From Dichotomicrobium thermohalophilum (GTDB taxonomy: Bacteria; Pseudomonadota; Alphaproteobacteria; Rhizobiales; Rhodomicrobiaceae), in the NCBI RefSeq assembly GCF_003550175.1, contig NZ_QXDF01000001.1:954501-1018500 (forward strand): a DNA stretch of 64,000 nucleotides, written 5' to 3'. Positions 1 through 64,000 of the stretch are shown one piece after another; position 1 is the first letter of the stretch; each line of letters starts with the position of its first letter. The translations under genes were made by a program, and so were the position numbers. The notes under the pieces were generated by a model. The model did not search any database and had not been told where the DNA came from. It was given only the letters and a program-made list of their open reading frames with translations.

Positions 1-996
1 CGGTCCTCGATGATCGGGCTGGAGTTCATCGACGCCTTTGTGGCCAGTCTGTCGCACGCGCGCGCCACTTGGTCGCTCGAACTGTACGCGAAAACCGGTC
101 AGGGGTCGCTACTGGACATCGCGCTCGACACTCTGTCGCAGGGCTGCGCCCATGCCGCGCTGGCGCGCGGGACGGGGGCTGACGCCGATGCGCACCGCGA
201 CAAGGGCCGCGCCCGGCTCGACGCCGCGGTCGACGGCCTGCGCAACGCGGGGCTCGGAGAAAACATCGTGCGTGGGCTGCTCGCGCGCGCCGCCTTCCAC
301 CGCCAGTCCGGCAACCCCGACGCTGCCCGCGCCGACCTGCGCGCCGTGCTCGACGCCGCCACCCGCAGCGAGATGCGCCTCTACCTCATCGACGCGCGCA
401 TCGAAGAAGCGCTGCAATGGCTCACCCTGCCGCCCGACGGCCCCGATCAGCGGCCATCGCTTAACGCTCACTCCGCGCTTGAAGCGGCGGCCGCCCTCAT
501 CAAGGCTACTGGCCTGAAGCGCCGCGAGGCCGATATCGCCCTTGTCAGCGCGCGCCTCGCCCTGGCCGAACGCGCGCCGGAGATCGCCCGCACAGCGCTG
601 GCCGAGGCCATCCGCCTGATCGGCGAGAAAGGCTGGTGGGGTCTGCTGCCCGACCTTGCCGAGCTGATCGAGACGGGCGGCTTTGACGACCTGCGCCCCG
701 ACCTCGACCGCCTGCAGGCCGCTGCTGCCTCCTACCACCGCAAGGCCGACGCCGCCTGGCGCGTCCACGACGCTTACGCCGCCGTCCTCCAGCAGCGCGA
801 ACGGCAACGGCCTGCGCAGCCCGCCGGCCCGAGCGACGCGCAACTCGATCAGATGCTCGCCAACCCGCAGGTTCGCGCCAAGCTCGCCGAGATCCTCACG
901 GCCAACGGCATCGACACGCCGCTGGACGACATGCCGCGCGAAGCCCAGCGCGACATCCTCCGCCAGGTCATCGCCGCGCAGAGCAAGGATCAGTGA
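1..996 (+). CDS. TPR-type helical repeat protein, 5' end outside the window
   Basis: The reading frame is open through the window edge, so this is probably the C-terminal part of a larger protein; the first ATG inside is at 10. The 328 residues visible are almost wholly alpha-helical with Ala/Leu/Arg-rich tetratricopeptide-like units, for example around ARADLRAVLDAA and ARTALAEAIRLIGEKGWWG. Such tails occur at the C-terminus of large NTPase or TIR proteins used in signalling or phage defence, but no N-terminal domain is visible, so that is only a possibility. It lies inside the integrated element, which supports accessory status. No catalytic motif is seen. Confidence 0.6.
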   Translation, partial: RSSMIGLEFIDAFVASLSHARATWSLELYAKTGQGSLLDIALDTLSQGCAHAALARGTGADADAHRDKGRARLDAAVDGLRNAGLGENIVRGLLARAAFHRQSGNPDAARADLRAVLDAATRSEMRLYLIDARIEEALQWLTLPPDGPDQRPSLNAHSALEAAAALIKATGLKRREADIALVSARLALAERAPEIARTALAEAIRLIGEKGWWGLLPDLAELIETGGFDDLRPDLDRLQAAAASYHRKADAAWRVHDAYAAVLQQRERQRPAQPAGPSDAQLDQMLANPQVRAKLAEILTANGIDTPLDDMPREAQRDILRQVIAAQSKDQ

Positions 997-1466
997 TTGA
1001 TCGCGCCGCGCGAGCGCAGCACCTAGCCATCAACCGTGTCACCACGAACGCCCCGTCTATGCGCAACAGGCCCAGCCGGTTCAGATACGCGCCCACCCGG
1101 GCATTGCCAAAGCCACCCCGCCGGAGCGAATGCCATGCGCGGCGTGAATCCCGATTTTCGCCGAGGGTTCCATCAAGCGCGCCGATCACCCAGCCATCCC
1201 AGAGCGCAAGCCGGGGCCGAGCGGCTCTTGCTCCCTTGTCGGATTGCACGCCGCCAGGGAACGGAAGTGGTCACTCGACGCGCCCGCCTGCCAATCTTGG
1301 CAGACTTCGGAATAAAACGCCTTTCGTTGGTCTTCGAGCTGAAACCTCTGAAACAGATACTTTATCCGAAGATGAGGTTGATTTGAGGAGGAACGGCCGC
1401 CTTTAAAGGCTATGGCGGCTTTGCATCTCCACCGATATTTCATTCACATCGTGTGGGTATGAAAGG
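997..1466. other. Intergenic stretch inside the integrated element
   Basis: About 470 bases between the TPR gene and the integrase stop codon. Several short frames cross it on both strands, but none has a recognisable motif together with a ribosome binding site. I see no RNA gene or clear repeat. Confidence 0.5.
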
Positions 1467-2621
1467 TCACCCCTCCATCAGCATTTCCATCGCCTCAGCC
1501 GTGCGCTCGGCCACGTCCTTCGACTGGCCTTCCATCATCCAGGCGTAGCCCTGCGTGGTCTGCGTCGAGGTGTGGCCGAACAGCTTGCCGACTTGATCGA
1601 GCGTGACGCCATTGGACAGCGCCACGGACGCGAAGGACCGGCGCAGATCACGAAGCTGGAGGTCTCGCGCGTCGATGGCCGCGCGCAGCTTTTCCCACGC
1701 GGGCCGTAGGTCATAGCCGCCGAAGATGTACGGGCTGTCCGTGACGCGGTAACGCTGCATCAGCGCGCGGGCCTTTTTCGGGATCACCACCGGCTTGTCG
1801 CCTATGGTGCCAGCCGTTTTGTGATCGTCAAGCCAGATGCGATCGCCGTCTAGCTGCTCGTGGCGCGCCCGCACGATCTCGTTCACGCGCGCGCCAGTGA
1901 ACAGGATTGTCAAGATCGCGGCAACGCGCGCCGGATAGACTGCGGCCAGTTCGTCCACAGCCTCGCGGAAGCGCGGGAACTCGGCAGCGGTCAGGTGCCG
2001 ACGCCGTGGACGCTCGCGGTTGCGGATCGTGCCGCGCACCGGATTGGTGTGCTGGGGCCGGAGCCGAAACCGCGTCTCCGCCAGATTGAACATCTTGTGA
2101 AGCAGGGCGCGCACACGATTCGCCATGATCGGCGCGGGCTTGCGCTGGCCGGGCATGTCGCCGTTGGTGATCCGCTCCAGCACGCGCTCGACATCCTCCA
2201 GCGTCACATCCGCCACCGGCTTCTTGCCAAGCGCGGGCTTGATGTAGGTGTCGATCAGCCGCGCGTCCTCGTCTGCCGAGCCTTTCTTTTTCCTGCGGTA
2301 CGCCCATTCGTTCAGGTAACGCTGCGCAAGATCGGCGACCGTCGCCGGGCGCTCGGTTGGGCGCTTCTCTGCTGGATCATTGCCGAGCGCGACCTGCTCG
2401 CGCATCTTGCGCGCGACGCGGCGCGCATCCTCCAGCGAGAAAGCGGGATAGCCGCCGATCTTCGGCCTGCGCTGCTTCCCGTCCTTTGTGCGATAGAGGA
2501 AGTACCATGCCTTGCGCTTCTCGAAGCAGCGCAACTGGAGACCCGGCACCTTCTCATCCTTGAGCACGTCGCCGGGCTTGGCGATCTGGATGCGTTTTCT
2601 GGTCAGCGTTGCAGTTGCCAT
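1467..2621 (-). CDS. int: Tyrosine recombinase (phage/island integrase, DUF4102 type)
   Basis: A 384-residue site-specific recombinase that would integrate and excise the element. The N-terminus (about residues 5-80) resembles the arm-binding DUF4102 domain of island integrases, followed by a core-binding domain and the catalytic domain. Catalytic residues visible are Arg245 (FTGARVNEI), a Lys near 268, Arg327, His350 (LFGH) and the nucleophile Tyr359 (QGYAW). The usual His of the HxxR box is Arg324 here (RDLRRS), a variant also found in functional members of this group. The gene reads away from the attachment site 175 bases upstream, as expected for an integrase beside its att site. The length is normal and the frame intact. 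Confidence 0.93.
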   Translation of the reverse strand: MATATLTRKRIQIAKPGDVLKDEKVPGLQLRCFEKRKAWYFLYRTKDGKQRRPKIGGYPAFSLEDARRVARKMREQVALGNDPAEKRPTERPATVADLAQRYLNEWAYRRKKKGSADEDARLIDTYIKPALGKKPVADVTLEDVERVLERITNGDMPGQRKPAPIMANRVRALLHKMFNLAETRFRLRPQHTNPVRGTIRNRERPRRRHLTAAEFPRFREAVDELAAVYPARVAAILTILFTGARVNEIVRARHEQLDGDRIWLDDHKTAGTIGDKPVVIPKKARALMQRYRVTDSPYIFGGYDLRPAWEKLRAAIDARDLQLRDLRRSFASVALSNGVTLDQVGKLFGHTSTQTTQGYAWMMEGQSKDVAERTAEAMEMLMEG

Positions 2622-2795
2622 TTTTCCTCTCGTTCCGGGCCCGTTTTCTGGTCACACACTGGTCACGGGCCGTAGCTGTGGTCACACATTGGTCGGAGAT
2701 TTTTTCGCAACGGATGGGATCACGCGTGATACCGATCCGCCTGAAAAACCAAGCTTTTGTGACCGTATGAGAGGACTTGGTGCGGTTTTGGATAA

Positions 2796-2842
2796 GACTT
2801 TTAATCAGTAGGTCGGAGGTTCGAGTCGTCCCGGGGTCGCCA
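2796..2842 (+). other. Attachment site: 3' half of a tRNA-Lys (TTT) gene
   Basis: This holds the anticodon loop (anticodon TTT at 2800-2802), the 3' anticodon strand, variable region, T arm with loop ttcgagt and an acceptor end finishing in gcca. The bases upstream do not pair to form the 5' anticodon strand, D arm or acceptor strand, so it is not a working tRNA gene. A displaced tRNA 3' end beside an integrase is the classic right attachment site. The T stem carries one mismatch (ggagg against cgtcc), which suggests it no longer has to function. Confidence 0.78.
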
Positions 2843-3311
2843 ATAAACTCAATGGGGTTAGGTTGTGAGCCCGGGTGGAACTGGCGTGACCGACCAGGGG
2901 GGAGCACGCCCGCCCTTGAACGGCGGGGCGGAAAGATTCAGCCCTAAATGCGCATGATGTTCGAAGAGGACACCGTGATTCGGTAGGCAGCGCTCTGACA
3001 TGTCTGTCCGAAGGGGAGTCTCGGTGTTTGTTGCTTTCCAAGGAATCCAAGACCGAGCAGCAGCGACGCCCCTTTTCCAGCACCCAGCGAGCCTTGTGGT
3101 TGAGCATTGTGTGTCGGACCAGGGCAAGTGGCCGGAGCGTCTGCGGTATTTTCGCCAAGCCATCATCCTGAGATTTGTCAAAGGCTGCTCTGAGAGGGCC
3201 GGTTGCCCCCGCCTCCTTACCTTCAACTGACGCACAACACCGGTTTGCAGCTATGGATGAAACAGCGCATACTCAGCGGTCTATTCGATTGCCTGCAGAG
3301 AAAAGGCGACA
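2843..3311. other. Intergenic stretch right of the attachment site
   Basis: About 470 bases between the element border and the next gene. Frames on both strands show no recognisable domain. Some may be relics, but nothing can be supported. Confidence 0.4.
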
Positions 3312-3314
3312 GTG

Positions 3315-3944
3315 ATGCGAACGGCTGCGCTCGTTAGACCGGCAGCATTGCCGCACTGTCTGTTCGTGGCTGTTTGCTGTTGGATTTTGCTGAGTCGTGG
3401 AGACACCCAGGCCCGCACCTCTGCCTCACCCTCGGGCACCTACACTGTCCGCATCCCGTCTCAGGCGGCAGAGGAAAAAAGCTCTCCGCGGACCTTCACG
3501 CTGCTCCAGCTCCGCCGCGAAGGATCGTTGCTCCGCGAACATCGCACGTTCGGGTATCTCCTCGACGTTCTCTGGAGTCCCGATGAACGGTGGGTCGCCG
3601 TCAACAACAGGCGGGCCAATTCCGGCGACTATCTCTGGGTCTTGTCAACGTCAGACGGCGAGGCCGTCCGGAAACCGGAAGATGACCTGGAAAGCCGGCT
3701 CCGCGACCAAGCTGTAGCCGACATCGAAAGGCTCGACAAACAGGCGAGTTATGAGACGCTTGATCGTTACTGGATTGATGCAGTTGAATGGAAAGATGCA
3801 AACACTCTGCTTGCCCGGTTTCGCGGGCAGTATTACGCGCAAGGCCGGGTCCTGGGGACGTACCGGTACATCGCGGAAATCACGATAACAGACGGCGCTG
3901 CCGTGCTGGGGGGCTGGACGCGCTTCGTGCCCGACCGGCAATGA
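3315..3944 (+). CDS. Unknown secreted protein with beta-propeller-like segment
   Basis: About 209 residues; GTG at 3312 or the adjacent ATG at 3315 could start it. A hydrophobic stretch (CLFVAVCCWILL) after a short Arg-containing head looks like an export signal. The middle carries a WD40/TolB-like strand pattern (LLDVLWSPDERWVAVNNRR) that often monitors or binds other molecules, but only one or two blades would fit. The C-terminal half is Tyr/Arg-rich with predicted strands. I do not recognise the family. It sits in the accessory stretch and converges with the fascin-like gene. Confidence 0.55.
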   Translation: MRTAALVRPAALPHCLFVAVCCWILLSRGDTQARTSASPSGTYTVRIPSQAAEEKSSPRTFTLLQLRREGSLLREHRTFGYLLDVLWSPDERWVAVNNRRANSGDYLWVLSTSDGEAVRKPEDDLESRLRDQAVADIERLDKQASYETLDRYWIDAVEWKDANTLLARFRGQYYAQGRVLGTYRYIAEITITDGAAVLGGWTRFVPDRQ

Positions 3945-4063
3945 AGCCAATTGATCAGGTCAGCGCCGGCTGGCGGTGCCCGGAGGCCAACACGCCGATC
4001 AAGTGCCTCCGACAGGGTCGCGGAGCAGGTAAATCCGCGGCGCTCATTCTGCATATCTGGCCG

Positions 4064-4093
4064 GGCACGGGGCGAACCGAAACGGCCCGTGCC
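4064..4093. terminator. Hairpin between two convergent genes
   Basis: Perfect 8-base stem ggcacggg/cccgtgcc with a 14-base loop, in the 167-base gap between the stop codons of two convergent genes. No T-run follows on either strand, so its terminator role is inferred from position. Confidence 0.4.
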
Positions 4094-4111
4094 AAACCCG
4101 GTTGAAACGCC

Positions 4112-4597
4112 TCATGGCAGGAGCACGATACTGAGCTTTGGCTCTGCGTCGATACATTCGCGCGCCGTAGCGGAGAGATAGCCCTGTTCCGTGGCGCGAA
4201 CGCATTTTCCACTCTGCACTGACTTGAGCGCGACGGTATTCCCGCTTCCAACGAACTCGAATTGCTCCCAGCCACCAATACGCGAACTGACGGCCGCCAA
4301 CAGGCTGTTCTGCCCGACGCCGGCGCGTACATATTTGCCGTTCTGTTCGGATCTTAGGGCAATCTTTCCGTCGGAGAGCCGAATCAGCGTGAAGGTCTCC
4401 CAGCCTTTGATATGCGGGCTGCCGGTTGCCAACAGTGTGTTCTTAGTGACCCCCGCACGGATATAGGTCCCATCTGATGCTTGTAGCGCGATGCGTTCAG
4501 CGGCGTGAAGCGTGTCCGGCACGAGTGCCGACAAGGCCAAGATGGCGGCTAGGAGAAACGCTCGGCCTGGCAAGATCGTGAAGAAGTTCTGAAACAT
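4112..4597 (-). CDS. Secreted fascin-like beta-trefoil protein
   Basis: A 161-residue protein with a signal peptide (residues 1 to about 32, core AFLLAAILALSALV, probable cleavage after LHA-A). The mature part is three related units of about 38 residues: IALQASDGTYIRAG, IALRSEQNGKYVRAG and VALKSVQSGKCVRA, each followed by a loop with W/F (GWETF, GWEQF). The pattern 'xVALKS..GKYVxA' is that of the fascin/actin-crosslinking beta-trefoil superfamily, which in bacteria often binds carbohydrate or other surfaces. Two cysteines near the C-terminus could form a disulfide. It is divergent from the giant DUF11 protein, also secreted, and they may share regulation. The ligand is unknown. Confidence 0.75.
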   Translation of the reverse strand: MFQNFFTILPGRAFLLAAILALSALVPDTLHAAERIALQASDGTYIRAGVTKNTLLATGSPHIKGWETFTLIRLSDGKIALRSEQNGKYVRAGVGQNSLLAAVSSRIGGWEQFEFVGSGNTVALKSVQSGKCVRATEQGYLSATARECIDAEPKLSIVLLP

Positions 4598-4863
4598 GAT
4601 TGGCCTTCCTGATGCGCCATTTCAATTTGGATCATGCCAGCGCGTTGGGAAGCGGCATTCACAACGATCAAATCGGCGACACAAGACCGATGAATCCACG
4701 ATTTCTCCTTCGCCAGGGAGAGGAATTTCAGCGGTCGTGGATCGGGATAAATTTTGACCGAAAGCATTCGGTATTTCCTGGCGAAAAAACGAGCGAGATT
4801 CTCGCAGGGTTTTTGGCAGTGAAGGCATAGAAAGCGCAGTCGTCGCGCGTTTGGTCGGCCATG

Positions 4864-4877
4864 TTGATTCTTATCAA
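4864..4877. promoter_or_regulatory. Palindromic operator-like site in a divergent promoter region
   Basis: The inverted repeat ttgat-tctt-atcaa lies in the AT-richer middle of the 340-base region separating the fascin-like gene (minus) from the DUF11 gene (plus). Its size and symmetry suit a dimeric repressor, and it loosely recalls iron-type operators. No regulator can be named from sequence. Confidence 0.3.
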
Positions 4878-4903
4878 TTAGGCAGACGCTCATGTCCGGC
4901 TAT

Positions 4904-4924
4904 GGTCACTGAAAAACAGTGACC
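4904..4924. promoter_or_regulatory. Perfect hairpin just before the DUF11 gene start
   Basis: An 8-base perfect inverted repeat (ggtcactg / cagtgacc) closed by an AAAAA loop, ending 15 bases before the ATG at 4940 and overlapping the alternative GTG at 4919. In mRNA it would be a stable stem beside the ribosome binding region; in DNA it could be an operator. Confidence 0.5.
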
Positions 4925-4939
4925 CCCGGAAATTCCACG

Positions 4940-7900
4940 ATGCCTTCGCGCGCCTTGCAAACCGTCCTGACCAGCCTGATCTGCCTGTTCCTTTTCGGAA
5001 CGATGGCCCACGCCCAAGGGCCGGAGGTCAGCGAAGGGACTGCGATCGTAACGCAGTTCTCAGGCGTCACGACTGAAACCGCCGAGACGGGCGAGCCGAG
5101 ACGTGTTCTCGATGTCAGGGGCTCTGTCGTCAAACTGCTCGATGTGAGTGAACTGGGTGGCCCGGCGCAGGGCCAGAGTCTCGCAGTCGACGAGGTTCCA
5201 CTTGGCGTGACCGCAGGCGAAATTGGCCAGGTTTTCGGGATCGCTTACGATGATGCGGATCCAGCCAATCTGTATCTGACGGCGACTTCGGCGTTCGGGC
5301 TGCATCGCACGGCCGATGGCACCGACTGGATGCCCGGTATGTGGGGCCGGGACGCCGGGCCCGGCACCGTATGGAAGCTGAATGCGGACGAGGGCTACGC
5401 GCCGGAGGTTTTCGCGCAGATCACGGCCGATGGGCGGGAGAACACGGGCGCGGCGCTCGGCAACATCGCCTTCGACCCCTGGAACCACCAGTTTTACGTT
5501 TCTGACCTGGAGACCGGATATATCCACCGCCTCGATATGGCGGGCGAAATCATCGGGCGGTACGACCACGGCGTGAATGCCCGAAGAAATTTCGTCGACG
5601 CCAGAACGGGTCGGTCTGACGCCCTTGCACCAGTTGCCTTCGATCCTGAAAGCGCAGCACGCGTGGAGGGCTGTCCCCTCGGCGACTTTTCCAAGACGCC
5701 GGCGTGCTGGAACGTGGCGGATTTCCGGCGGCGCGTCTGGGGCGTGGGCGTTCACCAGGATCCGGAGACCGGTGAGGTTCGGCTCTACTACAGCGTCTGG
5801 TCGAGCCAGCCGCTGGGCAGCGAGGATTTCGAAGCGGCAAGCGCGGAAGAAACCCTCAACACCATCTGGTCCGTGGCCATATCCGCAGATGGCGGCTTCG
5901 ATCTGGACGACATCCGCCGGGAATTCGCCCTGCCGGCATTCTTCGCCCAGGAAAGGGATGTTGACGCTTTCGGTGTGAGCCATCCCGTCTCGGATATCGC
6001 CTTTTCACGCGCAAGGGATGCGAGCATCATGCTGCTTGCCGAGCGCGGCGGGCTGCGCAATCTCGGCCTTGATGCGCGGGCGGCGTTCACGCACCCGCAT
6101 GGCGCGCGCGTGCTGCGCTACGCACAGGACGAAGACGGCGTCTGGCAGCCCGCCGGCCGCTATGACGTCGGCTACTACGACCGGGCGCGGCTGGGCCCGC
6201 CCCATATTCGCGCCAATGCCGCCGGCGGCGTGGATTTCGGTTTCGGTTATACGGAAGACGGCGATATCGACACCGACCGGCCCGAGGCGATGGTCTGGAT
6301 GACCGGCGATGCCCTTTGCACCCCGGAAGCCCCGTGCCGCGACCCGGAGACCGGCCAGCGCACGGAGCGCACGCAAGTCGACGGCTTGCAGGCCACACCC
6401 GTTGAAGCCCTGGACGCGGTCGCACCGGAGGCTGCCAGCGAGCCTTATCCGACGATCGGTCCCGCCTATCCTCCCGAGGGGCCGGATCAGTCATACATGA
6501 TCGAGCCTCAAACCCCGGTTCTGCCAATCCTGATCACTGGCGAGCGCGACGACACCAGCCGGATCGGCGATGTCGCGTTCTACCGTCCCTACCCGGGCGC
6601 GGTCGCGGTTGCTGAGGCGGAGCCGCCGCTTGTCGATTGGGGTATCCCCGAAGGCGTCGTGGAAGAACCGTGGTGGCCCGAGCCTCTGCCCGTTCCCGAC
6701 GACGTGCCGCCTGTCGACCTGTCCGTTCAAAAGGCGATTCCGGCCCCCTGTGTTCCCGGGGGCAAATGCCCTTTCGTCATCATCGTGACCAACACGGGCG
6801 ACCAGCCCTACACCGATCCGATCATGATCTCGGACGTGCTCGCCAACGGATGGACACTGGCCGCCTGGGGGCCGGCGGGCTCGGCATGGGAATGCCAACA
6901 GGATGGTTCCGCGGTGTCTTGCATGCATCCTGATCCTGACCTGAGCCCGGGCGAGTCGGGTGCGGTGACAATCGAACTGGTGGTACCGCCCGCACAAGTG
7001 TCCGGCCAGTGGGATAACTGCGCCGTTCTGGAATTCCCCATGGGCGCCGAGGATGACGACCCGACGAATGACGAGGGATGCGCGCCGATTGCCTTTGGTC
7101 CCGCCGAGGCGAAAGAGCCCGTCGATGGCCGCGATCTCGCGATGCGCAAGATGGCCGGCAACCCAACCTGCACCCCCGGCGTACCGTGCTCATTCACGGT
7201 GGAGATCGCCAACAGGGGGTCAGTGGAGTACAGCGGCCCGTTCCGGATTAGCGAGACGATGCCCGAGGGCTGGCGCTTTGGCGGTCTCGACACGGGTTGG
7301 TGGTGCCTCACCACGGCAGGCGGCGGGCCGCTCGTGTCCTGCTGGCGCGATATCACGCTGAAGCCGGGCGAGGTGGAAAGCCTGAATGTCACGCTGATAC
7401 CACGGCAGACGGGCGCGCATGAGGGGCGCGCCCGTAACTGTGTCGCTATCGACTGGACCCAGATCGAGCAGGACCACGACGCCACGAATGACAGCGCCTG
7501 CGCGGAGGTCGAACTGACGCCCGCGCCGGCCCCTGAACCGCCACCCGGGGCACCGCCTGTCGCCCCGACCGGCGAAGGCATGGTCATCGGCCCCGAAAGC
7601 GTCGGTTACGATTTAAGGATCACGAAAGACCCGCCGCATTCCGCGCAGGCCGCCGCACCGGGCGCCGCGCCGCTGTACGTCTGTGCTCCGCTCAAGCCCT
7701 GTCCGTTCGTCGTGACCATCACAAACCAGGGCGTCAAACCCTACCAGGGGCCGTTCAGCTTCACGGACACGTCGAAGGGGGGCTGGAGCTACGGTGGTAT
7801 CAGCGAGGGCTGGTCATGCGACGAGCAAGCCGGGGGAGGTTTCGCTTGTTCCGGCCAGATCGACCTTGCCCCCGGCGAGTCCGAAACGCTCTCGGTTCAA

Positions 7901-10015
7901 CTCGAACCCATGGCTGGCGTACCGGTCGACCCGGTCGCCGGCGAGAACTGCGTCGAGATCGACTGGGCCGCCATTGACGAGGCTCGCGGCAAGACGGGTC
8001 CACCGGAAGCGGATGAGCGAAGCGACAATGACCGGGATTGCACCCCGGTTGTCCTGGATGTCGCCGCGCCGTCGCCGCCGCCCGGTGCGGACGCAGAGGG
8101 CGTGCCACCGATCCCCGAGCCGGACATCAACGTGCGCAAGCGCGCGGCGACCGATTCCTGCGAACCCGGCAAGCCCTGCTGGTTCATCATCGTCATCGAG
8201 GGAACCACCGACATCCCCTTCGAGGGCGCGTTCTCCGTGACGGACATTCCCAAGGCCAAGCACTGGACCTTCGCCGGGGGCGGCAGGCTGGGCCTGTGGT
8301 CGTGTGACTCGGACAAGGACGGGAACACGACATGCACCTATGACATCGCGAAGAACCCCAACCTGCCGGCGGAGGGACTGACCAAGGACGATCGTGTCGG
8401 TTTTGATATCGCCTTTGATGTGCCGCCGAGCCAGCCCCTCGGGACCGTCCAGAACTGCGTCCTAGTCTCCTTCCCCCCGCCGGCCACGGGCGAAATGAGC
8501 AAATCGACCAAGGTCGTTTGCGCCGACGTGCTGATCGCGAACCAGCCTAAGCTGACCATCGCCAAGCATTTCGACAGCAGCACATGCTCTGCGGGCGGGG
8601 CCTGCAATTTCATTGTGACCGTGAAGAACGAGGGCAAAGGGCCCTATGACGGGCTGCTCACGCTGTGGGACAGGCCCGGCGGCGCCGGTGTCGGTGATGA
8701 CGCTCTGGAGGTGGAATCGGTAACTGCGCCGGGATGGGAATGCCGCACGCATCAGCAGGAACCGTCCTGGACAGAACATGGACGATTCCTCTGCTATGGC
8801 CGGGACATCGAGCCTGGCGAGACCGTCATCTTCACGGCCAAGGCCAGCCTGGACGCAACCGCGAAGACTGGCGAGATCGAGAACTGCGGCGAACTGCACC
8901 TGACGAAGTCGGACCCCGGGAAACTTTCGCAAAGCGACCGGGCGTGGCTCGTCCGGCGATTTCTCACGAGCCAGGGCTACCAGACGACCCCGGAAGCTGA
9001 CGACCGACTGAGCGACCAGGAAAAGAAGGCCCTCGCCGACTACAAGACGAAGAACCCCGTCTTTTCCGACACCAGCGGTGAGATCACCGATGAGTTCCTC
9101 GGGCTGCTGACGCCGTCCGCTGACGACGCATCCGGCAAAGATGTTCTGGAGGCCTGCGACAGCGTCGAGGTCATGCCGAACCTTACGGTGAAGAAAGAAG
9201 GGCCTTCTTCCGAGCTACTTCTCTCAGCCGAGGGCTTTGGTTGCCGGTTTGAACATCGCTGCGGCTACGACATCATTGTCTCGCCGGGCGGAGACCAGCC
9301 CTACCAAGGCCCTATCACGCTGCGGGAGGAACTTCCCAAAGGCTGGGTCCTGGACGATTACTTCCCAAAAAGCGCTACGACCTGGACATGCACCGGCAGC
9401 AACCCGGTCGAATGCAAATATCCGAACATCTCGCTGGCCAAAGGCCAGTCAGCGACGCTGAACCTGACGATCAAGCCGACGACCTCGTGGTATACCGCCA
9501 ACAAAAATGTCCGCCATCCATGGGTTCGGAACTGCTCCTATCTGTTGGTCGACGGCAAGAAGATCGAGCGAGAGCCATACCGATCCTGCTACCGCATGCG
9601 CCTGTCGTTCCAGGATCTGAACGAATGGGACTACGACCCCACCGGCACCGGAAGCTGCACGCCGCCAAACTGCTCCTTCTACCAGTTCACTGCCACTGCG
9701 CGGGAAGAAGCCTATCGCGGTCCGATCCGGATTGAGGTCGACACTCCGCCCGGCTCCGATTTCCCCGAAGCCGAGATCGTCGACGCGCCTGACACATGCG
9801 CCCCGTCACAGTGGACCTGCAGCCGCACCGGAGGAGAGTTCGGCGACAAGCATATCTGCGGTATCGAGGATCCTACCGTGTCGCGGACGCTGCCGCGACG
9901 ATCGCAATCGCGGACGGTACGGTTTTCCAGAATGCGCCCAAGACGTTCACGACCTATCGCTTCATCGTCTGCGCCCCCTAGTCATCGGCCGGGGCGCGGT
10001 CAAAAAGGAAAGTGA
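4940..10015 (+). CDS. Giant secreted DUF11-repeat protein with propeller-like N-terminus; 3' end probably frameshifted
   Basis: About 1,691 residues from ATG 4940; this start gives a good Sec signal (core LTSLICLFLFGTM, cut near AHA-Q), whereas the upstream GTG 4919 lies in a hairpin. Residues about 30-560 form a beta-rich, propeller-like domain (LGNIAFDPWNHQFYVSD). Then come seven Cys-containing DUF11-type Ig-like repeats starting near residues 592, 731, 891, 1062, 1204, 1414 and 1552, each with the pattern C-PG-C-F, N-G-PY, GW, W-C, PGE and NC. Between repeats 5 and 6 (about 1327-1390) is a segment like a peptidoglycan-binding helix bundle. Such proteins are surface or matrix components. 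The last ~45 residues are Arg/Ser-rich nonsense-like, while another frame gives a sensible ending at 9981. Confidence 0.85.
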   Translation: MPSRALQTVLTSLICLFLFGTMAHAQGPEVSEGTAIVTQFSGVTTETAETGEPRRVLDVRGSVVKLLDVSELGGPAQGQSLAVDEVPLGVTAGEIGQVFGIAYDDADPANLYLTATSAFGLHRTADGTDWMPGMWGRDAGPGTVWKLNADEGYAPEVFAQITADGRENTGAALGNIAFDPWNHQFYVSDLETGYIHRLDMAGEIIGRYDHGVNARRNFVDARTGRSDALAPVAFDPESAARVEGCPLGDFSKTPACWNVADFRRRVWGVGVHQDPETGEVRLYYSVWSSQPLGSEDFEAASAEETLNTIWSVAISADGGFDLDDIRREFALPAFFAQERDVDAFGVSHPVSDIAFSRARDASIMLLAERGGLRNLGLDARAAFTHPHGARVLRYAQDEDGVWQPAGRYDVGYYDRARLGPPHIRANAAGGVDFGFGYTEDGDIDTDRPEAMVWMTGDALCTPEAPCRDPETGQRTERTQVDGLQATPVEALDAVAPEAASEPYPTIGPAYPPEGPDQSYMIEPQTPVLPILITGERDDTSRIGDVAFYRPYPGAVAVAEAEPPLVDWGIPEGVVEEPWWPEPLPVPDDVPPVDLSVQKAIPAPCVPGGKCPFVIIVTNTGDQPYTDPIMISDVLANGWTLAAWGPAGSAWECQQDGSAVSCMHPDPDLSPGESGAVTIELVVPPAQVSGQWDNCAVLEFPMGAEDDDPTNDEGCAPIAFGPAEAKEPVDGRDLAMRKMAGNPTCTPGVPCSFTVEIANRGSVEYSGPFRISETMPEGWRFGGLDTGWWCLTTAGGGPLVSCWRDITLKPGEVESLNVTLIPRQTGAHEGRARNCVAIDWTQIEQDHDATNDSACAEVELTPAPAPEPPPGAPPVAPTGEGMVIGPESVGYDLRITKDPPHSAQAAAPGAAPLYVCAPLKPCPFVVTITNQGVKPYQGPFSFTDTSKGGWSYGGISEGWSCDEQAGGGFACSGQIDLAPGESETLSVQLEPMAGVPVDPVAGENCVEIDWAAIDEARGKTGPPEADERSDNDRDCTPVVLDVAAPSPPPGADAEGVPPIPEPDINVRKRAATDSCEPGKPCWFIIVIEGTTDIPFEGAFSVTDIPKAKHWTFAGGGRLGLWSCDSDKDGNTTCTYDIAKNPNLPAEGLTKDDRVGFDIAFDVPPSQPLGTVQNCVLVSFPPPATGEMSKSTKVVCADVLIANQPKLTIAKHFDSSTCSAGGACNFIVTVKNEGKGPYDGLLTLWDRPGGAGVGDDALEVESVTAPGWECRTHQQEPSWTEHGRFLCYGRDIEPGETVIFTAKASLDATAKTGEIENCGELHLTKSDPGKLSQSDRAWLVRRFLTSQGYQTTPEADDRLSDQEKKALADYKTKNPVFSDTSGEITDEFLGLLTPSADDASGKDVLEACDSVEVMPNLTVKKEGPSSELLLSAEGFGCRFEHRCGYDIIVSPGGDQPYQGPITLREELPKGWVLDDYFPKSATTWTCTGSNPVECKYPNISLAKGQSATLNLTIKPTTSWYTANKNVRHPWVRNCSYLLVDGKKIEREPYRSCYRMRLSFQDLNEWDYDPTGTGSCTPPNCSFYQFTATAREEAYRGPIRIEVDTPPGSDFPEAEIVDAPDTCAPSQWTCSRTGGEFGDKHICGIEDPTVSRTLPRRSQSRTVRFSRMRPRRSRPIASSSAPPSHRPGRGQKGK

Positions 10016-10348
10016 CAAGGGGCGCTCAGCCCGACTCCTTCGGCATCCTTCATGAGGGGCCCGGCGAGCCGGATCGCAGCGTCAACGCCCTGCTTCGAGG
10101 CCGTATCGCCTCGCTGTTGCGAGCATCTGCGCAATTCACTATTGAGACGAGGTGAACTGGCTCGGCACGAAACCTGCGGGCAGGGCCGTTTGGCGCATGA
10201 GCGAGAGCATATCTCCGGAAAGTCGCTAAGAGATGCGAGCGATTTCCGATCCAGTCGGAATGGACGGCGCTTCACGCGTGCGCCTGTTCCGGAAAGACAT
10301 CAATCAGGCGCCCTATCTTAACGGGAGCAAGGATAGCCGGGCCAGCCC
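10016..10348. other. Intergenic stretch before pabB
   Basis: About 330 bases. Short frames on both strands lack domains. The pabB promoter should lie in the right part, but I see no clear box. Confidence 0.4.
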
Positions 10349-11491
10349 ATGACGCCTTTCATTCTGTTTGATAAGGGGCCCGGCGCGCAGCCCGCACTGT
10401 TTCGTGACCCCCTGCGGATTATCGAGGCCAATACGCCCGAGGAGGTCGCCCCGGCTTTGACGGCGATCGGGCAGGCGCAACGCGCGGGCCGCTGGCTGGC
10501 AGGCTTCGCCAGCTATGAGCTTGGCTATGTGCTGGAACCGAGTCTCTGCGAGCTGTTGCCCTCTGAGCGGAGGACGCCGCTCTTGCGCTTCGGTGTTTTT
10601 GATGTCCCTGGTCCGGCGGCGGACCTCGACCCGACGATCGCCCATCAAGCGGGAGAGGCCATGCTCCGGGACCCCGTCTGTGACTGGTCCGACGGCGATT
10701 ACGCCGACGCCTTTGATGTCATTCGCGTCGGAATCGCGGCGGGTGATTATTATCAGGTCAACCTGACAATGCGGCTGCGGATGCGCCTGGAGGGCACGCC
10801 TCTGGGGCTCTACGGTGCTCTCAGGCGGCGAAACCCGGTGGCACATGGGGCATACGTGGACCTTGGCCCGCCGATCCTGCTTTCGCGCTCGCCGGAACTG
10901 TTCCTTGAGATCACGCGTGACGGCATCATCAGGACCGTGCCGATGAAAGGGACTGCGCCGCGCGGGACGACGGCCGCGGAAGACGAAGCGCTGCGCGAAC
11001 AGCTTCAAACGGACCCGAAGAACCGCGCCGAAAACCTGATGATCGTCGATCTGCTGCGCAATGATATCTCGCGCATCGCCGAGCCGGGGACCGTACACGT
11101 GCCGAAGCTGTTCAAGGTCGAGAGTTATCAGACCGTTCACCAGATGATTTCCTGCGTGGCGGCGCGGCTGCGGGCCGACGCCGGCATTGGCGACGTGTTC
11201 GCCAGCCTGTTCCCCTGCGGTTCGGTGACCGGCGCGCCGAAGATCGCGGCGATGCGGGCGATCCGGGATGTCGAAATCGGTCCGCGCGAAGCCTATTGCG
11301 GCGCGATCGGCTGGCTCGCCCCGGATGGCCGCGCACGCTTCAATGTCGCAATCCGCACGCTGATGCACTATGCCGATGACGATGTGGTGCTGAATGTCGG
11401 CGGCGGCGTGGTGGCAGACAGCACGGCGGAGAGCGAGTATGAGGAGGCGCTATGGAAGACACGGTTCGCGCTCGGCCTCCCGCAGACCTGA
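10349..11491 (+). CDS. pabB: Aminodeoxychorismate synthase component I
   Basis: This enzyme combines chorismate with ammonia or glutamine nitrogen to give 4-amino-4-deoxychorismate, the first step of p-aminobenzoate and folate synthesis. The 380 residues are the chorismate-binding fold of the PabB/TrpE family: KGTAPRG near 210, the NRAENLMIVDLLRNDISR motif near 230-247, PCGSVTGAPK near 288-300, and YCGAIGW then FNVAIRTL near 320-335. It is shorter than E. coli PabB but typical of the alphaproteobacterial form. The end overlaps the pabC gene by 40 bases, so the two are translationally coupled. No glutaminase gene (pabA) is seen nearby. Anthranilate synthase is the main alternative, made unlikely by the pabC neighbour. 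Confidence 0.93.
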   Translation: MTPFILFDKGPGAQPALFRDPLRIIEANTPEEVAPALTAIGQAQRAGRWLAGFASYELGYVLEPSLCELLPSERRTPLLRFGVFDVPGPAADLDPTIAHQAGEAMLRDPVCDWSDGDYADAFDVIRVGIAAGDYYQVNLTMRLRMRLEGTPLGLYGALRRRNPVAHGAYVDLGPPILLSRSPELFLEITRDGIIRTVPMKGTAPRGTTAAEDEALREQLQTDPKNRAENLMIVDLLRNDISRIAEPGTVHVPKLFKVESYQTVHQMISCVAARLRADAGIGDVFASLFPCGSVTGAPKIAAMRAIRDVEIGPREAYCGAIGWLAPDGRARFNVAIRTLMHYADDDVVLNVGGGVVADSTAESEYEEALWKTRFALGLPQT

Positions 11492-12132
11492 AAGTCATCG
11501 AGACCATGCGCTGGGACCGCGCCTCAGGCTTTGCCAGGTTTGAGCGGCATCTTTCGCGTTGCGCGGCGACCTGCCAGCAGTTCGGCATTCCTTTCGAGGC
11601 TGAGGCCGTGCGCGCCGCCCTTCATCGCGCAGCGACCGGCGCGCACATGCGGGTCCGGCTGACAATCGACCTGAGCGGCCAGATTGAGGTGAAGGCGACA
11701 GAGCTTGCGGGCGAGCCCCCCGCCACCCCGTGGCGCATCGCCTTGTCTGACCACAGGCTGCGTGCGGGCGACCCATGGCTTCGCGTCAAGACGACCAAGC
11801 GCGAAATCTATGACCGCGCGCGCCGCGAGCTGCCGGCCCATCTGAACGAAATCATCTTCGCCAATGAGCGCGACGAGATTTGCGAGGGCACGATCACCAA
11901 CCTGTTTTTCGACTTTGGCGATGGGCTGATCACGCCGCCGGTTTCCTCCGGTGTGCTGCCGGGCGTGCTGCGCGCCGAGTTGCTCGCGGAGGGCAAATGC
12001 CGCGAAGGTCTGGTGAAGCTTGCGGATCTGGACAGCGCTGAAGCGATATGGGCCGGGAACTCAGTGCGCGGGCTGATCCACTGCCGTCTGGTCGGCCAAG
12101 CATCTGCGCCGATCGCCAACGCTGGCAAATAG
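11452..12132 (+). CDS. pabC: Aminotransferase class IV, probable 4-amino-4-deoxychorismate lyase
   Basis: A 226-residue PLP enzyme of fold type IV that would split aminodeoxychorismate into p-aminobenzoate and pyruvate. The motif CEGTITNLFFDFG followed by TPPVSSGVLPGVLR is the class IV signature; the PLP lysine is likely the one in VKTTKREIYDRAR. The ATG lies inside pabB, giving a 40-base overlap in another frame. The fixed order pabB-pabC points to the lyase rather than a branched-chain aminotransferase, which would be longer. Confidence 0.88.
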   Translation: MEDTVRARPPADLKVIETMRWDRASGFARFERHLSRCAATCQQFGIPFEAEAVRAALHRAATGAHMRVRLTIDLSGQIEVKATELAGEPPATPWRIALSDHRLRAGDPWLRVKTTKREIYDRARRELPAHLNEIIFANERDEICEGTITNLFFDFGDGLITPPVSSGVLPGVLRAELLAEGKCREGLVKLADLDSAEAIWAGNSVRGLIHCRLVGQASAPIANAGK

Positions 12133-12354
12133 CCGAGCAATGGTAAGACGGGCAGGGGAGCCCTGGTGAGCGTTCTTTGGGGCTGCCTGCACCTTCGCCT
12201 CACCGGTATGGGAGACCGTGGTTCACAAAGTCACCTGCCAAACAGTTTCGAGGGCACGCGACCAACGACGAGACGCCGGGGTGGCTGACCGAGGTTGCCG
12301 GAAATTGGTTTGTTCTCCGAGGGAGCAGTGCAGGCGAGCGCGCGAAGCCAGAGT

Positions 12355-12428
12355 TGGCTGGGGAACCTGGATTCGAACCAGGACCTACGGAGTCAGAGTC
12401 CGCTGTTCTACCATTAAACTATTCCCCA
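12355..12428 (-). tRNA. tRNA-Gln (CTG)
   Basis: 74-base cloverleaf on the minus strand with encoded CCA. The acceptor strands TGGGGAA and TTCCCCA pair fully, the T arm has loop ttcgaat, and the anticodon loop is ctctgac with anticodon CTG (complement of 12394-12396). It is a stand-alone gene between pabC and the DUF6460 gene. Confidence 0.95.
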
Positions 12429-12441
12429 CTGGCCGATGAGA

Positions 12442-12479
12442 AACGCAGCGAAGTATGACGCTCGGTGCGTCGCTGCGTT
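12442..12479. terminator. Hairpin between DUF6460 gene and tRNA-Gln
   Basis: A perfect 10-base inverted repeat (aacgcagcga / tcgctgcgtt) with an 18-base loop, downstream of the minus-strand aap/DUF6460 transcript and upstream of tRNA-Gln. No strong T-run, so termination is only likely. Confidence 0.4.
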
Positions 12480-12539
12480 GGCTTTAAGATTAGTCAGGCG
12501 AGGGCCGCGACGCAAGGGGGGATCACCCCAGCTACACGC

Positions 12540-12815
12540 CTATTGCCCGTCGCTCGTGCGCCGGAAGATGAGCCGGAAGATCTGTACCACCGCCCAGATA
12601 GGCACGACAACCACCGCGCCGATCAGCAGCCGCGTGCCCAGCCACTCCAGCGCGTCCAGCCCGACCTCGGAGACGTAGCGGATCAGCGCGCGAATGTTCT
12701 CGACCAGGTCGAGTGGGTTCAGGTCGAGCGCCTGCAGCACGATCCCCACGACGATCGAGATGATCGCCAGCCGGAGCGCCACGCCAGCAGCATGGCTGCC
12801 CGCAAATCGGTCCAT
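12540..12815 (-). CDS. DUF6460 family small membrane protein
   Basis: About 91 residues with two membrane segments: one near residues 11-30 (LRLAIISIVVGIVLQAL) and one near 59-80 (LLIGAVVVVPIWAVVQIFRLI). A short Arg-rich tail is cytoplasmic. This is the layout of the DUF6460 proteins of rhizobia, whose function is unknown. The ATG at 12815 is preceded by ggag at good spacing; the longer frame from a TTG at 12848 is less likely. It follows aapP by 30 bases and may be read with the transporter operon. Confidence 0.75.
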   Translation of the reverse strand: MDRFAGSHAAGVALRLAIISIVVGIVLQALDLNPLDLVENIRALIRYVSEVGLDALEWLGTRLLIGAVVVVPIWAVVQIFRLIFRRTSDGQ

Positions 12816-12844
12816 ACGGTGTCTCCGTTCCCGGCGCGCGCCGA

Positions 12845-13639
12845 TCAATGCCCAAGGATCTGGCTAAGGAACAGCTTGGTGCGATCGCTCTTCGGGTTGT
12901 TGAAGAAGCCATCGGGCGGCTGAACCTCGACGATCTGGCCGAAATCCATGAACACGATCCGGTCGGCGACTTTGCGCGCGAACTCCATCTCGTGGGTAAC
13001 GACCAGCATGGTCATGCCGCTTTCCGCGAGGTCGATCATCACGTCGAGAACCTCGGAGATCATTTCCGGGTCGAGCGCGGAGGTCGGCTCGTCGAACAAC
13101 ATGATCTTCGGTTGCATGCACAGCGACCGCGCGATGGCCACGCGCTGCTGCTGGCCGCCGGAAAGCTGGCCGGGATACTTGTTTGCCTGCTCGGGAATGC
13201 GCACACGCTCCAGATATTTGTGGGCGGTCTCCTCGGCCTGCTTCTTGGGGATCTTGCGGACCCAGACCGGCGCGAGCGTGCAGTTTTCGAGGACCGTCAG
13301 GTGCGGGAAAAGGTTAAAGTGCTGGAACACCATCCCGACTTCCTTGCGGATGTCCTCGATGTTCTTGAGGTCGTCGTTCAACTCGATGCCGTCGACAGTG
13401 ATGGTGCCTTCCTGATGCACCTCCAGCCGGTTGATGCAGCGGATCAGCGTGGACTTGCCCGAGCCGGAGGGGCCGCAGACCACGATGCGCTCGCCCGTGC
13501 CCACCGTCAGGTCGATGTCCTTGAGCACGTGGAAGTCACCGAACCACTTGTTCAGCCCGCTGATCTCGATGATCGGGCGGTCGAGCCGGCGCTCGGGCGC
13601 GTGATCGGCCTCGGGCCGGGTGTCTTGCGAAAGTGCCAT
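12845..13639 (-). CDS. aapP: General L-amino acid ABC transporter, ATP-binding protein
   Basis: The 264-residue ATPase powers the Aap importer from the inner face of the membrane. It shows Walker A (GPSGSGKST near 49-57), Q-loop ([13 protein letters not shown]), the signature [15 protein letters not shown] and Walker B ([12 protein letters not shown]), with the H-loop in VVTHEMEFA. It is the last of the four genes aapJ-aapQ-aapM-aapP, 11 bases after aapM. The family is that of GlnQ/HisP; the AapP assignment rests on the operon. A ~20-residue N-terminal extension before the ABC domain is common in AapP. Confidence 0.95.
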
Positions 13640-13650
13640 GCGGTCGGCTC

Positions 13651-14772
13651 CTAGCGTTGGGTCTCCCTGTCCAGCTTGCGCTCGATATACTGGCTATAGC
13701 GCGACATGCCATAGGTACAGATGAAGAAAATCAGCGCGGCAAAGACATAAGCCTCGAAGTCGTAGCCCTTCCACTCGATCGAGCGGCTTGCCGTCTGCGC
13801 CATATTCAGCAGATCGAGCAGGCCGATGATCGACACCAGCGAGGTATCCTTGAAAAGGGCGATGAAAGTGTTGACGATACCAGGGATCGAAATCCGCAAT
13901 GCCTGGGGCAGGATGATGAAGATCATTTTCTGCCAGTAGCCGAGCCCGAGTGCGTCCGCCGCCTCGTACTGCCCGCGTGGGATGGCTGACAGACCACCTC
14001 GGATGGCCTCGGCCGTGTAGGCCGACTGGAACAGCGTAATGCCGACCATGGCGCGCACGACCTTGTTGAAGTCGACTTCCGAGGGGAAGAACAGCGGCAG
14101 CATCACCGAGGCCATGAACAGAATGGTGATAAGCGGCGTGCCGCGCCAGAACTCGATATAGATGACCGAGATCGCGCGAATGATCGGAAGCTGGGATCTT
14201 CGTCCCAGCGCCAGCAGGATACCGATCGGCAGCGCCATCACGATCCCCACGCTCGCCAGGGTCAGCGTGAGTAGGAAGCCGCCCCATTCCTCGACATTCG
14301 CCGCCGGCAGGCCCAGCCACTCACCCTGCACGACGGCGTAGGTGAAGATCGGGAAGCCGATCAGCGTGAACAGCGCCACCTGCGGCTTGTACGGCGTGGG
14401 CGGAAGCGTCAGCCAGGCGATCAAAGCGGCGAATACGATGAAGGCCAGGGTGGGCCGCCAGACCTGTTCCGGGTTGGCGCCGAAGTAGAGCCCGAACATG
14501 AGCTGGGTGAAGCGGACCTTGATGAAGGTCCAGCATGCGCCGTCCGGGTTCGCCTCGCACACCGCGCGGCTCGAGCCGGAAATGTTGGCGTCCAGGATCG
14601 CCCACTGCACGATCGGGGGGATGAGCAGATAAATCAGGTACAGCCCCAGCAGCGTGAGAATCGTGTTCGTCACGGTGCCGAACAGATGTTCACGCGCCCA
14701 TTCCCAGGCCCCTGTCTGGCGAATGGGCGGCGGCCGGCTTTCCTTTCGCTCGAAAACGCCTGTTTCGGCCAT
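13651..14772 (-). CDS. aapM: General L-amino acid ABC transporter, permease
   Basis: A 373-residue membrane subunit with about eight hydrophobic segments. The C-terminal half has the HisM/GlnP transmembrane domain with the EAA loop for the ATPase ([13 protein letters not shown] then [14 protein letters not shown]). The large extra N-terminal part with periplasmic loops ([20 protein letters not shown]) is characteristic of AapM and distinguishes it from simple GlnP proteins. It starts 3 bases after the aapQ stop codon. Together with AapQ it forms the channel of a broad-range amino-acid importer. Confidence 0.94.
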
Positions 14773-14775
14773 GGC

Positions 14776-16023
14776 CTATCTCTCCACCACCTGCACGCGC
14801 CGGTTGTACCAGTTGAGAATGCCCGAGGTGAGCAGGCTCAGCGTCTCGTAGACCAGGATCGTCATTGCGATGATGACCAGCGCCTGACCGGTCTGGTTGA
14901 GCGCGATACCGGCCCACAGATTCACCAGCTCCTCATAGGCAACGGCGACGGCCAGCGACGAGTTTTTGGTGAGATTGAGGTATTGGCTGATTGTCGGCGG
15001 AATGATCACGCGCATCGCTTGCGGTATGATCACGAGGCGCAGCATGGTCGGGCGTTTCAGCCCGAGCGAGGCTGCGGCCTCGGTCTGGCCTTTCGACACG
15101 GAGTTGATGCCGCCACGCACGTTCTCTGCGATGAAGGCCGCCGTGTATGTCGTCAGCGCGAACCACAGCGAGAACAGCGGCAGCGGGACCTGAATGCCGC
15201 CCGTCAGGTTGAAGCGGCCCAGTTCCGGGATCTCGAAGCTCAGCGGCGCCGGGAAGATCAGGAACACTAGGAACACCAGCACGACGAGCGTCAGCAGTCC
15301 GTAGAGACGTCCTGGCGGGCGGTAGCCGGTGTGGTACTGCTTCGCCTTGGCCCAGCGGTTGAACGCAAAGATCGCGAAGATCCCCATGACAACGGCGGCA
15401 AGCAGCGCCCAGGCGCCCACGCTCTCGGTCAGAATCGGTTTCGGCAGATACAGCCCACGATTGTTGAGGAAGATCTCCTCGCCGACCGTGATGCTCTCGC
15501 GGGGGCCGGGAAACAGCGGCAGGAACACCGCAAAGTTCCAGAACATGATCTGGAGGAGGAGCGGCGTGTTCCGGAAAATCTCGACATAGACCGAGGCAAA
15601 CCGCGACAGCAGGAAGTTTGGCGAAAGGCGCGCGACGCCGACGATGAAGCCGAGGATCGTCGCCGCGAGGATCCCCAGCACGCTGACGATGATCGTGTTC
15701 TGAATGCCGATGAGGAAGACGACCCAGTAAGGGGTCTCGCCAAGTTTGTAATCAATGAACGGAGAGAAGCCGACGGCAAAGGGCGCCGTCTCGGTCAGAA
15801 ATCCGAAGCCCGTCTGAATGCCGCGCTCGTTCAGATTGGCGACGGTGTTGGTGAATATCGTGTAGAGCGCCCAGAGAACGAGCGCCAGAACGGTAATCTG
15901 AACGGCTATGCCGCGATAGACGGGATTGCGATAAAACGGAATCCGGTTGTTACGGCTCAAATCGCGTCCTCGGGATCCGGGCAACACTGTTCGCTGGGCG
16001 AATGACGTCGGGCGCGGCGGCAT
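14776..16023 (-). CDS. aapQ: General L-amino acid ABC transporter, permease
   Basis: About 415 residues from the ATG at 16023 (MPPRPTSFAQRT); a longer frame to 16062 has no support. An N-terminal membrane segment (VQITVLALVLWALYTIF), a large periplasmic/TM insert, and a C-terminal HisM-type domain with the EAA loop (TAAFIAENVRGGINSV, EAAASLGLKRP) are seen. The gene is 39 bases after aapJ and 3 before aapM, inside the aapJQMP operon. It pairs with AapM; both carry the same fold but differ in sequence. Confidence 0.93.
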   Translation of the reverse strand: MPPRPTSFAQRTVLPGSRGRDLSRNNRIPFYRNPVYRGIAVQITVLALVLWALYTIFTNTVANLNERGIQTGFGFLTETAPFAVGFSPFIDYKLGETPYWVVFLIGIQNTIIVSVLGILAATILGFIVGVARLSPNFLLSRFASVYVEIFRNTPLLLQIMFWNFAVFLPLFPGPRESITVGEEIFLNNRGLYLPKPILTESVGAWALLAAVVMGIFAIFAFNRWAKAKQYHTGYRPPGRLYGLLTLVVLVFLVFLIFPAPLSFEIPELGRFNLTGGIQVPLPLFSLWFALTTYTAAFIAENVRGGINSVSKGQTEAAASLGLKRPTMLRLVIIPQAMRVIIPPTISQYLNLTKNSSLAVAVAYEELVNLWAGIALNQTGQALVIIAMTILVYETLSLLTSGILNWYNRRVQVVER

Positions 16024-16062
16024 CCGCGCATGATGCGCAGACGCCGCCGGCGATTTCCTCAA

Positions 16063-17079
16063 TTAGCGGATCGGCGGGGCATAGAGAATGCCACCTTCGG
16101 TCCACAGCGCGTTCACGCTGCCCTCGCGCTCCAGGCCGAGCGGCTCGACGTTACGCTCATAGATTTCGCCGTAGTTGCCGACCTGCTTGATGGCGTTGTA
16201 GGCCCAGTCGTTGGACAGGCCCAGGTTCTCGCCCATGGTGCCCTCGACACCCAGCAGACGACGCACGCTCGGGTTGGTGCTCTCCTCGCGCATCTGGTCG
16301 ACATTCTCGGAGTTGACGCCCAGCTCCTCGGCGTTGATCAGCGCGAAGAGGGTCCAGCGGACGATGTCATGCCACTGGTCGTCGCCCTGGCGCACGGCCG
16401 GGCCAAGCGGCTCCTTGGAGATCGTCTCGGGCAGGATGACCGCGCCTTCCGGGTCGGCCAATTCGGTGCGGATAGCGGCCAGCTGGGACTTGTCCGAAGT
16501 CAGCACGTCGCAGGCACCGCCGTCGAAGCCCTCGCGGGTCTGCACGGAGGTGTCATAGACGACCGGCTCGAACTCCATGTCGTTGACGCGGAAATAGTCC
16601 GCCAGGTTGAGCTCGGTGGTGGTGCCGGCCTGCACGCAGACCTTCGCGCCGCTGAGCTGCGTGGCGCTCGTCACGCCCAGGTCCTTCTTCACGAGGAACC
16701 CCTGGCCATCGATGTAGTTGTAGTACGTGAAGTTCACGCCGAGCGTCGCGTCGCGGGTCAGCGTGTCGGTGGTGTTGCGCGAGAGCACGTCGATCTCGCC
16801 CGAGGTCAGGGCGGTGAAGCGCTCTTTCGCCGTCAGGTTCGTGAACTTGACCTTGCTGCTGTCGCCGAAGATCGCCGCAGCCAGAGCGTAGCAGTAGTCG
16901 GCGTCGATACCGGCCATGTTGCCTTCGTCATCCGGCGCGGAGAAGCCGGGGATGCCGCCGTCGACACCGCACTGAAGGTGTCCGCGTTCCTTCACTTCGT
17001 CGAGCGTGGCAGCAGACGCCGGCATGACCGACAGCGCCAGCGCAGCAAACGTGCTGATAGCGAGTCCCAAAGCACGCAT
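16063..17079 (-). CDS. aapJ: General L-amino acid ABC transporter, periplasmic binding protein
   Basis: This 338-residue solute-binding protein delivers amino acids to AapQM. The signal peptide covers residues 1-23 (AISTFAALALSVMPASA-A). The mature protein begins TLDEVKERGHLQCGVDGGIPGFSAPD, has the family motif GIDADYCYALAAAIFG near 60-75 and a two-lobe SBP-3 fold (PF00497). A conserved cysteine pair (Cys near 33 and 63) may form a disulfide. It is the first operon gene, so its promoter should lie in the AT-richer 17080-17200 stretch. The common extra expression of the binding protein gene is expected but not visible here. Confidence 0.94.
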   Translation of the reverse strand: MRALGLAISTFAALALSVMPASAATLDEVKERGHLQCGVDGGIPGFSAPDDEGNMAGIDADYCYALAAAIFGDSSKVKFTNLTAKERFTALTSGEIDVLSRNTTDTLTRDATLGVNFTYYNYIDGQGFLVKKDLGVTSATQLSGAKVCVQAGTTTELNLADYFRVNDMEFEPVVYDTSVQTREGFDGGACDVLTSDKSQLAAIRTELADPEGAVILPETISKEPLGPAVRQGDDQWHDIVRWTLFALINAEELGVNSENVDQMREESTNPSVRRLLGVEGTMGENLGLSNDWAYNAIKQVGNYGEIYERNVEPLGLEREGSVNALWTEGGILYAPPIR

Positions 17080-17437
17080 CGCAAACCCCTTTCGTTGGTG
17101 GTTAAAATGAGTGTGTTGCGCAATAGGTCAGGCACATTCCGTGCCGGAAACTGAAGCTAGCAAAAACGTTCCTTAACAAACAAGCCAATTGCGTCTCGTT
17201 CTTAGGTCGAGGTGCCGGATGCAAAATCATGATTCTCCGGATCGTCTCCGCCGAGCGCCATCCAGGCGGCGATCATGGTCGAGCGTCTTCCCCCATCCGG
17301 TTAACGTATTCGCGCAATGGGTGCGGCGGACCGCCGGTTCATCTGCTGGTCTCTAAAAGAAAAAATTAAGTTTTGCCCGGTGGCGGTCTTGGTGGTGTTG
17401 ACCGTTGTTATCTGTCCATCGGCGCGCTTCATCAAAA
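17080..17437. other. Divergent intergenic region between aapJ and a cytochrome gene
   Basis: About 360 bases, AT-richer than the neighbours, holding the aapJ promoter region. A short inverted repeat ggcac-attcc-gtgcc lies near 17131-17145. No RNA gene is evident. Confidence 0.4.
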
Positions 17438-17944
17438 ATGATGCGATATGAACGGCTGAGCGACGTGATTGAGAGTTGTGATCCGGTTAACATAAATACT
17501 TGCATTTGGAGGTGCGAGATAGGGTGCCGGGAACTTGGAGTTTTACTTGCAGGGGTGGTATTTGCGACGACGAACCTGCAAGAATCTGCCTATTCGCAAG
17601 AGATAGCGGTTGGCCAGGAATTGTATGAGCAAAACCGCGCCTCGTGTCATGGCAAGGATGGTACGGGCGACGGCGTCATGACAAAGTATCTGACGATAGA
17701 GCCGACCGACCTGACCAAGATCGCGCAAAAAAACGATGGCATTTTCCCGTATGCGAGGATCTTTCGCATCATAGACGGCCGCGAAACGGTGCGCGCTCAC
17801 GGTGAGACAAATATGCCAGTCTGGGGATATTCTTTCCGAGCAGGGGCCGATGCGCCAAAAGAGGCTTCTGCGCGGGAAGAGTTCGTAAGCGGGCAGATAG
17901 CCGCGCTGGCCTTTTATCTTGCCACGATCCAGGAACGCGAATAG
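17438..17944 (+). CDS. c-type cytochrome with a missing haem cysteine
   Basis: A small monohaem cytochrome c, about 168 residues from ATG 17438. The haem site reads NRASCHG: the usual first Cys of CxxCH is Arg67 (codon cgc at 17636-17638, one base from tgc), while Cys70, His71 and the likely axial Met of ETNMPVWG remain. It also has a 30-residue head before the export-signal-like stretch ELGVLLAGVVFATT, which is odd. Base composition is visibly lower in GC than its neighbours, hinting at acquisition. It may be a decaying gene, a single-cysteine cytochrome or carry a sequencing error. No partner oxidase or dehydrogenase is adjacent apart from the alcohol dehydrogenase downstream. Confidence 0.7.
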   Translation: MMRYERLSDVIESCDPVNINTCIWRCEIGCRELGVLLAGVVFATTNLQESAYSQEIAVGQELYEQNRASCHGKDGTGDGVMTKYLTIEPTDLTKIAQKNDGIFPYARIFRIIDGRETVRAHGETNMPVWGYSFRAGADAPKEASAREEFVSGQIAALAFYLATIQERE

Positions 17945-18068
17945 CCCCTGTATCGGTCAGCGTCGGGTCTGGATTCCGCGCGCCAGGTTGGGCATCATGC
18001 GCAGCGCGTCGATTGATTAAGCGTTGCGCGCCGATGCACAAAAGTGATGCAGGCGCCGGGAGCCTGGC

Positions 18069-19193
18069 ATGAAGATCCGTGCGGCCGTTCTGCATGAGCG
18101 CGAGAAACCGCGCCCCTATACCGAAAGTCATCCGCTGACGATCGAGGCGGTGGATCTGGCGCCTCCGGGTGATGGCGAGCTGCTCGTGAAGATCCGGGCA
18201 GCGGGGCTTTGCCACTCGGACCTCTCGGTCATCAACGGCGATCGGCCGCGACCGGTGCCGATGGTCGTTGGCCATGAGGCCGCCGCCGAGGTCGTGGAGC
18301 CGGGGCCGGGCGTTGACGATCTCAAGCCGGGCGACCGGGTCGTGCTCATCTTTGTGCCAAGTTGCGGACGTTGCGTGCCCTGCGCGGAGGGCCGGCCGGC
18401 GCTGTGTGAGCCGGCTGCAAAGGCCAACGCCGCCGGAACGCTGCTGACTGGTACGCGCCGCCTCAGCCTGAACGGCGAGCCGGTGCACCACCACATCGGC
18501 GTATCCTGCTTCGCCGAGTATGCGGTGATCGCCCGCGAGTCGGCAATCAAGGTCGATGACGATCTCGACTTCACCGAAGCCGCACTGTTCGGCTGCGCGG
18601 TCCTGACGGGCGCCGGGGCGGTCGTCAATACAGCGAAGGTGCCGCCGGGCGCGTCGGTCGCGGTCGTCGGGCTTGGCGGGGTCGGGCTGATGGCGGTGAT
18701 TGCCGCGAAATTGTCCGGCTGTACGGATATCGTGGCGATCGACCTTTCCGAGCCCAAGCTGCAGACGGCCGCGCAGCTTGGAGCGACGCACACGTTCAAC
18801 GCCGGCGACCCGGAATGCGTGGAGAAGGTGCGCGCGGCGACGGGTGGCGGTGTCGATTTCGGCTTCGAGATGGCCGGGGTCGTGCCCGCGCTGGAGATGG
18901 CTTACCAGGTGACGCGGCGCGGCGGGACAACCGTGACGGCCAGCCTGCCCAACCCTGAAGACCGGCTGCCGCTGCCAGCGGCGCACCTTGTTTCCGAAGA
19001 GCGGACTTTCAAAGGCAGCTACATCGGAAGCTGCGCGCCGATCCGCGACGTGCCGCGCTTCATTCGGCTGTTCCGCCAGGGACTGCTGCCCGTGGACCGG
19101 CTCGTGAGCGAGCGGGTTTCGCTTGAGGAGCTGAATGTCGCCTTCGACCGCCTCGCCGACGGCCAGACGATCCGGCAAATCCTGATTCCGTGA
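18069..19193 (+). CDS. Zinc-dependent alcohol dehydrogenase
   Basis: A 374-residue medium-chain dehydrogenase of the class III-like group, which oxidises alcohols with NAD(P). Catalytic zinc ligands: Cys in GLCHSDLS (near 47) and His in GHEAAAEV (near 70), with a third Cys in LFGCAVLTG near 178. The structural zinc cluster shows CGRCVPCAEGRPALC near 98-112. The cofactor motif is VGLGGVGLM near 202-210. Substrate cannot be told. The IclR regulator downstream in the same direction may control it. Length and motifs are intact, so the enzyme is probably active. Confidence 0.9.
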   Translation: MKIRAAVLHEREKPRPYTESHPLTIEAVDLAPPGDGELLVKIRAAGLCHSDLSVINGDRPRPVPMVVGHEAAAEVVEPGPGVDDLKPGDRVVLIFVPSCGRCVPCAEGRPALCEPAAKANAAGTLLTGTRRLSLNGEPVHHHIGVSCFAEYAVIARESAIKVDDDLDFTEAALFGCAVLTGAGAVVNTAKVPPGASVAVVGLGGVGLMAVIAAKLSGCTDIVAIDLSEPKLQTAAQLGATHTFNAGDPECVEKVRAATGGGVDFGFEMAGVVPALEMAYQVTRRGGTTVTASLPNPEDRLPLPAAHLVSEERTFKGSYIGSCAPIRDVPRFIRLFRQGLLPVDRLVSERVSLEELNVAFDRLADGQTIRQILIP

Positions 19194-19517
19194 CCGCGGT
19201 GGTCAAGACTCTCCCGTAGGTCCGCCCAACGCGTATCAGACTGGATCGTCTTCGGTTCATGAAATGCTTGGGGCCACACGCTCAGCGAAGGCGCACGTCA
19301 CAGTCAGTCAAGGTATCGGCGGCTCCAGAGGGGCGGCCAAGCCAGCTCCCTCCAGCTTAACCCGTCAAATTTTTTCTGGATGCAAGCAATACTTTTGGTG
19401 GTTGTCGTGTTGATATATCTAGCGAATTGCATATGGTAACCTGACGATTTGCAGAGTGCGTTTTGTGGCAGTCGAGTTGTTGCAGGGAACGTGACGTCAC
19501 GTCCGGTAACGCTCGGA
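19194..19517. other. Intergenic region before the IclR gene
   Basis: About 320 bases; the part from 19370 to 19450 is AT-rich (for instance around ttgatatatctagcg) and probably carries the regulator promoter and perhaps its own operator. No RNA gene is seen. Confidence 0.4.
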
Positions 19518-20339
19518 ATGTCGGAAAAAATTTCGTTCGGGAGACGTTTCTTGCCCGACAGACGTGAACCTCATTCCACTCTCCAGAGAGCATTCGCGGT
19601 CATCAAGCTACTGGCAGACTCAGGCCACCCCATGAACGCCCCGGATATCGGGACACAGCTCGACATGAACCGGCAGACGGTACACCGCCTGCTGAACCAG
19701 CTCGAGGCCCTGGGGATAGTCCGGCGCGACGTTGCCCGTGAGCGTTTCGAGATCGGACCGGCGCTGGTCGAGCTTGGCCTGCGCGCGCAAACCGGCAACC
19801 ATGCCACGAAGCTGAGGCGCGCCGTCATGGAGGAACTGGTGGCCAAGATCGGCGAGGACTGCAATCTCGCCATTCTGGACGGCTACGAGATCGTTTATAT
19901 CGACCATGTCCAGTCCGATTGGCCGCTACGCCGGCAAATCCAGATCGGCGCCCGCATGCCCGCCTATTGCACCGCGATCGGAAAGGTCTTGCTTGCGCAT
20001 CTGCCGGAAAGAGCGCTCGATCAGTATCTTTCGGTGGTCACACTGGAACGCCGGACAGAAAACACCTGCACCGATCCCGACATGTTGCGGGACAATCTGA
20101 TTCAGGTCCGGGAGCAGGGCTACGCAATCGCCGATCAGGAGAACCTTGTCGGCCTTTTGTCCGTGGCTGTCCCGGTTTGGGATCCGCTCGGCCGGGTCGT
20201 GGCGGGACTGTCGATGCACGGCCCTAATGCCCGGCTGACGCAAGCGCGTGCCCACGCGATCGTTCCCGAGCTCAAGGAGGCCGCCGAGACCATCAGCAAT
20301 CTGATCGTCGAGAGCTCCAGCCAGCGCGTGACACGCTGA
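19518..20339 (+). CDS. IclR family transcriptional regulator
   Basis: About 273 residues from ATG 19518 (MSEKISFGRR); a longer frame to 19449 is possible. The N-terminal winged helix is visible as STLQRAFAVIKLL and MNRQTVHRLLNQLEALGIVRR, followed by the effector domain with the family motifs ARMPAYCTAIGKVLLAHLP and GYAIADQENLVGLLSVAVPV. IclR proteins sense small acids or aromatics and regulate catabolic genes. The nearest candidate target is the upstream alcohol dehydrogenase. Effector and targets are not identifiable from the sequence. Confidence 0.9.
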   Translation: MSEKISFGRRFLPDRREPHSTLQRAFAVIKLLADSGHPMNAPDIGTQLDMNRQTVHRLLNQLEALGIVRRDVARERFEIGPALVELGLRAQTGNHATKLRRAVMEELVAKIGEDCNLAILDGYEIVYIDHVQSDWPLRRQIQIGARMPAYCTAIGKVLLAHLPERALDQYLSVVTLERRTENTCTDPDMLRDNLIQVREQGYAIADQENLVGLLSVAVPVWDPLGRVVAGLSMHGPNARLTQARAHAIVPELKEAAETISNLIVESSSQRVTR

Positions 20340-20349
20340 ACGTCCAGGC

Positions 20350-21306
20350 CTAAGCCGTGTGGGATGACCTGCGCTGGCGAACAAGCTGGTCGATCGCCGC
20401 AAGCACGGTCTCTGGCGCGACGTGGTGTGGCATGTGGCCGACGCCGGGTAACACTTCGAGTTCTGCGTCAGGAACTTTTGCCACCAGCGGCGGTGTGTGT
20501 AGCTCGGTAAGAATGACGTGGTCCTCATCCCCGGTCAGCGCGATGAGCGGCGTGTCGATCAGCGGATAGTTCGGGGCCATTTCACGAACGATCGGCTTGA
20601 GCCGGGTCAGGTCGTCCGCGTTGGCAAGGAACGTTGCCGGTCGGCTGTAGAGCGCCGTGGCCGCCGATTCTCGGTAATGGTCGGGCGGGTGGTTAGGTCG
20701 GAACACGTTGCGGATTCCCGCATCGACCCGAACAAAATAGCCTGGCGCGACGAGAGTCCAGGCGAACAGCCGGCCCAGCACAGGCAAAGAGGCGGCTTCG
20801 TGCTCCCAGCCCACGCCGCCGGGCCAGGGATGCGACACACCGGAGAGGAACAGGATGCCGCCCGTCTCCTGCGGGAATTCAAGCGCGTGCGCGAGAGCGA
20901 GCGCGCCTGCCCAGGAATGCGCAACGAGGATCGGCCGCTCCAGACCCAGATCGCGGAACACCTCCCGGCACAGCCGCGCCTGCACACGCGGGTCGTGCCC
21001 GTTTTCCGTGCGCCGCGTGCTCCAGCCGAAGCCTGGCCGGTCGATGGCGATGGCGTGGTGGCGCGCGGCGACATCGTCGAAGATCGAGGCCGTCCATTCG
21101 CGCAGATTGCTGCTTGCGCCGTGGATCATAACGACCGGTGTGCCTGCGCCCGCCTCAAGCAGGTGCAGGTCGTCCGCGCCCGCCCGCACGAAGCGGCCGA
21201 CCGGCGGATAGCGGCGTTCCACGCGCCACTGATGCACCCGCGTGAACAGCACAAGCGCCACCAGTAGAAGCACGGGCGCAAACGCCAGCCAGAGCCAGAT
21301 TGTCAA
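20350..21306 (-). CDS. Membrane-anchored alpha/beta hydrolase
   Basis: About 318 residues from the TTG at 21306, which has a G-rich ribosome binding site (aaaggggggggct) directly before it; the ATG of the longer frame at 21447 has none. An N-terminal membrane helix (LWLAFAPVLLLVALVLF) anchors it. The hydrolase fold shows the oxyanion-side HGASSNLREW, the nucleophile elbow AHSWAGALAL (Ser), an Asp in ALTGDEDHVI and the catalytic His in PGVGHMPHHVAP. The substrate is unknown. It faces away from cysJ with a shared 247-base upstream region and converges with the IclR gene. Confidence 0.85.
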   Translation of the reverse strand: MTIWLWLAFAPVLLLVALVLFTRVHQWRVERRYPPVGRFVRAGADDLHLLEAGAGTPVVMIHGASSNLREWTASIFDDVAARHHAIAIDRPGFGWSTRRTENGHDPRVQARLCREVFRDLGLERPILVAHSWAGALALAHALEFPQETGGILFLSGVSHPWPGGVGWEHEAASLPVLGRLFAWTLVAPGYFVRVDAGIRNVFRPNHPPDHYRESAATALYSRPATFLANADDLTRLKPIVREMAPNYPLIDTPLIALTGDEDHVILTELHTPPLVAKVPDAELEVLPGVGHMPHHVAPETVLAAIDQLVRQRRSSHTA

Positions 21307-21553
21307 AGCCCCCCCCTTTCGCGCGCGGTTCTCTGCGCGCCCGTCCTGGATATTGGCCCGTCCGCGGGCAAATCCAGCGCCGCGACGCCGCGGTCGGTGA
21401 CGTGTGATCGTTTGCGCGGCGCTCGCGCCGACCGCGATACCGCACACGCCGGCTCCTGCAAAACGTCTGACACAATTGCCTTCGCCCGATTGCCGTGAGG
21501 CGGATGGTCCGCGATCTTGCCGGTTTAGAGCCCCAGCAAGAGGCGAGGAGACA

Positions 21554-23407
21554 ATGGGCCATCACGCCAACATGCCAGAGGCTGCCGCCTTCGCCGGCCT
21601 TTTCGACCAGCAGCAGGCGCAGGCGCTGAACACGCTGCTGCCCACCCTCACGCAAGAACAAACCTTGTGGTTGAGCGGTTTCCTCGCGGGCCTTGGCCGG
21701 CAGGGGATCGCCGTCCCGGCGCAGGGGCCAGCCGCGGGCGCGCCGGCCGCCGGGCCGAAGGTCACGGTGCTCTACGCGACCGAGACCGGCAATGCGGCGA
21801 GCGTGGCGAAGCAGGCCGCCGAGCGTTTCAGCGCGGCGGGTCTGGAGGCGCGCGCGGTCAACATGGCCGATTACAAGCAGCGTGACCTGAAGAGCGAGAC
21901 GCATGTCATCATGGTCGCCGCCACGCATGGCGAGGGCGATCCGCCCGAAGGCGCGGCCGGCTTCTTCGAGTTCCTGGCGGGGCGCAAGGCGCCGAAGCTG
22001 GACGGTGTGAAATTCGCCGTGCTCGGGCTGGGCGACACCAGCTATGTGCATTTCTGTGAAGCGGGCAAGATGCTGGACCGGCGTTTCGAAGAGCTGGGCG
22101 CGGAACGCATTGCCGAGCGGGTGGATTGCGATGTCGATTATGAGGATGCGGCGGAAGACTGGATCGCATCGCTCGCGGACATGCTCGCGGCGGACGCACC
22201 CGCGCAAGCCGCCGAGGCGGCGACCGCCGCGCCATCCGGGCTGGCCGCATTCGGTCTGGCCCCCGCGCCTGCGCCGGCTGCGCCGACCTACACGCGCAAG
22301 AACCCGTTCGAGGCGGAGGTGCTGGACAGCATCCGCCTCAACGGGCGTTATTCCGACAAGGAGACCCAGCATATCGAACTGTCGCTAGAAGGCTCTGGCA
22401 TCAGCTTCCAGCCAGGCGACAGTCTCGGCGTGATCGCCAGCAACGACGACGCGCTGGTCGACGAGGTGACCACCGCGCTTGACCTCAAGCCTGATGCGCC
22501 CGTGAGCGTGAACGGCGCGGACAAGCCGCTGGCCGAGGCGCTGCGCGACGACCTGGAACTGACGATGCTCACGCCGGGCTTCCTCAAAGCGTACGCCGAA
22601 GCGAGTGGCGCCGAGGAACTCGCCGACCTCACGCGCGAGGGCAACGAGGCGGCGCTGCAAGCCTTTCTCAAGGAGCATCAAGTCGCGGATGTCGTCGCGC
22701 GCTGGCCCGCCCCGGGCCTCGATGCGGCGCGTTTTGCCGGGATGCTGCGCAAGCTCCAGCCGCGGCTGTATTCCATCGCTTCCAGCCACACCGCGCTGCC
22801 CGACGAGGTCCATCTGACCGTCGGCGTGACGCGCACGACGCCGCGGGGCCGCGCGCGCAGCGGTGTCGCCAGCACCTTCCTCGCCGACCGGTGCGCGCCG
22901 GGCGAGCAGATCCGCCTTTATGTCAGCGAGAACGAGAACTTCCGCATGCCCAGCGATCCGGACCAACCGCTCATCATGATCGGGCCGGGTACCGGTGTCG
23001 CGCCGTTCCGGGCCTTCATGCAGGAGCGCGAGGAAATGGGTGCGCAGGGCAAGAGCTGGCTTTTCTTCGGCGACCGGCGCTTCCGCGAGGATTTCCTCTA
23101 CCAGACCGAATGGCAGCGCTGGCTGAAGGACGGCGTGCTTACGCGCATGGATGTGGCCTTTTCGCGCGATCAAGCCGAGAAGGTCTATGTGCAGGACCGC
23201 CTGCGCGAGAAGGCGGACGAGGTCTACGCCTGGATCAGCGACGGCGCGGCGATCTATGTCTGCGGCGATGCCGACAGCATGGCCCCGGCCGTGCATGAGG
23301 CGCTTGCCGGTATCCTGCAAGAACAGGGCGGTTATTCGGCCGAAGACGCCGAAACGTACCTGAAGCAGATGCAGCGCGAGCGCCGCTATCAGCGCGACGT
23401 TTATTAG
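21554..23407 (+). CDS. cysJ: Sulfite reductase (NADPH) flavoprotein alpha subunit
   Basis: 617 residues from ATG 21554, which has gaggag just upstream. It moves electrons from NADPH through FAD and FMN to the CysI haemoprotein, giving sulfide for cysteine synthesis. Domains in order: an N-terminal linker, flavodoxin (VLYATETGNAASVA near 72-86), the connecting/FAD domain (RLYSIASS near 404) and the NADP domain (GPGTGVAPFRAFMQERE). The C-terminus RYQRDVY matches the family. It is followed after 180 bases, containing a hairpin repeat, by cysI. A P450-reductase-type protein is the alternative, ruled out by this partner. Confidence 0.93.
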   Translation: MGHHANMPEAAAFAGLFDQQQAQALNTLLPTLTQEQTLWLSGFLAGLGRQGIAVPAQGPAAGAPAAGPKVTVLYATETGNAASVAKQAAERFSAAGLEARAVNMADYKQRDLKSETHVIMVAATHGEGDPPEGAAGFFEFLAGRKAPKLDGVKFAVLGLGDTSYVHFCEAGKMLDRRFEELGAERIAERVDCDVDYEDAAEDWIASLADMLAADAPAQAAEAATAAPSGLAAFGLAPAPAPAAPTYTRKNPFEAEVLDSIRLNGRYSDKETQHIELSLEGSGISFQPGDSLGVIASNDDALVDEVTTALDLKPDAPVSVNGADKPLAEALRDDLELTMLTPGFLKAYAEASGAEELADLTREGNEAALQAFLKEHQVADVVARWPAPGLDAARFAGMLRKLQPRLYSIASSHTALPDEVHLTVGVTRTTPRGRARSGVASTFLADRCAPGEQIRLYVSENENFRMPSDPDQPLIMIGPGTGVAPFRAFMQEREEMGAQGKSWLFFGDRRFREDFLYQTEWQRWLKDGVLTRMDVAFSRDQAEKVYVQDRLREKADEVYAWISDGAAIYVCGDADSMAPAVHEALAGILQEQGGYSAEDAETYLKQMQRERRYQRDVY

Positions 23408-23462
23408 GATGCTTTTTTCGATAGGTCGGAACCGAGTCGTCCAAGTGTTCGATAAATGTGAA

Positions 23463-23571
23463 CGTCATTGCCGGACTTGCCTGTGCTCGGGCCTGACCCG
23501 AGTAATCCGGCAATCCAGCACGTTTGTTGAAAGCCAAAATCTGGATGCCCGGGTCAAGCCCGGGCATGACG
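23463..23571. repeat. Two-hairpin intergenic repeat (copy A)
   Basis: Contains a stem ttgccgga/tccggcaa with an inner ctcggg/cccgag stem, a spacer, then the 9-base stem atgcccggg-tcaag-cccgggcat. The outer ends cgtcat and atgacg are inverted. The same plan appears at 55665-55750. It lies between cysJ and cysI. This resembles the short palindromic elements scattered between genes in many alphaproteobacteria. Confidence 0.75.
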
Positions 23572-23587
23572 GCGAAAAGGTAAAGCA

Positions 23588-25384
23588 ATGAGCAAGGCAG
23601 CCGAGCGCCACAACATTGACCGCAGCGTGGATCGCTCCCAGCCGGTCGAGAAGCTCCACCCCAACGAGCGCATCAAGCTGGAAAGCGGCTATTTGCGCGG
23701 CGCGCTCGACGCCAGCCTCGCCGAGCGCATCACCGGCGCGGTGCTGGAGGACGACCACCAGCTCACCAAGTTCCACGGCACCTATCAGCAGGACGACCGC
23801 GACCTGCGCGAGGAGCGCCGCCGCTCCAAGCTCGAGCCCGCGTATTCCTTCATGATCCGCGTGCGCCTGCCCGGCGGCGTGTGCCAGCCGGAGCAATGGC
23901 TGCAGCTCGACGAGCTTGCGCGGAACTACGCCAACAACACGCTGCGCCTGACGACGCGCCAGACGTTCCAGTTTCACGGCGTCCTGAAGCGCGACCTCGC
24001 CACGACCATGCAGGGCATTCATGACAGCCTGCTCGACACGATCGCGGCGTGCGGCGACGTCAATCGCGGGGTGATGGCGACACCGATCCCCGAATTTTCC
24101 GCGCTGCACGCGCAGGTGTTCCCGATCGCCAAGGCGGTGAGCGAGCACCTGCTGCCCGGCACGCGCGCCTATCACGAGATCTGGCTGAACGAGCAGCCGG
24201 TCTATCAGGGCGACAAGGAGGACGAGGTCGAGCCGGTCTACGGCAAGACCTATCTGCCGCGCAAATTCAAGATCGGCTTCGCGATCCCGCCGGTGAACGA
24301 CGTGGATGTGTTCACGCAGGATATCGGCTTTATCGCCATCGCGGACGAAGATGATCTAGCAGGCTTCAATGTCGCCGTGGGCGGCGGCATGGGGCGCACG
24401 GACAACGAGCCGTCCACCTATCCGCGCCTCGGCGACGTGATCGGCTTCATCCCGCCTGACAAGGCCGTGGAGGTGGCGGAAAAGATCGTCACCATCCAGC
24501 GCGACTTCGGCAACCGCGTCGACCGCAAGCTGGCGCGGATGAAATACACCATCGACCGCAACGGTCTGGACTGGTTCGTCGACGAGCTGGAAGAGAGGCT
24601 GGGCTGGAAGCTCGAACCCGCGCGCGATTACCATTTCGACACCAGCACCGACCGCTTCGGCTGGAGCAAGAACGCCGAAGGGACTTGGAACTACACCGCG
24701 TTCATTGAGAACGGCCGGGTGAAGGATGACGGCGCGCATCAGGTGATGACAGGGCTGCGCGAGATCGCGAAGGTCCACAAGGGCGATCTGCGCATCACCC
24801 CAAACCAGAACCTGATCATCGCCTGCATCCCGGCGCGGCAGAAGGCGCGGATCAGGAAGCTGCTGGAGAAACACGGCATCATCGCGGCTTCAGAACGCAG
24901 CACGCTGCGCCGCCATTCGATGGCCTGCGTGGCATTTCCGACCTGCGGTCTGGCGATGGCCGAGAGTGAACGCTACCTGCCGTCGCTCATCACCAAGGTC
25001 GAAGGGCTGCTCGAAGAAACGGGCCTCGGCGATGTGGGCATTGTCATCCGCATGAGCGGGTGCAACAACGGCTGCTCGCGTCCTTATGTGGCGGAGATCG
25101 GCTTTTCCGGCCGCGCGCCCGGCAAATACAACATGTATCTCGGTGGTGGCTATTACGGGCAGCGCCTCGCCAAGCCCTATCTGGAGAACATTGGCGAGGA
25201 GACGATCCTGCAGACGCTCAGGCCAATGTTCGCGGCCTACGCCGAGAAGCGCCGAGACGGCGAGGCATTCGGCGATTTCGTCATCCGCAGGGGGTATGTC
25301 GCGGCGGTGCATCACGGGACGGACTTCAACGCGGAGGTGGAGCCTGAAGCCGCCGGAGCGGGTGCCACTGGTACGCGCTCCTAG
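23588..25384 (+). CDS. cysI: Sulfite reductase haemoprotein beta subunit
   Basis: 598 residues; reduces sulfite to sulfide at a coupled sirohaem-[4Fe-4S] site. The cluster ligands are in CVAFPTCGLAMAESE (Cx5C, near residue 446-452) and SGCNNGCSRPYVAEIG (Cx3C, near 491-495), the arrangement of E. coli CysI. Two ferredoxin-like/sulfite-reductase repeats are present: NTLRLTTRQTFQFHGVLK near 118 and LRITPNQNLIIA near 400. It follows cysJ in the same direction, so NADPH is the likely donor. A nitrite reductase would be the alternative, made unlikely by cysJ. It converges with mscS, 5 bases apart. Confidence 0.94.
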   Translation: MSKAAERHNIDRSVDRSQPVEKLHPNERIKLESGYLRGALDASLAERITGAVLEDDHQLTKFHGTYQQDDRDLREERRRSKLEPAYSFMIRVRLPGGVCQPEQWLQLDELARNYANNTLRLTTRQTFQFHGVLKRDLATTMQGIHDSLLDTIAACGDVNRGVMATPIPEFSALHAQVFPIAKAVSEHLLPGTRAYHEIWLNEQPVYQGDKEDEVEPVYGKTYLPRKFKIGFAIPPVNDVDVFTQDIGFIAIADEDDLAGFNVAVGGGMGRTDNEPSTYPRLGDVIGFIPPDKAVEVAEKIVTIQRDFGNRVDRKLARMKYTIDRNGLDWFVDELEERLGWKLEPARDYHFDTSTDRFGWSKNAEGTWNYTAFIENGRVKDDGAHQVMTGLREIAKVHKGDLRITPNQNLIIACIPARQKARIRKLLEKHGIIAASERSTLRRHSMACVAFPTCGLAMAESERYLPSLITKVEGLLEETGLGDVGIVIRMSGCNNGCSRPYVAEIGFSGRAPGKYNMYLGGGYYGQRLAKPYLENIGEETILQTLRPMFAAYAEKRRDGEAFGDFVIRRGYVAAVHHGTDFNAEVEPEAAGAGATGTRS

Positions 25385-25389
25385 ACCCG

Positions 25390-27987
25390 CTAGCTCTTCG
25401 CCTCCGGGCTGGTCGCCTGAGGGTAGGGCGAGCCATCAACGGGTGCTTCGCCTTCGCCCGCGCGCTCCTCGCGGATGCGCGCCATCTGCTCGGCCAGCGC
25501 CGTCTTCAGCCAGTCCAGATCGCGGAAGTGCACATCCGACTGCGGGAAGGGGATCTCGATGCCTTCCTCGCGGAACCTCTTCATGATGGCGATGCGCAGA
25601 TCGGTCTGAATGCCGAGTTGACGCGTGATGTTGAGCGCGTAGCAGAACAGCCGGAAATCCAGGGAGCTGTTCCCGAAGTCGCTAAACCATACATAGGGCT
25701 CCGGGTGCGTGAGGATCTGCGGATGTTCGCGTGCCACCTCCAGCAGGATGTCCTTCACGTGCTCGGGATCACTGGCATAAGACACCCCGACATCTATGGA
25801 GATCCGCCCGACATTGTTGTGCAGCGTCCAGTTTTGCACCTTCTCCGAGATCAGCACCGAGTTCGGGACCACCACATTGGCGCGGTCGAAGGTTTCGATT
25901 TCGGTGGAGCGCACGCTGATCTTGCGAACGAAGCCCTGATCCTGCCCGACGACGACCCAGTCGCCGACCTTTATGGGGCGCTCTGCCAGAAGGATAAGGC
26001 CAGAGACGAAGTTGTTGACGATGCTCTGCAGGCCGAAGCCGATACCGACGGAGAGCGCGCCGGCCACGATCGCCAGATTGGAGAAATCAAGCCCCGCATA
26101 GGACGCGGCCACCAGCACGGCGGCGATGAAGCCGACGTAACCGAGCCCTGTGCGAACAGAGTCGCGCACGCCGCCCGACAGCCCGGCCGGCTCCATTACT
26201 TGATTGTCCAGCCAACTCAGCAGCACGCGCGCCAGGCCGTAGGCGACGATGAAGACCAGAAGTGCTCCAACCAGGGTGGCGACCGAGATGTTGAGACCAC
26301 CGACCTGGAAGCCGAAGAAAGCCTTTTCCGCCCAGCCTGTGAGGTCTTTCCAGTCGAAGCCCCACTGCAGCAGGATGATCGGGAAGGCCACGACAAATAT
26401 CAGCGCCTTGAGCGCCAGCGTTAGGACCAGCGCGATCTGGTCGCGCCGACGGTTGTCGCTGGGCAGGGCAGGCATCCTGCGTGCGTCGGTCTGACCCGAG
26501 CGGATCCGGTCGCCGACAGCATTCACCCAGACCAGCATCAGATAGACGACAATAAGAATGCTGCCCGTGATCACCACCTGCGCGGCGAGAAAGCGGCCAA
26601 ACGCCACGTAGCCGGCCGCCGTGGCCAGCAGGATCGTGAGCACCAGGGCATAGCCCGGGATGCGCAGCAAGCGCAGCCAGTTCAGGTGACCGTCCTGCTC
26701 GCTGTCTTCCGTGCCCATCCGCGTCATCAGCACGGCGCCGAGCAGCACCGCGAACAGGACGTTGGTCGCGGAAGTCTGCGCGATGGTCGTCGCCAGCGGC
26801 ATGTAGAGCACTTCGTTGATCGTGCTCACGACCTTGTCGATACCGAACACCGCTGCGATCGCCAGGACCAGCCGGTTGACGCGTTTCGCGCCCGCGTCGT
26901 TGACCGGGAGGATGCGCCATTGCGGACGGTTGGGTGCCAGGATCGTGGTGCTCAGCGCGCTCACGATCGCAACGGTTATCAGGGCTATGGCGGCTGCACG
27001 GACGATCTCCTCCATGCGAGGGACCAGAAGATCGGCCGCCGCGAGCATCCCGTAAAGTGCGCCGGCAGTGGCCATGATGGGCAGGGCGCGCAGAATGATG
27101 ACCCAGGCGCCGGAGGAAGCCCGCTGCCAGAAGGGTGGCGGTGCCTCGCTCTCCCAGTCCCGGAACTTCTTGATCCCGATCCAGCAGCCGGCCTGCAGCA
27201 GCGCGAAGATGACAACGCCAAAGAACAGGATGGCGTAGAGCGTTTCATTGTTCTCCAGTCCGCGCGCCGAGTCCTCCAGCAGCAGACGGAAGCGCCGCTG
27301 GGCCGTTTCATTCTCCGCTGCGGCGCGCTGCCACAGCGAGAGAGACAACGGCGTTGTTGTCCGCTCGAAGAGTTGGCTGGTGAACAGGTCGCGGCGGCGG
27401 TTCTGGACGCGCTCGTTGAGCTGGTTCGCGCGCACCTGCGAAGCCTCCGCCGCCTTCACCGTCGACTGAAGCCGGTTAGCCTGCGCCTGCAGCGAGGCGC
27501 GCTCCGCAGCGATGGCCTGGGGCTCCGCGGGCTCACCCTCACCGGGAGGGTCGCCAAGCTTTTCGAGCTGGCTGTTGATAGCCTGTAGCCGCGGCTGGAT
27601 TTCCTGGATCAGCTGCCCGAGTTCCCCAAGCGATTCGTCGAGGCTCTGGCGCAGCCGGTCGAGTTGACCGTTGGACAGATTTTCCCGCGTCAGGGTCTCT
27701 TCGACCTTGTCGAGCCGCTCGATGATCTCGGCGATGCGTTTGGGAAGCTGGTCAGCGTCGTGCGGCCGCTCAAACTGATCCGCAGCGCGCGAGGGAGCCT
27801 GCTGTTGCGGTTCAGGCTCGGCCTGGGCTGGCGGCTCGGACTGCGCGGGCGCTGTTTCGGTCTCGGCCGCAGGCGCTTCCTGCGGCGCGGCGGGCGTCGG
27901 CGTCTGCTGTTGTGCGCCGGCGCTTGAGGATATGAAGACAGCGCCGCAGAGCAGTGCGGCAAGGATCAGGATGAGACGCTGACGCAT
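25390..27987 (-). CDS. Large mechanosensitive channel (MscS family, DUF3772 N-terminus)
   Basis: About 865 residues from ATG 27987, with a signal peptide (LILAALLCGAVFISSSAGA). Then a Gln/Pro/Glu-rich linker, a periplasmic coiled-coil DUF3772 region (about 80-230) and roughly ten membrane segments. The C-terminal third is the MscS core: pore helix NLAIVAGALSVGIGFGLQS, then SGLILLAERPIKVGDWVVV and the beta domain with RSTEIETFDRANVVVPNS. It should release solutes when osmotic pressure falls. The gene is the size of MscK-like channels with added sensor parts. It stands alone next to the FliO-like gene. Confidence 0.9.
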   Translation of the reverse strand: MRQRLILILAALLCGAVFISSSAGAQQQTPTPAAPQEAPAAETETAPAQSEPPAQAEPEPQQQAPSRAADQFERPHDADQLPKRIAEIIERLDKVEETLTRENLSNGQLDRLRQSLDESLGELGQLIQEIQPRLQAINSQLEKLGDPPGEGEPAEPQAIAAERASLQAQANRLQSTVKAAEASQVRANQLNERVQNRRRDLFTSQLFERTTTPLSLSLWQRAAAENETAQRRFRLLLEDSARGLENNETLYAILFFGVVIFALLQAGCWIGIKKFRDWESEAPPPFWQRASSGAWVIILRALPIMATAGALYGMLAAADLLVPRMEEIVRAAAIALITVAIVSALSTTILAPNRPQWRILPVNDAGAKRVNRLVLAIAAVFGIDKVVSTINEVLYMPLATTIAQTSATNVLFAVLLGAVLMTRMGTEDSEQDGHLNWLRLLRIPGYALVLTILLATAAGYVAFGRFLAAQVVITGSILIVVYLMLVWVNAVGDRIRSGQTDARRMPALPSDNRRRDQIALVLTLALKALIFVVAFPIILLQWGFDWKDLTGWAEKAFFGFQVGGLNISVATLVGALLVFIVAYGLARVLLSWLDNQVMEPAGLSGGVRDSVRTGLGYVGFIAAVLVAASYAGLDFSNLAIVAGALSVGIGFGLQSIVNNFVSGLILLAERPIKVGDWVVVGQDQGFVRKISVRSTEIETFDRANVVVPNSVLISEKVQNWTLHNNVGRISIDVGVSYASDPEHVKDILLEVAREHPQILTHPEPYVWFSDFGNSSLDFRLFCYALNITRQLGIQTDLRIAIMKRFREEGIEIPFPQSDVHFRDLDWLKTALAEQMARIREERAGEGEAPVDGSPYPQATSPEAKS

Positions 27988-28032
27988 GAGAGGCTCGTCA
28001 CTTTCGTTACGGCGCAAGATATACCCGAAGCC

Positions 28033-28407
28033 TTATGAACGCCCGGTTTGCGCTTCGGCGATGCGGATGCGCTCATCGTCAAGCGGCGAAGACGGCGCGC
28101 GTTCAATATCCTTATAAGGGTGCGGGCCGTTTGCGCCGATCCCCGTTTCGATTACGATATCGATCGGCCCGCCAGTCATGACCAGGTGCTCCACCCCGTC
28201 GCGCCGGATCAGCACCAGCCGACGCCGGCCATCTATAGCCGCCTGATCGACCACGCCGAGACGTTTGTTCCGGCCTTTGAGCATCAAGGCGCCGCCAGAG
28301 GTCATAAAGCCCCGGAAAATCCACAAAGCAATGACCAAAAAAAGGAGCAGCCCTGCTCCCGCGGCGAGGTACCACGCCAGATTGAGAAAACTCTGATCGA
28401 TTTCCAC
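28033..28407 (-). CDS. FliO/MopB-like small membrane protein
   Basis: 124 residues: one N-terminal membrane helix (YLAAGAGLLLFLVIALWIF) then a cytoplasmic domain with GRRRLVLIRRDGVEHLVMTGGPIDIVIETGI. This 'RRLVLVRRDGVEHLVxxGGPxDxVVE' pattern marks the FliO-like COG3190 family of alphaproteobacteria. FliO helps assemble the flagellar export gate, but many non-flagellated relatives keep such a protein, and no other flagellar gene is in the window. It is divergent from cckA with a CtrA box between them, so a cell-cycle-linked role is reasonable. Function is inferred. Confidence 0.75.
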   Translation of the reverse strand: MEIDQSFLNLAWYLAAGAGLLLFLVIALWIFRGFMTSGGALMLKGRNKRLGVVDQAAIDGRRRLVLIRRDGVEHLVMTGGPIDIVIETGIGANGPHPYKDIERAPSSPLDDERIRIAEAQTGRS

Positions 28408-28523
28408 AACACGGCTCCATTGACCCGGGGCAGCGACGAGAGGCCTTCGCGTCGCCGCTGCGCGCTGAACGCGCCAGATGATAACGGAAAAAGTCGTGCA
28501 GCAGGCTCCTGTATAGCCGCTGA

Positions 28524-28538
28524 TTAACCTCTTTTTAA
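28524..28538. promoter_or_regulatory. CtrA-binding box (TTAA-N7-TTAA) before cckA
   Basis: The exact full-site pattern TTAA-cctcttt-TTAA followed by C lies in the 305-base divergent region, 175 bases before the cckA start and 117 from the FliO-like gene start. CtrA is the final target of the CckA-ChpT relay, so this would be feedback. The pattern match is direct; binding is inferred. Confidence 0.65.
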
Positions 28539-28712
28539 CCCCGCGGTCGGCAATTTTTGCCGTGTGTCTTACTGTAGCCTTTCTAAACGTTCAGGTTGCA
28601 ATCTGTCGAGATTCGCTTGAGAAGTGCCGTGAGCGGCGTCCTCTCTTTGCGACCGCGGTGCCAGCGAATACCGGCGCATCCCTGGCGCGAACAGCAGGAG
28701 GGAATATCCATC

Positions 28713-31265
<2,553 letters not shown>

Positions 31266-32094
31266 GCGGGGCGGGCGCATCGGCGGTAACGCAGCCGAAC
31301 TGCCGCTCGAACGTCGCGCGCAGCGCCCTATCAACGTCTTGGAGCTCTGCTTTCACGCCGAGAGCGGCCAGGCTCGTGACGCCGGCGTCGGTCACGCCGC
31401 AGGGTACGATCCCGGAGAAATGGGTGAGATCGGGCGCGACGTTCAGGCTGATCCCGTGAAATGACACCCACCGCCGCAGCCGCACGCCCAGGGCGGCGAT
31501 CTTGGCCTGTGCGCCATCGAGGCCATTCCCGGTTGAGACCCAGACGCCGGCCTGACCGTTGCGACGCGCGCCATGCACGCCAAACTCTGCCAGCGTAGTG
31601 ATCAGCCACTCCTCTAGGCTGCTGACGAACCAGCGGACATCCTGCTTGCGGCGTGCCAAATCAAGCATGACATACGCCACGCGCTGGCCCGGCCCGTGGT
31701 AGGTGTACTGCCCGCCGCGTCCGGTCTGGTAAACCGGGAAGCGGTCGGGCGCCAGCAGATCGTCCGCCTTTGCGCTGGTGCCGGCCGTGTAAAGCGGGGG
31801 ATGCTCCAGCAGCCAGACCAACTCGCCGGCACGGCCATCGCGGATGGCACGCACACGGTCATCCATAGCGGCCATTGCGTCGGGGTAGGCTACCGCGGCG
31901 GCGCTGACTGCCCAGCCCACAGGGGCCTTTTGCGCGTGTCGTGTGGCGTCGGTCATCGGCGCTGGATCGGGGTTTTGAATTCGGGTATGTGAATCGCAAT
32001 ATAAGATGATGCGGGTGCACTTGCACCGGGCGGGCGGCTTTGCTACCTCGTAGCAGGAGGTTCGCCGATATCGGCATCAAACCGATGCGTTTTA

Positions 32095-32180
32095 GCGGTC
32101 GTGGCGGAACTGGTAGACGCGCAGCGTTGAGGGCGCTGTGGGCTTTGCCCGTGGAGGTTCGATTCCTCTCGACCGCACCA
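32095..32180 (+). tRNA. tRNA-Leu (GAG)
   Basis: 86-base class II tRNA with encoded CCA. Acceptor strands gcggtcg and cgaccgc pair, the anticodon stem is cagcg/cgctg with loop ttgaggg (anticodon GAG at 32129-32131), the long variable arm is tgggctttgcccg-like, and the T loop is ttcgatt. Stands alone between lipB and lpxC. Confidence 0.96.
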
Positions 32181-32359
32181 ATTTCCCCAGGATATGTCGG
32201 GACCGACGCGAATTCCCTAGACGACAGCGATCTGCGAGGCCGCATCTAAGACGCGCAAAACGCTCGGTGCATGCCAAGATACCGGAAATCGGCAGTTTGG
32301 CCTGCACCGAGCCGTGCTCTGGGGGAAGATACGTCCTGGTCGCCGGGCCGGCCCGTGCG

Positions 32360-33325
32360 TCAGCTCCGATCGGCTGCAAACGCCGGCATCGTCGCACCCC
32401 AAGAGATATCCGCGTGGGACACCTCGCGATGACGCGGACGCTCAACATCGGTCTCGACCACCGTCCAAGCGCTGGGATCGGCATGCAAGGCTTCGAGAAC
32501 CATCGCGTTGATCCGATGCCCGCCGCGATAGGAGCGGTACTTGCCGAGCAACGGGGCGCCCGCCAGCGACAGATCGCCGACCGCATCTAGCGCCTTGTGC
32601 CGAACGAATTCGTCCTTGTAGCGCAGGCCTTCAGGGTTCACCACCCGATCATCCGCGATCGCCACAGTGTTTTCCAGCGAGGAGCCCAGGGCGCGCCCGG
32701 CCTTCCAGAGCATCTCGACGTCTTTCATGAAGCCGAAGGTGCGCGCGCGCGACAGGGCACGCAGGAAAACTTGCGGGTTAAGATCACCGGCCCAGCGCTG
32801 CCGGCCGATGACCGGCGTGTCGAAGTCAATCTCGACATCCAGATGAAAGCCGTCATATGGCTCCAGCGCGGCCGAGGCATCGCCATCCTGGATATGCACC
32901 GGCTTGAGAACCCGGATGAAGCGGCGTGGCCGCGCCAGCGGACGGACCCCGGCCTCAAGCACGGCCTCGACGAACGGCTCCGCGCTGCCATCCATGATCG
33001 GGATTTCTCCCGCATCCACTTCGATATCGACGTTGTCGACGCCCACGCCGCGCAGCGCCGCCATCAGATGCTCGACGGTCGCCACGCAGGCGCCTTCGCC
33101 GTTGCTGAGTACGGTGCAGAGCATGACGTTGGAGATGGCACGGAAATCTGCCGGGATGCGCACCTCGTGCCGGGCGTCATTCTTAACGATGAAAACGATG
33201 CCGTTGTCGGCATCTGCGGGATGGAGAATGAGTGAAGCGGCTTGGCCGCTATGGACGCCGGTGCCGGAGATGACCACGCTCTGTTTGAGCGTGGTCTGTC
33301 GTGCCCCCGTAAAGTCTGCGATCAT
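32360..33325 (-). CDS. lpxC: UDP-3-O-acyl-N-acetylglucosamine deacetylase
   Basis: 321 residues; zinc enzyme for the committed step of lipid A synthesis. Zinc-binding and active-site motifs are present: TVEHLMAALRGVGVDNVDIE near 80-98 (His), and FVRHKALDAVGDLSLAG near 243-258 with His and Asp, then GHRINAMVLEAL near 270. The start matches the usual TLKQSVVISGTGVHSGQ beginning. It follows ftsZ in the same direction, as in other proteobacteria, although separated by 478 bases with its own likely promoter. Length is normal. Confidence 0.95.
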   Translation of the reverse strand: MIADFTGARQTTLKQSVVISGTGVHSGQAASLILHPADADNGIVFIVKNDARHEVRIPADFRAISNVMLCTVLSNGEGACVATVEHLMAALRGVGVDNVDIEVDAGEIPIMDGSAEPFVEAVLEAGVRPLARPRRFIRVLKPVHIQDGDASAALEPYDGFHLDVEIDFDTPVIGRQRWAGDLNPQVFLRALSRARTFGFMKDVEMLWKAGRALGSSLENTVAIADDRVVNPEGLRYKDEFVRHKALDAVGDLSLAGAPLLGKYRSYRGGHRINAMVLEALHADPSAWTVVETDVERPRHREVSHADISWGATMPAFAADRS

Positions 33326-33803
33326 TGTTATCTCGCGCCGTTATTTTTGTCCCTTCAAGGACAGAACGGGCATGATACGCAGCTCGGTCTGTCCCCCCAT
33401 CGTCGATCACGGAGGCAAGGCGCGAGGGGCATTCTGGAAGCGCTGCTGAAATGTATTTGACGCGCAAGAAACTCGAAATGGCTATCAGCTTGACGCTCCG
33501 CACCCCGATCACGCGTGGACGCCCACCCTAATCCCGACCAGGAATTCACATGCCGGTAGGTCTCGCCGGAGACCTCTTCTGGCCGGGGCCCTCAGCGTCC
33601 GCGTCATTCCCGACGCCTTACGCCCGTGATCTGGGAAAGGAGACTAGCCAGCCGGCCTCTTTCCGACAAATCACGCTTGTTTACATTCTGTTACGGATAA
33701 CTGTGCCAAATCAGCAACTTACGGCATGCGCCTCACGAAAAGCCGCGCAGCCGACTTGACAGCCGAAAAATCGCGGCCGGAAGTGCGGATTCGCAGGTCG
33801 TGG
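33326..33803. other. Intergenic region between ftsZ and lpxC
   Basis: About 480 bases. It holds the probable ftsZ terminator (33738-33777) and a second perfect hairpin aggtctc-gccg-gagacct at 33559-33576. The lpxC promoter should lie near its left part. I see no coding gene. Confidence 0.5.
33738..33777 (-). terminator. Likely ftsZ terminator
   Basis: On the minus strand the stem gccgcg/cgcggc, with an inner repeat in its loop, is followed by TTTT, starting 26 bases after the ftsZ stop codon. Position and T-run fit a factor-independent terminator. Confidence 0.45.
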
Positions 33804-35420
33804 TCAGTTCAGCGGGCGCTTGAAAAAGTCGGGAATATCAAAGGGTTCTTCGGCATTTGCCGTGCCGTTCCCGGAGCCACGGTTGATACGTGGTTTTGCC
33901 GCTTTTTTGCCATTTTCGCTGGCGGTCTCGGCCGCGCCTTCTTCGGTTTCGCGGGCTGGCTCGGGCTGGGGCATCCGCGGCTCCTCCCGATCTGAGACAG
34001 GCTCCTGCGGCTGGGCTTCGCTCTGGCCGCCGCGCTCCTCGCGGCTGCGGTTGCGCCCGGACATCCATGAGAACAGGCCGCCTTTGCGCCGTTCCCCGCC
34101 TTCGGAGGTGTCGCTGTCGTCTCGCCCGCTGAGTTCCGGAAAGTCCTCATCCGTCAGGGGACGGCGCGGGCGCCGGCGTGGGGCTGTTGGGGCGACCGGC
34201 TCGAAATGTGGGTGGCTGCGCTCGCTGCCGCCGCCGCGCGGCTTTTCCTGCGCCGTCCGCCGGGGCGGGCGCTGTTCAATCGTCACGCTGCCCGGGCCTT
34301 CCCAGACCTGGCCGCCCTTGGCTGCCGCCGGTGCCTCGCCTGTTTCGCCGCGGTGAGCCGTGCGCAGCCGATCGCCAAGTGAGTCTGTCTCGGCGCTGCG
34401 GCGCGGGCCGGGCGCGGGGTGCGGGCTGTCGGCGATTTGATCCACGTCGATGCCGGTTGCCACGACGGACACGCGCAAAATGTCATCGAGTGTCTGGTCG
34501 AAGATCGCGCCGACGATGATGTTGAGGTCCGGGTTGTTGTCGGCCGCCACTTCGCGGCGCACGCGCTCGGCGGCTTCCTGCACCTCGTAGAGCGTCAGGT
34601 GTTCGTGGCTGCCGGTGATGCTGATGAGCAGGCCCTGCGCGCCGCGCATCGATCCGTTGTCAAGCAGCGGGTTCGAAACCGCCAGCTCGGCCGCTTCCAG
34701 CGCGCGGCTGTCGCCCTTGGACTCGCCGGTGCCCATCATGGCCGTTCCCATGTCCTTCATCACGGCCTTCACGTCGGCGAAGTCCAGATTGATGAGCCCT
34801 TCCTTAATCATCAGGTCGGTTATGCACGACACGCCCGAGCGGAGCACGTCATCCGCGCGCTGGAAGGCATCGGCGAAGGTGGTCTTCTCGTTGGCGACGC
34901 GGAACAGGTTCTGGTTCGGGATCACCAGGATCGTATCGACATGCGCGGCCAGCTCGCCGATGCCCTTTTCGGCGTATTTCATCCGCCGCTGCCCCTCGAA
35001 CTCGAACGGCTTGGTCACGACCGCAACGGTCAGGATGCCCATGTCCTTTGCCGCCCGGGCGATGATCGGCGCCGCGCCCGTTCCGGTGCCGCCGCCCATG
35101 CCGGCAGTGATGAACAGCATGTGGACGCCTTCGAGATAGCTGCGGATGTCGTCCAGCGCCTCCTCCGCGGCGGCCGCGCCGATGTCCGGCTTTGATCCTG
35201 CGCCGAGCCCTTCGGTCAGGTTGACGCCCATCTGGATCCGCACGCCCGCGCTCGACATCGACAGGGCCTGCGCGTCGGTGTTGGCCGCGACAAACTCGAC
35301 GCCCTCGACGCCGGCCTGAATCATGTTGTTCACGGCGTTGCCGCCAGCGCCGCCGACGCCGATCACCGTGATGCGCGGGCGCAGTTCGGTCAGCTCCGCC
35401 GGCTTCAGATGAATGCTCAT
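33804..35420 (-). CDS. ftsZ: Cell division GTPase FtsZ
   Basis: 538 residues from ATG 35420 ([15 protein letters not shown]). It polymerises into the Z ring. The tubulin fold shows [12 protein letters not shown] near 20, [13 protein letters not shown] near 106-118 and the T7 loop region [20 protein letters not shown] near 205-225. After residue about 320 comes a ~200-residue variable, charged linker, and the end [12 protein letters not shown] is the conserved C-terminal tail that binds FtsA. The long linker is usual in rhizobial-type FtsZ. It follows ftsA by 119 bases. Confidence 0.96.
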
Positions 35421-35539
35421 TGCAGCCTCACAAATTCGCGTTCTGCTCGGGCGCACCCCCTCGCGGATGCGCGACGCCGCTCTGTCTCGCCAACCTGTCG
35501 GAGCACCGGCTCATTCCGCATCATGCTCCGCCCTCGCAC

Positions 35540-36853
35540 TCAGAAATTCTCACGCAGCCACTGGCCGACCCGGGCGAAATACCCCCCGGACGGAACGTGC
35601 GCCGACATCGCAGGAGGCTCGGCCCGCTGCTGCACGCTCGCTTGCCGCTCCACGGGCGCGCGCAGGAGATAGTTCAGCGTCCCCACCGCGGCCGCAAGCG
35701 ACGGGTCTGCATTGGGCGGCAGCCCCGTCACTGCCTCGGGTCTCCCGGTCCGCGCGACGCCGCCGAAGATGCGCTCGGCCAACTCGGTCGCACCGATGAG
35801 CTGCGCGCCCCCACCCGTCAGCACGACGCGTTCGCTCACGGCCGGGTCACAGCCGGCATGTTCGAGCCGTTCCTGCAGCTGCGAGAACATGTCCTCCAAT
35901 CGTGTGCGCACAATGGCGGCAATATCCGCCTTTGTCGGATAGATGTAACGTTCTTCGCCATCTTCACCAATCAAAGGACACACAACCTGATCGTTATCGA
36001 GTGCCGCATCGCTAAAAACACTGGCATACAAGGTCTTTAGCCGTTCAGCCTCGGCGCGGGGTGTGGACAACATCCGCGCCAGATCGCGGGTCAGATGCTC
36101 CCCGCCCGACGAAAGCGAATCAATATGCACCACCTGACCGTCGCAGAAAGCGGCGAGCGAGGTCGTGCCCGCCCCCATGTCGATGCAGGTCACGCCGAGG
36201 TCGCGCTCCTCCGCTGTGGCAGCTGCCAAACCGCTTGCGAGCGGCGCGGCGACGAGGCCGGCCAGATGCAGATGGCACCGTTCAACGCACAGCGCGATGT
36301 TCTTCGCCGCCAGCGGCGCCATGCCAGCCGCGAGGACGTTCACCTTGAGCGTGTCGCCGATGAGGCCGCAGGGATCCTCGATCTCGGGAACGTCGTCCAG
36401 CCCATAGCCGGCGATGACAGTGTGCAGGATCGACTGGCCGTTGCGCCGAGCGTACTGCTCAGCCGCGAGCAACGCCCGGCGGATGTCGAGTTCGTCGACC
36501 GTGCGTCGGGCGATCGGCACGCTGGCGGTAAAGCTTTCACTCGACAGGCCCGCGCCGGCGAAGGTCACGTAGACCTCATCGACCGTGACGCCGGCATTGT
36601 GCTCCGCGCGCCCGACGGCGGCGCGGACCGCCTCTTCTGCCGCGTCGAGATCGCCGATGCTCCCGCCCGAGATACCGCGCGCCGCGGTTTGCCCGAAGCC
36701 GAGGATGCTGATGCGTGCGTGCTCAACCTTCTGCGCGAGCCATTTCGGCGGCGGCAGCAGTCGCGCGATCATACAGGAGACCTTGCGCGTTCCCAGATCG
36801 AGAACCGCCGTGGTGCGCTCCTTCGTGATTACTGCGCTGCGATTGTCCCACAT
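35540..36853 (-). CDS. ftsA: Cell division protein FtsA
   Basis: About 437 residues from ATG 36853 (MWDNRSAVITKER), 20 bases after the ftsQ stop; an ATG at 36907 would overlap ftsQ. An actin-like ATPase that tethers FtsZ to the membrane. Motifs: AVLDLGTRKVSCMIA (phosphate 1) near 14, CIDMGAGTTSLAAF (phosphate 2) near 210, and the adenosine motif VVLTGGGAQLIGATELAERIF near 345. The C-terminus WLRENF gives an amphipathic tail. Part of ftsQ-ftsA-ftsZ. Confidence 0.95.
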   Translation of the reverse strand: MWDNRSAVITKERTTAVLDLGTRKVSCMIARLLPPPKWLAQKVEHARISILGFGQTAARGISGGSIGDLDAAEEAVRAAVGRAEHNAGVTVDEVYVTFAGAGLSSESFTASVPIARRTVDELDIRRALLAAEQYARRNGQSILHTVIAGYGLDDVPEIEDPCGLIGDTLKVNVLAAGMAPLAAKNIALCVERCHLHLAGLVAAPLASGLAAATAEERDLGVTCIDMGAGTTSLAAFCDGQVVHIDSLSSGGEHLTRDLARMLSTPRAEAERLKTLYASVFSDAALDNDQVVCPLIGEDGEERYIYPTKADIAAIVRTRLEDMFSQLQERLEHAGCDPAVSERVVLTGGGAQLIGATELAERIFGGVARTGRPEAVTGLPPNADPSLAAAVGTLNYLLRAPVERQASVQQRAEPPAMSAHVPSGGYFARVGQWLRENF

Positions 36854-36872
36854 CCCTGGCTCCGCGAACCGA

Positions 36873-37766
36873 TCACAGAGGCCGCGCCCGCGCTTGCTTG
36901 ACCCCATCCGAAAACCGGGCGGTCGGCCCGGGGGCATCCGTTTTAGGCGCGTCCCGGCGCAGCGCGATCCGCCCTGGCACGCGCATGTCGATCACCGTCA
37001 CCTCTGCGGGCAGATCAGCGCCGAGGAGGCGCGTCAGCGTCGGCAGCGCCTTGGCCGCATCGCGGGCCGGAAGCTGCACACGCAGGCCGTCGTCCAGGAC
37101 GAGGTCCCAGCGCCGCAGCTCGACGCGCTTCGCCAGCGCCACCTGCCGCGCGACCGCCTCGTGCTGTTCAAGCGTGGCGAGCAGATCGGCGGCGGCTGTA
37201 TGGGCGCCCTCGCCAGCGATGCGCGGCAGATCGGCGAACTCGGACGTCACCGGACCAAGCAACTCGCCCTCGCGGTCGATCAGCACGGTGTGCCCGCGAA
37301 TCTCCCAGCGCGCGAAAGGTTTGCGCTCGCGCAGTTCGACGATCAATGTAGACGGCCACAGTCGCATCACACGCGCGCTCTTTACCCAGCCGATGTCCTC
37401 AAGCCGCGCCTTGGCCGCGCGCGTGTCATAGCTGAAGATTGTGCGGGTGCGCGCCATCTGCAGCGCCTCGTGGAGGCGTGCGGTCGGCATGTGAACACGC
37501 CCTTTGACGATGACCTCGTTAATTCCGAATCCCCCCGCAATCAGTGCCGTCTCTGCGCGCGTCGTAAGCGATTGCTGCCACGCCGCGAGATGTCCGCCCA
37601 GCGCCGCCCCATACACCGCGACAGTCAACAAAAACGCCGCCGACAAATAGACGCCGAGGCGGGACGCTTCGTCAGCATGCGCAATCAAATGCCGCCATAC
37701 AGCCGAGCCTTGCCTTTCGCGTCCTGGACGCGCCGTTGTGTGCGGTGCTCTGCGCCGGCGGCGCAT
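36873..37766 (-). CDS. ftsQ: Cell division protein FtsQ
   Basis: About 297 residues from ATG 37766; the upstream frame to 38003 is not convincing. The Arg-rich cytoplasmic head (MRRRRRAPH) is followed by one membrane helix (LGVYLSAAFLLTVAVYGAAL), the periplasmic POTRA domain (GINEVIVKGRVHMPTARLHEAL near 80-100) and the beta domain (RLWPSTLIVELRERKPFARWE). It is the bitopic divisome linker that recruits FtsL/FtsB. Normally ddl and murB precede ftsQ; here a non-coding gap and sodB do instead. Confidence 0.92.
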   Translation of the reverse strand: MRRRRRAPHTTARPGRERQGSAVWRHLIAHADEASRLGVYLSAAFLLTVAVYGAALGGHLAAWQQSLTTRAETALIAGGFGINEVIVKGRVHMPTARLHEALQMARTRTIFSYDTRAAKARLEDIGWVKSARVMRLWPSTLIVELRERKPFARWEIRGHTVLIDREGELLGPVTSEFADLPRIAGEGAHTAAADLLATLEQHEAVARQVALAKRVELRRWDLVLDDGLRVQLPARDAAKALPTLTRLLGADLPAEVTVIDMRVPGRIALRRDAPKTDAPGPTARFSDGVKQARARPL

Positions 37767-38049
37767 CCGCGCCCCAGATACGAGACTATGGCGAGTCGCG
37801 GGATCAATCCAGGATTGCAAACGCCCAACTCCACAACTAGAAGGCTTTAAAACTAGCGAACGAGGCGCGGGTCGCCGAATTGGCCGCAATTTTCGAGGTT
37901 GATCCCTTAAATTTCGGTAAATTTTAACCGTGAGGGCGTGCTGAAGTGGCGGATGCCGATTTGGGACAGGGCGGTTAAGCGGAAGTTGCCCAAGAGTCGA
38001 CAAAGCCCGGCCGGTGACCGCGCTTTGTCCCGAACGAGGGCTTTAAAGC
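37767..38049. other. Region upstream of ftsQ
   Basis: About 280 bases. It is AT-rich near 37905-37930 (ttaaatttcggtaa), probably the ftsQ promoter. A half-matching CtrA-type motif is there, but only one half is good. No gene is seen. Confidence 0.45.
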
Positions 38050-38076
38050 GCGCGTCCAGCCTGCTGCCGGACGCGC
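38050..38076 (-). terminator. Likely sodB terminator
   Basis: Perfect 8-base stem gcgcgtcc/ggacgcgc with an 11-base loop, starting 8 bases after the sodB stop on the minus strand and followed by gctttaaa. Confidence 0.6.
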
Positions 38077-38084
38077 GAAACGCT

Positions 38085-38684
38085 TTAGCTGGCCTGATTG
38101 AACAGGTGCTCGACGTATTCCCAGTTGACGAGGTTGTCGAAGAAAGCCTCCAGATACTTCGGCCGCGCGTTGCGATAGTCGATGTAGTAGGAGTGCTCCC
38201 AGACGTCACAGCCGAGCAGCGGCGTCGCGCCGTGCACAAGCGGGTTCTCGCCGTTCGGCGTCTTCATCACCTGCAGCTTGCCGTCCTTCATCGCCAGCCA
38301 GCACCAGCCGGAGCCGAACTGCGTGACGCCGGCATCGATGAAATCGGCGCGGAACTTGTCGAAGCCGCCCAGGTCCTCGTCGATCTTCGCGGCCAGCGCA
38401 CCCGGCACACTCGTGCCGCCGCCGCCGGGCTTCATCCACTGCCAGAAATGCATGTGGTTGTAGTGCTGGGCGATATTGTTGAACAGGCCCTGGTTGGTGC
38501 CGTGGGCGCCCTTGACCACCTCTTCGATGCTCTTGCCTTCGAGGCCGGTGCCCTGGATCAGGTCGTTGGACTTCTCGACATAGGTGTTGTGGTGCTTGTC
38601 GTGATGGTATTCGAGCGTCTCGGCCGACATGTACGGCGCGAGTGCGTCATAGGCATAGGGAAGTTCGGGCAGCGTAAAAGTCAT
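38085..38684 (-). CDS. sodB: Superoxide dismutase, Fe/Mn family
   Basis: 199 residues from ATG 38684, which has ggaggg four bases upstream; a longer frame to 38696 lacks this. It converts superoxide to oxygen and hydrogen peroxide. Metal ligands: His in LEYHHDKHHNTYV near 27, His in AQHYNHMHFWQWMKP near 75, and Asp/His in GCDVWEHSYYIDYRNARPKY near 158-162. Helix FGSGWCWLAM is conserved. No signal peptide, so it is cytoplasmic. Fe or Mn use cannot be decided. It sits where ddl or murB would precede ftsQ. Confidence 0.95.
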   Translation of the reverse strand: MTFTLPELPYAYDALAPYMSAETLEYHHDKHHNTYVEKSNDLIQGTGLEGKSIEEVVKGAHGTNQGLFNNIAQHYNHMHFWQWMKPGGGGTSVPGALAAKIDEDLGGFDKFRADFIDAGVTQFGSGWCWLAMKDGKLQVMKTPNGENPLVHGATPLLGCDVWEHSYYIDYRNARPKYLEAFFDNLVNWEYVEHLFNQAS

Positions 38685-38970
38685 AAAACCCTCCAAGCGT
38701 TTGGCGTTGAGAGAAGTCTATGCTCTAGCTAATCGCAAGCGGAGGGTTAGGCAAGCGGCGCGCGCGACGGTGTGGAGAGCGGAGACGGCCCGGAACCCCT
38801 GCATTCCGCGCCGCCTCCAACCGTGCCGAGGAAAGGTATGGTTGATCACAGGGATTGACGGTTATGAGGATGCCAGCGCGGATATGAACGCGGCCTGAAT
38901 GGTGGATTTGGCGCGCGTTCAGGGTACGGCCCAGGCACTCAACTCGCACCAGGGTGTCAAAAATGAAAAT

Positions 38971-39373
<403 letters not shown>

Positions 39374-39379
39374 ATATTC

Positions 39380-39408
39380 CATAAATGGGGATTTTGCGCG
39401 CAGGTCAA
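39380..39408 (-). promoter_or_regulatory. rnpB promoter
   Basis: On the minus strand TTGACC (39403-39408) and TTTATG (39380-39385) are 17 bases apart, and the RNase P RNA starts 7 bases after the second box. This is a near-consensus housekeeping sigma promoter. Confidence 0.75.
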
Positions 39409-39455
39409 GGGCGGGCGGAAGGAGCGCGCCTTTTCGCGCGCCCCTTTATTGCGGC

Positions 39456-39725
39456 TTACTGCGTGGTGCCGCCGGTGTTGCCGCCGTCCATCATTTCGTT
39501 GGCCGGGGCATCGGCTGACGGCGTCGTCTGGACCCGCATCTGCACGTCGCCGTAGCCATAGAACGACAGCGCGCCGAAGATCAGACCGAAGACGATCGCG
39601 GTAACGATCGCGTTGGCGAGACGGTTGCCAAAGGCGATCAGGTTGCCAAGCAGGCTAACGAGGAACACGACGCCGGACGCGATCAGGACCGGCTCCAGCC
39701 AGAAATATTCTGCGGGTAAAAACAT
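39456..39725 (-). CDS. Small membrane protein, unknown
   Basis: 89 residues with two hydrophobic segments (about 11-32, VLIASGVVFLVSLLGNLIAF, and 37-58, LANAIVTAIVFGLIFGALSFYG) and a polar, Gly/Asn/Thr-rich tail. A caggggag ribosome site precedes the ATG. I do not recognise the family. It is 83 bases upstream of the rnpB start on the same strand and stands alone. Confidence 0.6.
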   Translation of the reverse strand: MFLPAEYFWLEPVLIASGVVFLVSLLGNLIAFGNRLANAIVTAIVFGLIFGALSFYGYGDVQMRVQTTPSADAPANEMMDGGNTGGTTQ

Positions 39726-39837
39726 TGGTGCACTCCCCTGTGTTGGCTCTAGCCGCGTGCGCAGCCGATGAGCTTTATAATCGAAACATGAAATTGTGAT
39801 TACATAAAATGCGATCTGCCCACGGGTTGGGCAACGG

Positions 39838-40479
39838 CTATGGCTCTGAGGCCTCTTCGCCTCTCTGTTCCGCCGTGTTTCCCGCCCGTCGGGCCATGCG
39901 CTCCGCGCGCCGGCGGCGATAGGCGCGCACGAAATTCAGGCTCAGCCGATACCCACCCGCAGCAATGATAATGGTCCATGGGAGCGACCCGAGCACGATC
40001 GGAACGCCCCAGTAGGTCAGCAGGGTTTCGATCCACGCCCACACCGCCTCGAAGAAACCGGCATCCGACGGCGCGGTGCTGGCAAACAGGGCGGCGAAGG
40101 CGTCATAACCGGCGATGTCGTTCCAGTGGCCGAGCATGAGCTGGCCAGTGATGTAATAGACGTAATAGACCGGCACGATGGTCAGGATGTTGGTCACCCA
40201 GGTGAAGGCCACCGCCGGGATCAGCGCAAAGCGCCAGCCGATCATCCGGCTGCCGATCGTCCAGCTCAACAACACGCCGCCCATCTGCAGGCCGAACAGC
40301 GGCACGAACGCCCAGATGAGCCCCATCATCACGCCGCGCGCGGTGTGCTCAGGGGGGTGGCCGCTGCGGATCATCGGGATGTGCAGGCGATAGCGAATCA
40401 GCCGTGCAAGCGGGCTGCGGCGCTTGGAGCGCGGACCGGCTGCCATCGGCGGCCCCATGGGTTTATCGTGTGTCGCCAT
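39838..40479 (-). CDS. DUF2062 domain membrane protein
   Basis: About 213 residues from ATG 40479. A basic N-terminus (KRRSPLARLIRYRL) is followed by the DUF2062 region with the pattern SGHPPEHTARGVMMGLIWAFVPLFGLQMG, and three or four membrane segments. A short Arg-rich tail ends the protein. The family is common in proteobacteria but its job is not known; it is sometimes linked to envelope or lipid functions. Confidence 0.85.
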   Translation of the reverse strand: MATHDKPMGPPMAAGPRSKRRSPLARLIRYRLHIPMIRSGHPPEHTARGVMMGLIWAFVPLFGLQMGGVLLSWTIGSRMIGWRFALIPAVAFTWVTNILTIVPVYYVYYITGQLMLGHWNDIAGYDAFAALFASTAPSDAGFFEAVWAWIETLLTYWGVPIVLGSLPWTIIIAAGGYRLSLNFVRAYRRRRAERMARRAGNTAEQRGEEASEP

Positions 40480-40827
40480 AAATGCGCGTTCGTTTGCCGT
40501 TTTGGTGGTCCGGCAAACCATCTGCGCCGGCACGCTTGGCACTTAGGCGCAGGCGCATATGCGCGTCAAGGCGCCGGGCATTGTTCACGCGGATCTGGCC
40601 GCTGCGCTTTCGGCAGGGTTAATGGCGCGGCCCCATGATCACATTGTCTTTCAAAACTTGTTGCAAAAAGGATTTTAACTTGATTGGGGCAAGGATTTCT
40701 TCCAAGGCAGATTCAGCTTGTCTTTTTGGCAGGCGGGGCACGCAGGTTTTCGCGTCGCCGGGGGGAACGCCGATCCCGCCCGCCCCGTTAAAGGGTGCGC
40801 GGCAAGACACAATCAGCGAGAACGAAC
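40480..40827. other. Intergenic region with an AT-richer core
   Basis: About 350 bases between divergent genes. The part 40640-40720 is clearly AT-richer than the rest (tttcaaaacttgttgc). Promoters for both genes are likely here. I could not recognise a small RNA. Confidence 0.4.
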
Positions 40828-41064
40828 ATGAGCGCGGTCAGCAATGCCAATCTGAATGAATGGGTCGCCATCGCCCAGCAACTTTGCCGGAATGCGCCGA
40901 CATCCGCCGCTTGCCCGGATTGCGGCCAAAGCACGCTGGTGATGCGTGACCGGGAATATGGCCCGCCGCACAGCCGGGGCCGGGAGCGCTATCTCATCTG
41001 CACGAGCTGCGGGGCGTTCAACGTCGTGAACCTGCGGCGCGCCGGATGCAGCGAGGCATCTTGA
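40828..41064 (+). CDS. Small zinc-ribbon protein, unknown
   Basis: 78 residues from ATG 40828. Two CxxC knuckles, CPDC near 28 and CTSC near 60, are spaced like a zinc ribbon, with a helix NEWVAIAQQLC before them. No other domain is seen. The gene stands just before coaBC (98-base gap), but a shared function is not evident. Such proteins often bind nucleic acid or help protein complexes. Confidence 0.65.
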   Translation: MSAVSNANLNEWVAIAQQLCRNAPTSAACPDCGQSTLVMRDREYGPPHSRGRERYLICTSCGAFNVVNLRRAGCSEAS

Positions 41065-41162
41065 GCTAGCCGCAGGCCGACCGATCAGGCCGCGCGCGAC
41101 GCTCGCGCGATGCGTCGTGTATGCTTATGTCGTAGGTGCATGAGCAGTAGAAGGCGCGTCCC

Positions 41163-42401
41163 ATGAGCAGCCTAGCGGGTCGGAACATTCTCTTCATCCT
41201 CGGGGCAGGCATCGCGGCCTACAAGGTGCTCGATGTGATGCGCCGCGTGCGCGAGCGTGGCGCGCATGTGCGCACGATCCTCACCTCCGGCGCGGCTGAG
41301 TTCGTCACGCCCCTGAGCGTTGGCGCCCTTTCGGAAGCGCCGGTCTTCACAGAGTTGTTCGATCTCAAGAACGAGACCGAAATCGGCCATATCCGCTTGG
41401 CGCGCGAGGCGGACCTTATCGTCGTGGCGCCGGCCACGGCCGATCTCATGGCGCGAATGGCGCATGGTCAGGCCGATGACCTTGCGACGACCGTGCTGCT
41501 GGCCGCCGACAAGCCGGTGCTCTGCGCGCCGGCCATGAATGTGCGCATGTGGCATCATACCGCGACGCAGCGCAATCTCGCCCAGCTTGCGGAAGACGGC
41601 ATCCATTTCGTCGGCCCGGATGAGGGGGCCATGGCGTGCGGCGAATACGGGCTTGGCCGGATGGCGCCGGTCGAAGTGATTGTCGAGAAGATCGAAGCGA
41701 TGCTTGGACCGGAAGCCCGTCCGCTGGCTGGCCGGCACATCCTTGTCACGGCCGGGCCAACGCATGAACCGATCGACCCCGTGCGCTTCATCGCGAACCG
41801 CTCGTCCGGCAAACAGGGCTACGCCATTGCCGAAGCGGCGGAGGCCCTGGGGGCCTGCGTCACGCTCGTTTCCGGGCCGACCGACTTGGCCGCGCCGCCA
41901 GGCGTACGGCGTCTCAACGTCGAAACCGCCGAGGAGATGCTCGCTGCGGTCGAGAACGCGCTGCCGGCCGACGCGGCGATCTTCGCGGCCGCTGTTGCGG
42001 ACTGGCGGGTTGCCGAAAATCCCTCGGCCAAGCTGAAGAAATCTGGCGGCGCGCCAACGCTCGCCCTGACCGAGAACCCCGACATCCTCAAGACCATCGC
42101 CGCGCGCGAGGACCGGCCCGCGTTGGTCGTCGGTTTCGCGGCGGAGACGGGCGACGCGGCTGCCAAGGGGCAGGAGAAGCGCCGCTCCAAGGGCTGCGAC
42201 TGGATCGTGGCGAACGACGTGTCGCCAGAGAGTGGCGTGTTTGGCAGTGACGAGAACGACGTCACGCTGGTGACGGGCGAAAGCGCGGAAGACTGGCCGC
42301 GGATGAGAAAAGCGGAAGTTGCCCGGCGACTGATGACCCGCATCGCGGAAGCGCTGGAGGGGCGGCCGTATCTGCCGACGAGGGCGGGTCATGGCGCCTG
42401 A
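41163..42401 (+). CDS. coaBC: Phosphopantothenoylcysteine decarboxylase / phosphopantothenate-cysteine ligase
   Basis: 412 residues; a fused enzyme that adds cysteine to 4'-phosphopantothenate and then decarboxylates it in CoA synthesis. The N-terminal flavoprotein CoaC domain shows [11 protein letters not shown] near 120 and the substrate-clamp Cys in [14 protein letters not shown] near 157. The CoaB domain starts near 185 ([14 protein letters not shown]) with [18 protein letters not shown]. The last 11 bases overlap dut, a linked arrangement known in many proteobacteria. PanC and CoaA are in this window too. Confidence 0.95.
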
Positions 42402-42852
42402 GATCGAGGTTGCCGTCCAGCAGCTGCCGCATGGCGCGGGCCTGCCGCTGCCCGAATATCAATCCGCCGATGCGGCCGGGATGGATCTGCGCGCTGCCCT
42501 GGCAGAGCACGAGCCGCTGACGCTGCGGCCGATGGCGCGCGCTTTGGTGCCGACTGCTCTGGCGATCGCCTTGCCGCCGGGCTACGAGGCGCAGGTACGC
42601 CCACGCTCGGGGCTGGCATATCGCCACGGCATCAGCGTACTCAACGCGCCGGGTACGATTGACGCGGATTATCGCGGCGAGGTCCAGGTGCTGTTGGTCA
42701 ATCTCGGCGGGGAGAATGTCCTCATCGAGCGGGGAATGCGCATCGCCCAGCTTGTCGTCGCCCCTGTGACACGCGCGCAGCTCCGGCTGGTCGAGGCGCT
42801 GCCCGAGACGCAGCGTGGAGCTGGCGGCTTTGGCTCCACCGGCGGGACTTGA
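42391..42852 (+). CDS. dut: dUTP diphosphatase
   Basis: 153 residues; hydrolyses dUTP to dUMP, keeping uracil out of DNA and feeding thymidylate synthesis. All five trimeric-dUTPase motifs are seen: AGMDLRA near 30, PRSGLA near 71, the region [17 protein letters not shown] near 88, RIAQLVVAP near 117, and the C-terminal [10 protein letters not shown]. The gene overlaps coaBC by 11 bases and is likely co-translated. Confidence 0.96.
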
Positions 42853-42855
42853 GGC

Positions 42856-43593
42856 TCAACCGGCTTGTTTCTGCGAGAACTGCGCGAGCAGCGTGTCCTT
42901 CGCCTCGTTGATCTTCATCGCCAGATAGGTCGAGCCGCCCTGGTCCGGGTGAAACTTCTTCATCATCTCGCGATGCGCACGGCGAATTTCCTCCGGCTTG
43001 GCGCCCGGCCATAGGCCCAGAATGCGATAGGCTTCAGCGATGGTCATCGGTCCGGAAGCAGCGGCGTCGCTCGTTTCGCTCGCGCGCGCGCCGGGCTGAT
43101 CGCGCCAGTCAGGCGCAACACGGTCCAGATAGGCCTCCACCAGTTTCGCACTCTGCGCGTCGTGCGAAAGCGTCTCCCGCAAAAGCGTCAGCAGCTCCGA
43201 GGTCTCCATGCTGGAGAGCCTTCGCCCGGCATATTGCCCCGCGAGAACTTCGCCATCCATGTTCCCTGTGTCGTGGTCGAGCGTCATCTCGACGAACTCG
43301 GCCCGCACGGTTGAAGCCTGCCCGCCGCTGGGGCGCGCATTGCCGGGGATCGGACCGGTCTGCCCGCCGATTGACGGCAGTCGCCAGCCCAGCAGCCACC
43401 CGCCGATCAGCGCAAGCGGGATCGCCATGCCAATGCGCCCGGCGAGCCCCAGCCCGATTGCCAGCCCGAGCAGCCCATAGCCCCCGCCGCGCCGGATTGC
43501 CCGCGCGCCTGCCTTGGGACTCATTCGCGCGACACGGCCAGCGTAAAGCAGCAGCAACAGCAGAAGCAGGACACCGATAATCAGGAATTGCAT
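42856..43593 (-). CDS. Membrane-anchored J-domain protein
   Basis: About 245 residues from ATG 43593. An N-terminal membrane helix (FLIIGVLLLLLLLLYAG) and a second hydrophobic stretch near 43-75 are followed by a linker and a C-terminal J domain (about 182-245): ILGLWPGAKPEEIRRAHREMMKKFHPDQGG. The HPD tripeptide that activates DnaK is intact (FHPDQGG). This resembles TIM14/DjlA-type membrane co-chaperones, with a TerB-like middle region (SSMETSELLTLLRE). It is 10 bases after the VWA gene and should be translated with it. Confidence 0.85.
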   Translation of the reverse strand: MQFLIIGVLLLLLLLLYAGRVARMSPKAGARAIRRGGGYGLLGLAIGLGLAGRIGMAIPLALIGGWLLGWRLPSIGGQTGPIPGNARPSGGQASTVRAEFVEMTLDHDTGNMDGEVLAGQYAGRRLSSMETSELLTLLRETLSHDAQSAKLVEAYLDRVAPDWRDQPGARASETSDAAASGPMTIAEAYRILGLWPGAKPEEIRRAHREMMKKFHPDQGGSTYLAMKINEAKDTLLAQFSQKQAG

Positions 43594-43603
43594 GACGCGC
43601 CCG

Positions 43604-44356
43604 TCAGGATTTGAGCTGTTCGAGCAGCAGGCGCCCCGGCCCCGCGCCTGATCGGCTGAGGTCTTCCAGCGCCCGTCGCCCGCCGGCAGCGTAGACGGCG
43701 ACGGCCTGCAGCAGCGCGCGCAGGGAATCCGCCGCGCCCGCATCGAACCGGCAATAGGCGCCGCCGGTGAGCCGGGCGATTTCCCTGAAGGCGGTGGCGG
43801 CGTTTGGCTTGTCGCCCTCCTGGAACATGAAGGCTGGAACTTTCAGCATGCCCAGCTCGCCGGCCGTGTTGGCCAGCGCGTCGATATCCTCTTCCATGCT
43901 GTCGCCAACGAAGACCAGCGCGCTGACTTCGTTGGCCTCGGCCTCGCTGCGCGCGTGCTTAAGTACCTTGCGGATCTGCGTGAAGCCGCCGCGGCAGGCG
44001 ACGCTGGTCATGAGGCGCGTCAGGCCATGCGCATCCGAGACCCATTTCGACGCGCGGCACTCGTCGAAGCCGCGAAAATACATGAGCTGCACATCCAGCC
44101 CGCCGATCTGCGCCACCGCCTCGAACATTTCGCCTTGAAGCTGCAACGCCATGTCCCAGGTTGGCTGGCGGCTCATGGTGGCGTCCATGGCGAAAATCAG
44201 CCGGCCGCGCTGGGCGGAGTTCGCAGGCATGCTGCGGACTTGCGCGACGAAAGCATCAATCTCGTCGGCGCTGGATTTCGCGGGCGCTTTGCCGGGGTCC
44301 GGCGTCTGCTCGGCCGGGGCCGGCCGCGTCTTGTCGGGTGAGTCCTTGGTCGACAT
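43604..44356 (-). CDS. VWA-domain protein paired with the J-domain gene
   Basis: 250 residues. The VWA fold begins near 53: LIFAMDATMSRQPTWDMA holds a MIDAS-type D-A-T-M-S in place of classical DxSxS. Further strands are LVFVGDSMEEDIDAL and VPAFMFQEGDKPNAAT. The N-terminus is a Pro/Ala/Lys-rich tail. VWA proteins mediate protein contacts, often with AAA ATPases, none of which is here. The J-domain gene follows after 10 bases, so the pair may act together; the role is unknown. Confidence 0.8.
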   Translation of the reverse strand: MSTKDSPDKTRPAPAEQTPDPGKAPAKSSADEIDAFVAQVRSMPANSAQRGRLIFAMDATMSRQPTWDMALQLQGEMFEAVAQIGGLDVQLMYFRGFDECRASKWVSDAHGLTRLMTSVACRGGFTQIRKVLKHARSEAEANEVSALVFVGDSMEEDIDALANTAGELGMLKVPAFMFQEGDKPNAATAFREIARLTGGAYCRFDAGAADSLRALLQAVAVYAAGGRRALEDLSRSGAGPGRLLLEQLKS

Positions 44357-44520
44357 CTCTCTCCAATCGTGATGTTGAGCGTATATTAGTGCGCCGCGCC
44401 CGCGGTGTCAGGACTTTCCAGCGCTTTGGCGCGTTTCGCCGCGTTTCCCGTGCTTTCGTTTTTGCCAAAGCTTGCTATTGTGCGGCGCGAATTTCCGCAT
44501 CAGCACAAGGGTTGATTGCC

Positions 44521-45387
44521 GTGGCATTGCCAGTCGTGCGCACCGTGAGTCATCTGCGCGACGCCGTCCGCCGCTGGCGGCGCAAGAACCGCAAGATCGC
44601 GCTCGTGCCGACCATGGGCGGGCTGCATGAGGGGCATCTTTCGCTCGTGCGCCTCGCCCGCAAGAATGCGGACCGCGTGATCGTCTCAATCTTCGTGAAC
44701 CCGACCCAGTTCGGCCCGGATGAGGATTTCGAGAATTATCCGCGCGACGAGCATGGCGACAACCGGCTTCTGTCGAAGGCCGGGGCCGACCTCGTCTATG
44801 CGCCATCAATCCTGGAGATGTACCCGAACGACTTCGCCACGCGCGTCGAGGTTGCCGAGCTGACGCAGTGCCTGTGCGGGACCTCGCGCCCGCATTTCTT
44901 CGCCGGCGTGACGACCGTCGTGACCAAGCTGTTCCTGCAGAGCCTGCCGGATATCGCGGTATTCGGCGAGAAGGATTATCAGCAGCTTCTGGTCATCCGA
45001 CAGCTCGTAAAGGACCTGAATTTCCCGATCGAGATCATCGGCGGGCCGATCGTGCGCGAGGCGGACGGATTGGCAATGTCCTCGCGCAACGCGTATCTTA
45101 GCGAGGCCGACCGGGCGACCGCACCGCAGCTCTACAAGGTGCTGAGCGACATGGCGGAAGACCTCGGTGCGGGGCGTGACGTCGAGAGCACGCTCGCGAT
45201 GGGCGCCAACCGGCTGCGCGGGGCGGGTTTTCGCATCGACTATCTGGATGTGCGCACCGACGACACGCTGATCCCGCTGGAAGGGCAGGTGGTCGACTCG
45301 GCGCGGATTTTCGCGGCGGTCTGGCTCGGCGAGACACGGCTCATCGACAACGTGCCGATCCACCTGATCGACGATCCGGTTGTTTAG
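44521..45387 (+). CDS. panC: Pantothenate synthetase
   Basis: About 288 residues from GTG 44521, with aaggg upstream; the longer frame reaching 44161 runs through the VWA gene and is not real. It joins pantoate and beta-alanine with ATP to give pantothenate. Motifs: VPTMGGLHEGHLSLVR near 32 (HxGH), FVNPTQFGPDEDFENYPR, HFFAGVTTVVTKLF, FGEKDYQQLLVIRQL and READGLAMSSRNAYLS. The panB gene is not adjacent. The product feeds CoaA and CoaBC, also here. Confidence 0.95.
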   Translation: MALPVVRTVSHLRDAVRRWRRKNRKIALVPTMGGLHEGHLSLVRLARKNADRVIVSIFVNPTQFGPDEDFENYPRDEHGDNRLLSKAGADLVYAPSILEMYPNDFATRVEVAELTQCLCGTSRPHFFAGVTTVVTKLFLQSLPDIAVFGEKDYQQLLVIRQLVKDLNFPIEIIGGPIVREADGLAMSSRNAYLSEADRATAPQLYKVLSDMAEDLGAGRDVESTLAMGANRLRGAGFRIDYLDVRTDDTLIPLEGQVVDSARIFAAVWLGETRLIDNVPIHLIDDPVV

Positions 45388-45394
45388 CGTCGGG

Positions 45395-45426
45395 TCATTG
45401 CAAGGGCCGCCGGGCCGAAGCAATGA
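45395..45426. terminator. Hairpin between panC and the DUF1489 gene
   Basis: Stem tcattgc/gcaatga with an inner gggcc-type stem, in the 57-base gap between the stop codons of two convergent genes. It resembles half of the intergenic repeats elsewhere. It probably ends both transcripts. Confidence 0.5.
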
Positions 45427-45444
45427 CGCAGCTATCTTAAACGG

Positions 45445-45843
45445 CTAAATCAGAGCGAGTTCGGCGAGCGCCGCGCGCATGCCCGGAGGGATGTCATCAT
45501 TCGCGCCGCTGGCGAGGTCCGGCGGCGCATCCTCCGGCTTCAGATAGCGCCAGCCCTGGAACGGGCGGCGGGGGCGCGGCTGCACCGGGATCAGTTCCGG
45601 CGCGAGCACGATGGCGCATAAGGCTCGCCCGTCATGGTCGGTTTCGGCGCGCAAGTCGCGGATCGGCTGGCGTGCCTGGATCACTCCCTTGATCACCCAA
45701 TAGAGCGAGCCGCCGTCCTTGAGCGCGTCGGCCTGGCGCGGGAACTGGCGCGTTCGATGCACGATCTCGCTGCCGCGCCGGGCGATCCGCCGCTCCTGAT
45801 CCTCGATGCTTTCGACTCCAACGCAAAGCTTGATGAGATGCAA
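45445..45843 (-). CDS. DUF1489 family protein
   Basis: About 132 residues from TTG 45843, with ggaggg five bases before it; a longer ATG frame to 45909 lacks this. The beginning HLIKLCVGVESIEDQERR and the sequence SLYWVIKGVIQARQPI, then GWRYLKPEDAPPDL, are the DUF1489 (COG5458) signature. The family is restricted largely to alphaproteobacteria and has no known function. No membrane segment or signal is seen. It ends opposite panC and follows, in its direction, a membrane protein. Confidence 0.82.
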   Translation of the reverse strand: MHLIKLCVGVESIEDQERRIARRGSEIVHRTRQFPRQADALKDGGSLYWVIKGVIQARQPIRDLRAETDHDGRALCAIVLAPELIPVQPRPRRPFQGWRYLKPEDAPPDLASGANDDIPPGMRAALAELALI

Positions 45844-45960
45844 TTTCGCCCTCCAAACGCTTGCGGCCAGACCACCGCAGAGGATCGGCGGTCTGGCCGC
45901 GACGCGCAAGGCGGGGGCGTCAATCCGCGTGGGATAAGCGGGCGCTCATCCACAGTCGCG

Positions 45961-47112
45961 TCAGGCGAACGCTTCGTCGCCTTCCTTCTCCTTCTCGGCC
46001 TCAACGTCCTCCTCGTCGAGCAGGCGGATGCCGATATAGCGGATGCGTCCGCCGATCTTGGCCTTCTGCACGCCGAGATCGGCGAATTGCCGCCCGAAGA
46101 TCGGCAGGCTGACCGGCGTCTTGTCCTTCAGGTCGCACCAGTTGCAGTAGTCCTCGAACAGCGCCAACGCGGTGACGCTGGATTCCTTGGACTGCTCGAC
46201 CCGCTCGTCGAAATACATCTCCACGTCGGTCTTCTCGTAGGGCAGCTCCGCTTCGTCCGGCGCGACCAAGGCGGGCAGCGTGCGCTTCGGCGGCGCCACG
46301 GTCTCGACCGGCGCAGGCACGCCCAGCGCCTTGTCATCGAAGATCTTCCAGTGGCTCAGCGCGACATAGAAGCCGAGCGCCGATCCTGCCTCGACCAGCA
46401 CCGAGACGAGAATGATCAGCGCAAGCTGCACGCGGTCCGTGCCCAGCCCCGAGATGTTCGAGAGGATCGCCGCCTGCGGGTCGGCCTCGGTCGCCGGGCC
46501 GGCGCCTCGCAGCTCGTTCAGCTCGGCACGCACCGCCACGATCCGGTCATCGAGCTTCGCGGCCTTTTTCGCCGCGGCCAGCTCGGCTTCCAGCGCGTGG
46601 AATTCGCGGCAGTAGGCGATACTCTTCGGCACTGTCGCGTTGGTACAGCCGACCGTGGAATCCCAGCGGCGGTGCTGCTTCATACGGTCGATGTTGCTTT
46701 CGACCACGCCGGCCGGCCGATGCTGTGGCAGCCCCGCCATCTGGTCGCGCAAATACTGCAGTTCCGAGCGCAGGTCCTTGTAGGCCGCGGCGGTGACGGC
46801 GCGCTCGTTCACGGTGTCCGTGCGGTTGAGCGCGGCGAAGCCGAGCGAGGAGGTGAGCGAATAGGACGCGCAGATGGTGAGCAGCAGGATCGCGCCCAGC
46901 GCCTGCGACCACTGGCGGCGCCTGAAGGCGATCAGGATCAGGAATGGAATCAGCGCCTTGAGAACATCGGATGCCGCGCTGGCGGCGCCGTAGATGTGTG
47001 CGTCAAATTCCGTTTTGCCGAGACTGAAGCCGAAACGCCAATTCATCGCCGCGGATACCACAAGCAGTATGGTGGCGGCGAAAACCCCGAGAACCCCCAG
47101 AACGTGTCTCAT
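45961..47112 (-). CDS. Membrane coiled-coil protein with primase-like winged helix
   Basis: About 383 residues from ATG 47112 (MRHVLGVLGVF). Three membrane segments lie in the first ~100 residues, then a long charged helical stretch with a possible coiled coil (ELEAELAAAKKAAKLDD near 190) and a fourth segment near 240-265 (LALIILVSVLVEAGSALGFY). The cytoplasmic C-terminus, about 325-370, reads ALFEDYCNWCDLKDKTPVSL then FGRQFADLGVQKAKI-GGRIRYIGIRL, close to the winged helix at the end of D5-type phage and plasmid primases. The layout recalls proteins of mobile elements, but no phage genes flank it. Function unknown. Confidence 0.7.
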   Translation of the reverse strand: MRHVLGVLGVFAATILLVVSAAMNWRFGFSLGKTEFDAHIYGAASAASDVLKALIPFLILIAFRRRQWSQALGAILLLTICASYSLTSSLGFAALNRTDTVNERAVTAAAYKDLRSELQYLRDQMAGLPQHRPAGVVESNIDRMKQHRRWDSTVGCTNATVPKSIAYCREFHALEAELAAAKKAAKLDDRIVAVRAELNELRGAGPATEADPQAAILSNISGLGTDRVQLALIILVSVLVEAGSALGFYVALSHWKIFDDKALGVPAPVETVAPPKRTLPALVAPDEAELPYEKTDVEMYFDERVEQSKESSVTALALFEDYCNWCDLKDKTPVSLPIFGRQFADLGVQKAKIGGRIRYIGIRLLDEEDVEAEKEKEGDEAFA

Positions 47113-47559
47113 CGAAACAGCCCCCTGTCTGCCGCTTAATGCAGCCTTATCGTCCTTGGGGGCCTGGCGAAGGCGTTGCGCGGGCGTACGCGACTCGGTG
47201 CAGGCGCGCATCAGCGCCCGGTCGGAAATATTCAGATGAACGCAAAACGACTGCCCCGTCGCGAGTGTCCAGTCACGACGCGCTAGCCTGATGAAGGCTT
47301 TTCCGGCAGGGACGTCAATGTTGCCGCATCTGTCCCCAACTCCGCCTCGTCACACTCCCGGCCGCCCGTTCGCCGTTCTTGTTTGACCGAGAGTGTTCGA
47401 ATCGGCGGGCCGGAAAAATTGAAGTGAGTCAGGCCCCCTCACTCCAAAAGATAGCTGATTCGCGGCGGTCAAGGAAAGGCGGTGATTTGCCCAGATGTTG
47501 TGGCGTTGTCCCCAATACTTCGCCCATTTGGTCACAGGCGGGGAACAAGGGGTTGAGAG
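47113..47559. other. Intergenic region upstream of the primase-winged-helix gene
   Basis: About 450 bases between two minus-strand genes. The word tgtccccaa occurs twice (near 47333 and 47508), and an imperfect stem agtgag/ctcact lies near 47424-47444. No gene is seen; the promoter of the downstream gene must be here. Confidence 0.4.
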
Positions 47560-49281
47560 TCAGCGCGTCTCGCTCTCGGGCATCTGCTTCAGGCGGTGGA
47601 GCAACGATCCCGGGGAGGCGTCAGATTCAGCGTTGTCGTTGGCCCGAGACGACTCGGGGGTGGCCACGCCATTGCCCGACGAAGTTGCCATTTCGCCCGC
47701 GGCCGTGCTGGTGCTCTCACTTTCCTCTGGTGTCGCGGAGGCTGATCCGGTTTCACCCTCTGTGGCCGAAGGGCCGGATTCCGAGGCGTCAGCGTTGCCG
47801 GACGGAGGCGTCTCGGGCCCGGCCGGATCCTCCCTCAGCTTGCCGGAGGTGAGCTTGGCGCTGCGGTAGCGGTCATAGAGACTGCTGTCCTCATCAGGTT
47901 CCTCGCCGCCCACTTGCGTCGTCGCTTCCGCCTGAGGCTCGGTCGCCGGTCCTTCCTCTGGCGCAGGTCTGTTCGTTTCGAGGAACGATTGCGGCTCGGT
48001 AGCGGCGACATCCGCCTGCAGGCCGGGATCTCCGGCCCCTGAAACTCCGCCCGCCAGTGTTTTCGGCTCCTGCTCCGACTCCTGCTCGCTCGGGCCGAAA
48101 TCGCCGACGCGCCTAGGCTGCGCTGGATGGCCCGACAAAGCCGCGCCACCGAGCAGCCGGGCCGCGCTCACCTCCCCCGGCGTCGGTGCCGCCGGGTCCG
48201 GGTTATGTCCGCTGCCGGAAGCGGCGCTGGTCTTTGCGTTCCGGTTTGCGCCCGCAAGCCCGGCAAGCTTCTGCATAGCGCCACGAGCGAGACGCTTGGG
48301 CGCGGCAGCCGCCCGGGCGAGGGTACTGCCCGAACGTGGCGCGCGCGCAGTCTTCGCAGCCGGTTCAGCAAGAGCCGGTACGCGGGAGCTGCCGGCGGTG
48401 TCGGCGATAATCGCATCGATCGAGCGCATCAACGCATCCGTGTGCTGGGCCGGCGCGCTCAGCCGGCGCGGCTCATCCTCCGAAGTGTCATGCGCGATCG
48501 CTCGCTGCGGCTCGCTTTCGGGCAGTGCGGACGCCGTTGTCACGACCTGGTCCGCGAGCTGCTGCAGCTCGGTGCGGAGTTCCTTGATCTGGTTCGCCTC
48601 GCGGTCATAGGCGACGGCCAGCCGTTCGCGCAGCTTCGACAACTCGACATTCAGCCGGTCGTATTCCGCTCGGTAATCGTGGATGGTCCACTCCGTCGGC
48701 CGCAGCTTGAAGCGGCCTGCATTCTGCGCGCCGGACATTTCCATGGCCTGGCGCAGGCGCGCGATCTCGGCCTGCTGCATTTCGGTGGTGCGCTGGGCGA
48801 TGGCGAGTGCCTCTTCGCGATGGCGCAGCCGGTTGACGATGGTATCGATCTCACGATCGCGGACATGGACGAGTTGCCTGGCGTCCTCTGCTGCGCGATT
48901 GAGCTCCGGGACGCGCGTGGCGATCGTTCGCCGCAGGACTGAGGCGGCGTTATGCTCGGCTTCGAGCTGGCAGCGCAGCTTCTGCGTTCTGTCGTTGAGA
49001 TCGGCGATTTCCATCTGCAGCCGGCTGATTTTCACTAGCTGCCGGGCCGAGCGCATCTTTTCCTGGGACAGCGCCGCTTCCAGCCGGCGGATGATGATGG
49101 CGTAGCTGGCGCGGATCTGATCGCGCTCGGCCTCGGCCTCGGCGATCGACATGGGCATGCTCTGTTCAAGCCGACGCGCCGTCAGCCGCTCTGCGCGGCG
49201 CCAGAAGGCCGGCGCCAGCAACAACGCGATGAGCATCGCGATCAGGAAGCCCAGCGCGACCAGCATGACGTAAAGGATCAT
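47560..49281 (-). CDS. Membrane-anchored coiled-coil protein with long disordered tail
   Basis: 573 residues. One N-terminal membrane helix (MILYVMLVALGFLIAMLIALLLA) is followed by about 230 residues of charged heptad-like helix (SRLQMEIADLNDRTQKLRC, ELSKLRERLAVAYDREANQ), then some 300 residues rich in Ser, Glu, Pro, Gly and Ala with no fold. The family seems confined to alphaproteobacteria. The shape is that of a cytoplasmic scaffold or spacer fixed to the inner membrane. Function unknown. Confidence 0.7.
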   Translation of the reverse strand: MILYVMLVALGFLIAMLIALLLAPAFWRRAERLTARRLEQSMPMSIAEAEAERDQIRASYAIIIRRLEAALSQEKMRSARQLVKISRLQMEIADLNDRTQKLRCQLEAEHNAASVLRRTIATRVPELNRAAEDARQLVHVRDREIDTIVNRLRHREEALAIAQRTTEMQQAEIARLRQAMEMSGAQNAGRFKLRPTEWTIHDYRAEYDRLNVELSKLRERLAVAYDREANQIKELRTELQQLADQVVTTASALPESEPQRAIAHDTSEDEPRRLSAPAQHTDALMRSIDAIIADTAGSSRVPALAEPAAKTARAPRSGSTLARAAAAPKRLARGAMQKLAGLAGANRNAKTSAASGSGHNPDPAAPTPGEVSAARLLGGAALSGHPAQPRRVGDFGPSEQESEQEPKTLAGGVSGAGDPGLQADVAATEPQSFLETNRPAPEEGPATEPQAEATTQVGGEEPDEDSSLYDRYRSAKLTSGKLREDPAGPETPPSGNADASESGPSATEGETGSASATPEESESTSTAAGEMATSSGNGVATPESSRANDNAESDASPGSLLHRLKQMPESETR

Positions 49282-49424
49282 GGTCTAGCGGCTCCCCGAT
49301 CAGGCATGGCGACTCCCAAAACGCGGCAACAAAACACCGCCCGCGATCGTCGATCGCGCCCCCAGCTTTACCTTCTTGCCGGATTATACCACCACAGACA
49401 AGAAGGCTCTGTGAACGGGCGGCC

Positions 49425-50228
49425 CTAGAACGGATTCCAGGTCGGCTCGCGCGTGTACTTCAGATAACCGACGTTCGCGCCCAGCCGCAGGCCGATGCCC
49501 GAACGGATCGGCGCCAGGACCACCTCCCCATGGCGCTGAAACGTGATGCCGACGCCGCCAACAAAATAAGCCGAGCCATCGACGCCGGCGAAACGGTGAT
49601 AGATTTCGCCCGGATGCTGGATGTCGTAAACCAGGATCATGGTCTTGGAGCCTTCAGCGCCGAAATCGTAGCCGATCGACGGTCCCTGCCAGAACACCCT
49701 GTGGCGGCCGAGATGCTTTGTGTAGAGCATGCCCTCGCCGTAGCGCAGGCCCGCCACGAAAGCGCCTCCGGCTTCCTCGCCGAGGATGTAGCCGTTCGGA
49801 TAACCCTGGCGCGAGAAGGCATATTCGACGACGCGCGCCAGCCCTTCGGTCACCGTGCCGAAAAAGCGGTGGCCCGCGGCGATAATCTCGTCGGCCGTGT
49901 AGTTCTCGTCCTCGTCATAGGCCTCGCGCGGCGGCGGGTCATAGCGGCGCGGCCGGTCATCATACCGGCGTGGCGGCTCGTCACCGTAGCGGTCATCGTA
50001 GCGCCGGCCCTCGCGCGGCGGCGCCAGCCGTTCTGGCTCGTAGCCGTCGCGGCTGCCGATATCATCCTGCCCGGTAGCCTCATCCTCCTCGCCCTGCCAT
50101 GGCGGCAGATAGCCTTCCTCCTGCTCGCTCTGGGCGAGTTTGATCGGCTCTGCGCCTGCGGCCGGCGCCTGGAGCACGAAGGCAAGCGCAAAGGCCACGA
50201 AGGCCAGCGGCTTCATCAACCCCGTCAT
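49425..50228 (-). CDS. eipA: Envelope integrity protein EipA-like (DUF1134)
   Basis: 267 residues. Signal peptide residues 1-26 (MKPLAFVAFALAFVLQAPAAGA). A disordered acidic/Arg-Tyr-rich segment (about 30-105, with RRYDDRPRRYDPPP) follows, then the DUF1134 domain from about 110 to the end: GYILGEEAGGAFVAGLRYGEG, FWQGPSIGYDFGAEGSKTM and GSAYFVGGVGITFQRHG. In Brucella the periplasmic EipA supports envelope integrity and cell division. The long tail before the domain is larger than in Brucella. A gggaga precedes the ATG. The assignment is by domain; the role here is inferred. Confidence 0.85.
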   Translation of the reverse strand: MTGLMKPLAFVAFALAFVLQAPAAGAEPIKLAQSEQEEGYLPPWQGEEDEATGQDDIGSRDGYEPERLAPPREGRRYDDRYGDEPPRRYDDRPRRYDPPPREAYDEDENYTADEIIAAGHRFFGTVTEGLARVVEYAFSRQGYPNGYILGEEAGGAFVAGLRYGEGMLYTKHLGRHRVFWQGPSIGYDFGAEGSKTMILVYDIQHPGEIYHRFAGVDGSAYFVGGVGITFQRHGEVVLAPIRSGIGLRLGANVGYLKYTREPTWNPF

Positions 50229-50363
50229 CAGATCGGTCTCCCGTTCTCAAGCCGTCGTCCGACGCCAACGCTGGCGCCGTGGCGAATCGGCATCTCACAT
50301 CAACCTTTGCGGATAATGGTAAACTGTGGCTAAAGCCCGCCAAGATTGGCGGCACTTGCGGTC

Positions 50364-51185
50364 TCACTCCTGCACAGGCTGGCGGCCCCAGGCGATGAAG
50401 CCGGGATTGCGGTAGCCGTCTTCGGCCTTGCCGTACCGGAGCGGCGTGCCGTCCTCGGTGAGCACGACGCCGCCGGCTGCGCGAAGAATCGCATCCCCCG
50501 CGGCAGTGTCCCACTCACAGGTCGGTCCGAGCCGCGGGTAGACATCCGCCAGGCCTTGTGCGATCCGACAGAATTTAAGGGAAGAGCCGGCCTGAAACGT
50601 TTCCGTGACGCCGTGCGTTTCGAGGAAGCGCTCGGTCGTTTCGTTCATGTGCGAACGGCTGGCCAGCGCGACCAGCCGGCCGGGAGCGGGGTCACGGGTT
50701 TGTAACGGCTCGTGGGAGACGGAATCGAGCGGTTTGACCGTGTCGGTCCCGACTTCCGCCCTGACGGCACGATCCTCGGCGATGGTTAGAAAAAGCTCGC
50801 CCAGAGCCGGTGCGAGGATCAACCCGAAACGCGGGATATCGCCGTGCACGAGCGCGATGTTAACGGTGAACTCCCCCGTGCCCCTCACGAACTCCTTGGT
50901 GCCGTCCAGCGGATCGACGAGGAAAAACACGTCATCCGTTGCAGGGACACTGCCGGAGGCAACCGCCTCCTCCGCGATCACCGGCACGTTGGGCGCGACC
51001 CGTGCCAGATCCGCAAGGATGATCTTCTCCGCTGCCTCGTCGGCATCCGTCACCGGGCTGGCATCCGCCTTTTCGCGCACCTGCAGCCCGCCGGCGTAGA
51101 TTTTCCTGATTGCCTGCCCCGCGCGTTGCGCGGTCTCGGCCAGCATCGCAGCCAGCGCGTCGAAATCGATGTCAGCAGACGTCAT
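50364..51185 (-). CDS. cysQ: 3'(2'),5'-bisphosphate nucleotidase
   Basis: About 273 residues from ATG 51185. It removes the 3'-phosphate from PAP, a by-product of sulfate assimilation and phosphopantetheine transfer. The inositol-monophosphatase-fold metal motifs are present: EEAVAS near 73, FLVDPLDGTKEFVRGTGEFTVNIALVHG near 90 and CEWDTAAGDAILRAAGGVVL near 227. It is transcribed alone; the cysJI genes are 26 kb away. Inositol monophosphatase is the alternative, but the sequence favours CysQ. Confidence 0.92.
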   Translation of the reverse strand: MTSADIDFDALAAMLAETAQRAGQAIRKIYAGGLQVREKADASPVTDADEAAEKIILADLARVAPNVPVIAEEAVASGSVPATDDVFFLVDPLDGTKEFVRGTGEFTVNIALVHGDIPRFGLILAPALGELFLTIAEDRAVRAEVGTDTVKPLDSVSHEPLQTRDPAPGRLVALASRSHMNETTERFLETHGVTETFQAGSSLKFCRIAQGLADVYPRLGPTCEWDTAAGDAILRAAGGVVLTEDGTPLRYGKAEDGYRNPGFIAWGRQPVQE

Positions 51186-51554
51186 ACGGCAGTCTCCGCG
51201 CGGGCTGTCATATTCGCGGCCACGCTTATCAGCTAAAATCACGATCGCCAAGCGGGCTGGGCCACTAAGATGGATTGAGCGCGGCGTGTGTTTTCCACTA
51301 ATGCGTGCGGAGAAAAGCGCGAAATTCATGGGAATCAGCGAAGATGGGGGATGCGACACCCAAAGCCGCTTGGCAGTCGCGGGCGAACGCCTATACCACT
51401 TAAGGGTGTGGCGGCAGGGCACGCGCCAGCTTCCCATCCGTTAGCGGGGGCTTTTGAGGGAGCGGACTTGATTGTGCCATGCCGGCGATTTTACCTGCCA
51501 CGGAACCACCGAGCCGGGGCGGTTGCGAGACGGACGAATGCTTGAGGAGGCGCA
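51186..51554. other. Divergent region between cysQ and chpT
   Basis: About 370 bases. The chpT start is preceded by gaggaggcgca. No clear promoter boxes or RNA gene are visible. A short frame crossing it is not convincing. Confidence 0.4.
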
Positions 51555-52199
51555 ATGACAGTGAAGCCGGCTTTGGCCGATATCCAGCTAACGGCGTTCA
51601 TGTCGAGCAGGATTTGCCATGATCTCGTCGGTCCCATAGGGGCGATCAACAACGGTCTGGAACTGCTGGAAGAAGAAACCGATGAGGATGCGCGCGCCTA
51701 TGCGCAGGAGGTGATCCTCAACAGCGCGCAGGCGGCATGGACCCGGCTGGAATTCGCCCGGCTGGCCTTCGGCGCGTCCTCGGGGATGGGCCAAGCCGTC
51801 GACATCGGCCAGGCCGAGCGGATCGCGCGCGGCTACGTCGAGGAGGGCAAGCACCGCCTTCAGTGGCACGCGCCGAAGGACATACAACTCGACAAGAGCC
51901 ATGCGCGGCTTCTGATGATCATTATCGCGATCGCGATTCCGGCATTACCGGTCGGAGGCGCGCTGCATGTCGATGTCGCCGCCGCGGAAGGCGCGCCGAC
52001 GCTGACCGTTCGCTGTGTCGGCCGGAATGCGCGCATCCCGGACAAGGTTGACGGCATCCTCTCGGGGGCGGACCTCGAAGGTCTCGATCCGCGCTCGATT
52101 CTGCCGTATTACGCGGCACGGCTGGCGGACGAGGCCGGCATGACGATCACTGTTGCCAAGGCGGGTGAGGATGTCGTCTTCACCGCTGCGCCTGCCTAA
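51555..52199 (+). CDS. chpT: Histidine phosphotransferase ChpT
   Basis: 214 residues; takes phosphate from CckA and gives it to CtrA and CpdR. The helical-hairpin domain near 15-75 has the phospho-His in SSRICHDLVGPIGAINNGLELL (His near 22), followed by a degenerate ATPase-like domain with no nucleotide motifs. It starts after a strong ribosome site (gaggagg). The CheY-like gene follows in the same direction, and cckA is 20 kb upstream in the window. Confidence 0.9.
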   Translation: MTVKPALADIQLTAFMSSRICHDLVGPIGAINNGLELLEEETDEDARAYAQEVILNSAQAAWTRLEFARLAFGASSGMGQAVDIGQAERIARGYVEEGKHRLQWHAPKDIQLDKSHARLLMIIIAIAIPALPVGGALHVDVAAAEGAPTLTVRCVGRNARIPDKVDGILSGADLEGLDPRSILPYYAARLADEAGMTITVAKAGEDVVFTAAPA

Positions 52200-52205
52200 C
52201 TTTCT

Positions 52206-52262
52206 CGTCATTGCCGGCGCGGCGATGCCATCCAGCCAAAGGCTTGACGCTGGATTGTTGCC
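52206..52262. repeat. Degenerate intergenic repeat (copy C)
   Basis: Starts cgtcattgccgg like the other copies and contains the stem atccagc/gctggat, but the second hairpin is not preserved. Lies between chpT and the CheY-like gene. Confidence 0.5.
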
Positions 52263-52309
52263 GCCTCGGGCCTGCCGCGGTGTGGCTTCGGCGCTCCCTT
52301 CCTGAGCAC

Positions 52310-52324
52310 TTAGCGTTTGATTAA
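52310..52324. promoter_or_regulatory. Imperfect CtrA box before the CheY-like gene
   Basis: TTAG-cgtttga-TTAA has the N7 spacing of the CtrA full site with one mismatch. It lies 51 bases before the ATG at 52375. Confidence 0.45.
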
Positions 52325-52374
52325 AGTCTGGCGCGCACTCTTCACGCCGGTCCCGCGTAAAGAGTGAGCGTCCC

Positions 52375-52740
52375 ATGCCCTACTGCCTGATCGCCGATGA
52401 CAGCCCGGCCATGCGCAAGGTCGTGCGCGGCCTCCTGATGGAACTTGGCTTTGAAGTGGACGAGGCCGCCAACGGTCTTGAGGCCTTGGACAGCTGCCGC
52501 GCCCGCGCGCCAGATGCGGTCCTGCTGGACTGGAACATGCCGGTGATGGACGGGCTCGGCTTTCTCCACGCACTCCAGGACGCTGCGACCGGGACGCGTC
52601 CCAAAGTGATCTTTTGCACCACTGGCGCCGAGCAAACGCCGATCATTCGGGCGATGTCCGCTGGCGCGAGCGAATACCTCGTCAAGCCGTTCGACAAGGA
52701 GTTGCTGGCCAGCAAGTTCGTCACGCTCGGTCTGGCCTGA
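52375..52740 (+). CDS. Single-domain response regulator (CheY-like)
   Basis: 121 residues, one receiver domain and no output domain. Acidic pocket Asp8-Asp9 (IADDSPAMR), phospho-acceptor Asp near 53 (LLDWNMPVMDGLGF), Thr near 83 (FCTTGAEQTP) and Lys near 105 (LVKPFD) are complete. Related rhizobial CheY copies near chpT are known. It may act in chemotaxis or in a phosphate sink for the relay; no cheA is nearby. Confidence 0.88.
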   Translation: MPYCLIADDSPAMRKVVRGLLMELGFEVDEAANGLEALDSCRARAPDAVLLDWNMPVMDGLGFLHALQDAATGTRPKVIFCTTGAEQTPIIRAMSAGASEYLVKPFDKELLASKFVTLGLA

Positions 52741-52915
52741 TCAGGGGCCGCGGACGTGCACGCGGCGGCTTCGGCAATCGCTCCTTGCACAGGTGGACAT
52801 TTCGTCGCACCATAACGCATTCGTGAACGAGAACGCGGTTCAAACGCGCGCTTCTTGGAGGAAACGTGCCGCGCTTGCCCGCTGTGGGCGCGGCGTATCG
52901 CGTCGGAGGTGTGTC

Positions 52916-53347
52916 ATGAATGTGGCGTCCATCCTGAAGCAGAAAGGCCGCGATTGCGCGACCATTACCGGCAATCAGACCGTGCAGGAGGCTGTGCGGA
53001 TGCTGGCCGAGAAAAACATTGGCGCCCTTGTTGTCGTGGACGAGGCAGGAGACATCGCCGGCATCGTTTCGGAGCGCGACATTGTCGCCAACCTGGCCAA
53101 CGGACACGCCGAACTGCTGGCCGGGCCGGTATCGCGCATCATGACGCGGGATGTCTTTACCTGCAGCCCATCCGACAGCACCGAACAGCTCATGTCCCAG
53201 ATGACGCGCAGCCGCATTCGCCACCTGCCTGTTAAAGAGGACGGCAAGCTGGCCGGAATCATATCGATCGGCGATGTCGTAAAGTGGCGAATCGCGGAGA
53301 TCGAGTCGCGGAACGCGGCGCTGCAGGAATACATTGCGACGGGTTAA
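52916..53347 (+). CDS. CBS-domain pair protein
   Basis: About 143 residues from ATG 52916; a longer frame to 52793 has no support. Two CBS motifs (about 10-62 and 77-130) are seen: [35 protein letters not shown] and the second around [23 protein letters not shown]. Such pairs bind adenine nucleotides and act as energy sensors. There is no attached enzyme domain. The gene is alone, and its 3' end overlaps hisI by 4 bases on the other strand. Confidence 0.88.
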
Positions 53348-53814
53348 TCGCCCTTGCGGTAGACCGCTTCAGGGTCGAACAGGCGTTCGCCATCACGCAT
53401 TTCCAGACGGGTGTCGGCCCCGGCTGTCTGCCCAAGCGGTACCGCGCGATAAAAGCAAGAGCGCCGGCCCGTGTGGCAGCAGCCGCCCGAGCCGGCCATG
53501 CGCACTCTTAGCCAGATCGCGTCCTGATCGCAGTCGGTGCGCATTTCCACGACGTTCTGCGTGTTGCCGCTGGTTTCGCCCTTGCGCCAGAGCTTGCCGC
53601 GCGAACGGCTCCAGTAGTGCGCCTCGCCGGTCTCGATCGTGCGCGCGAGCGCCAGCGCGTTCATCCAGGCGAGCATCAAAACTTCTCCTGTGTCGACGTC
53701 AGTCACGACCGCGGGCAGCACGCCACTGTCGCCGAATTTCGGCGCGAAAACCTCGCCTTCCTCGATGTCCACGCCCTCGCGCGCGGCGAAGCGGGGCTTT
53801 TCCTCTGTCGTCAT
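53344..53814 (-). CDS. hisI: Phosphoribosyl-AMP cyclohydrolase
   Basis: About 156 residues from ATG 53814. It opens the purine ring of phosphoribosyl-AMP, the third step of histidine synthesis. The zinc/metal motifs are clear: [14 protein letters not shown] and the run [14 protein letters not shown], with [19 protein letters not shown] before them. It is separate from the hisEFAH cluster, and hisE is a distinct gene here rather than fused, as usual in alphaproteobacteria. The C-terminal tail is longer than in E. coli but usual here. Confidence 0.94.
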
Positions 53815-53908
53815 TTCACGTTCCTTGTCAGCGTGATAGTGGCCTTTCCACAGCGTCGCCCGGGGGAAGCCCCTACACATTAGCGCGAAATGTTGTACAA
53901 CGCTGGCC

Positions 53909-54595
53909 ATGGTGCAAGCGAAGCCATCCCACGTCGCTCCAGTCACCGACAGCCCGTCGCGCCTCTCCCCGGAAGCGATCGAGGAGATGTTCCGCCGCTT
54001 TCAGGAGGCGAAGCCCGCGCCGGAAAGCGAGCTGGATTATCGCAACCCGTTCACGCTGCTGGTCGCGGTTGTCCTGTCCGCGCAGGCCACGGACGCTGGG
54101 GTCAACAGGGCGACCGAAAAACTGTTCGACCTCGCCGACACGCCGGAAAAGATGGTCGCGCTGGGAGAGGAACGCGTGCGCGACATGATCAAGACGATAG
54201 GGCTTTACCGCAACAAGGCAAAGAACGTCATCGCCCTGTCGCAGAAGCTGATCGAGGACTTTGACGGCGAAGTGCCGCGCGACCGGGCGGCGCTGGAAAG
54301 CCTGCCGGGCGTCGGCCGGAAGACCGCCAACGTCGTGATGAACGTTGCTTTCGGCGCGCCGACCATGGCGGTCGACACCCACATCTTCCGCGTCTGCAAC
54401 CGGACCGGCCTTGCGCCGGGCAAGACGCCGCTGGATGTAGAGCACGGTCTCGAGGCGGTGGTTCCTGACAAATACGCCCGCCACGCGCACCACTGGCTGA
54501 TCCTGCACGGGCGCTATGTCTGCAAGGCGCGCAAGCCGCTATGCGGCGAATGCGTGATCCGCGACTTGTGCCTCTATCCCGACAAGACCGCCTGA
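53909..54595 (+). CDS. nth: Endonuclease III
   Basis: 228 residues; a DNA glycosylase/AP lyase for oxidised pyrimidines. Helix-hairpin-helix [21 protein letters not shown] with the catalytic Lys near 132, the Asp in [16 protein letters not shown] near 150, and the iron-sulfur loop with four Cys ([17 protein letters not shown]; Cx6CxxCx5C) are intact. The gene is divergent from hisI with a 94-base gap. Length matches the family plus a short tail. Confidence 0.95.
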
Positions 54596-54634
54596 GGCGG
54601 CCATCCCGCGAACACCAACCAAGAGAGTACGCTT

Positions 54635-55630
54635 ATGAGTATGGAACTTGACGTGGTCGGAATCGGCAATGCCATCGTTGATATCATCGCGCGCTGTGAC
54701 GACGACTTCATCGCCGCCGAAGGGCTGGCGAAGGGGGGTATGCGCCTGATCGACGCGGGCGAGGCCGACCGGCTCTACAGCAAGATGGGGCCAGCCACAG
54801 AGATGTCCGGCGGCTCCGCCGCCAACACCTGCGCGGGGCTTGCTTCTCTCGGCGCGCGTACGGCCTTCATCGGCAAGGTGGCCGATGACCAGTTCGGTAC
54901 GATTTTCAAGCACGATATCCGCTCGATCGGCGTTGAGTACGAGACGCCCCAGAGCCACAGCAACGCGCCGACCGCGCGCTGTCTTGTGCTGGTCACGCCA
55001 GACGGCGAGCGCACGATGAGCACCTATCTCGGGGCGTCCACCGAGCTGGGCAACGGTGAGATCGTACCCGAGGTGATCCGCACGGCGCGCGTCACATACC
55101 TGGAGGGCTATCTGTTCGATCCGCCGGAAGCGAAGGCGGCGTTCCATGAGGCCGCGCGCATCGCCGCGGAGGCCGGCCGGCAGGTCGCGCTGAGCCTGTC
55201 CGACACCTTCTGCGTCGAGCGCCACCGTGCCGCGTTCCGCAGCCTGATCCAGGGCGGGGTGGATGTGCTGTTCGGCAATCAGGAAGAGGTTTGTGCGCTT
55301 TACGAGACCGACACGCTGGAGGACGCGCTGCCGCAACTCCGCGCCGAATGCACGCTGGCGGCAGTGACGCGCAGCGGGGAGGGCTCAATCATCATGACAC
55401 CGGAAGACACCATCGAGATCCCGGCGGCGCATGTCGATGAGGTCGTGGACACCACCGGCGCGGGCGATCTGTACGCCGCCGGCTTCCTGCACGGCCTGGC
55501 GCGCGGGCGGCCACTGCCGGAGTGCGGACGGCTGGCGAGCCTGGCGGCGGCTGAGATCATCTCGCATATCGGCGCGCGGCCCGAGACCTCGCTGGCCGAT
55601 CTGGCCAAGAGCAACGGCCTGGCGGCTTAA
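54635..55630 (+). CDS. Adenosine kinase (PfkB family)
   Basis: 331 residues; likely phosphorylates adenosine to AMP. The PfkB hallmarks are GGSAANTCAGLASLGARTAFIGKVADDQFG near 58-87 and VDTTGAGDLYAAGFLHGLARG near 273 with the catalytic Asp. The start VVGIGNAIVDIIA matches adenosine-kinase-like PfkB sequences of alphaproteobacteria. Other sugar kinases cannot be excluded. It follows nth after 39 bases. A two-hairpin repeat follows it. Confidence 0.88.
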   Translation: MSMELDVVGIGNAIVDIIARCDDDFIAAEGLAKGGMRLIDAGEADRLYSKMGPATEMSGGSAANTCAGLASLGARTAFIGKVADDQFGTIFKHDIRSIGVEYETPQSHSNAPTARCLVLVTPDGERTMSTYLGASTELGNGEIVPEVIRTARVTYLEGYLFDPPEAKAAFHEAARIAAEAGRQVALSLSDTFCVERHRAAFRSLIQGGVDVLFGNQEEVCALYETDTLEDALPQLRAECTLAAVTRSGEGSIIMTPEDTIEIPAAHVDEVVDTTGAGDLYAAGFLHGLARGRPLPECGRLASLAAAEIISHIGARPETSLADLAKSNGLAA

Positions 55631-55664
55631 AGACACGATACGTCAAGGTAGCTCGAAAATCGGT

Positions 55665-55750
55665 CGTCATTGCCGGGCTTGTCCCGGCAATCCATTCGCC
55701 GATCAGGGTCGGTTGCACCTTGGATGCCCGTGTCAAGCACGGGCATGACG
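55665..55750. repeat. Two-hairpin intergenic repeat (copy B)
   Basis: Contains ttgccggg-cttgt-cccggcaa and, after a 39-base spacer, atgcccgtg-tcaag-cacgggcat. The ends cgtcat and atgacg are inverted. Layout matches the copy at 23463-23571, with compensating changes in the stems. It lies between the adenosine kinase gene and coaA. Confidence 0.75.
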
Positions 55751-55783
55751 GATCTCAAACCGCTCGGAAATTCCTATCCGCGC

Positions 55784-56737
55784 TCAAATCTTGCGCAGAT
55801 GCACGGTCTGCACGGTATGGTCCTGCACCTTTTCCAGGATCAGCCGCGCGCGCTGGCGCGTGGGCAGGATGTTGGCCTTCAGGTTTGCGAGATTGATCGT
55901 TTCCCAGATGTGCCGTGCCGTCGCCTGCGCTTCGTCGTCGGACAGCTTCGAGTAACGGTAGAAATACGCCGCCGGATCGCGGAACGCCGTCTTGCGCAGG
56001 CGCATGAACCGCTCGACGTACCACTGCCCGATCAGTTCCGGGTCGGCATCGATGTAGATCGAGAAGTCGAAGAAGTCCGAGACGAACGGGATCGCTTCGC
56101 CGTTGCTCGGCAGCTTGGCCGGCTGGAGCAAATTTAGCCCTTCGACGATCAGGATGTCCGGCCGATCCACGGTGATCGTCTTGTCGGGCAGCACGTCGTA
56201 ATGAAAGTGCGAGTAGACCGGCGCCTTGACCTGCGGCCGGCCAGCCTTGACTTCGGCGAGAAAATGCAACAGCGCCCGCGTGTCAAAGCTCTCCGGGAAA
56301 CCCTTGCGGTTCATGATTCCGCGCTCTTCCAGCACCGCGTTGGGCAACAGGAAGCCGTCGGTGGGTACGAGGTCCACGCGCGGCGAATTGGTCCAGCGCG
56401 ACAAAAGTGCCTGCAGCACGCGCGCCGTCGTGCTCTTGCCCACCGCCACGCTGCCCGCGATGCCGATGATGAAGGGCGTCTTGTTCTCGCTCTGGCCGAG
56501 GAAGCGCGAGGTGGCCGCGTGCAGCGCCTGTGATGCGCCGACATAAAAGTTCAGCAGCCGCGACAAGGGCAGATAGACCTCGATGACCTCCTGCTCGGAG
56601 ACGCGCTCGATCACGCCGGACAGCCGCTCCAGATCCCGGGCGTCCAGGGTCATGGGCGTTTCCGCGCGCAGCTTCGCCCACTCCTTCTTGTCGAACGTGA
56701 GATAGGGCGAGATCGGTGAGGATTGGTCTGTCGTCAT
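55784..56737 (-). CDS. coaA: Pantothenate kinase
   Basis: 317 residues; phosphorylates pantothenate, the first committed step to CoA. The P-loop [18 protein letters not shown] near 92-108 and motifs [14 protein letters not shown] and [16 protein letters not shown] are the type I (CoaA) signature; [15 protein letters not shown] and [14 protein letters not shown] follow. It lies directly after hisE in the same direction (30-base gap), the known rhizobial order. CoaBC and PanC are encoded elsewhere in the window. Confidence 0.96.
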
Positions 56738-56767
56738 GCGGTCCCGGTCTTGCGCCGGTGTTACGCC

Positions 56768-57079
56768 TTATTCCTGCGGGCCTGCTGGCGTGGGCGCAGA
56801 CATGCGCTGGGCGAGCACGGCCATGACATCCTCGTACGGAATATCCCGCGCCTCGAGGAGGACCAGCAGATGATAAAGCAGATCGGCGGATTCCAGCTTG
56901 AGCGCATCGTCGCTGTCGTGCAAGGCGGCGATCACCGTCTCGATCGCTTCCTCGCCCATCTTGCGCGCGCAATAGGCCGGCCCGGCATCGAGCAGCGTGC
57001 GCGTGTACGAGGACTCCGCGGAGGCCTCGCGCCGCTCCTTGATGATGCGTGCCAACTGCGACAGTGTGTCGTCCGCCAT
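56768..57079 (-). CDS. hisE: Phosphoribosyl-ATP diphosphatase
   Basis: 103 residues; all-alpha enzyme removing pyrophosphate from phosphoribosyl-ATP, the second histidine step. The MazG-like motif EEAIETVIAALHDSDDALKLESADLLYHL is the core, with acidic metal ligands. Stand-alone in this lineage. It follows hisF by 32 bases and precedes coaA. Confidence 0.94.
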   Translation of the reverse strand: MADDTLSQLARIIKERREASAESSYTRTLLDAGPAYCARKMGEEAIETVIAALHDSDDALKLESADLLYHLLVLLEARDIPYEDVMAVLAQRMSAPTPAGPQE

Positions 57080-57111
57080 GTCACAACCCCCGTTGTTGCA
57101 TTGGGTGCGGG

Positions 57112-57888
57112 TTAGTCGTCCAGCCGCACGGCGATGCCGGCATCGGCCATGTGCTGCTTCGCCTCGCGGATGGTGTGGTCGCCAAAGTGGAAGATGGACG
57201 CTGCCAGCACCGCGCTCGCGCCGCCCTCCTTCACCCCTTCGACAAGGTGATCGAGCGTGCCCACGCCGCCAGAGGCGATCACGGGCACTTCCACCGCGTC
57301 GCTGATCGCGCGGGTCAAAGCGATGTCGAAGCCCGCGCGGGTGCCGTCACGGTCCATCGAGGTCAGCAGGATTTCGCCCGCGCCCAGTTCGACAACCTCG
57401 CGCGCGTATTCCACCGCGTCGATGCCGGTCGGATTGCGCCCGCCATGCGTGAAGATTTCCCAGTGGTCCGGCTCACCCGGGCCTGAAACCTTCTTGGCGT
57501 CCACCGCAACGACGATGCACTGGCGCCCGAACTTGTCGGCGGCCTCGCGCACGAAGTCGCGGTTCTTCACCGCGGCCGTGTTGATCGAGACCTTGTCTGC
57601 GCCGGCTTCCAGCAGCTTGCGGATATCTTCAGCGGTGCGCACGCCGCCCCCCACGGTGAGCGGCATGAAGCAGCGCTCGGCAGTGCGCTGGACGACGTCG
57701 AGGATCGTGCCGCGCTGTTCGTGGCTGGCGGTGATGTCGAGGAAGCAGAGCTCGTCCGCGCCGGCGGCATCATAGGCCGTGGCGGCTTCCACCGGATCGC
57801 CCGCGTCGCGCAGATCCACAAAGTTCACGCCCTTGACGACGCGGCCATCTTTGACGTCGAGGCAGGGGATGATGCGGACCTTGAGCAT
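57112..57888 (-). CDS. hisF: Imidazole glycerol phosphate synthase, cyclase subunit
   Basis: 258 residues; with HisH makes imidazole glycerol phosphate and AICAR. The (beta/alpha)8 barrel shows both catalytic Asp sites: [18 protein letters not shown] at the start and [15 protein letters not shown] near 130. Phosphate motifs VTVGGGVRT-like ([13 protein letters not shown]) and [11 protein letters not shown] are seen. The start codon touches the hisA stop (shared base), so they are coupled. Confidence 0.96.
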
Positions 57889-58634
57889 TAGCTGGCGCGC
57901 TCCTGTTCGGCTGCGGTCATGCGCGCGAGCGCGGCGCGCGGGTCGAGACGGCCGTCATAAAGCGCCCGGCCTGCGATCGCACCGGCAAGCTTCGCGTTTT
58001 CCGGGCGCAGGAGCCGCTCTATGTCCTCCATTCCGGCCAGCCCGCCCGAGGCGATCACGGGGATGTCCACCGCCTCGGCCAGTTCGCGGGTGGCGGCCAG
58101 GTTCAGCCCTTCCAGCATCCCGTCGCGCGCGATGTCGGTGTGGATGATGGCGGCAACGCCGCTATCCTCGAAGCGCCGTGCCAGATCGACCGCGCTCAGT
58201 TCGCTGGTCTCGGCCCAGCCGGCGATGGCGACCTTGCCGTCGCGTGCGTCGATGCCCACCGCGATGCGGCCCGGAAACTGCCGGCAGGCGTCCTTGACCA
58301 GATCGGGATCCCGCACCGCCACGGTGCCGAGGATCACGCGCCGGATGCCGCGGCTCAGCCACGCCTCGATGCCCGCCATATCGCGGATACCGCCGCCAAG
58401 CTGTACCGGAATGTCCACGGCCTCCAGGATGCCCTCGACCGCGGTGGCGTTCACCGGCGTGCCCGAAAACGCACCGTTCAGATCGACGATGTGCAGGTAT
58501 TCGAACCCCTCATCGGCGAAAGCACGGGCCTGCGCGGCCGGGTCGTCGCCATAGACCGTGGCCTGATCCATCTCGCCGCGGCGCAGGCGCACGCATTGGC
58601 CGTCCTTGAGGTCGATGGCGGGAAAAAGGATCAT
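57888..58634 (-). CDS. hisA: Phosphoribosylformimino-AICAR ribotide isomerase
   Basis: About 248 residues from ATG 58634 ([13 protein letters not shown]). It opens the ribose of ProFAR by an Amadori rearrangement. The half-barrel repeats show [16 protein letters not shown] at the start and the second catalytic Asp in [15 protein letters not shown] near 130, plus [13 protein letters not shown]. It overlaps hisF by one base and comes after a non-coding gap holding a permease fragment. Confidence 0.95.
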
Positions 58635-58861
58635 GGCGCCTCTTGGTTCTGGCAACCAGCCGGCGGTCACGCGCAACGTGTTTCGAGAATCACGGCGGCA
58701 CGCAATGCGCTTAAGGTCTTGAACATTGCGCATCGGCCGCTGATTGGTCAGAGGTCAACTCGTATCGTTACCTAACCCAAGCGAGCGCGAAAATAAAGCC
58801 GATTCGAGGCCTTGTTCCGCCTGTCCGGCACGCGGCCCCGCACAATTCAAATGCTGCGCTG

Positions 58862-59071
58862 ATTGACGCGCCGCCGCTGCTGGCCGGGCTGACCGAACAG
58901 GGGATGAGCATGGGAGCGGCGATGGCCTTCATCATCGCGGGCGGCGTCAGCTCGGTCCCGGCGATGGCCGCGGTCTGGTCGCTGGTCAAGCCGCGCGTGT
59001 TCGCGGCGTATTTCCTGCTCGGGCTGATCGGCGCGATGCTGGCGGGGCTGGTGTTCCAGATGGTAGTGTAG
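58862..59071 (+). pseudogene. 3' fragment of a membrane permease gene
   Basis: On the plus strand 69 codons read DAPPLLAGLTEQGMSMGAAM, then AFIIAGGVSSVPAMAAVWSL, then VKPRVFAAYFLLGLIGAMLA and end in a stop. The two hydrophobic segments with conserved-looking Gly/Ser-Pro turn resemble the C-terminus of DUF318/ArsP-YraQ permeases. The frame continues upstream to about 58715 without any start, and without the expected earlier membrane segments, so it is a truncated relic inserted between hisA and hisH. It is antisense to the his cluster. Confidence 0.65.
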
Positions 59072-59104
59072 GTTCGCTCGTCAGGCCTTGGCGGCACGGC
59101 TTGG

Positions 59105-59752
59105 TCACGGCGACCAGTGCAGGAAGTTGGCAATCAGCCTGAGGCCCAGTTTCTGACTCTTCTCCGGGTGGAACTGCGTGCCGGCCACATTGTCCTGCGC
59201 CACCGCGGCGACGATCGGCCCGCCGTAATCCGTCGTGGCGATCACCACCTCCGGGTTTTCGGGCGTCATCGCGTAAGAGTGGACGAAATAGGCGTGCCAG
59301 CCGTCCGGCCCGGTCGGGATGCCTTCGAACAGCGCGTGCGGGTGCGGTGTCTCCAGCGTGTTCCAGCCCATATGCGGGATTTTCAGCGACGGGTCGTCCG
59401 GCGCGATGCGTTGCACCGGTCCGGCAATCCAGCCCAGCCCCGGCCAGTCGCCATGCTCCAGTCCACGCTCGGCCATGAGCTGCATGCCCACGCAGATGCC
59501 GAGGAATGGCCGGGCGCGACGGCGCGCGGTTTCCTCCAGCGCCTCCAGCATTCCCTCGATGCGCTCCAGTCCGGCGCGACAGTCGGCGAAGGCGCCTACC
59601 CCTGGCAGCACGATGCGTTCGGCGCGGCGCACCTCTTCCGGGTCACTGGAGATACGCACCGGCGCGGACAGGCCGGTCTCGCGCGCGGCGCGCTCGAACG
59701 CCTTCGCTGCTGAGTGCAGATTGCCGGAGCCGTAGTCGATGATAAGCGTCAT
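59105..59752 (-). CDS. hisH: Imidazole glycerol phosphate synthase, glutaminase subunit
   Basis: 215 residues; releases ammonia from glutamine for HisF. The class I amidotransferase triad is visible: Cys in [15 protein letters not shown] near 82, His and Glu in [13 protein letters not shown] near 195. The start [22 protein letters not shown] is typical. Its start codon overlaps the DUF2628 stop by 4 bases. The downstream neighbour hisA is separated by 470 bases with a permease relic, which breaks the usual tight order. Confidence 0.95.
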
Positions 59753-60213
59753 GCCGTTGCGGCGGCTTCGCCGTTACCGGTTTGCTGTTGGATGCGCGCT
59801 TCCAGCGCCTGTCCCCGCTCGCGCAGCCATTCGCTAAAGAACTTGCGCTCGGCCTCCTGCCGGCTCGATGCCGACACGACGCCAGCCAGCCTATAGCCCG
59901 ATCGCTCCAGAGACAGCCGGCGCAGATTGTGCGCCTCGAACCCCACGATCACCGAAAGCGCGAGGCTGAAGAAGCCGAGCGTCTGCTGGTTCAGCCCGAG
60001 TGCTGCGCCGATCAGGTTGAGTGCGACGACCAACGCCACGAAGCCCAGCGAGGCCAGCCAGAGACGGTGGACGAGCAGCCAGGGCAGGGCGAACAGCGTT
60101 GCCAGCAGCGAGAACCTCTCGGGTATGAACACAAAGCGCTCGGTATAGGTGCCGAGATCGCCTGTCGTCTGGAGCTGGCTCTCGTCAGGTGCGTGAACCG
60201 TGTAGACCGCCAC
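59749..60213 (-). CDS. DUF2628 membrane protein
   Basis: About 154 residues from GTG 60213 (gagga upstream); TTG at 60219 is less likely. The start [12 protein letters not shown] and the two or three membrane segments ([47 protein letters not shown]) are the DUF2628 signature, with a charged C-terminus. In rhizobia this gene sits in the his cluster near hisH and hisA. The role is unknown. It overlaps hisH by 4 bases. Confidence 0.82.
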
Positions 60214-60232
60214 TCTCAATCCTCAGTGCGTG

Positions 60233-60730
60233 TTATTTGCCATGCGCGCGGCCCAGCTCGTGCGCCAGCCGGTCGAGGATACCGTTGACAAGGCCGGGCT
60301 CCTCACCCGCGAAGAAGGCATGGGTGATGTCCACGTATTCGTTGATTACCACCTTAAACGGAACATCCCTGCGCGCAATCAATTCATAGGTGCCCGCGCG
60401 GAGGATTGCCAGCAGCGTACTGTCCAGCCGGCTGAGCCGCCAGCCTTCCGGCAGATGCCCGCTGATCAGCCCGTCGACTTCATCCTGCTGGCGCACGACG
60501 CCGCGCAGCAGATCAGCGAAGAAGGCCTCATCAGGTTCGGCAGGCACCTCGCCCTCGGCGCGGTCGCCAAGGCCGTCACGAAGGCCAAATCGGTATTTGC
60601 CGAATTCGGCGATCACCTCATCAAGGCCGATCCGGGTGGCATCCATCTGATAGAGCGCCTGCACGGCTGCGAGGCGCGCGGCGCTGCGCGAAAGCGCGCG
60701 TTTTCGGGACGGTTTGGCGGGGTCCGACAT
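60233..60730 (-). CDS. nusB: Transcription antitermination factor NusB
   Basis: About 165 residues from ATG 60730 (MSDPAKPSRKR). An all-helical RNA-binding protein that with NusE acts in rRNA antitermination. The motif SAARLAAVQALYQMD at the start and the later ELIARRDVPFKVVINEYVDI match. The ribH-nusB order is a conserved neighbourhood in many bacteria. It starts inside the ribH end, overlapping? No: ribH ends at 60751, leaving 20 bases. Confidence 0.94.
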   Translation of the reverse strand: MSDPAKPSRKRALSRSAARLAAVQALYQMDATRIGLDEVIAEFGKYRFGLRDGLGDRAEGEVPAEPDEAFFADLLRGVVRQQDEVDGLISGHLPEGWRLSRLDSTLLAILRAGTYELIARRDVPFKVVINEYVDITHAFFAGEEPGLVNGILDRLAHELGRAHGK

Positions 60731-60750
60731 CGTGGCTTCGCCTGGGAACC

Positions 60751-61242
60751 TTACTGGGTCACATGCAAACGCCTGGACAGGGCAATCAGGTCCATGCACG
60801 CCGCCGCTGCGTCTGCGCCTTTGTTGCGCCGGTCTACCTTCGCCCGCTCCATTGCCTGCGCATGATTTTCCACGGTCAGGATGCCGTTGCCGATCGGGAT
60901 GGCGTGCTGCACGGCCAGATCCATGAGCGCGCGGGCGCTCTCGCCGGCCACGATATCATAGTGAGATGTCTCGCCCCGGATGACGCAGCCAAGCGCAATA
61001 CAGCCGTCATAGCCGCCGGCATGCGTGCGCATCGGCAGCAGGCCGGCGCGATGAACAACCGAAACGGCTTGCGGCACTTCCAGCACGCCGGGAACGGAAA
61101 TGCGCTCGCAGGTGCCGCCCCGGCTTGCGATCTCCCTAGCCGCGCCATTGTATAGCTCCTCGGCGATGTCCTCGTAGAACCGCGCTTCCACGATCAGGAT
61201 CGCGGGCGCTTGCTGCCCGTTGCCGGGCGATTGTGCGCTCAT
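60751..61242 (-). CDS. ribH: 6,7-dimethyl-8-ribityllumazine synthase
   Basis: 163 residues; condenses 5-amino-ribitylaminouracil with dihydroxybutanone phosphate, the step before riboflavin. Motifs: the lumazine-synthase core GCVIRGETSHYDIVAGESAR near 90-110 with His, and PIGNGILTVENHAQAMERA near 125. It follows ribE after 52 bases in the rib cluster and precedes nusB. Confidence 0.95.
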   Translation of the reverse strand: MSAQSPGNGQQAPAILIVEARFYEDIAEELYNGAAREIASRGGTCERISVPGVLEVPQAVSVVHRAGLLPMRTHAGGYDGCIALGCVIRGETSHYDIVAGESARALMDLAVQHAIPIGNGILTVENHAQAMERAKVDRRNKGADAAAACMDLIALSRRLHVTQ

Positions 61243-61294
61243 GGGTATGGTCTTTCCGGCCGTGCGGTTTGCTGGCGGTCAGGACCGACGTCGC

Positions 61295-61912
61295 TCAGGC
61301 GCTCGCCCCTGTCAGGCCCTGTTTCTGCGCCTCCAACAGACGCGCTACATAACGCGCCAGCAGGTCGATTTCCAGATTTAAGCGGTCCCCCGCACGTTTT
61401 TCGCCCCAGGTGGTGATAGAAAGGCTGTGCGGGATCAGGTTCACGCCGAAGCGGGTGCCGCTGACTTCGTTAACTGTCAGCGACGTGCCGTCGAGCGCGA
61501 CCGAACCTTTCGGCGCGATAAACGGCGCCACCTCGCGCGGCACCTCGATCTCGAAGCGCGTCGACTCACCGTCCCGCGTTGCGCAGACGATCTCGGCGAC
61601 AGCGTCGACATGCCCCGTGACAAGGTGCCCGCCCAGCTCGTCGCTCAGGCGCAGCGACCGCTCCAGGTTGACCCGCCGCCCCGGCACCCAGTCGCCCAGC
61701 GTGGTGCGCGAGAGCGTTTCCGCCGAGACATCCACGGCGAACACTGCGCCGCCATCGCGCTGGGCGACCTCCGTCACGGTCAGGCAGCAGCCGTCGCAGG
61801 CGATCGACGCGCCAATGGCGATGTCGTCAGCCGGATAGGCGCAGGCGATGCGGAAGCGGCCATCCTCGTGCGCCTCGACCGTGCCGACGTCAGTGATGAT
61901 CCCGGTGAACAT
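61295..61912 (-). CDS. ribE: Riboflavin synthase alpha chain
   Basis: 205 residues; dismutates two lumazines to riboflavin. Two lumazine-binding repeats are seen, one at the start ([33 protein letters not shown]) and one after residue 97 (HLVTGHVDAVAEIV, SVALDGTSLTVNEV). The start overlaps the ribD end by 23 bases, giving coupled translation. Confidence 0.95.
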   Translation of the reverse strand: MFTGIITDVGTVEAHEDGRFRIACAYPADDIAIGASIACDGCCLTVTEVAQRDGGAVFAVDVSAETLSRTTLGDWVPGRRVNLERSLRLSDELGGHLVTGHVDAVAEIVCATRDGESTRFEIEVPREVAPFIAPKGSVALDGTSLTVNEVSGTRFGVNLIPHSLSITTWGEKRAGDRLNLEIDLLARYVARLLEAQKQGLTGASA

Positions 61913-63080
61913 GGTCCATACGCTGCGTGTTGCGATAAAGGGCGAGCCGGTCCGGCCCGAGTTCGCGCGATTCGTGGATAACGAGTTGGGGAAGCGAAGG
62001 GATCAGGTCGAGCCCGTCCGGCGGGAATGGCGCAAGGCCGTTCGCGCCCGCCGGCCGCGCACCACGGAACAGCGCCATCTCGTCGACATAGCCCGCATCC
62101 AGGAAGGCGCGCGCCACGGCCGGCCCGCCCTCGATCATCAGGCGGGTGATGCCGCGCTCGCTCAGCACCTGGAGGATGCTGCCCGGGGCGAGCCGGCCAT
62201 CGGGCGTCAGCGCGCAGGACAGGCATTCGACCCCGATCGAACGCAGTCGCGCGATGTTGTCCGGCGGCGCGTCCACGCCATGCAGCACCCAGACGGGATG
62301 GCTCGCTGCCGTGCGCGCCAGCTTGCTATCATGTGACAGATCGGCCCGCCGCGCGAGCACCACGCGCACCGGCGACCGCCAGCCGAGGCCTGGCAGGCGA
62401 CAGGTCAGCGACGGGTCGTCGGTCTTTACCGTGCCATTGCCCACGAGGATCGCGTCGGCGCGCGCGCGCATCAGATGGGTGCGGGTTTGCGCAATCTTGT
62501 CGGTGACGAACACCGGCTTGCCGCCGCCGCGTGGCACCAGTCCATCCGATCCGACCGCCAGCTTGAGCTGAACGAAGGGCCGGTTCTCGCGCATCCGCAG
62601 GATATGGCCGAGCGAGATCCAGTGCGCTTCGTCGGTGTCTGCTGCGCGGCGCACCTCCACGCCTTGCGCGCGCAGGGCGTCCAGGCCCTTCCCGGCGACC
62701 AGCGGATTGGGGTCCTCCACGGCGTAAATCAGCCGCTTGATGCCCGCCGCCGCGATGGCCTCGACGCAGGGCGGGCTTTTGCCGTAGTGACAGCACGGTT
62801 CCATCGTCACGAACATCGTCGCGCCCCGAGCCGCCGTCGCGGCCATGCGCAGCGCCATGACCTCGGCATGGGGGCGCCCGCCAGGCGCCGTCCCGCCGAC
62901 GCCTAGGATCACGCCGGTCGCCTCATTGGTCACGACCGCGCCCACGGCCGGGTTCGGCCAGGTCTGTCCCAACGGCGCGCGCGCAAAACGCAGTGCCAGA
63001 CGCATCGGCGTGCGCCGGCGCATGGCAAGGTCGTCGATCGGGTGGGTGAACGCCGCAAGGGCGCTTGTGTTATCGCTCAT
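61890..63080 (-). CDS. ribD: Riboflavin deaminase/reductase RibD
   Basis: 396 residues; deaminates and reduces the pyrimidine intermediate of riboflavin synthesis. Deaminase domain: zinc ligands in [10 protein letters not shown] near 70 and [16 protein letters not shown] near 94. Reductase domain from about 165, with [19 protein letters not shown] and [22 protein letters not shown]. Typical two-domain length. Its start overlaps the nrdR stop by 11 bases, so nrdR-ribD-ribE are tightly coupled. Confidence 0.95.
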
Positions 63081-63558
63081 CCGTGTGGTCGTCCACCGAC
63101 GCGAGCTGCTTCTCCGAGAGCTCGCTTAGCAGCTCTGCGAAGTCGCTGGCCTCGCGGAAATTCTTGTAGACCGAGGCATAGCGGACGTAAGCGACATCAT
63201 CCAGCGTCTTCAAGCCTTCCATAACCAGTTCGCCAATCCGCTGACTGCTGATCTCCGGCTCGCCCGAGCTTTCCATGCGCCGGACGATGCCGCTTACGAG
63301 CTGGTCGATACGTTCAGGTTCGACCGCCCGTTTCCGCGCGGCGATCTGGATGGAGCGCGCCAGTTTGTCACGGTCGAAGGGAACCCGGCGGCCGTTGCGC
63401 TTTATGATGGTCAGTTCGCGAAGCTGGATGCGCTCGAACGTGGTGAAGCGCCCCCCGCACTCGCCGCAGAACCGGCGTCGCCGGATGGCGCCGTTGTCTT
63501 CGGCAGGACGCGAATCTTTAACCTGCGTGTTAAGCGCTCCGCAGAACGGACATCTCAT
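63070..63558 (-). CDS. nrdR: Transcriptional repressor NrdR
   Basis: About 162 residues from ATG 63558 ([17 protein letters not shown]). It represses ribonucleotide-reductase genes in response to dATP/ATP. The zinc ribbon has Cys3, Cys6 and a second CGECG knuckle near 31-34; the ATP-cone follows ([20 protein letters not shown]-like: [20 protein letters not shown]). Between glyA and ribD is the usual rhizobial location. Start choice: the longer frame to 63600 lacks support. Confidence 0.95.
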
Positions 63559-63636
63559 TTGACCGACCCTGTCGCCGTCAAAACCGGGTTTGCGGCGCAT
63601 TTGACGGAGGTTATCCGGGCAACTAGCAAAGGACGC

Positions 63637-63662
63637 TCCGGGCCAGCAGGCGCCAGCCCGGA
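63637..63662 (-). terminator. Likely glyA terminator
   Basis: On the minus strand the stem tccgggc/gcccgga with a 12-base loop lies 20 bases after the glyA stop codon and before nrdR. A weak cttt follows. Confidence 0.5.
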
Positions 63663-63681
63663 TCGGGTTATGTCTCGTTAA

Positions 63682-64000
63682 TCAGTATATCGGGAACCGG
63701 CCGCACAAATCCACCGCGCGGCGCTTCACTTCGGCCTCGACGGCCTGATTTGCATCCGAACCGTTGCGCGCAAGCCCGTCGAGCACTTCGAGGATCATCT
63801 CGCCGACGGCCTGGAACTCGGGCACACGGAAGCCGCGGGTCGTGCCGGCCGGCGAGCCGAGGCGGATACCCGAGGTGACGGTGGGTTTCTCCGGGTCGAA
63901 CGGCACGCCGTTCTTGTTGCAGGTGATGTGTGCGCGGCCCAGCGCCGTCTCCGCCGCCTTGCCCGTCAGGCCCTTCGGCCGCAGGTCCACGAGCACGACG
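63682..64000 (-). CDS. glyA: Serine hydroxymethyltransferase, 3' end only
   Basis: The last 106 or so residues are visible; the gene continues past the window edge. It interconverts serine and glycine with tetrahydrofolate. The C-terminal domain has [48 protein letters not shown] and the tail VLDGLARNG, all typical of bacterial GlyA. Order glyA-nrdR-ribD is standard in this group. Confidence 0.94.

Follow-up and report, generated by a model that had tools for sequence, protein, structure and literature searches.

Locus organisation and predicted membrane topology

The window analysed here is a 64,000-nucleotide stretch of the Dichotomicrobium thermohalophilum genome. On its minus strand, a single open reading frame at 45961-47112 (stop codon included) encodes a protein of 383 amino acids, P0001, a membrane protein with a predicted winged helix. 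The start methionine was chosen from the alignment, most relatives in alignment A2 aligning from the same residue, and a longer frame from 47211 exists. Opposite the gene, a frame of 501 codons is open on the plus strand (45634-47139) and is probably a by-product of high G+C content. A repeat search found a 15-nucleotide inverted repeat (45863-45900), 60 bases past the stop codon of P0001, which is a possible terminator hairpin. It is flanked by panC and by a gene for a coiled-coil protein (both named by reading), and these two neighbours of P0001 were not found at the other loci compared, which mostly had short flanks. The next gene upstream (47560-49281, minus strand) encodes a protein of 573 amino acids with, by reading, a hydrophobic segment at its N-terminus and an extended, charged helical stretch; it was not beside the family gene in other compared loci.

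A first-pass annotation of this DNA had claimed four membrane segments and a helical stretch, and both were borne out. Hydropathy placed the membrane segments, all coordinates being on the minus strand, at residues 4-22 (TM1, 47047-47103, hydropathy 2.55), 45-63 (TM2, 46924-46980), 72-90 (TM3, 46843-46899) and 230-248 (TM4, 46369-46425), and residues 97-225 (46438-46824) between TM3 and TM4 are helical in the AlphaFold model. A linker follows TM4 (residues 255-292, 46237-46350), with pLDDT below 50 at 259-292 and fast evolution in relatives, and leads to the C-terminal winged helix (residues 293-366, 46015-46236). A net positive charge was found for the TM2-TM3 loop in 29/29 sequences of alignment A1 and 26/26 of alignment A2 and for the TM1-TM2 loop in none of either (0/29 and 0/26); because of this charge bias the N- and C-termini are predicted to be cytoplasmic and therefore the region from TM3 to TM4 is predicted to be periplasmic. 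The loop charges thus do not predict the topology that would contradict the first-pass annotation, a periplasmic C-terminus, and they would put the linker and winged helix in the cytoplasm.

Alignment A2, whose 26 rows do not include the relatives carrying other HTH-like tails, has invariant residues in and around these segments: D49 and K52 in TM2, G91, R132, E177, A179, D211-P212-Q213, L239, E241 in TM4, and G247. R132, E177 and D211-P212-Q213 belong to the helical stretch, as do C156 and C168, which are kept in at least 90% of the rows. No known family accounts for this membrane half in the libraries searched. No Pfam or NCBIfam match to it reached cut-off, every PHROG match (E up to 0.01) of visible position lay in the tail with none placed in the membrane half, and outside the tail ten divergent relatives gave only weak Pfam matches. 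A fold search with the membrane half, which was modelled at low confidence, returned helical rows at the level of common arrangements.

The C-terminal tail resembles primase and RFX winged helices

The claim that the C-terminus is a primase-type winged helix was supported by profiles, by the predicted fold and by structure matches, with the domain lying slightly earlier (about 293-366) than the span of about 325-375 first suggested. A profile check of the tail against primase winged helices matched: residues 289-374 hit the PHROG DNA primase profile phrog_1829 at E 8.9e-6. Amongst 26 diverse members of the family, 20 matched phrog_1156 and seven matched Pfam Pox_D5 (best 4e-6); P0001 alone matched nothing in Pfam up to E 0.01, Pox_D5 included, and its NCBIfam matches were far below cut-off. 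In a reverse search the family tail profile matched residues 785-856 of an 882 amino acid frame (L141), a true primase by Pfam with Prim-Pol, D5_N and Pox_D5 in that order. P0001 itself had no Pfam or NCBIfam match to a D5_N/helicase or Prim-Pol domain, and its primase matches were confined to about residues 280-375. A phage family of unassigned function, phrog_7601 (289 positions), has the same domain as the tail close to its own C-terminus; it was matched by 4/26 members, and for L053 and L015 the match was located in the tail.

The AlphaFold model, made with 29 sequences as input, had a mean pLDDT of 70.1 and a pTM of 0.35 for the whole of P0001, and the tail was predicted as helix-strand-helix-helix-hairpin at pLDDT 84-89. 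VIA-align placed RFX1 on DNA at the top (Z 10.7, 1.9 A over 70 residues) with RFX5 (Z 10.7), followed by the tail of the African swine fever virus (ASFV) PrimPol (8iqi, Z 10.0) and the P4 origin-binding domain (1ka8, Z 9.0, 3.0 A over 77 residues). Foldseek likewise ranked RFX1 first, though at E 2.2e-3, and a profile search of solved structures found RFX1 at E 0.0026, a weak sequence similarity. According to one report, the tail of the ASFV protein folds like both the P4 origin-binding domain and RFX1 (PMC10516667). In the model, helix 3 (residues 336-344, 46081-46107), at the recognition-helix position, holds R341, and the wing hairpin (residues 349-364, 46021-46068) holds K350, K352, R356 and R358. 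Basic residues are conserved at K350 (29/29), at position 352 (K or R, 29/29), at R358 (28/29) and at position 341 (K or R, 29/29), and the winged helix taken whole is net positive in just 6/29.

Two sets of domains come closest to the tail. With the C-termini of D5/P4-type primases (Pox_D5, the P4 alpha origin-binding domain 1ka8 and the ASFV PrimPol tail) residues 293-366 share both sequence and predicted fold, but P0001 is without a primase or helicase domain and has the tail joined to four membrane helices. The RFX DNA-binding domain (RFX1, 1dp7; RFX5) is the best structural match, with weak sequence similarity, but RFX is a eukaryotic soluble transcription factor that has no membrane part. 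The tail is thus an already known domain that occurs here in a new context, on a membrane half with no accepted match in the libraries searched, and a search of the open-access literature returned no paper describing this protein by title or abstract. The architecture, the predicted topology and the conserved wing charges support the suggestion that a DNA-binding domain is put at the membrane, and from them we infer that the tail would bind DNA.

Taking these features with the genomic evidence below, we give about an even chance to the reading that P0001 is a membrane-anchored, site-specific DNA-binding protein which holds a DNA site at the membrane. Its main rival, which we consider rather unlikely, is a membrane-integrated one-component transcription regulator whose periplasmic part senses an envelope signal and whose cytoplasmic winged helix controls promoters, with the mobile relatives regulating the genes of their elements. 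In favour of such a regulator is the predicted joining of a cytoplasmic winged helix to a periplasmic part in which two cysteines are conserved. It would work in the manner of ToxR or CadC with the order of its parts reversed, since ToxR/CadC-type regulators also combine a cytoplasmic winged helix and a periplasmic part in one membrane protein. ToxR and CadC carry an N-terminal winged helix and one transmembrane segment; the P0001 winged helix, however, is C-terminal, comes after four transmembrane segments, belongs to another family and has no such Pfam match. The usual tail of the family is of the primase or replication-initiator type, which is not a common bacterial regulator type, and the charges within TM2 and TM4 (D49, K52 and E241, invariant in 26/26) would not be needed by a plain anchor.

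A core gene under purifying selection in Hyphomicrobiales

The membrane half was found in 41/297 genomes drawn from the order, a further 24 matching in the tail only, as primases would. Amongst 289 genomes drawn from the class, the membrane half was present only in the window's own genome and six others were tail-only. Matches were found in 8/8 genomes of the window's own family and in 98/103 genomes of a second family (that of genome G008), including all 76 of good quality (completeness of 90% or more, contamination of 5% or less), a few of these 76 matches being fragments at a contig edge (e.g. in G625 and G627). The five genomes of that family with no match are 54-84% complete. At least two families of the order thus have the P0001 gene in their core. 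Named contigs with a match, where ranked, belong to the class Alphaproteobacteria and the order Hyphomicrobiales (three bear no rank), and their genera include Hyphomicrobium, Methyloligella and Rhodomicrobium; H. facile DSM 1565 (L059) and H. zavarzinii ATCC 27496 (L037) are among the strains with the core gene. A tblastn search with P0001 gave no match to any of 72,556 plasmid records or 50,697 phage records, and three mobile relatives had no match among the plasmid records. Up to seven family matches were found within one genome.

The core set examined consisted of 35 loci of close relatives, a subset of those available, and the family tail profile detected the winged helix in all 35 copies. 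Within one genus omega was 0.00-0.05 for both the membrane half and the tail; in three other genera it was at most 0.21 for the membrane half and 0.29 for the tail in pairs with computable dS, several pairs in the comparison being saturated. The linker was looser in relatives (mostly 0.1-0.5). The low omega in the tail shows that it is kept by selection, and both domains are under purifying selection. The idea that the gene is a leftover of a mobile element was wrong in this respect, as the omega values and the core presence of the gene lead us to reject a decaying remnant.

The same stretch as the core gene also held what we take, from sequence and with no profile, to be a NAD kinase-like gene (14/35 loci) and a CutA-like gene (11/35), across several genera. 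Footprinting upstream of the core copies picked out for the most part the region of ribosome binding, along with a single block in Hyphomicrobium and, in one genus, a stretch of general similarity. The Hyphomicrobium-type block, about 100-150 bases upstream in L091, L093 and L123-L132, was by eye common to most of the 12 aligned loci and could be a promoter or a binding site. Upstream repeats exceeded dinucleotide shuffles (threshold below 5% of 500) in 0/13 core regions, and those of the window did not exceed them either, which counts against a transcription regulator and also against a protein that holds a DNA site.

Divergent copies lie on mobile elements

Forty of the divergent matches found were taken as a second set, and their neighbours were compared with those of the 35 core loci over about 0.6 Mb for each set, using composition-based gene calls and single-linkage blastp clusters. 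A tyrosine integrase was present at 9/40 divergent loci, a coupling ATPase at eight, a relaxase at six and a resolvase at four, against 0/35 core loci for each; any of the four was present in 21/40 divergent and 0/35 core loci (Fisher 1.3e-7). None of the four clusters was found in the other 19 divergent loci within the stretch examined, some of these loci being on short contigs, and the divergent loci are partly non-independent (L104 and L105 carry identical membrane halves). To verify the cluster names, one to three members of each cluster were compared with Pfam, giving T4SS-DNA_transf (1.9e-40), Relaxase (4.6e-15), Phage_integrase (9.2e-21), Resolvase (5e-46) and RepA_C (2.3e-20); a second coupling protein was also confirmed by Pfam, the ParA-like cluster matched MipZ and VirC1 too, and a small cluster read as MobC had no Pfam match. 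As to where homologues lie, then, core copies are chromosomal with none of the four mobile-gene clusters in the stretches examined, divergent copies are on integrative elements (21/40 with such a cluster), and one further relative is in a phage-like stretch.

That last copy, L143, was the one relative found in IMG/VR (1 of 89 candidate stretches), and at least one family copy does lie in a phage-like region. The L143 stretch (3-11643) carries ERF, GcrA, HNH and DUF1376 genes. Its membrane half is followed by a long tail in which no Pfam or PHROG match was found. In two genomes of one genus (L067 and L068) an integrated element combines a RepA-type gene (by Pfam in L068, by cluster in L067), a ParA-like gene and the family gene, and the L067 integrase adjoins a tRNA-Met gene.

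A ParA-like gene was present in the stretch at 10/40 divergent loci and at 1/35 core loci, where it is about 14 kb away. At six of the 40 divergent loci a ParA/MipZ-like gene lay within 316 bp of the family gene, in divergent orientation in five; directly beside core copies no ParA-like gene was seen (35 loci). ParA-type partition systems comprise an ATPase, a DNA-binding adaptor and centromere repeats; the six pairs are compatible with the first-pass suggestion of a role in chromosome or plasmid positioning. Iteron-like short repeats lie between the ParA-like and family genes in L071 (10065-10111) and L078 (8963-9165), the sequences differing between the two. Intergenic repeats were above dinucleotide shuffles in 2/5 of these ParA-family regions (0/500 shuffles as high for L071, 6/500 for L078). 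The divergent arrangement leaves a shared promoter region, and this and the repeats would suit a transcription regulator as well; against a regulator, the genes that recur beside the family gene on mobile elements are ones for handling DNA.

At the loci with a coupling ATPase, its gene was on the strand of the family gene in 8/8, the relaxase gene being on the opposite strand in 6/6, and a transmembrane segment was predicted in 0/8 of the coupling proteins (the one in L062 called from an internal start). These loci suggest that the family protein could be an independent membrane-bound partner of coupling ATPases lacking a transmembrane segment of their own, as with TraI and TraJ of pIP501, its winged helix reading the transfer site and the core copy being a relict. 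Coupling proteins of this kind, some of them working with small membrane proteins, are described in one report (PMC7434980). The eight loci share with the pIP501 TraJ/TraI type a coupling ATPase with no predicted transmembrane segment near a separate protein with several; the family protein differs in that it mostly carries a DNA-binding-type domain. The coupling gene is found in 8/40 loci only, L104 and L105 being near-copies, two of the eight family proteins (L110 and L111) have no tail-profile match, and the core families keep the family gene with the coupling cluster in 0/35 core loci, so that we regard this explanation as very improbable.

A role in replication control is likewise improbable, if a little less so. 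Here the membrane-held winged helix would bind the origin of the element, or pair with the winged helix of a primase, and so limit initiation, the core copy doing likewise for some origin of the host. The closest sequence kin of the tail are primase C-termini, a primase-type gene lies within about 3 kb of the family gene in L074 and L077 (by Pfam) and L080 (by cluster only), and the RepA genes of L067 and L068 would fit as well. However, these three are the only primase-type neighbours amongst those identified at the 40 mobile loci, several relatives carry other tails, and the neighbours of the core copies, which were clustered and partly annotated, included no primase that came to notice.

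Alternative tails on the same membrane half

The tail profile matched 22/40 divergent copies and did not match 18/40, some of the latter being cut by contig ends or by broken frames, and one of them (L122) still giving a weak Pox_D5 match (0.036). Other tails resembled HTH_Crp_2 (L114, 2.3e-4), HTH_28 (L116, 9e-4) and MarR (L113, 0.029), all below the Pfam cut-offs. L117-L119 share another tail, for which L117 had no Pfam or PHROG match, and L110 and L111 end, by reading, in arginine-rich tails. The few tails weakly like MarR- or Crp-type regulator HTH families are a further point in favour of a transcription regulator. As a whole the family gives the impression of a single membrane platform to which various DNA-reading ends are attached, the DNA reading of the ends other than the usual winged helix resting on weak matches.

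Relationship of core and mobile copies

Trees of the membrane half place the core copies next to one another, amid mobile copies of much greater diversity, a pattern consistent with capture by the host. A single core clade appeared in 32% of 200 bootstrap trees and is compatible with the AU test (p 0.439). A very long mobile row, L114, joins the core copies in the careful tree, which left out 13/73 rows (mostly broken or long-branched) and was rooted at the midpoint only, and in a quick tree of all 73 rows L079, also a long mobile row, is placed between core rows. The suggestion that a mobile-element gene was taken over by the host is upheld as far as the relationship goes, there being relatives on integrative elements and a core gene in the host. 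The direction from mobile element to host is likely on the midpoint-rooted tree, in which support for the core clade is modest, and on the far greater diversity of the mobile copies.

A possible membrane tether for DNA

Under the reading that P0001 holds a DNA site at the membrane, the four helices would anchor the protein in the inner membrane, its helical periplasmic part may bring about oligomerisation, and a particular DNA site would be held there by the cytoplasmic winged helix on its flexible linker. On integrative elements the family protein would serve the element's own DNA. Together with an adjacent ParA/MipZ-like ATPase, with which it may make contact, it could position or partition that DNA; with a relaxase and a coupling ATPase that has no transmembrane segment, it could deliver the DNA to the membrane to be transferred. 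The ends fitted onto the common platform would vary from element to element, and in at least two families one form would have settled in the chromosome as a core gene, there most likely tethering a chromosomal site. Weighing against this reading are the net charge of the winged helix as a whole (positive in 6/29), the core copies having none of the four mobile-gene clusters nearby, intergenic repeats above shuffles in no more than 2/5 of the ParA-type regions, the HTH matches of other tails below the Pfam cut-offs, and the divergent copies with no tail-profile match (18/40) or no mobile-gene cluster (19/40).

A bolder version, which is speculative and in our estimate rather improbable, is that the family forms a new modular class of membrane DNA tethers, with a four-helix platform of invariant charges, varied ends and either ParA-like ATPases or coupling ATPases with no transmembrane segment, of which the host-captured form is indispensable in Hyphomicrobiales and pins a chromosomal site, perhaps for passage into the bud. 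The Hyphomicrobiales families with the gene include budding, hypha-forming genera such as Hyphomicrobium.

Bacterial proteins known to fix specific DNA sites to the membrane are few, and here a core gene of two families puts a replication-initiator-type tail on a membrane platform. If confirmed, tethering by P0001 would represent a route from mobile-element machinery to the organisation of the host chromosome, and would provide a testable gene for it in bacteria such as Hyphomicrobium.
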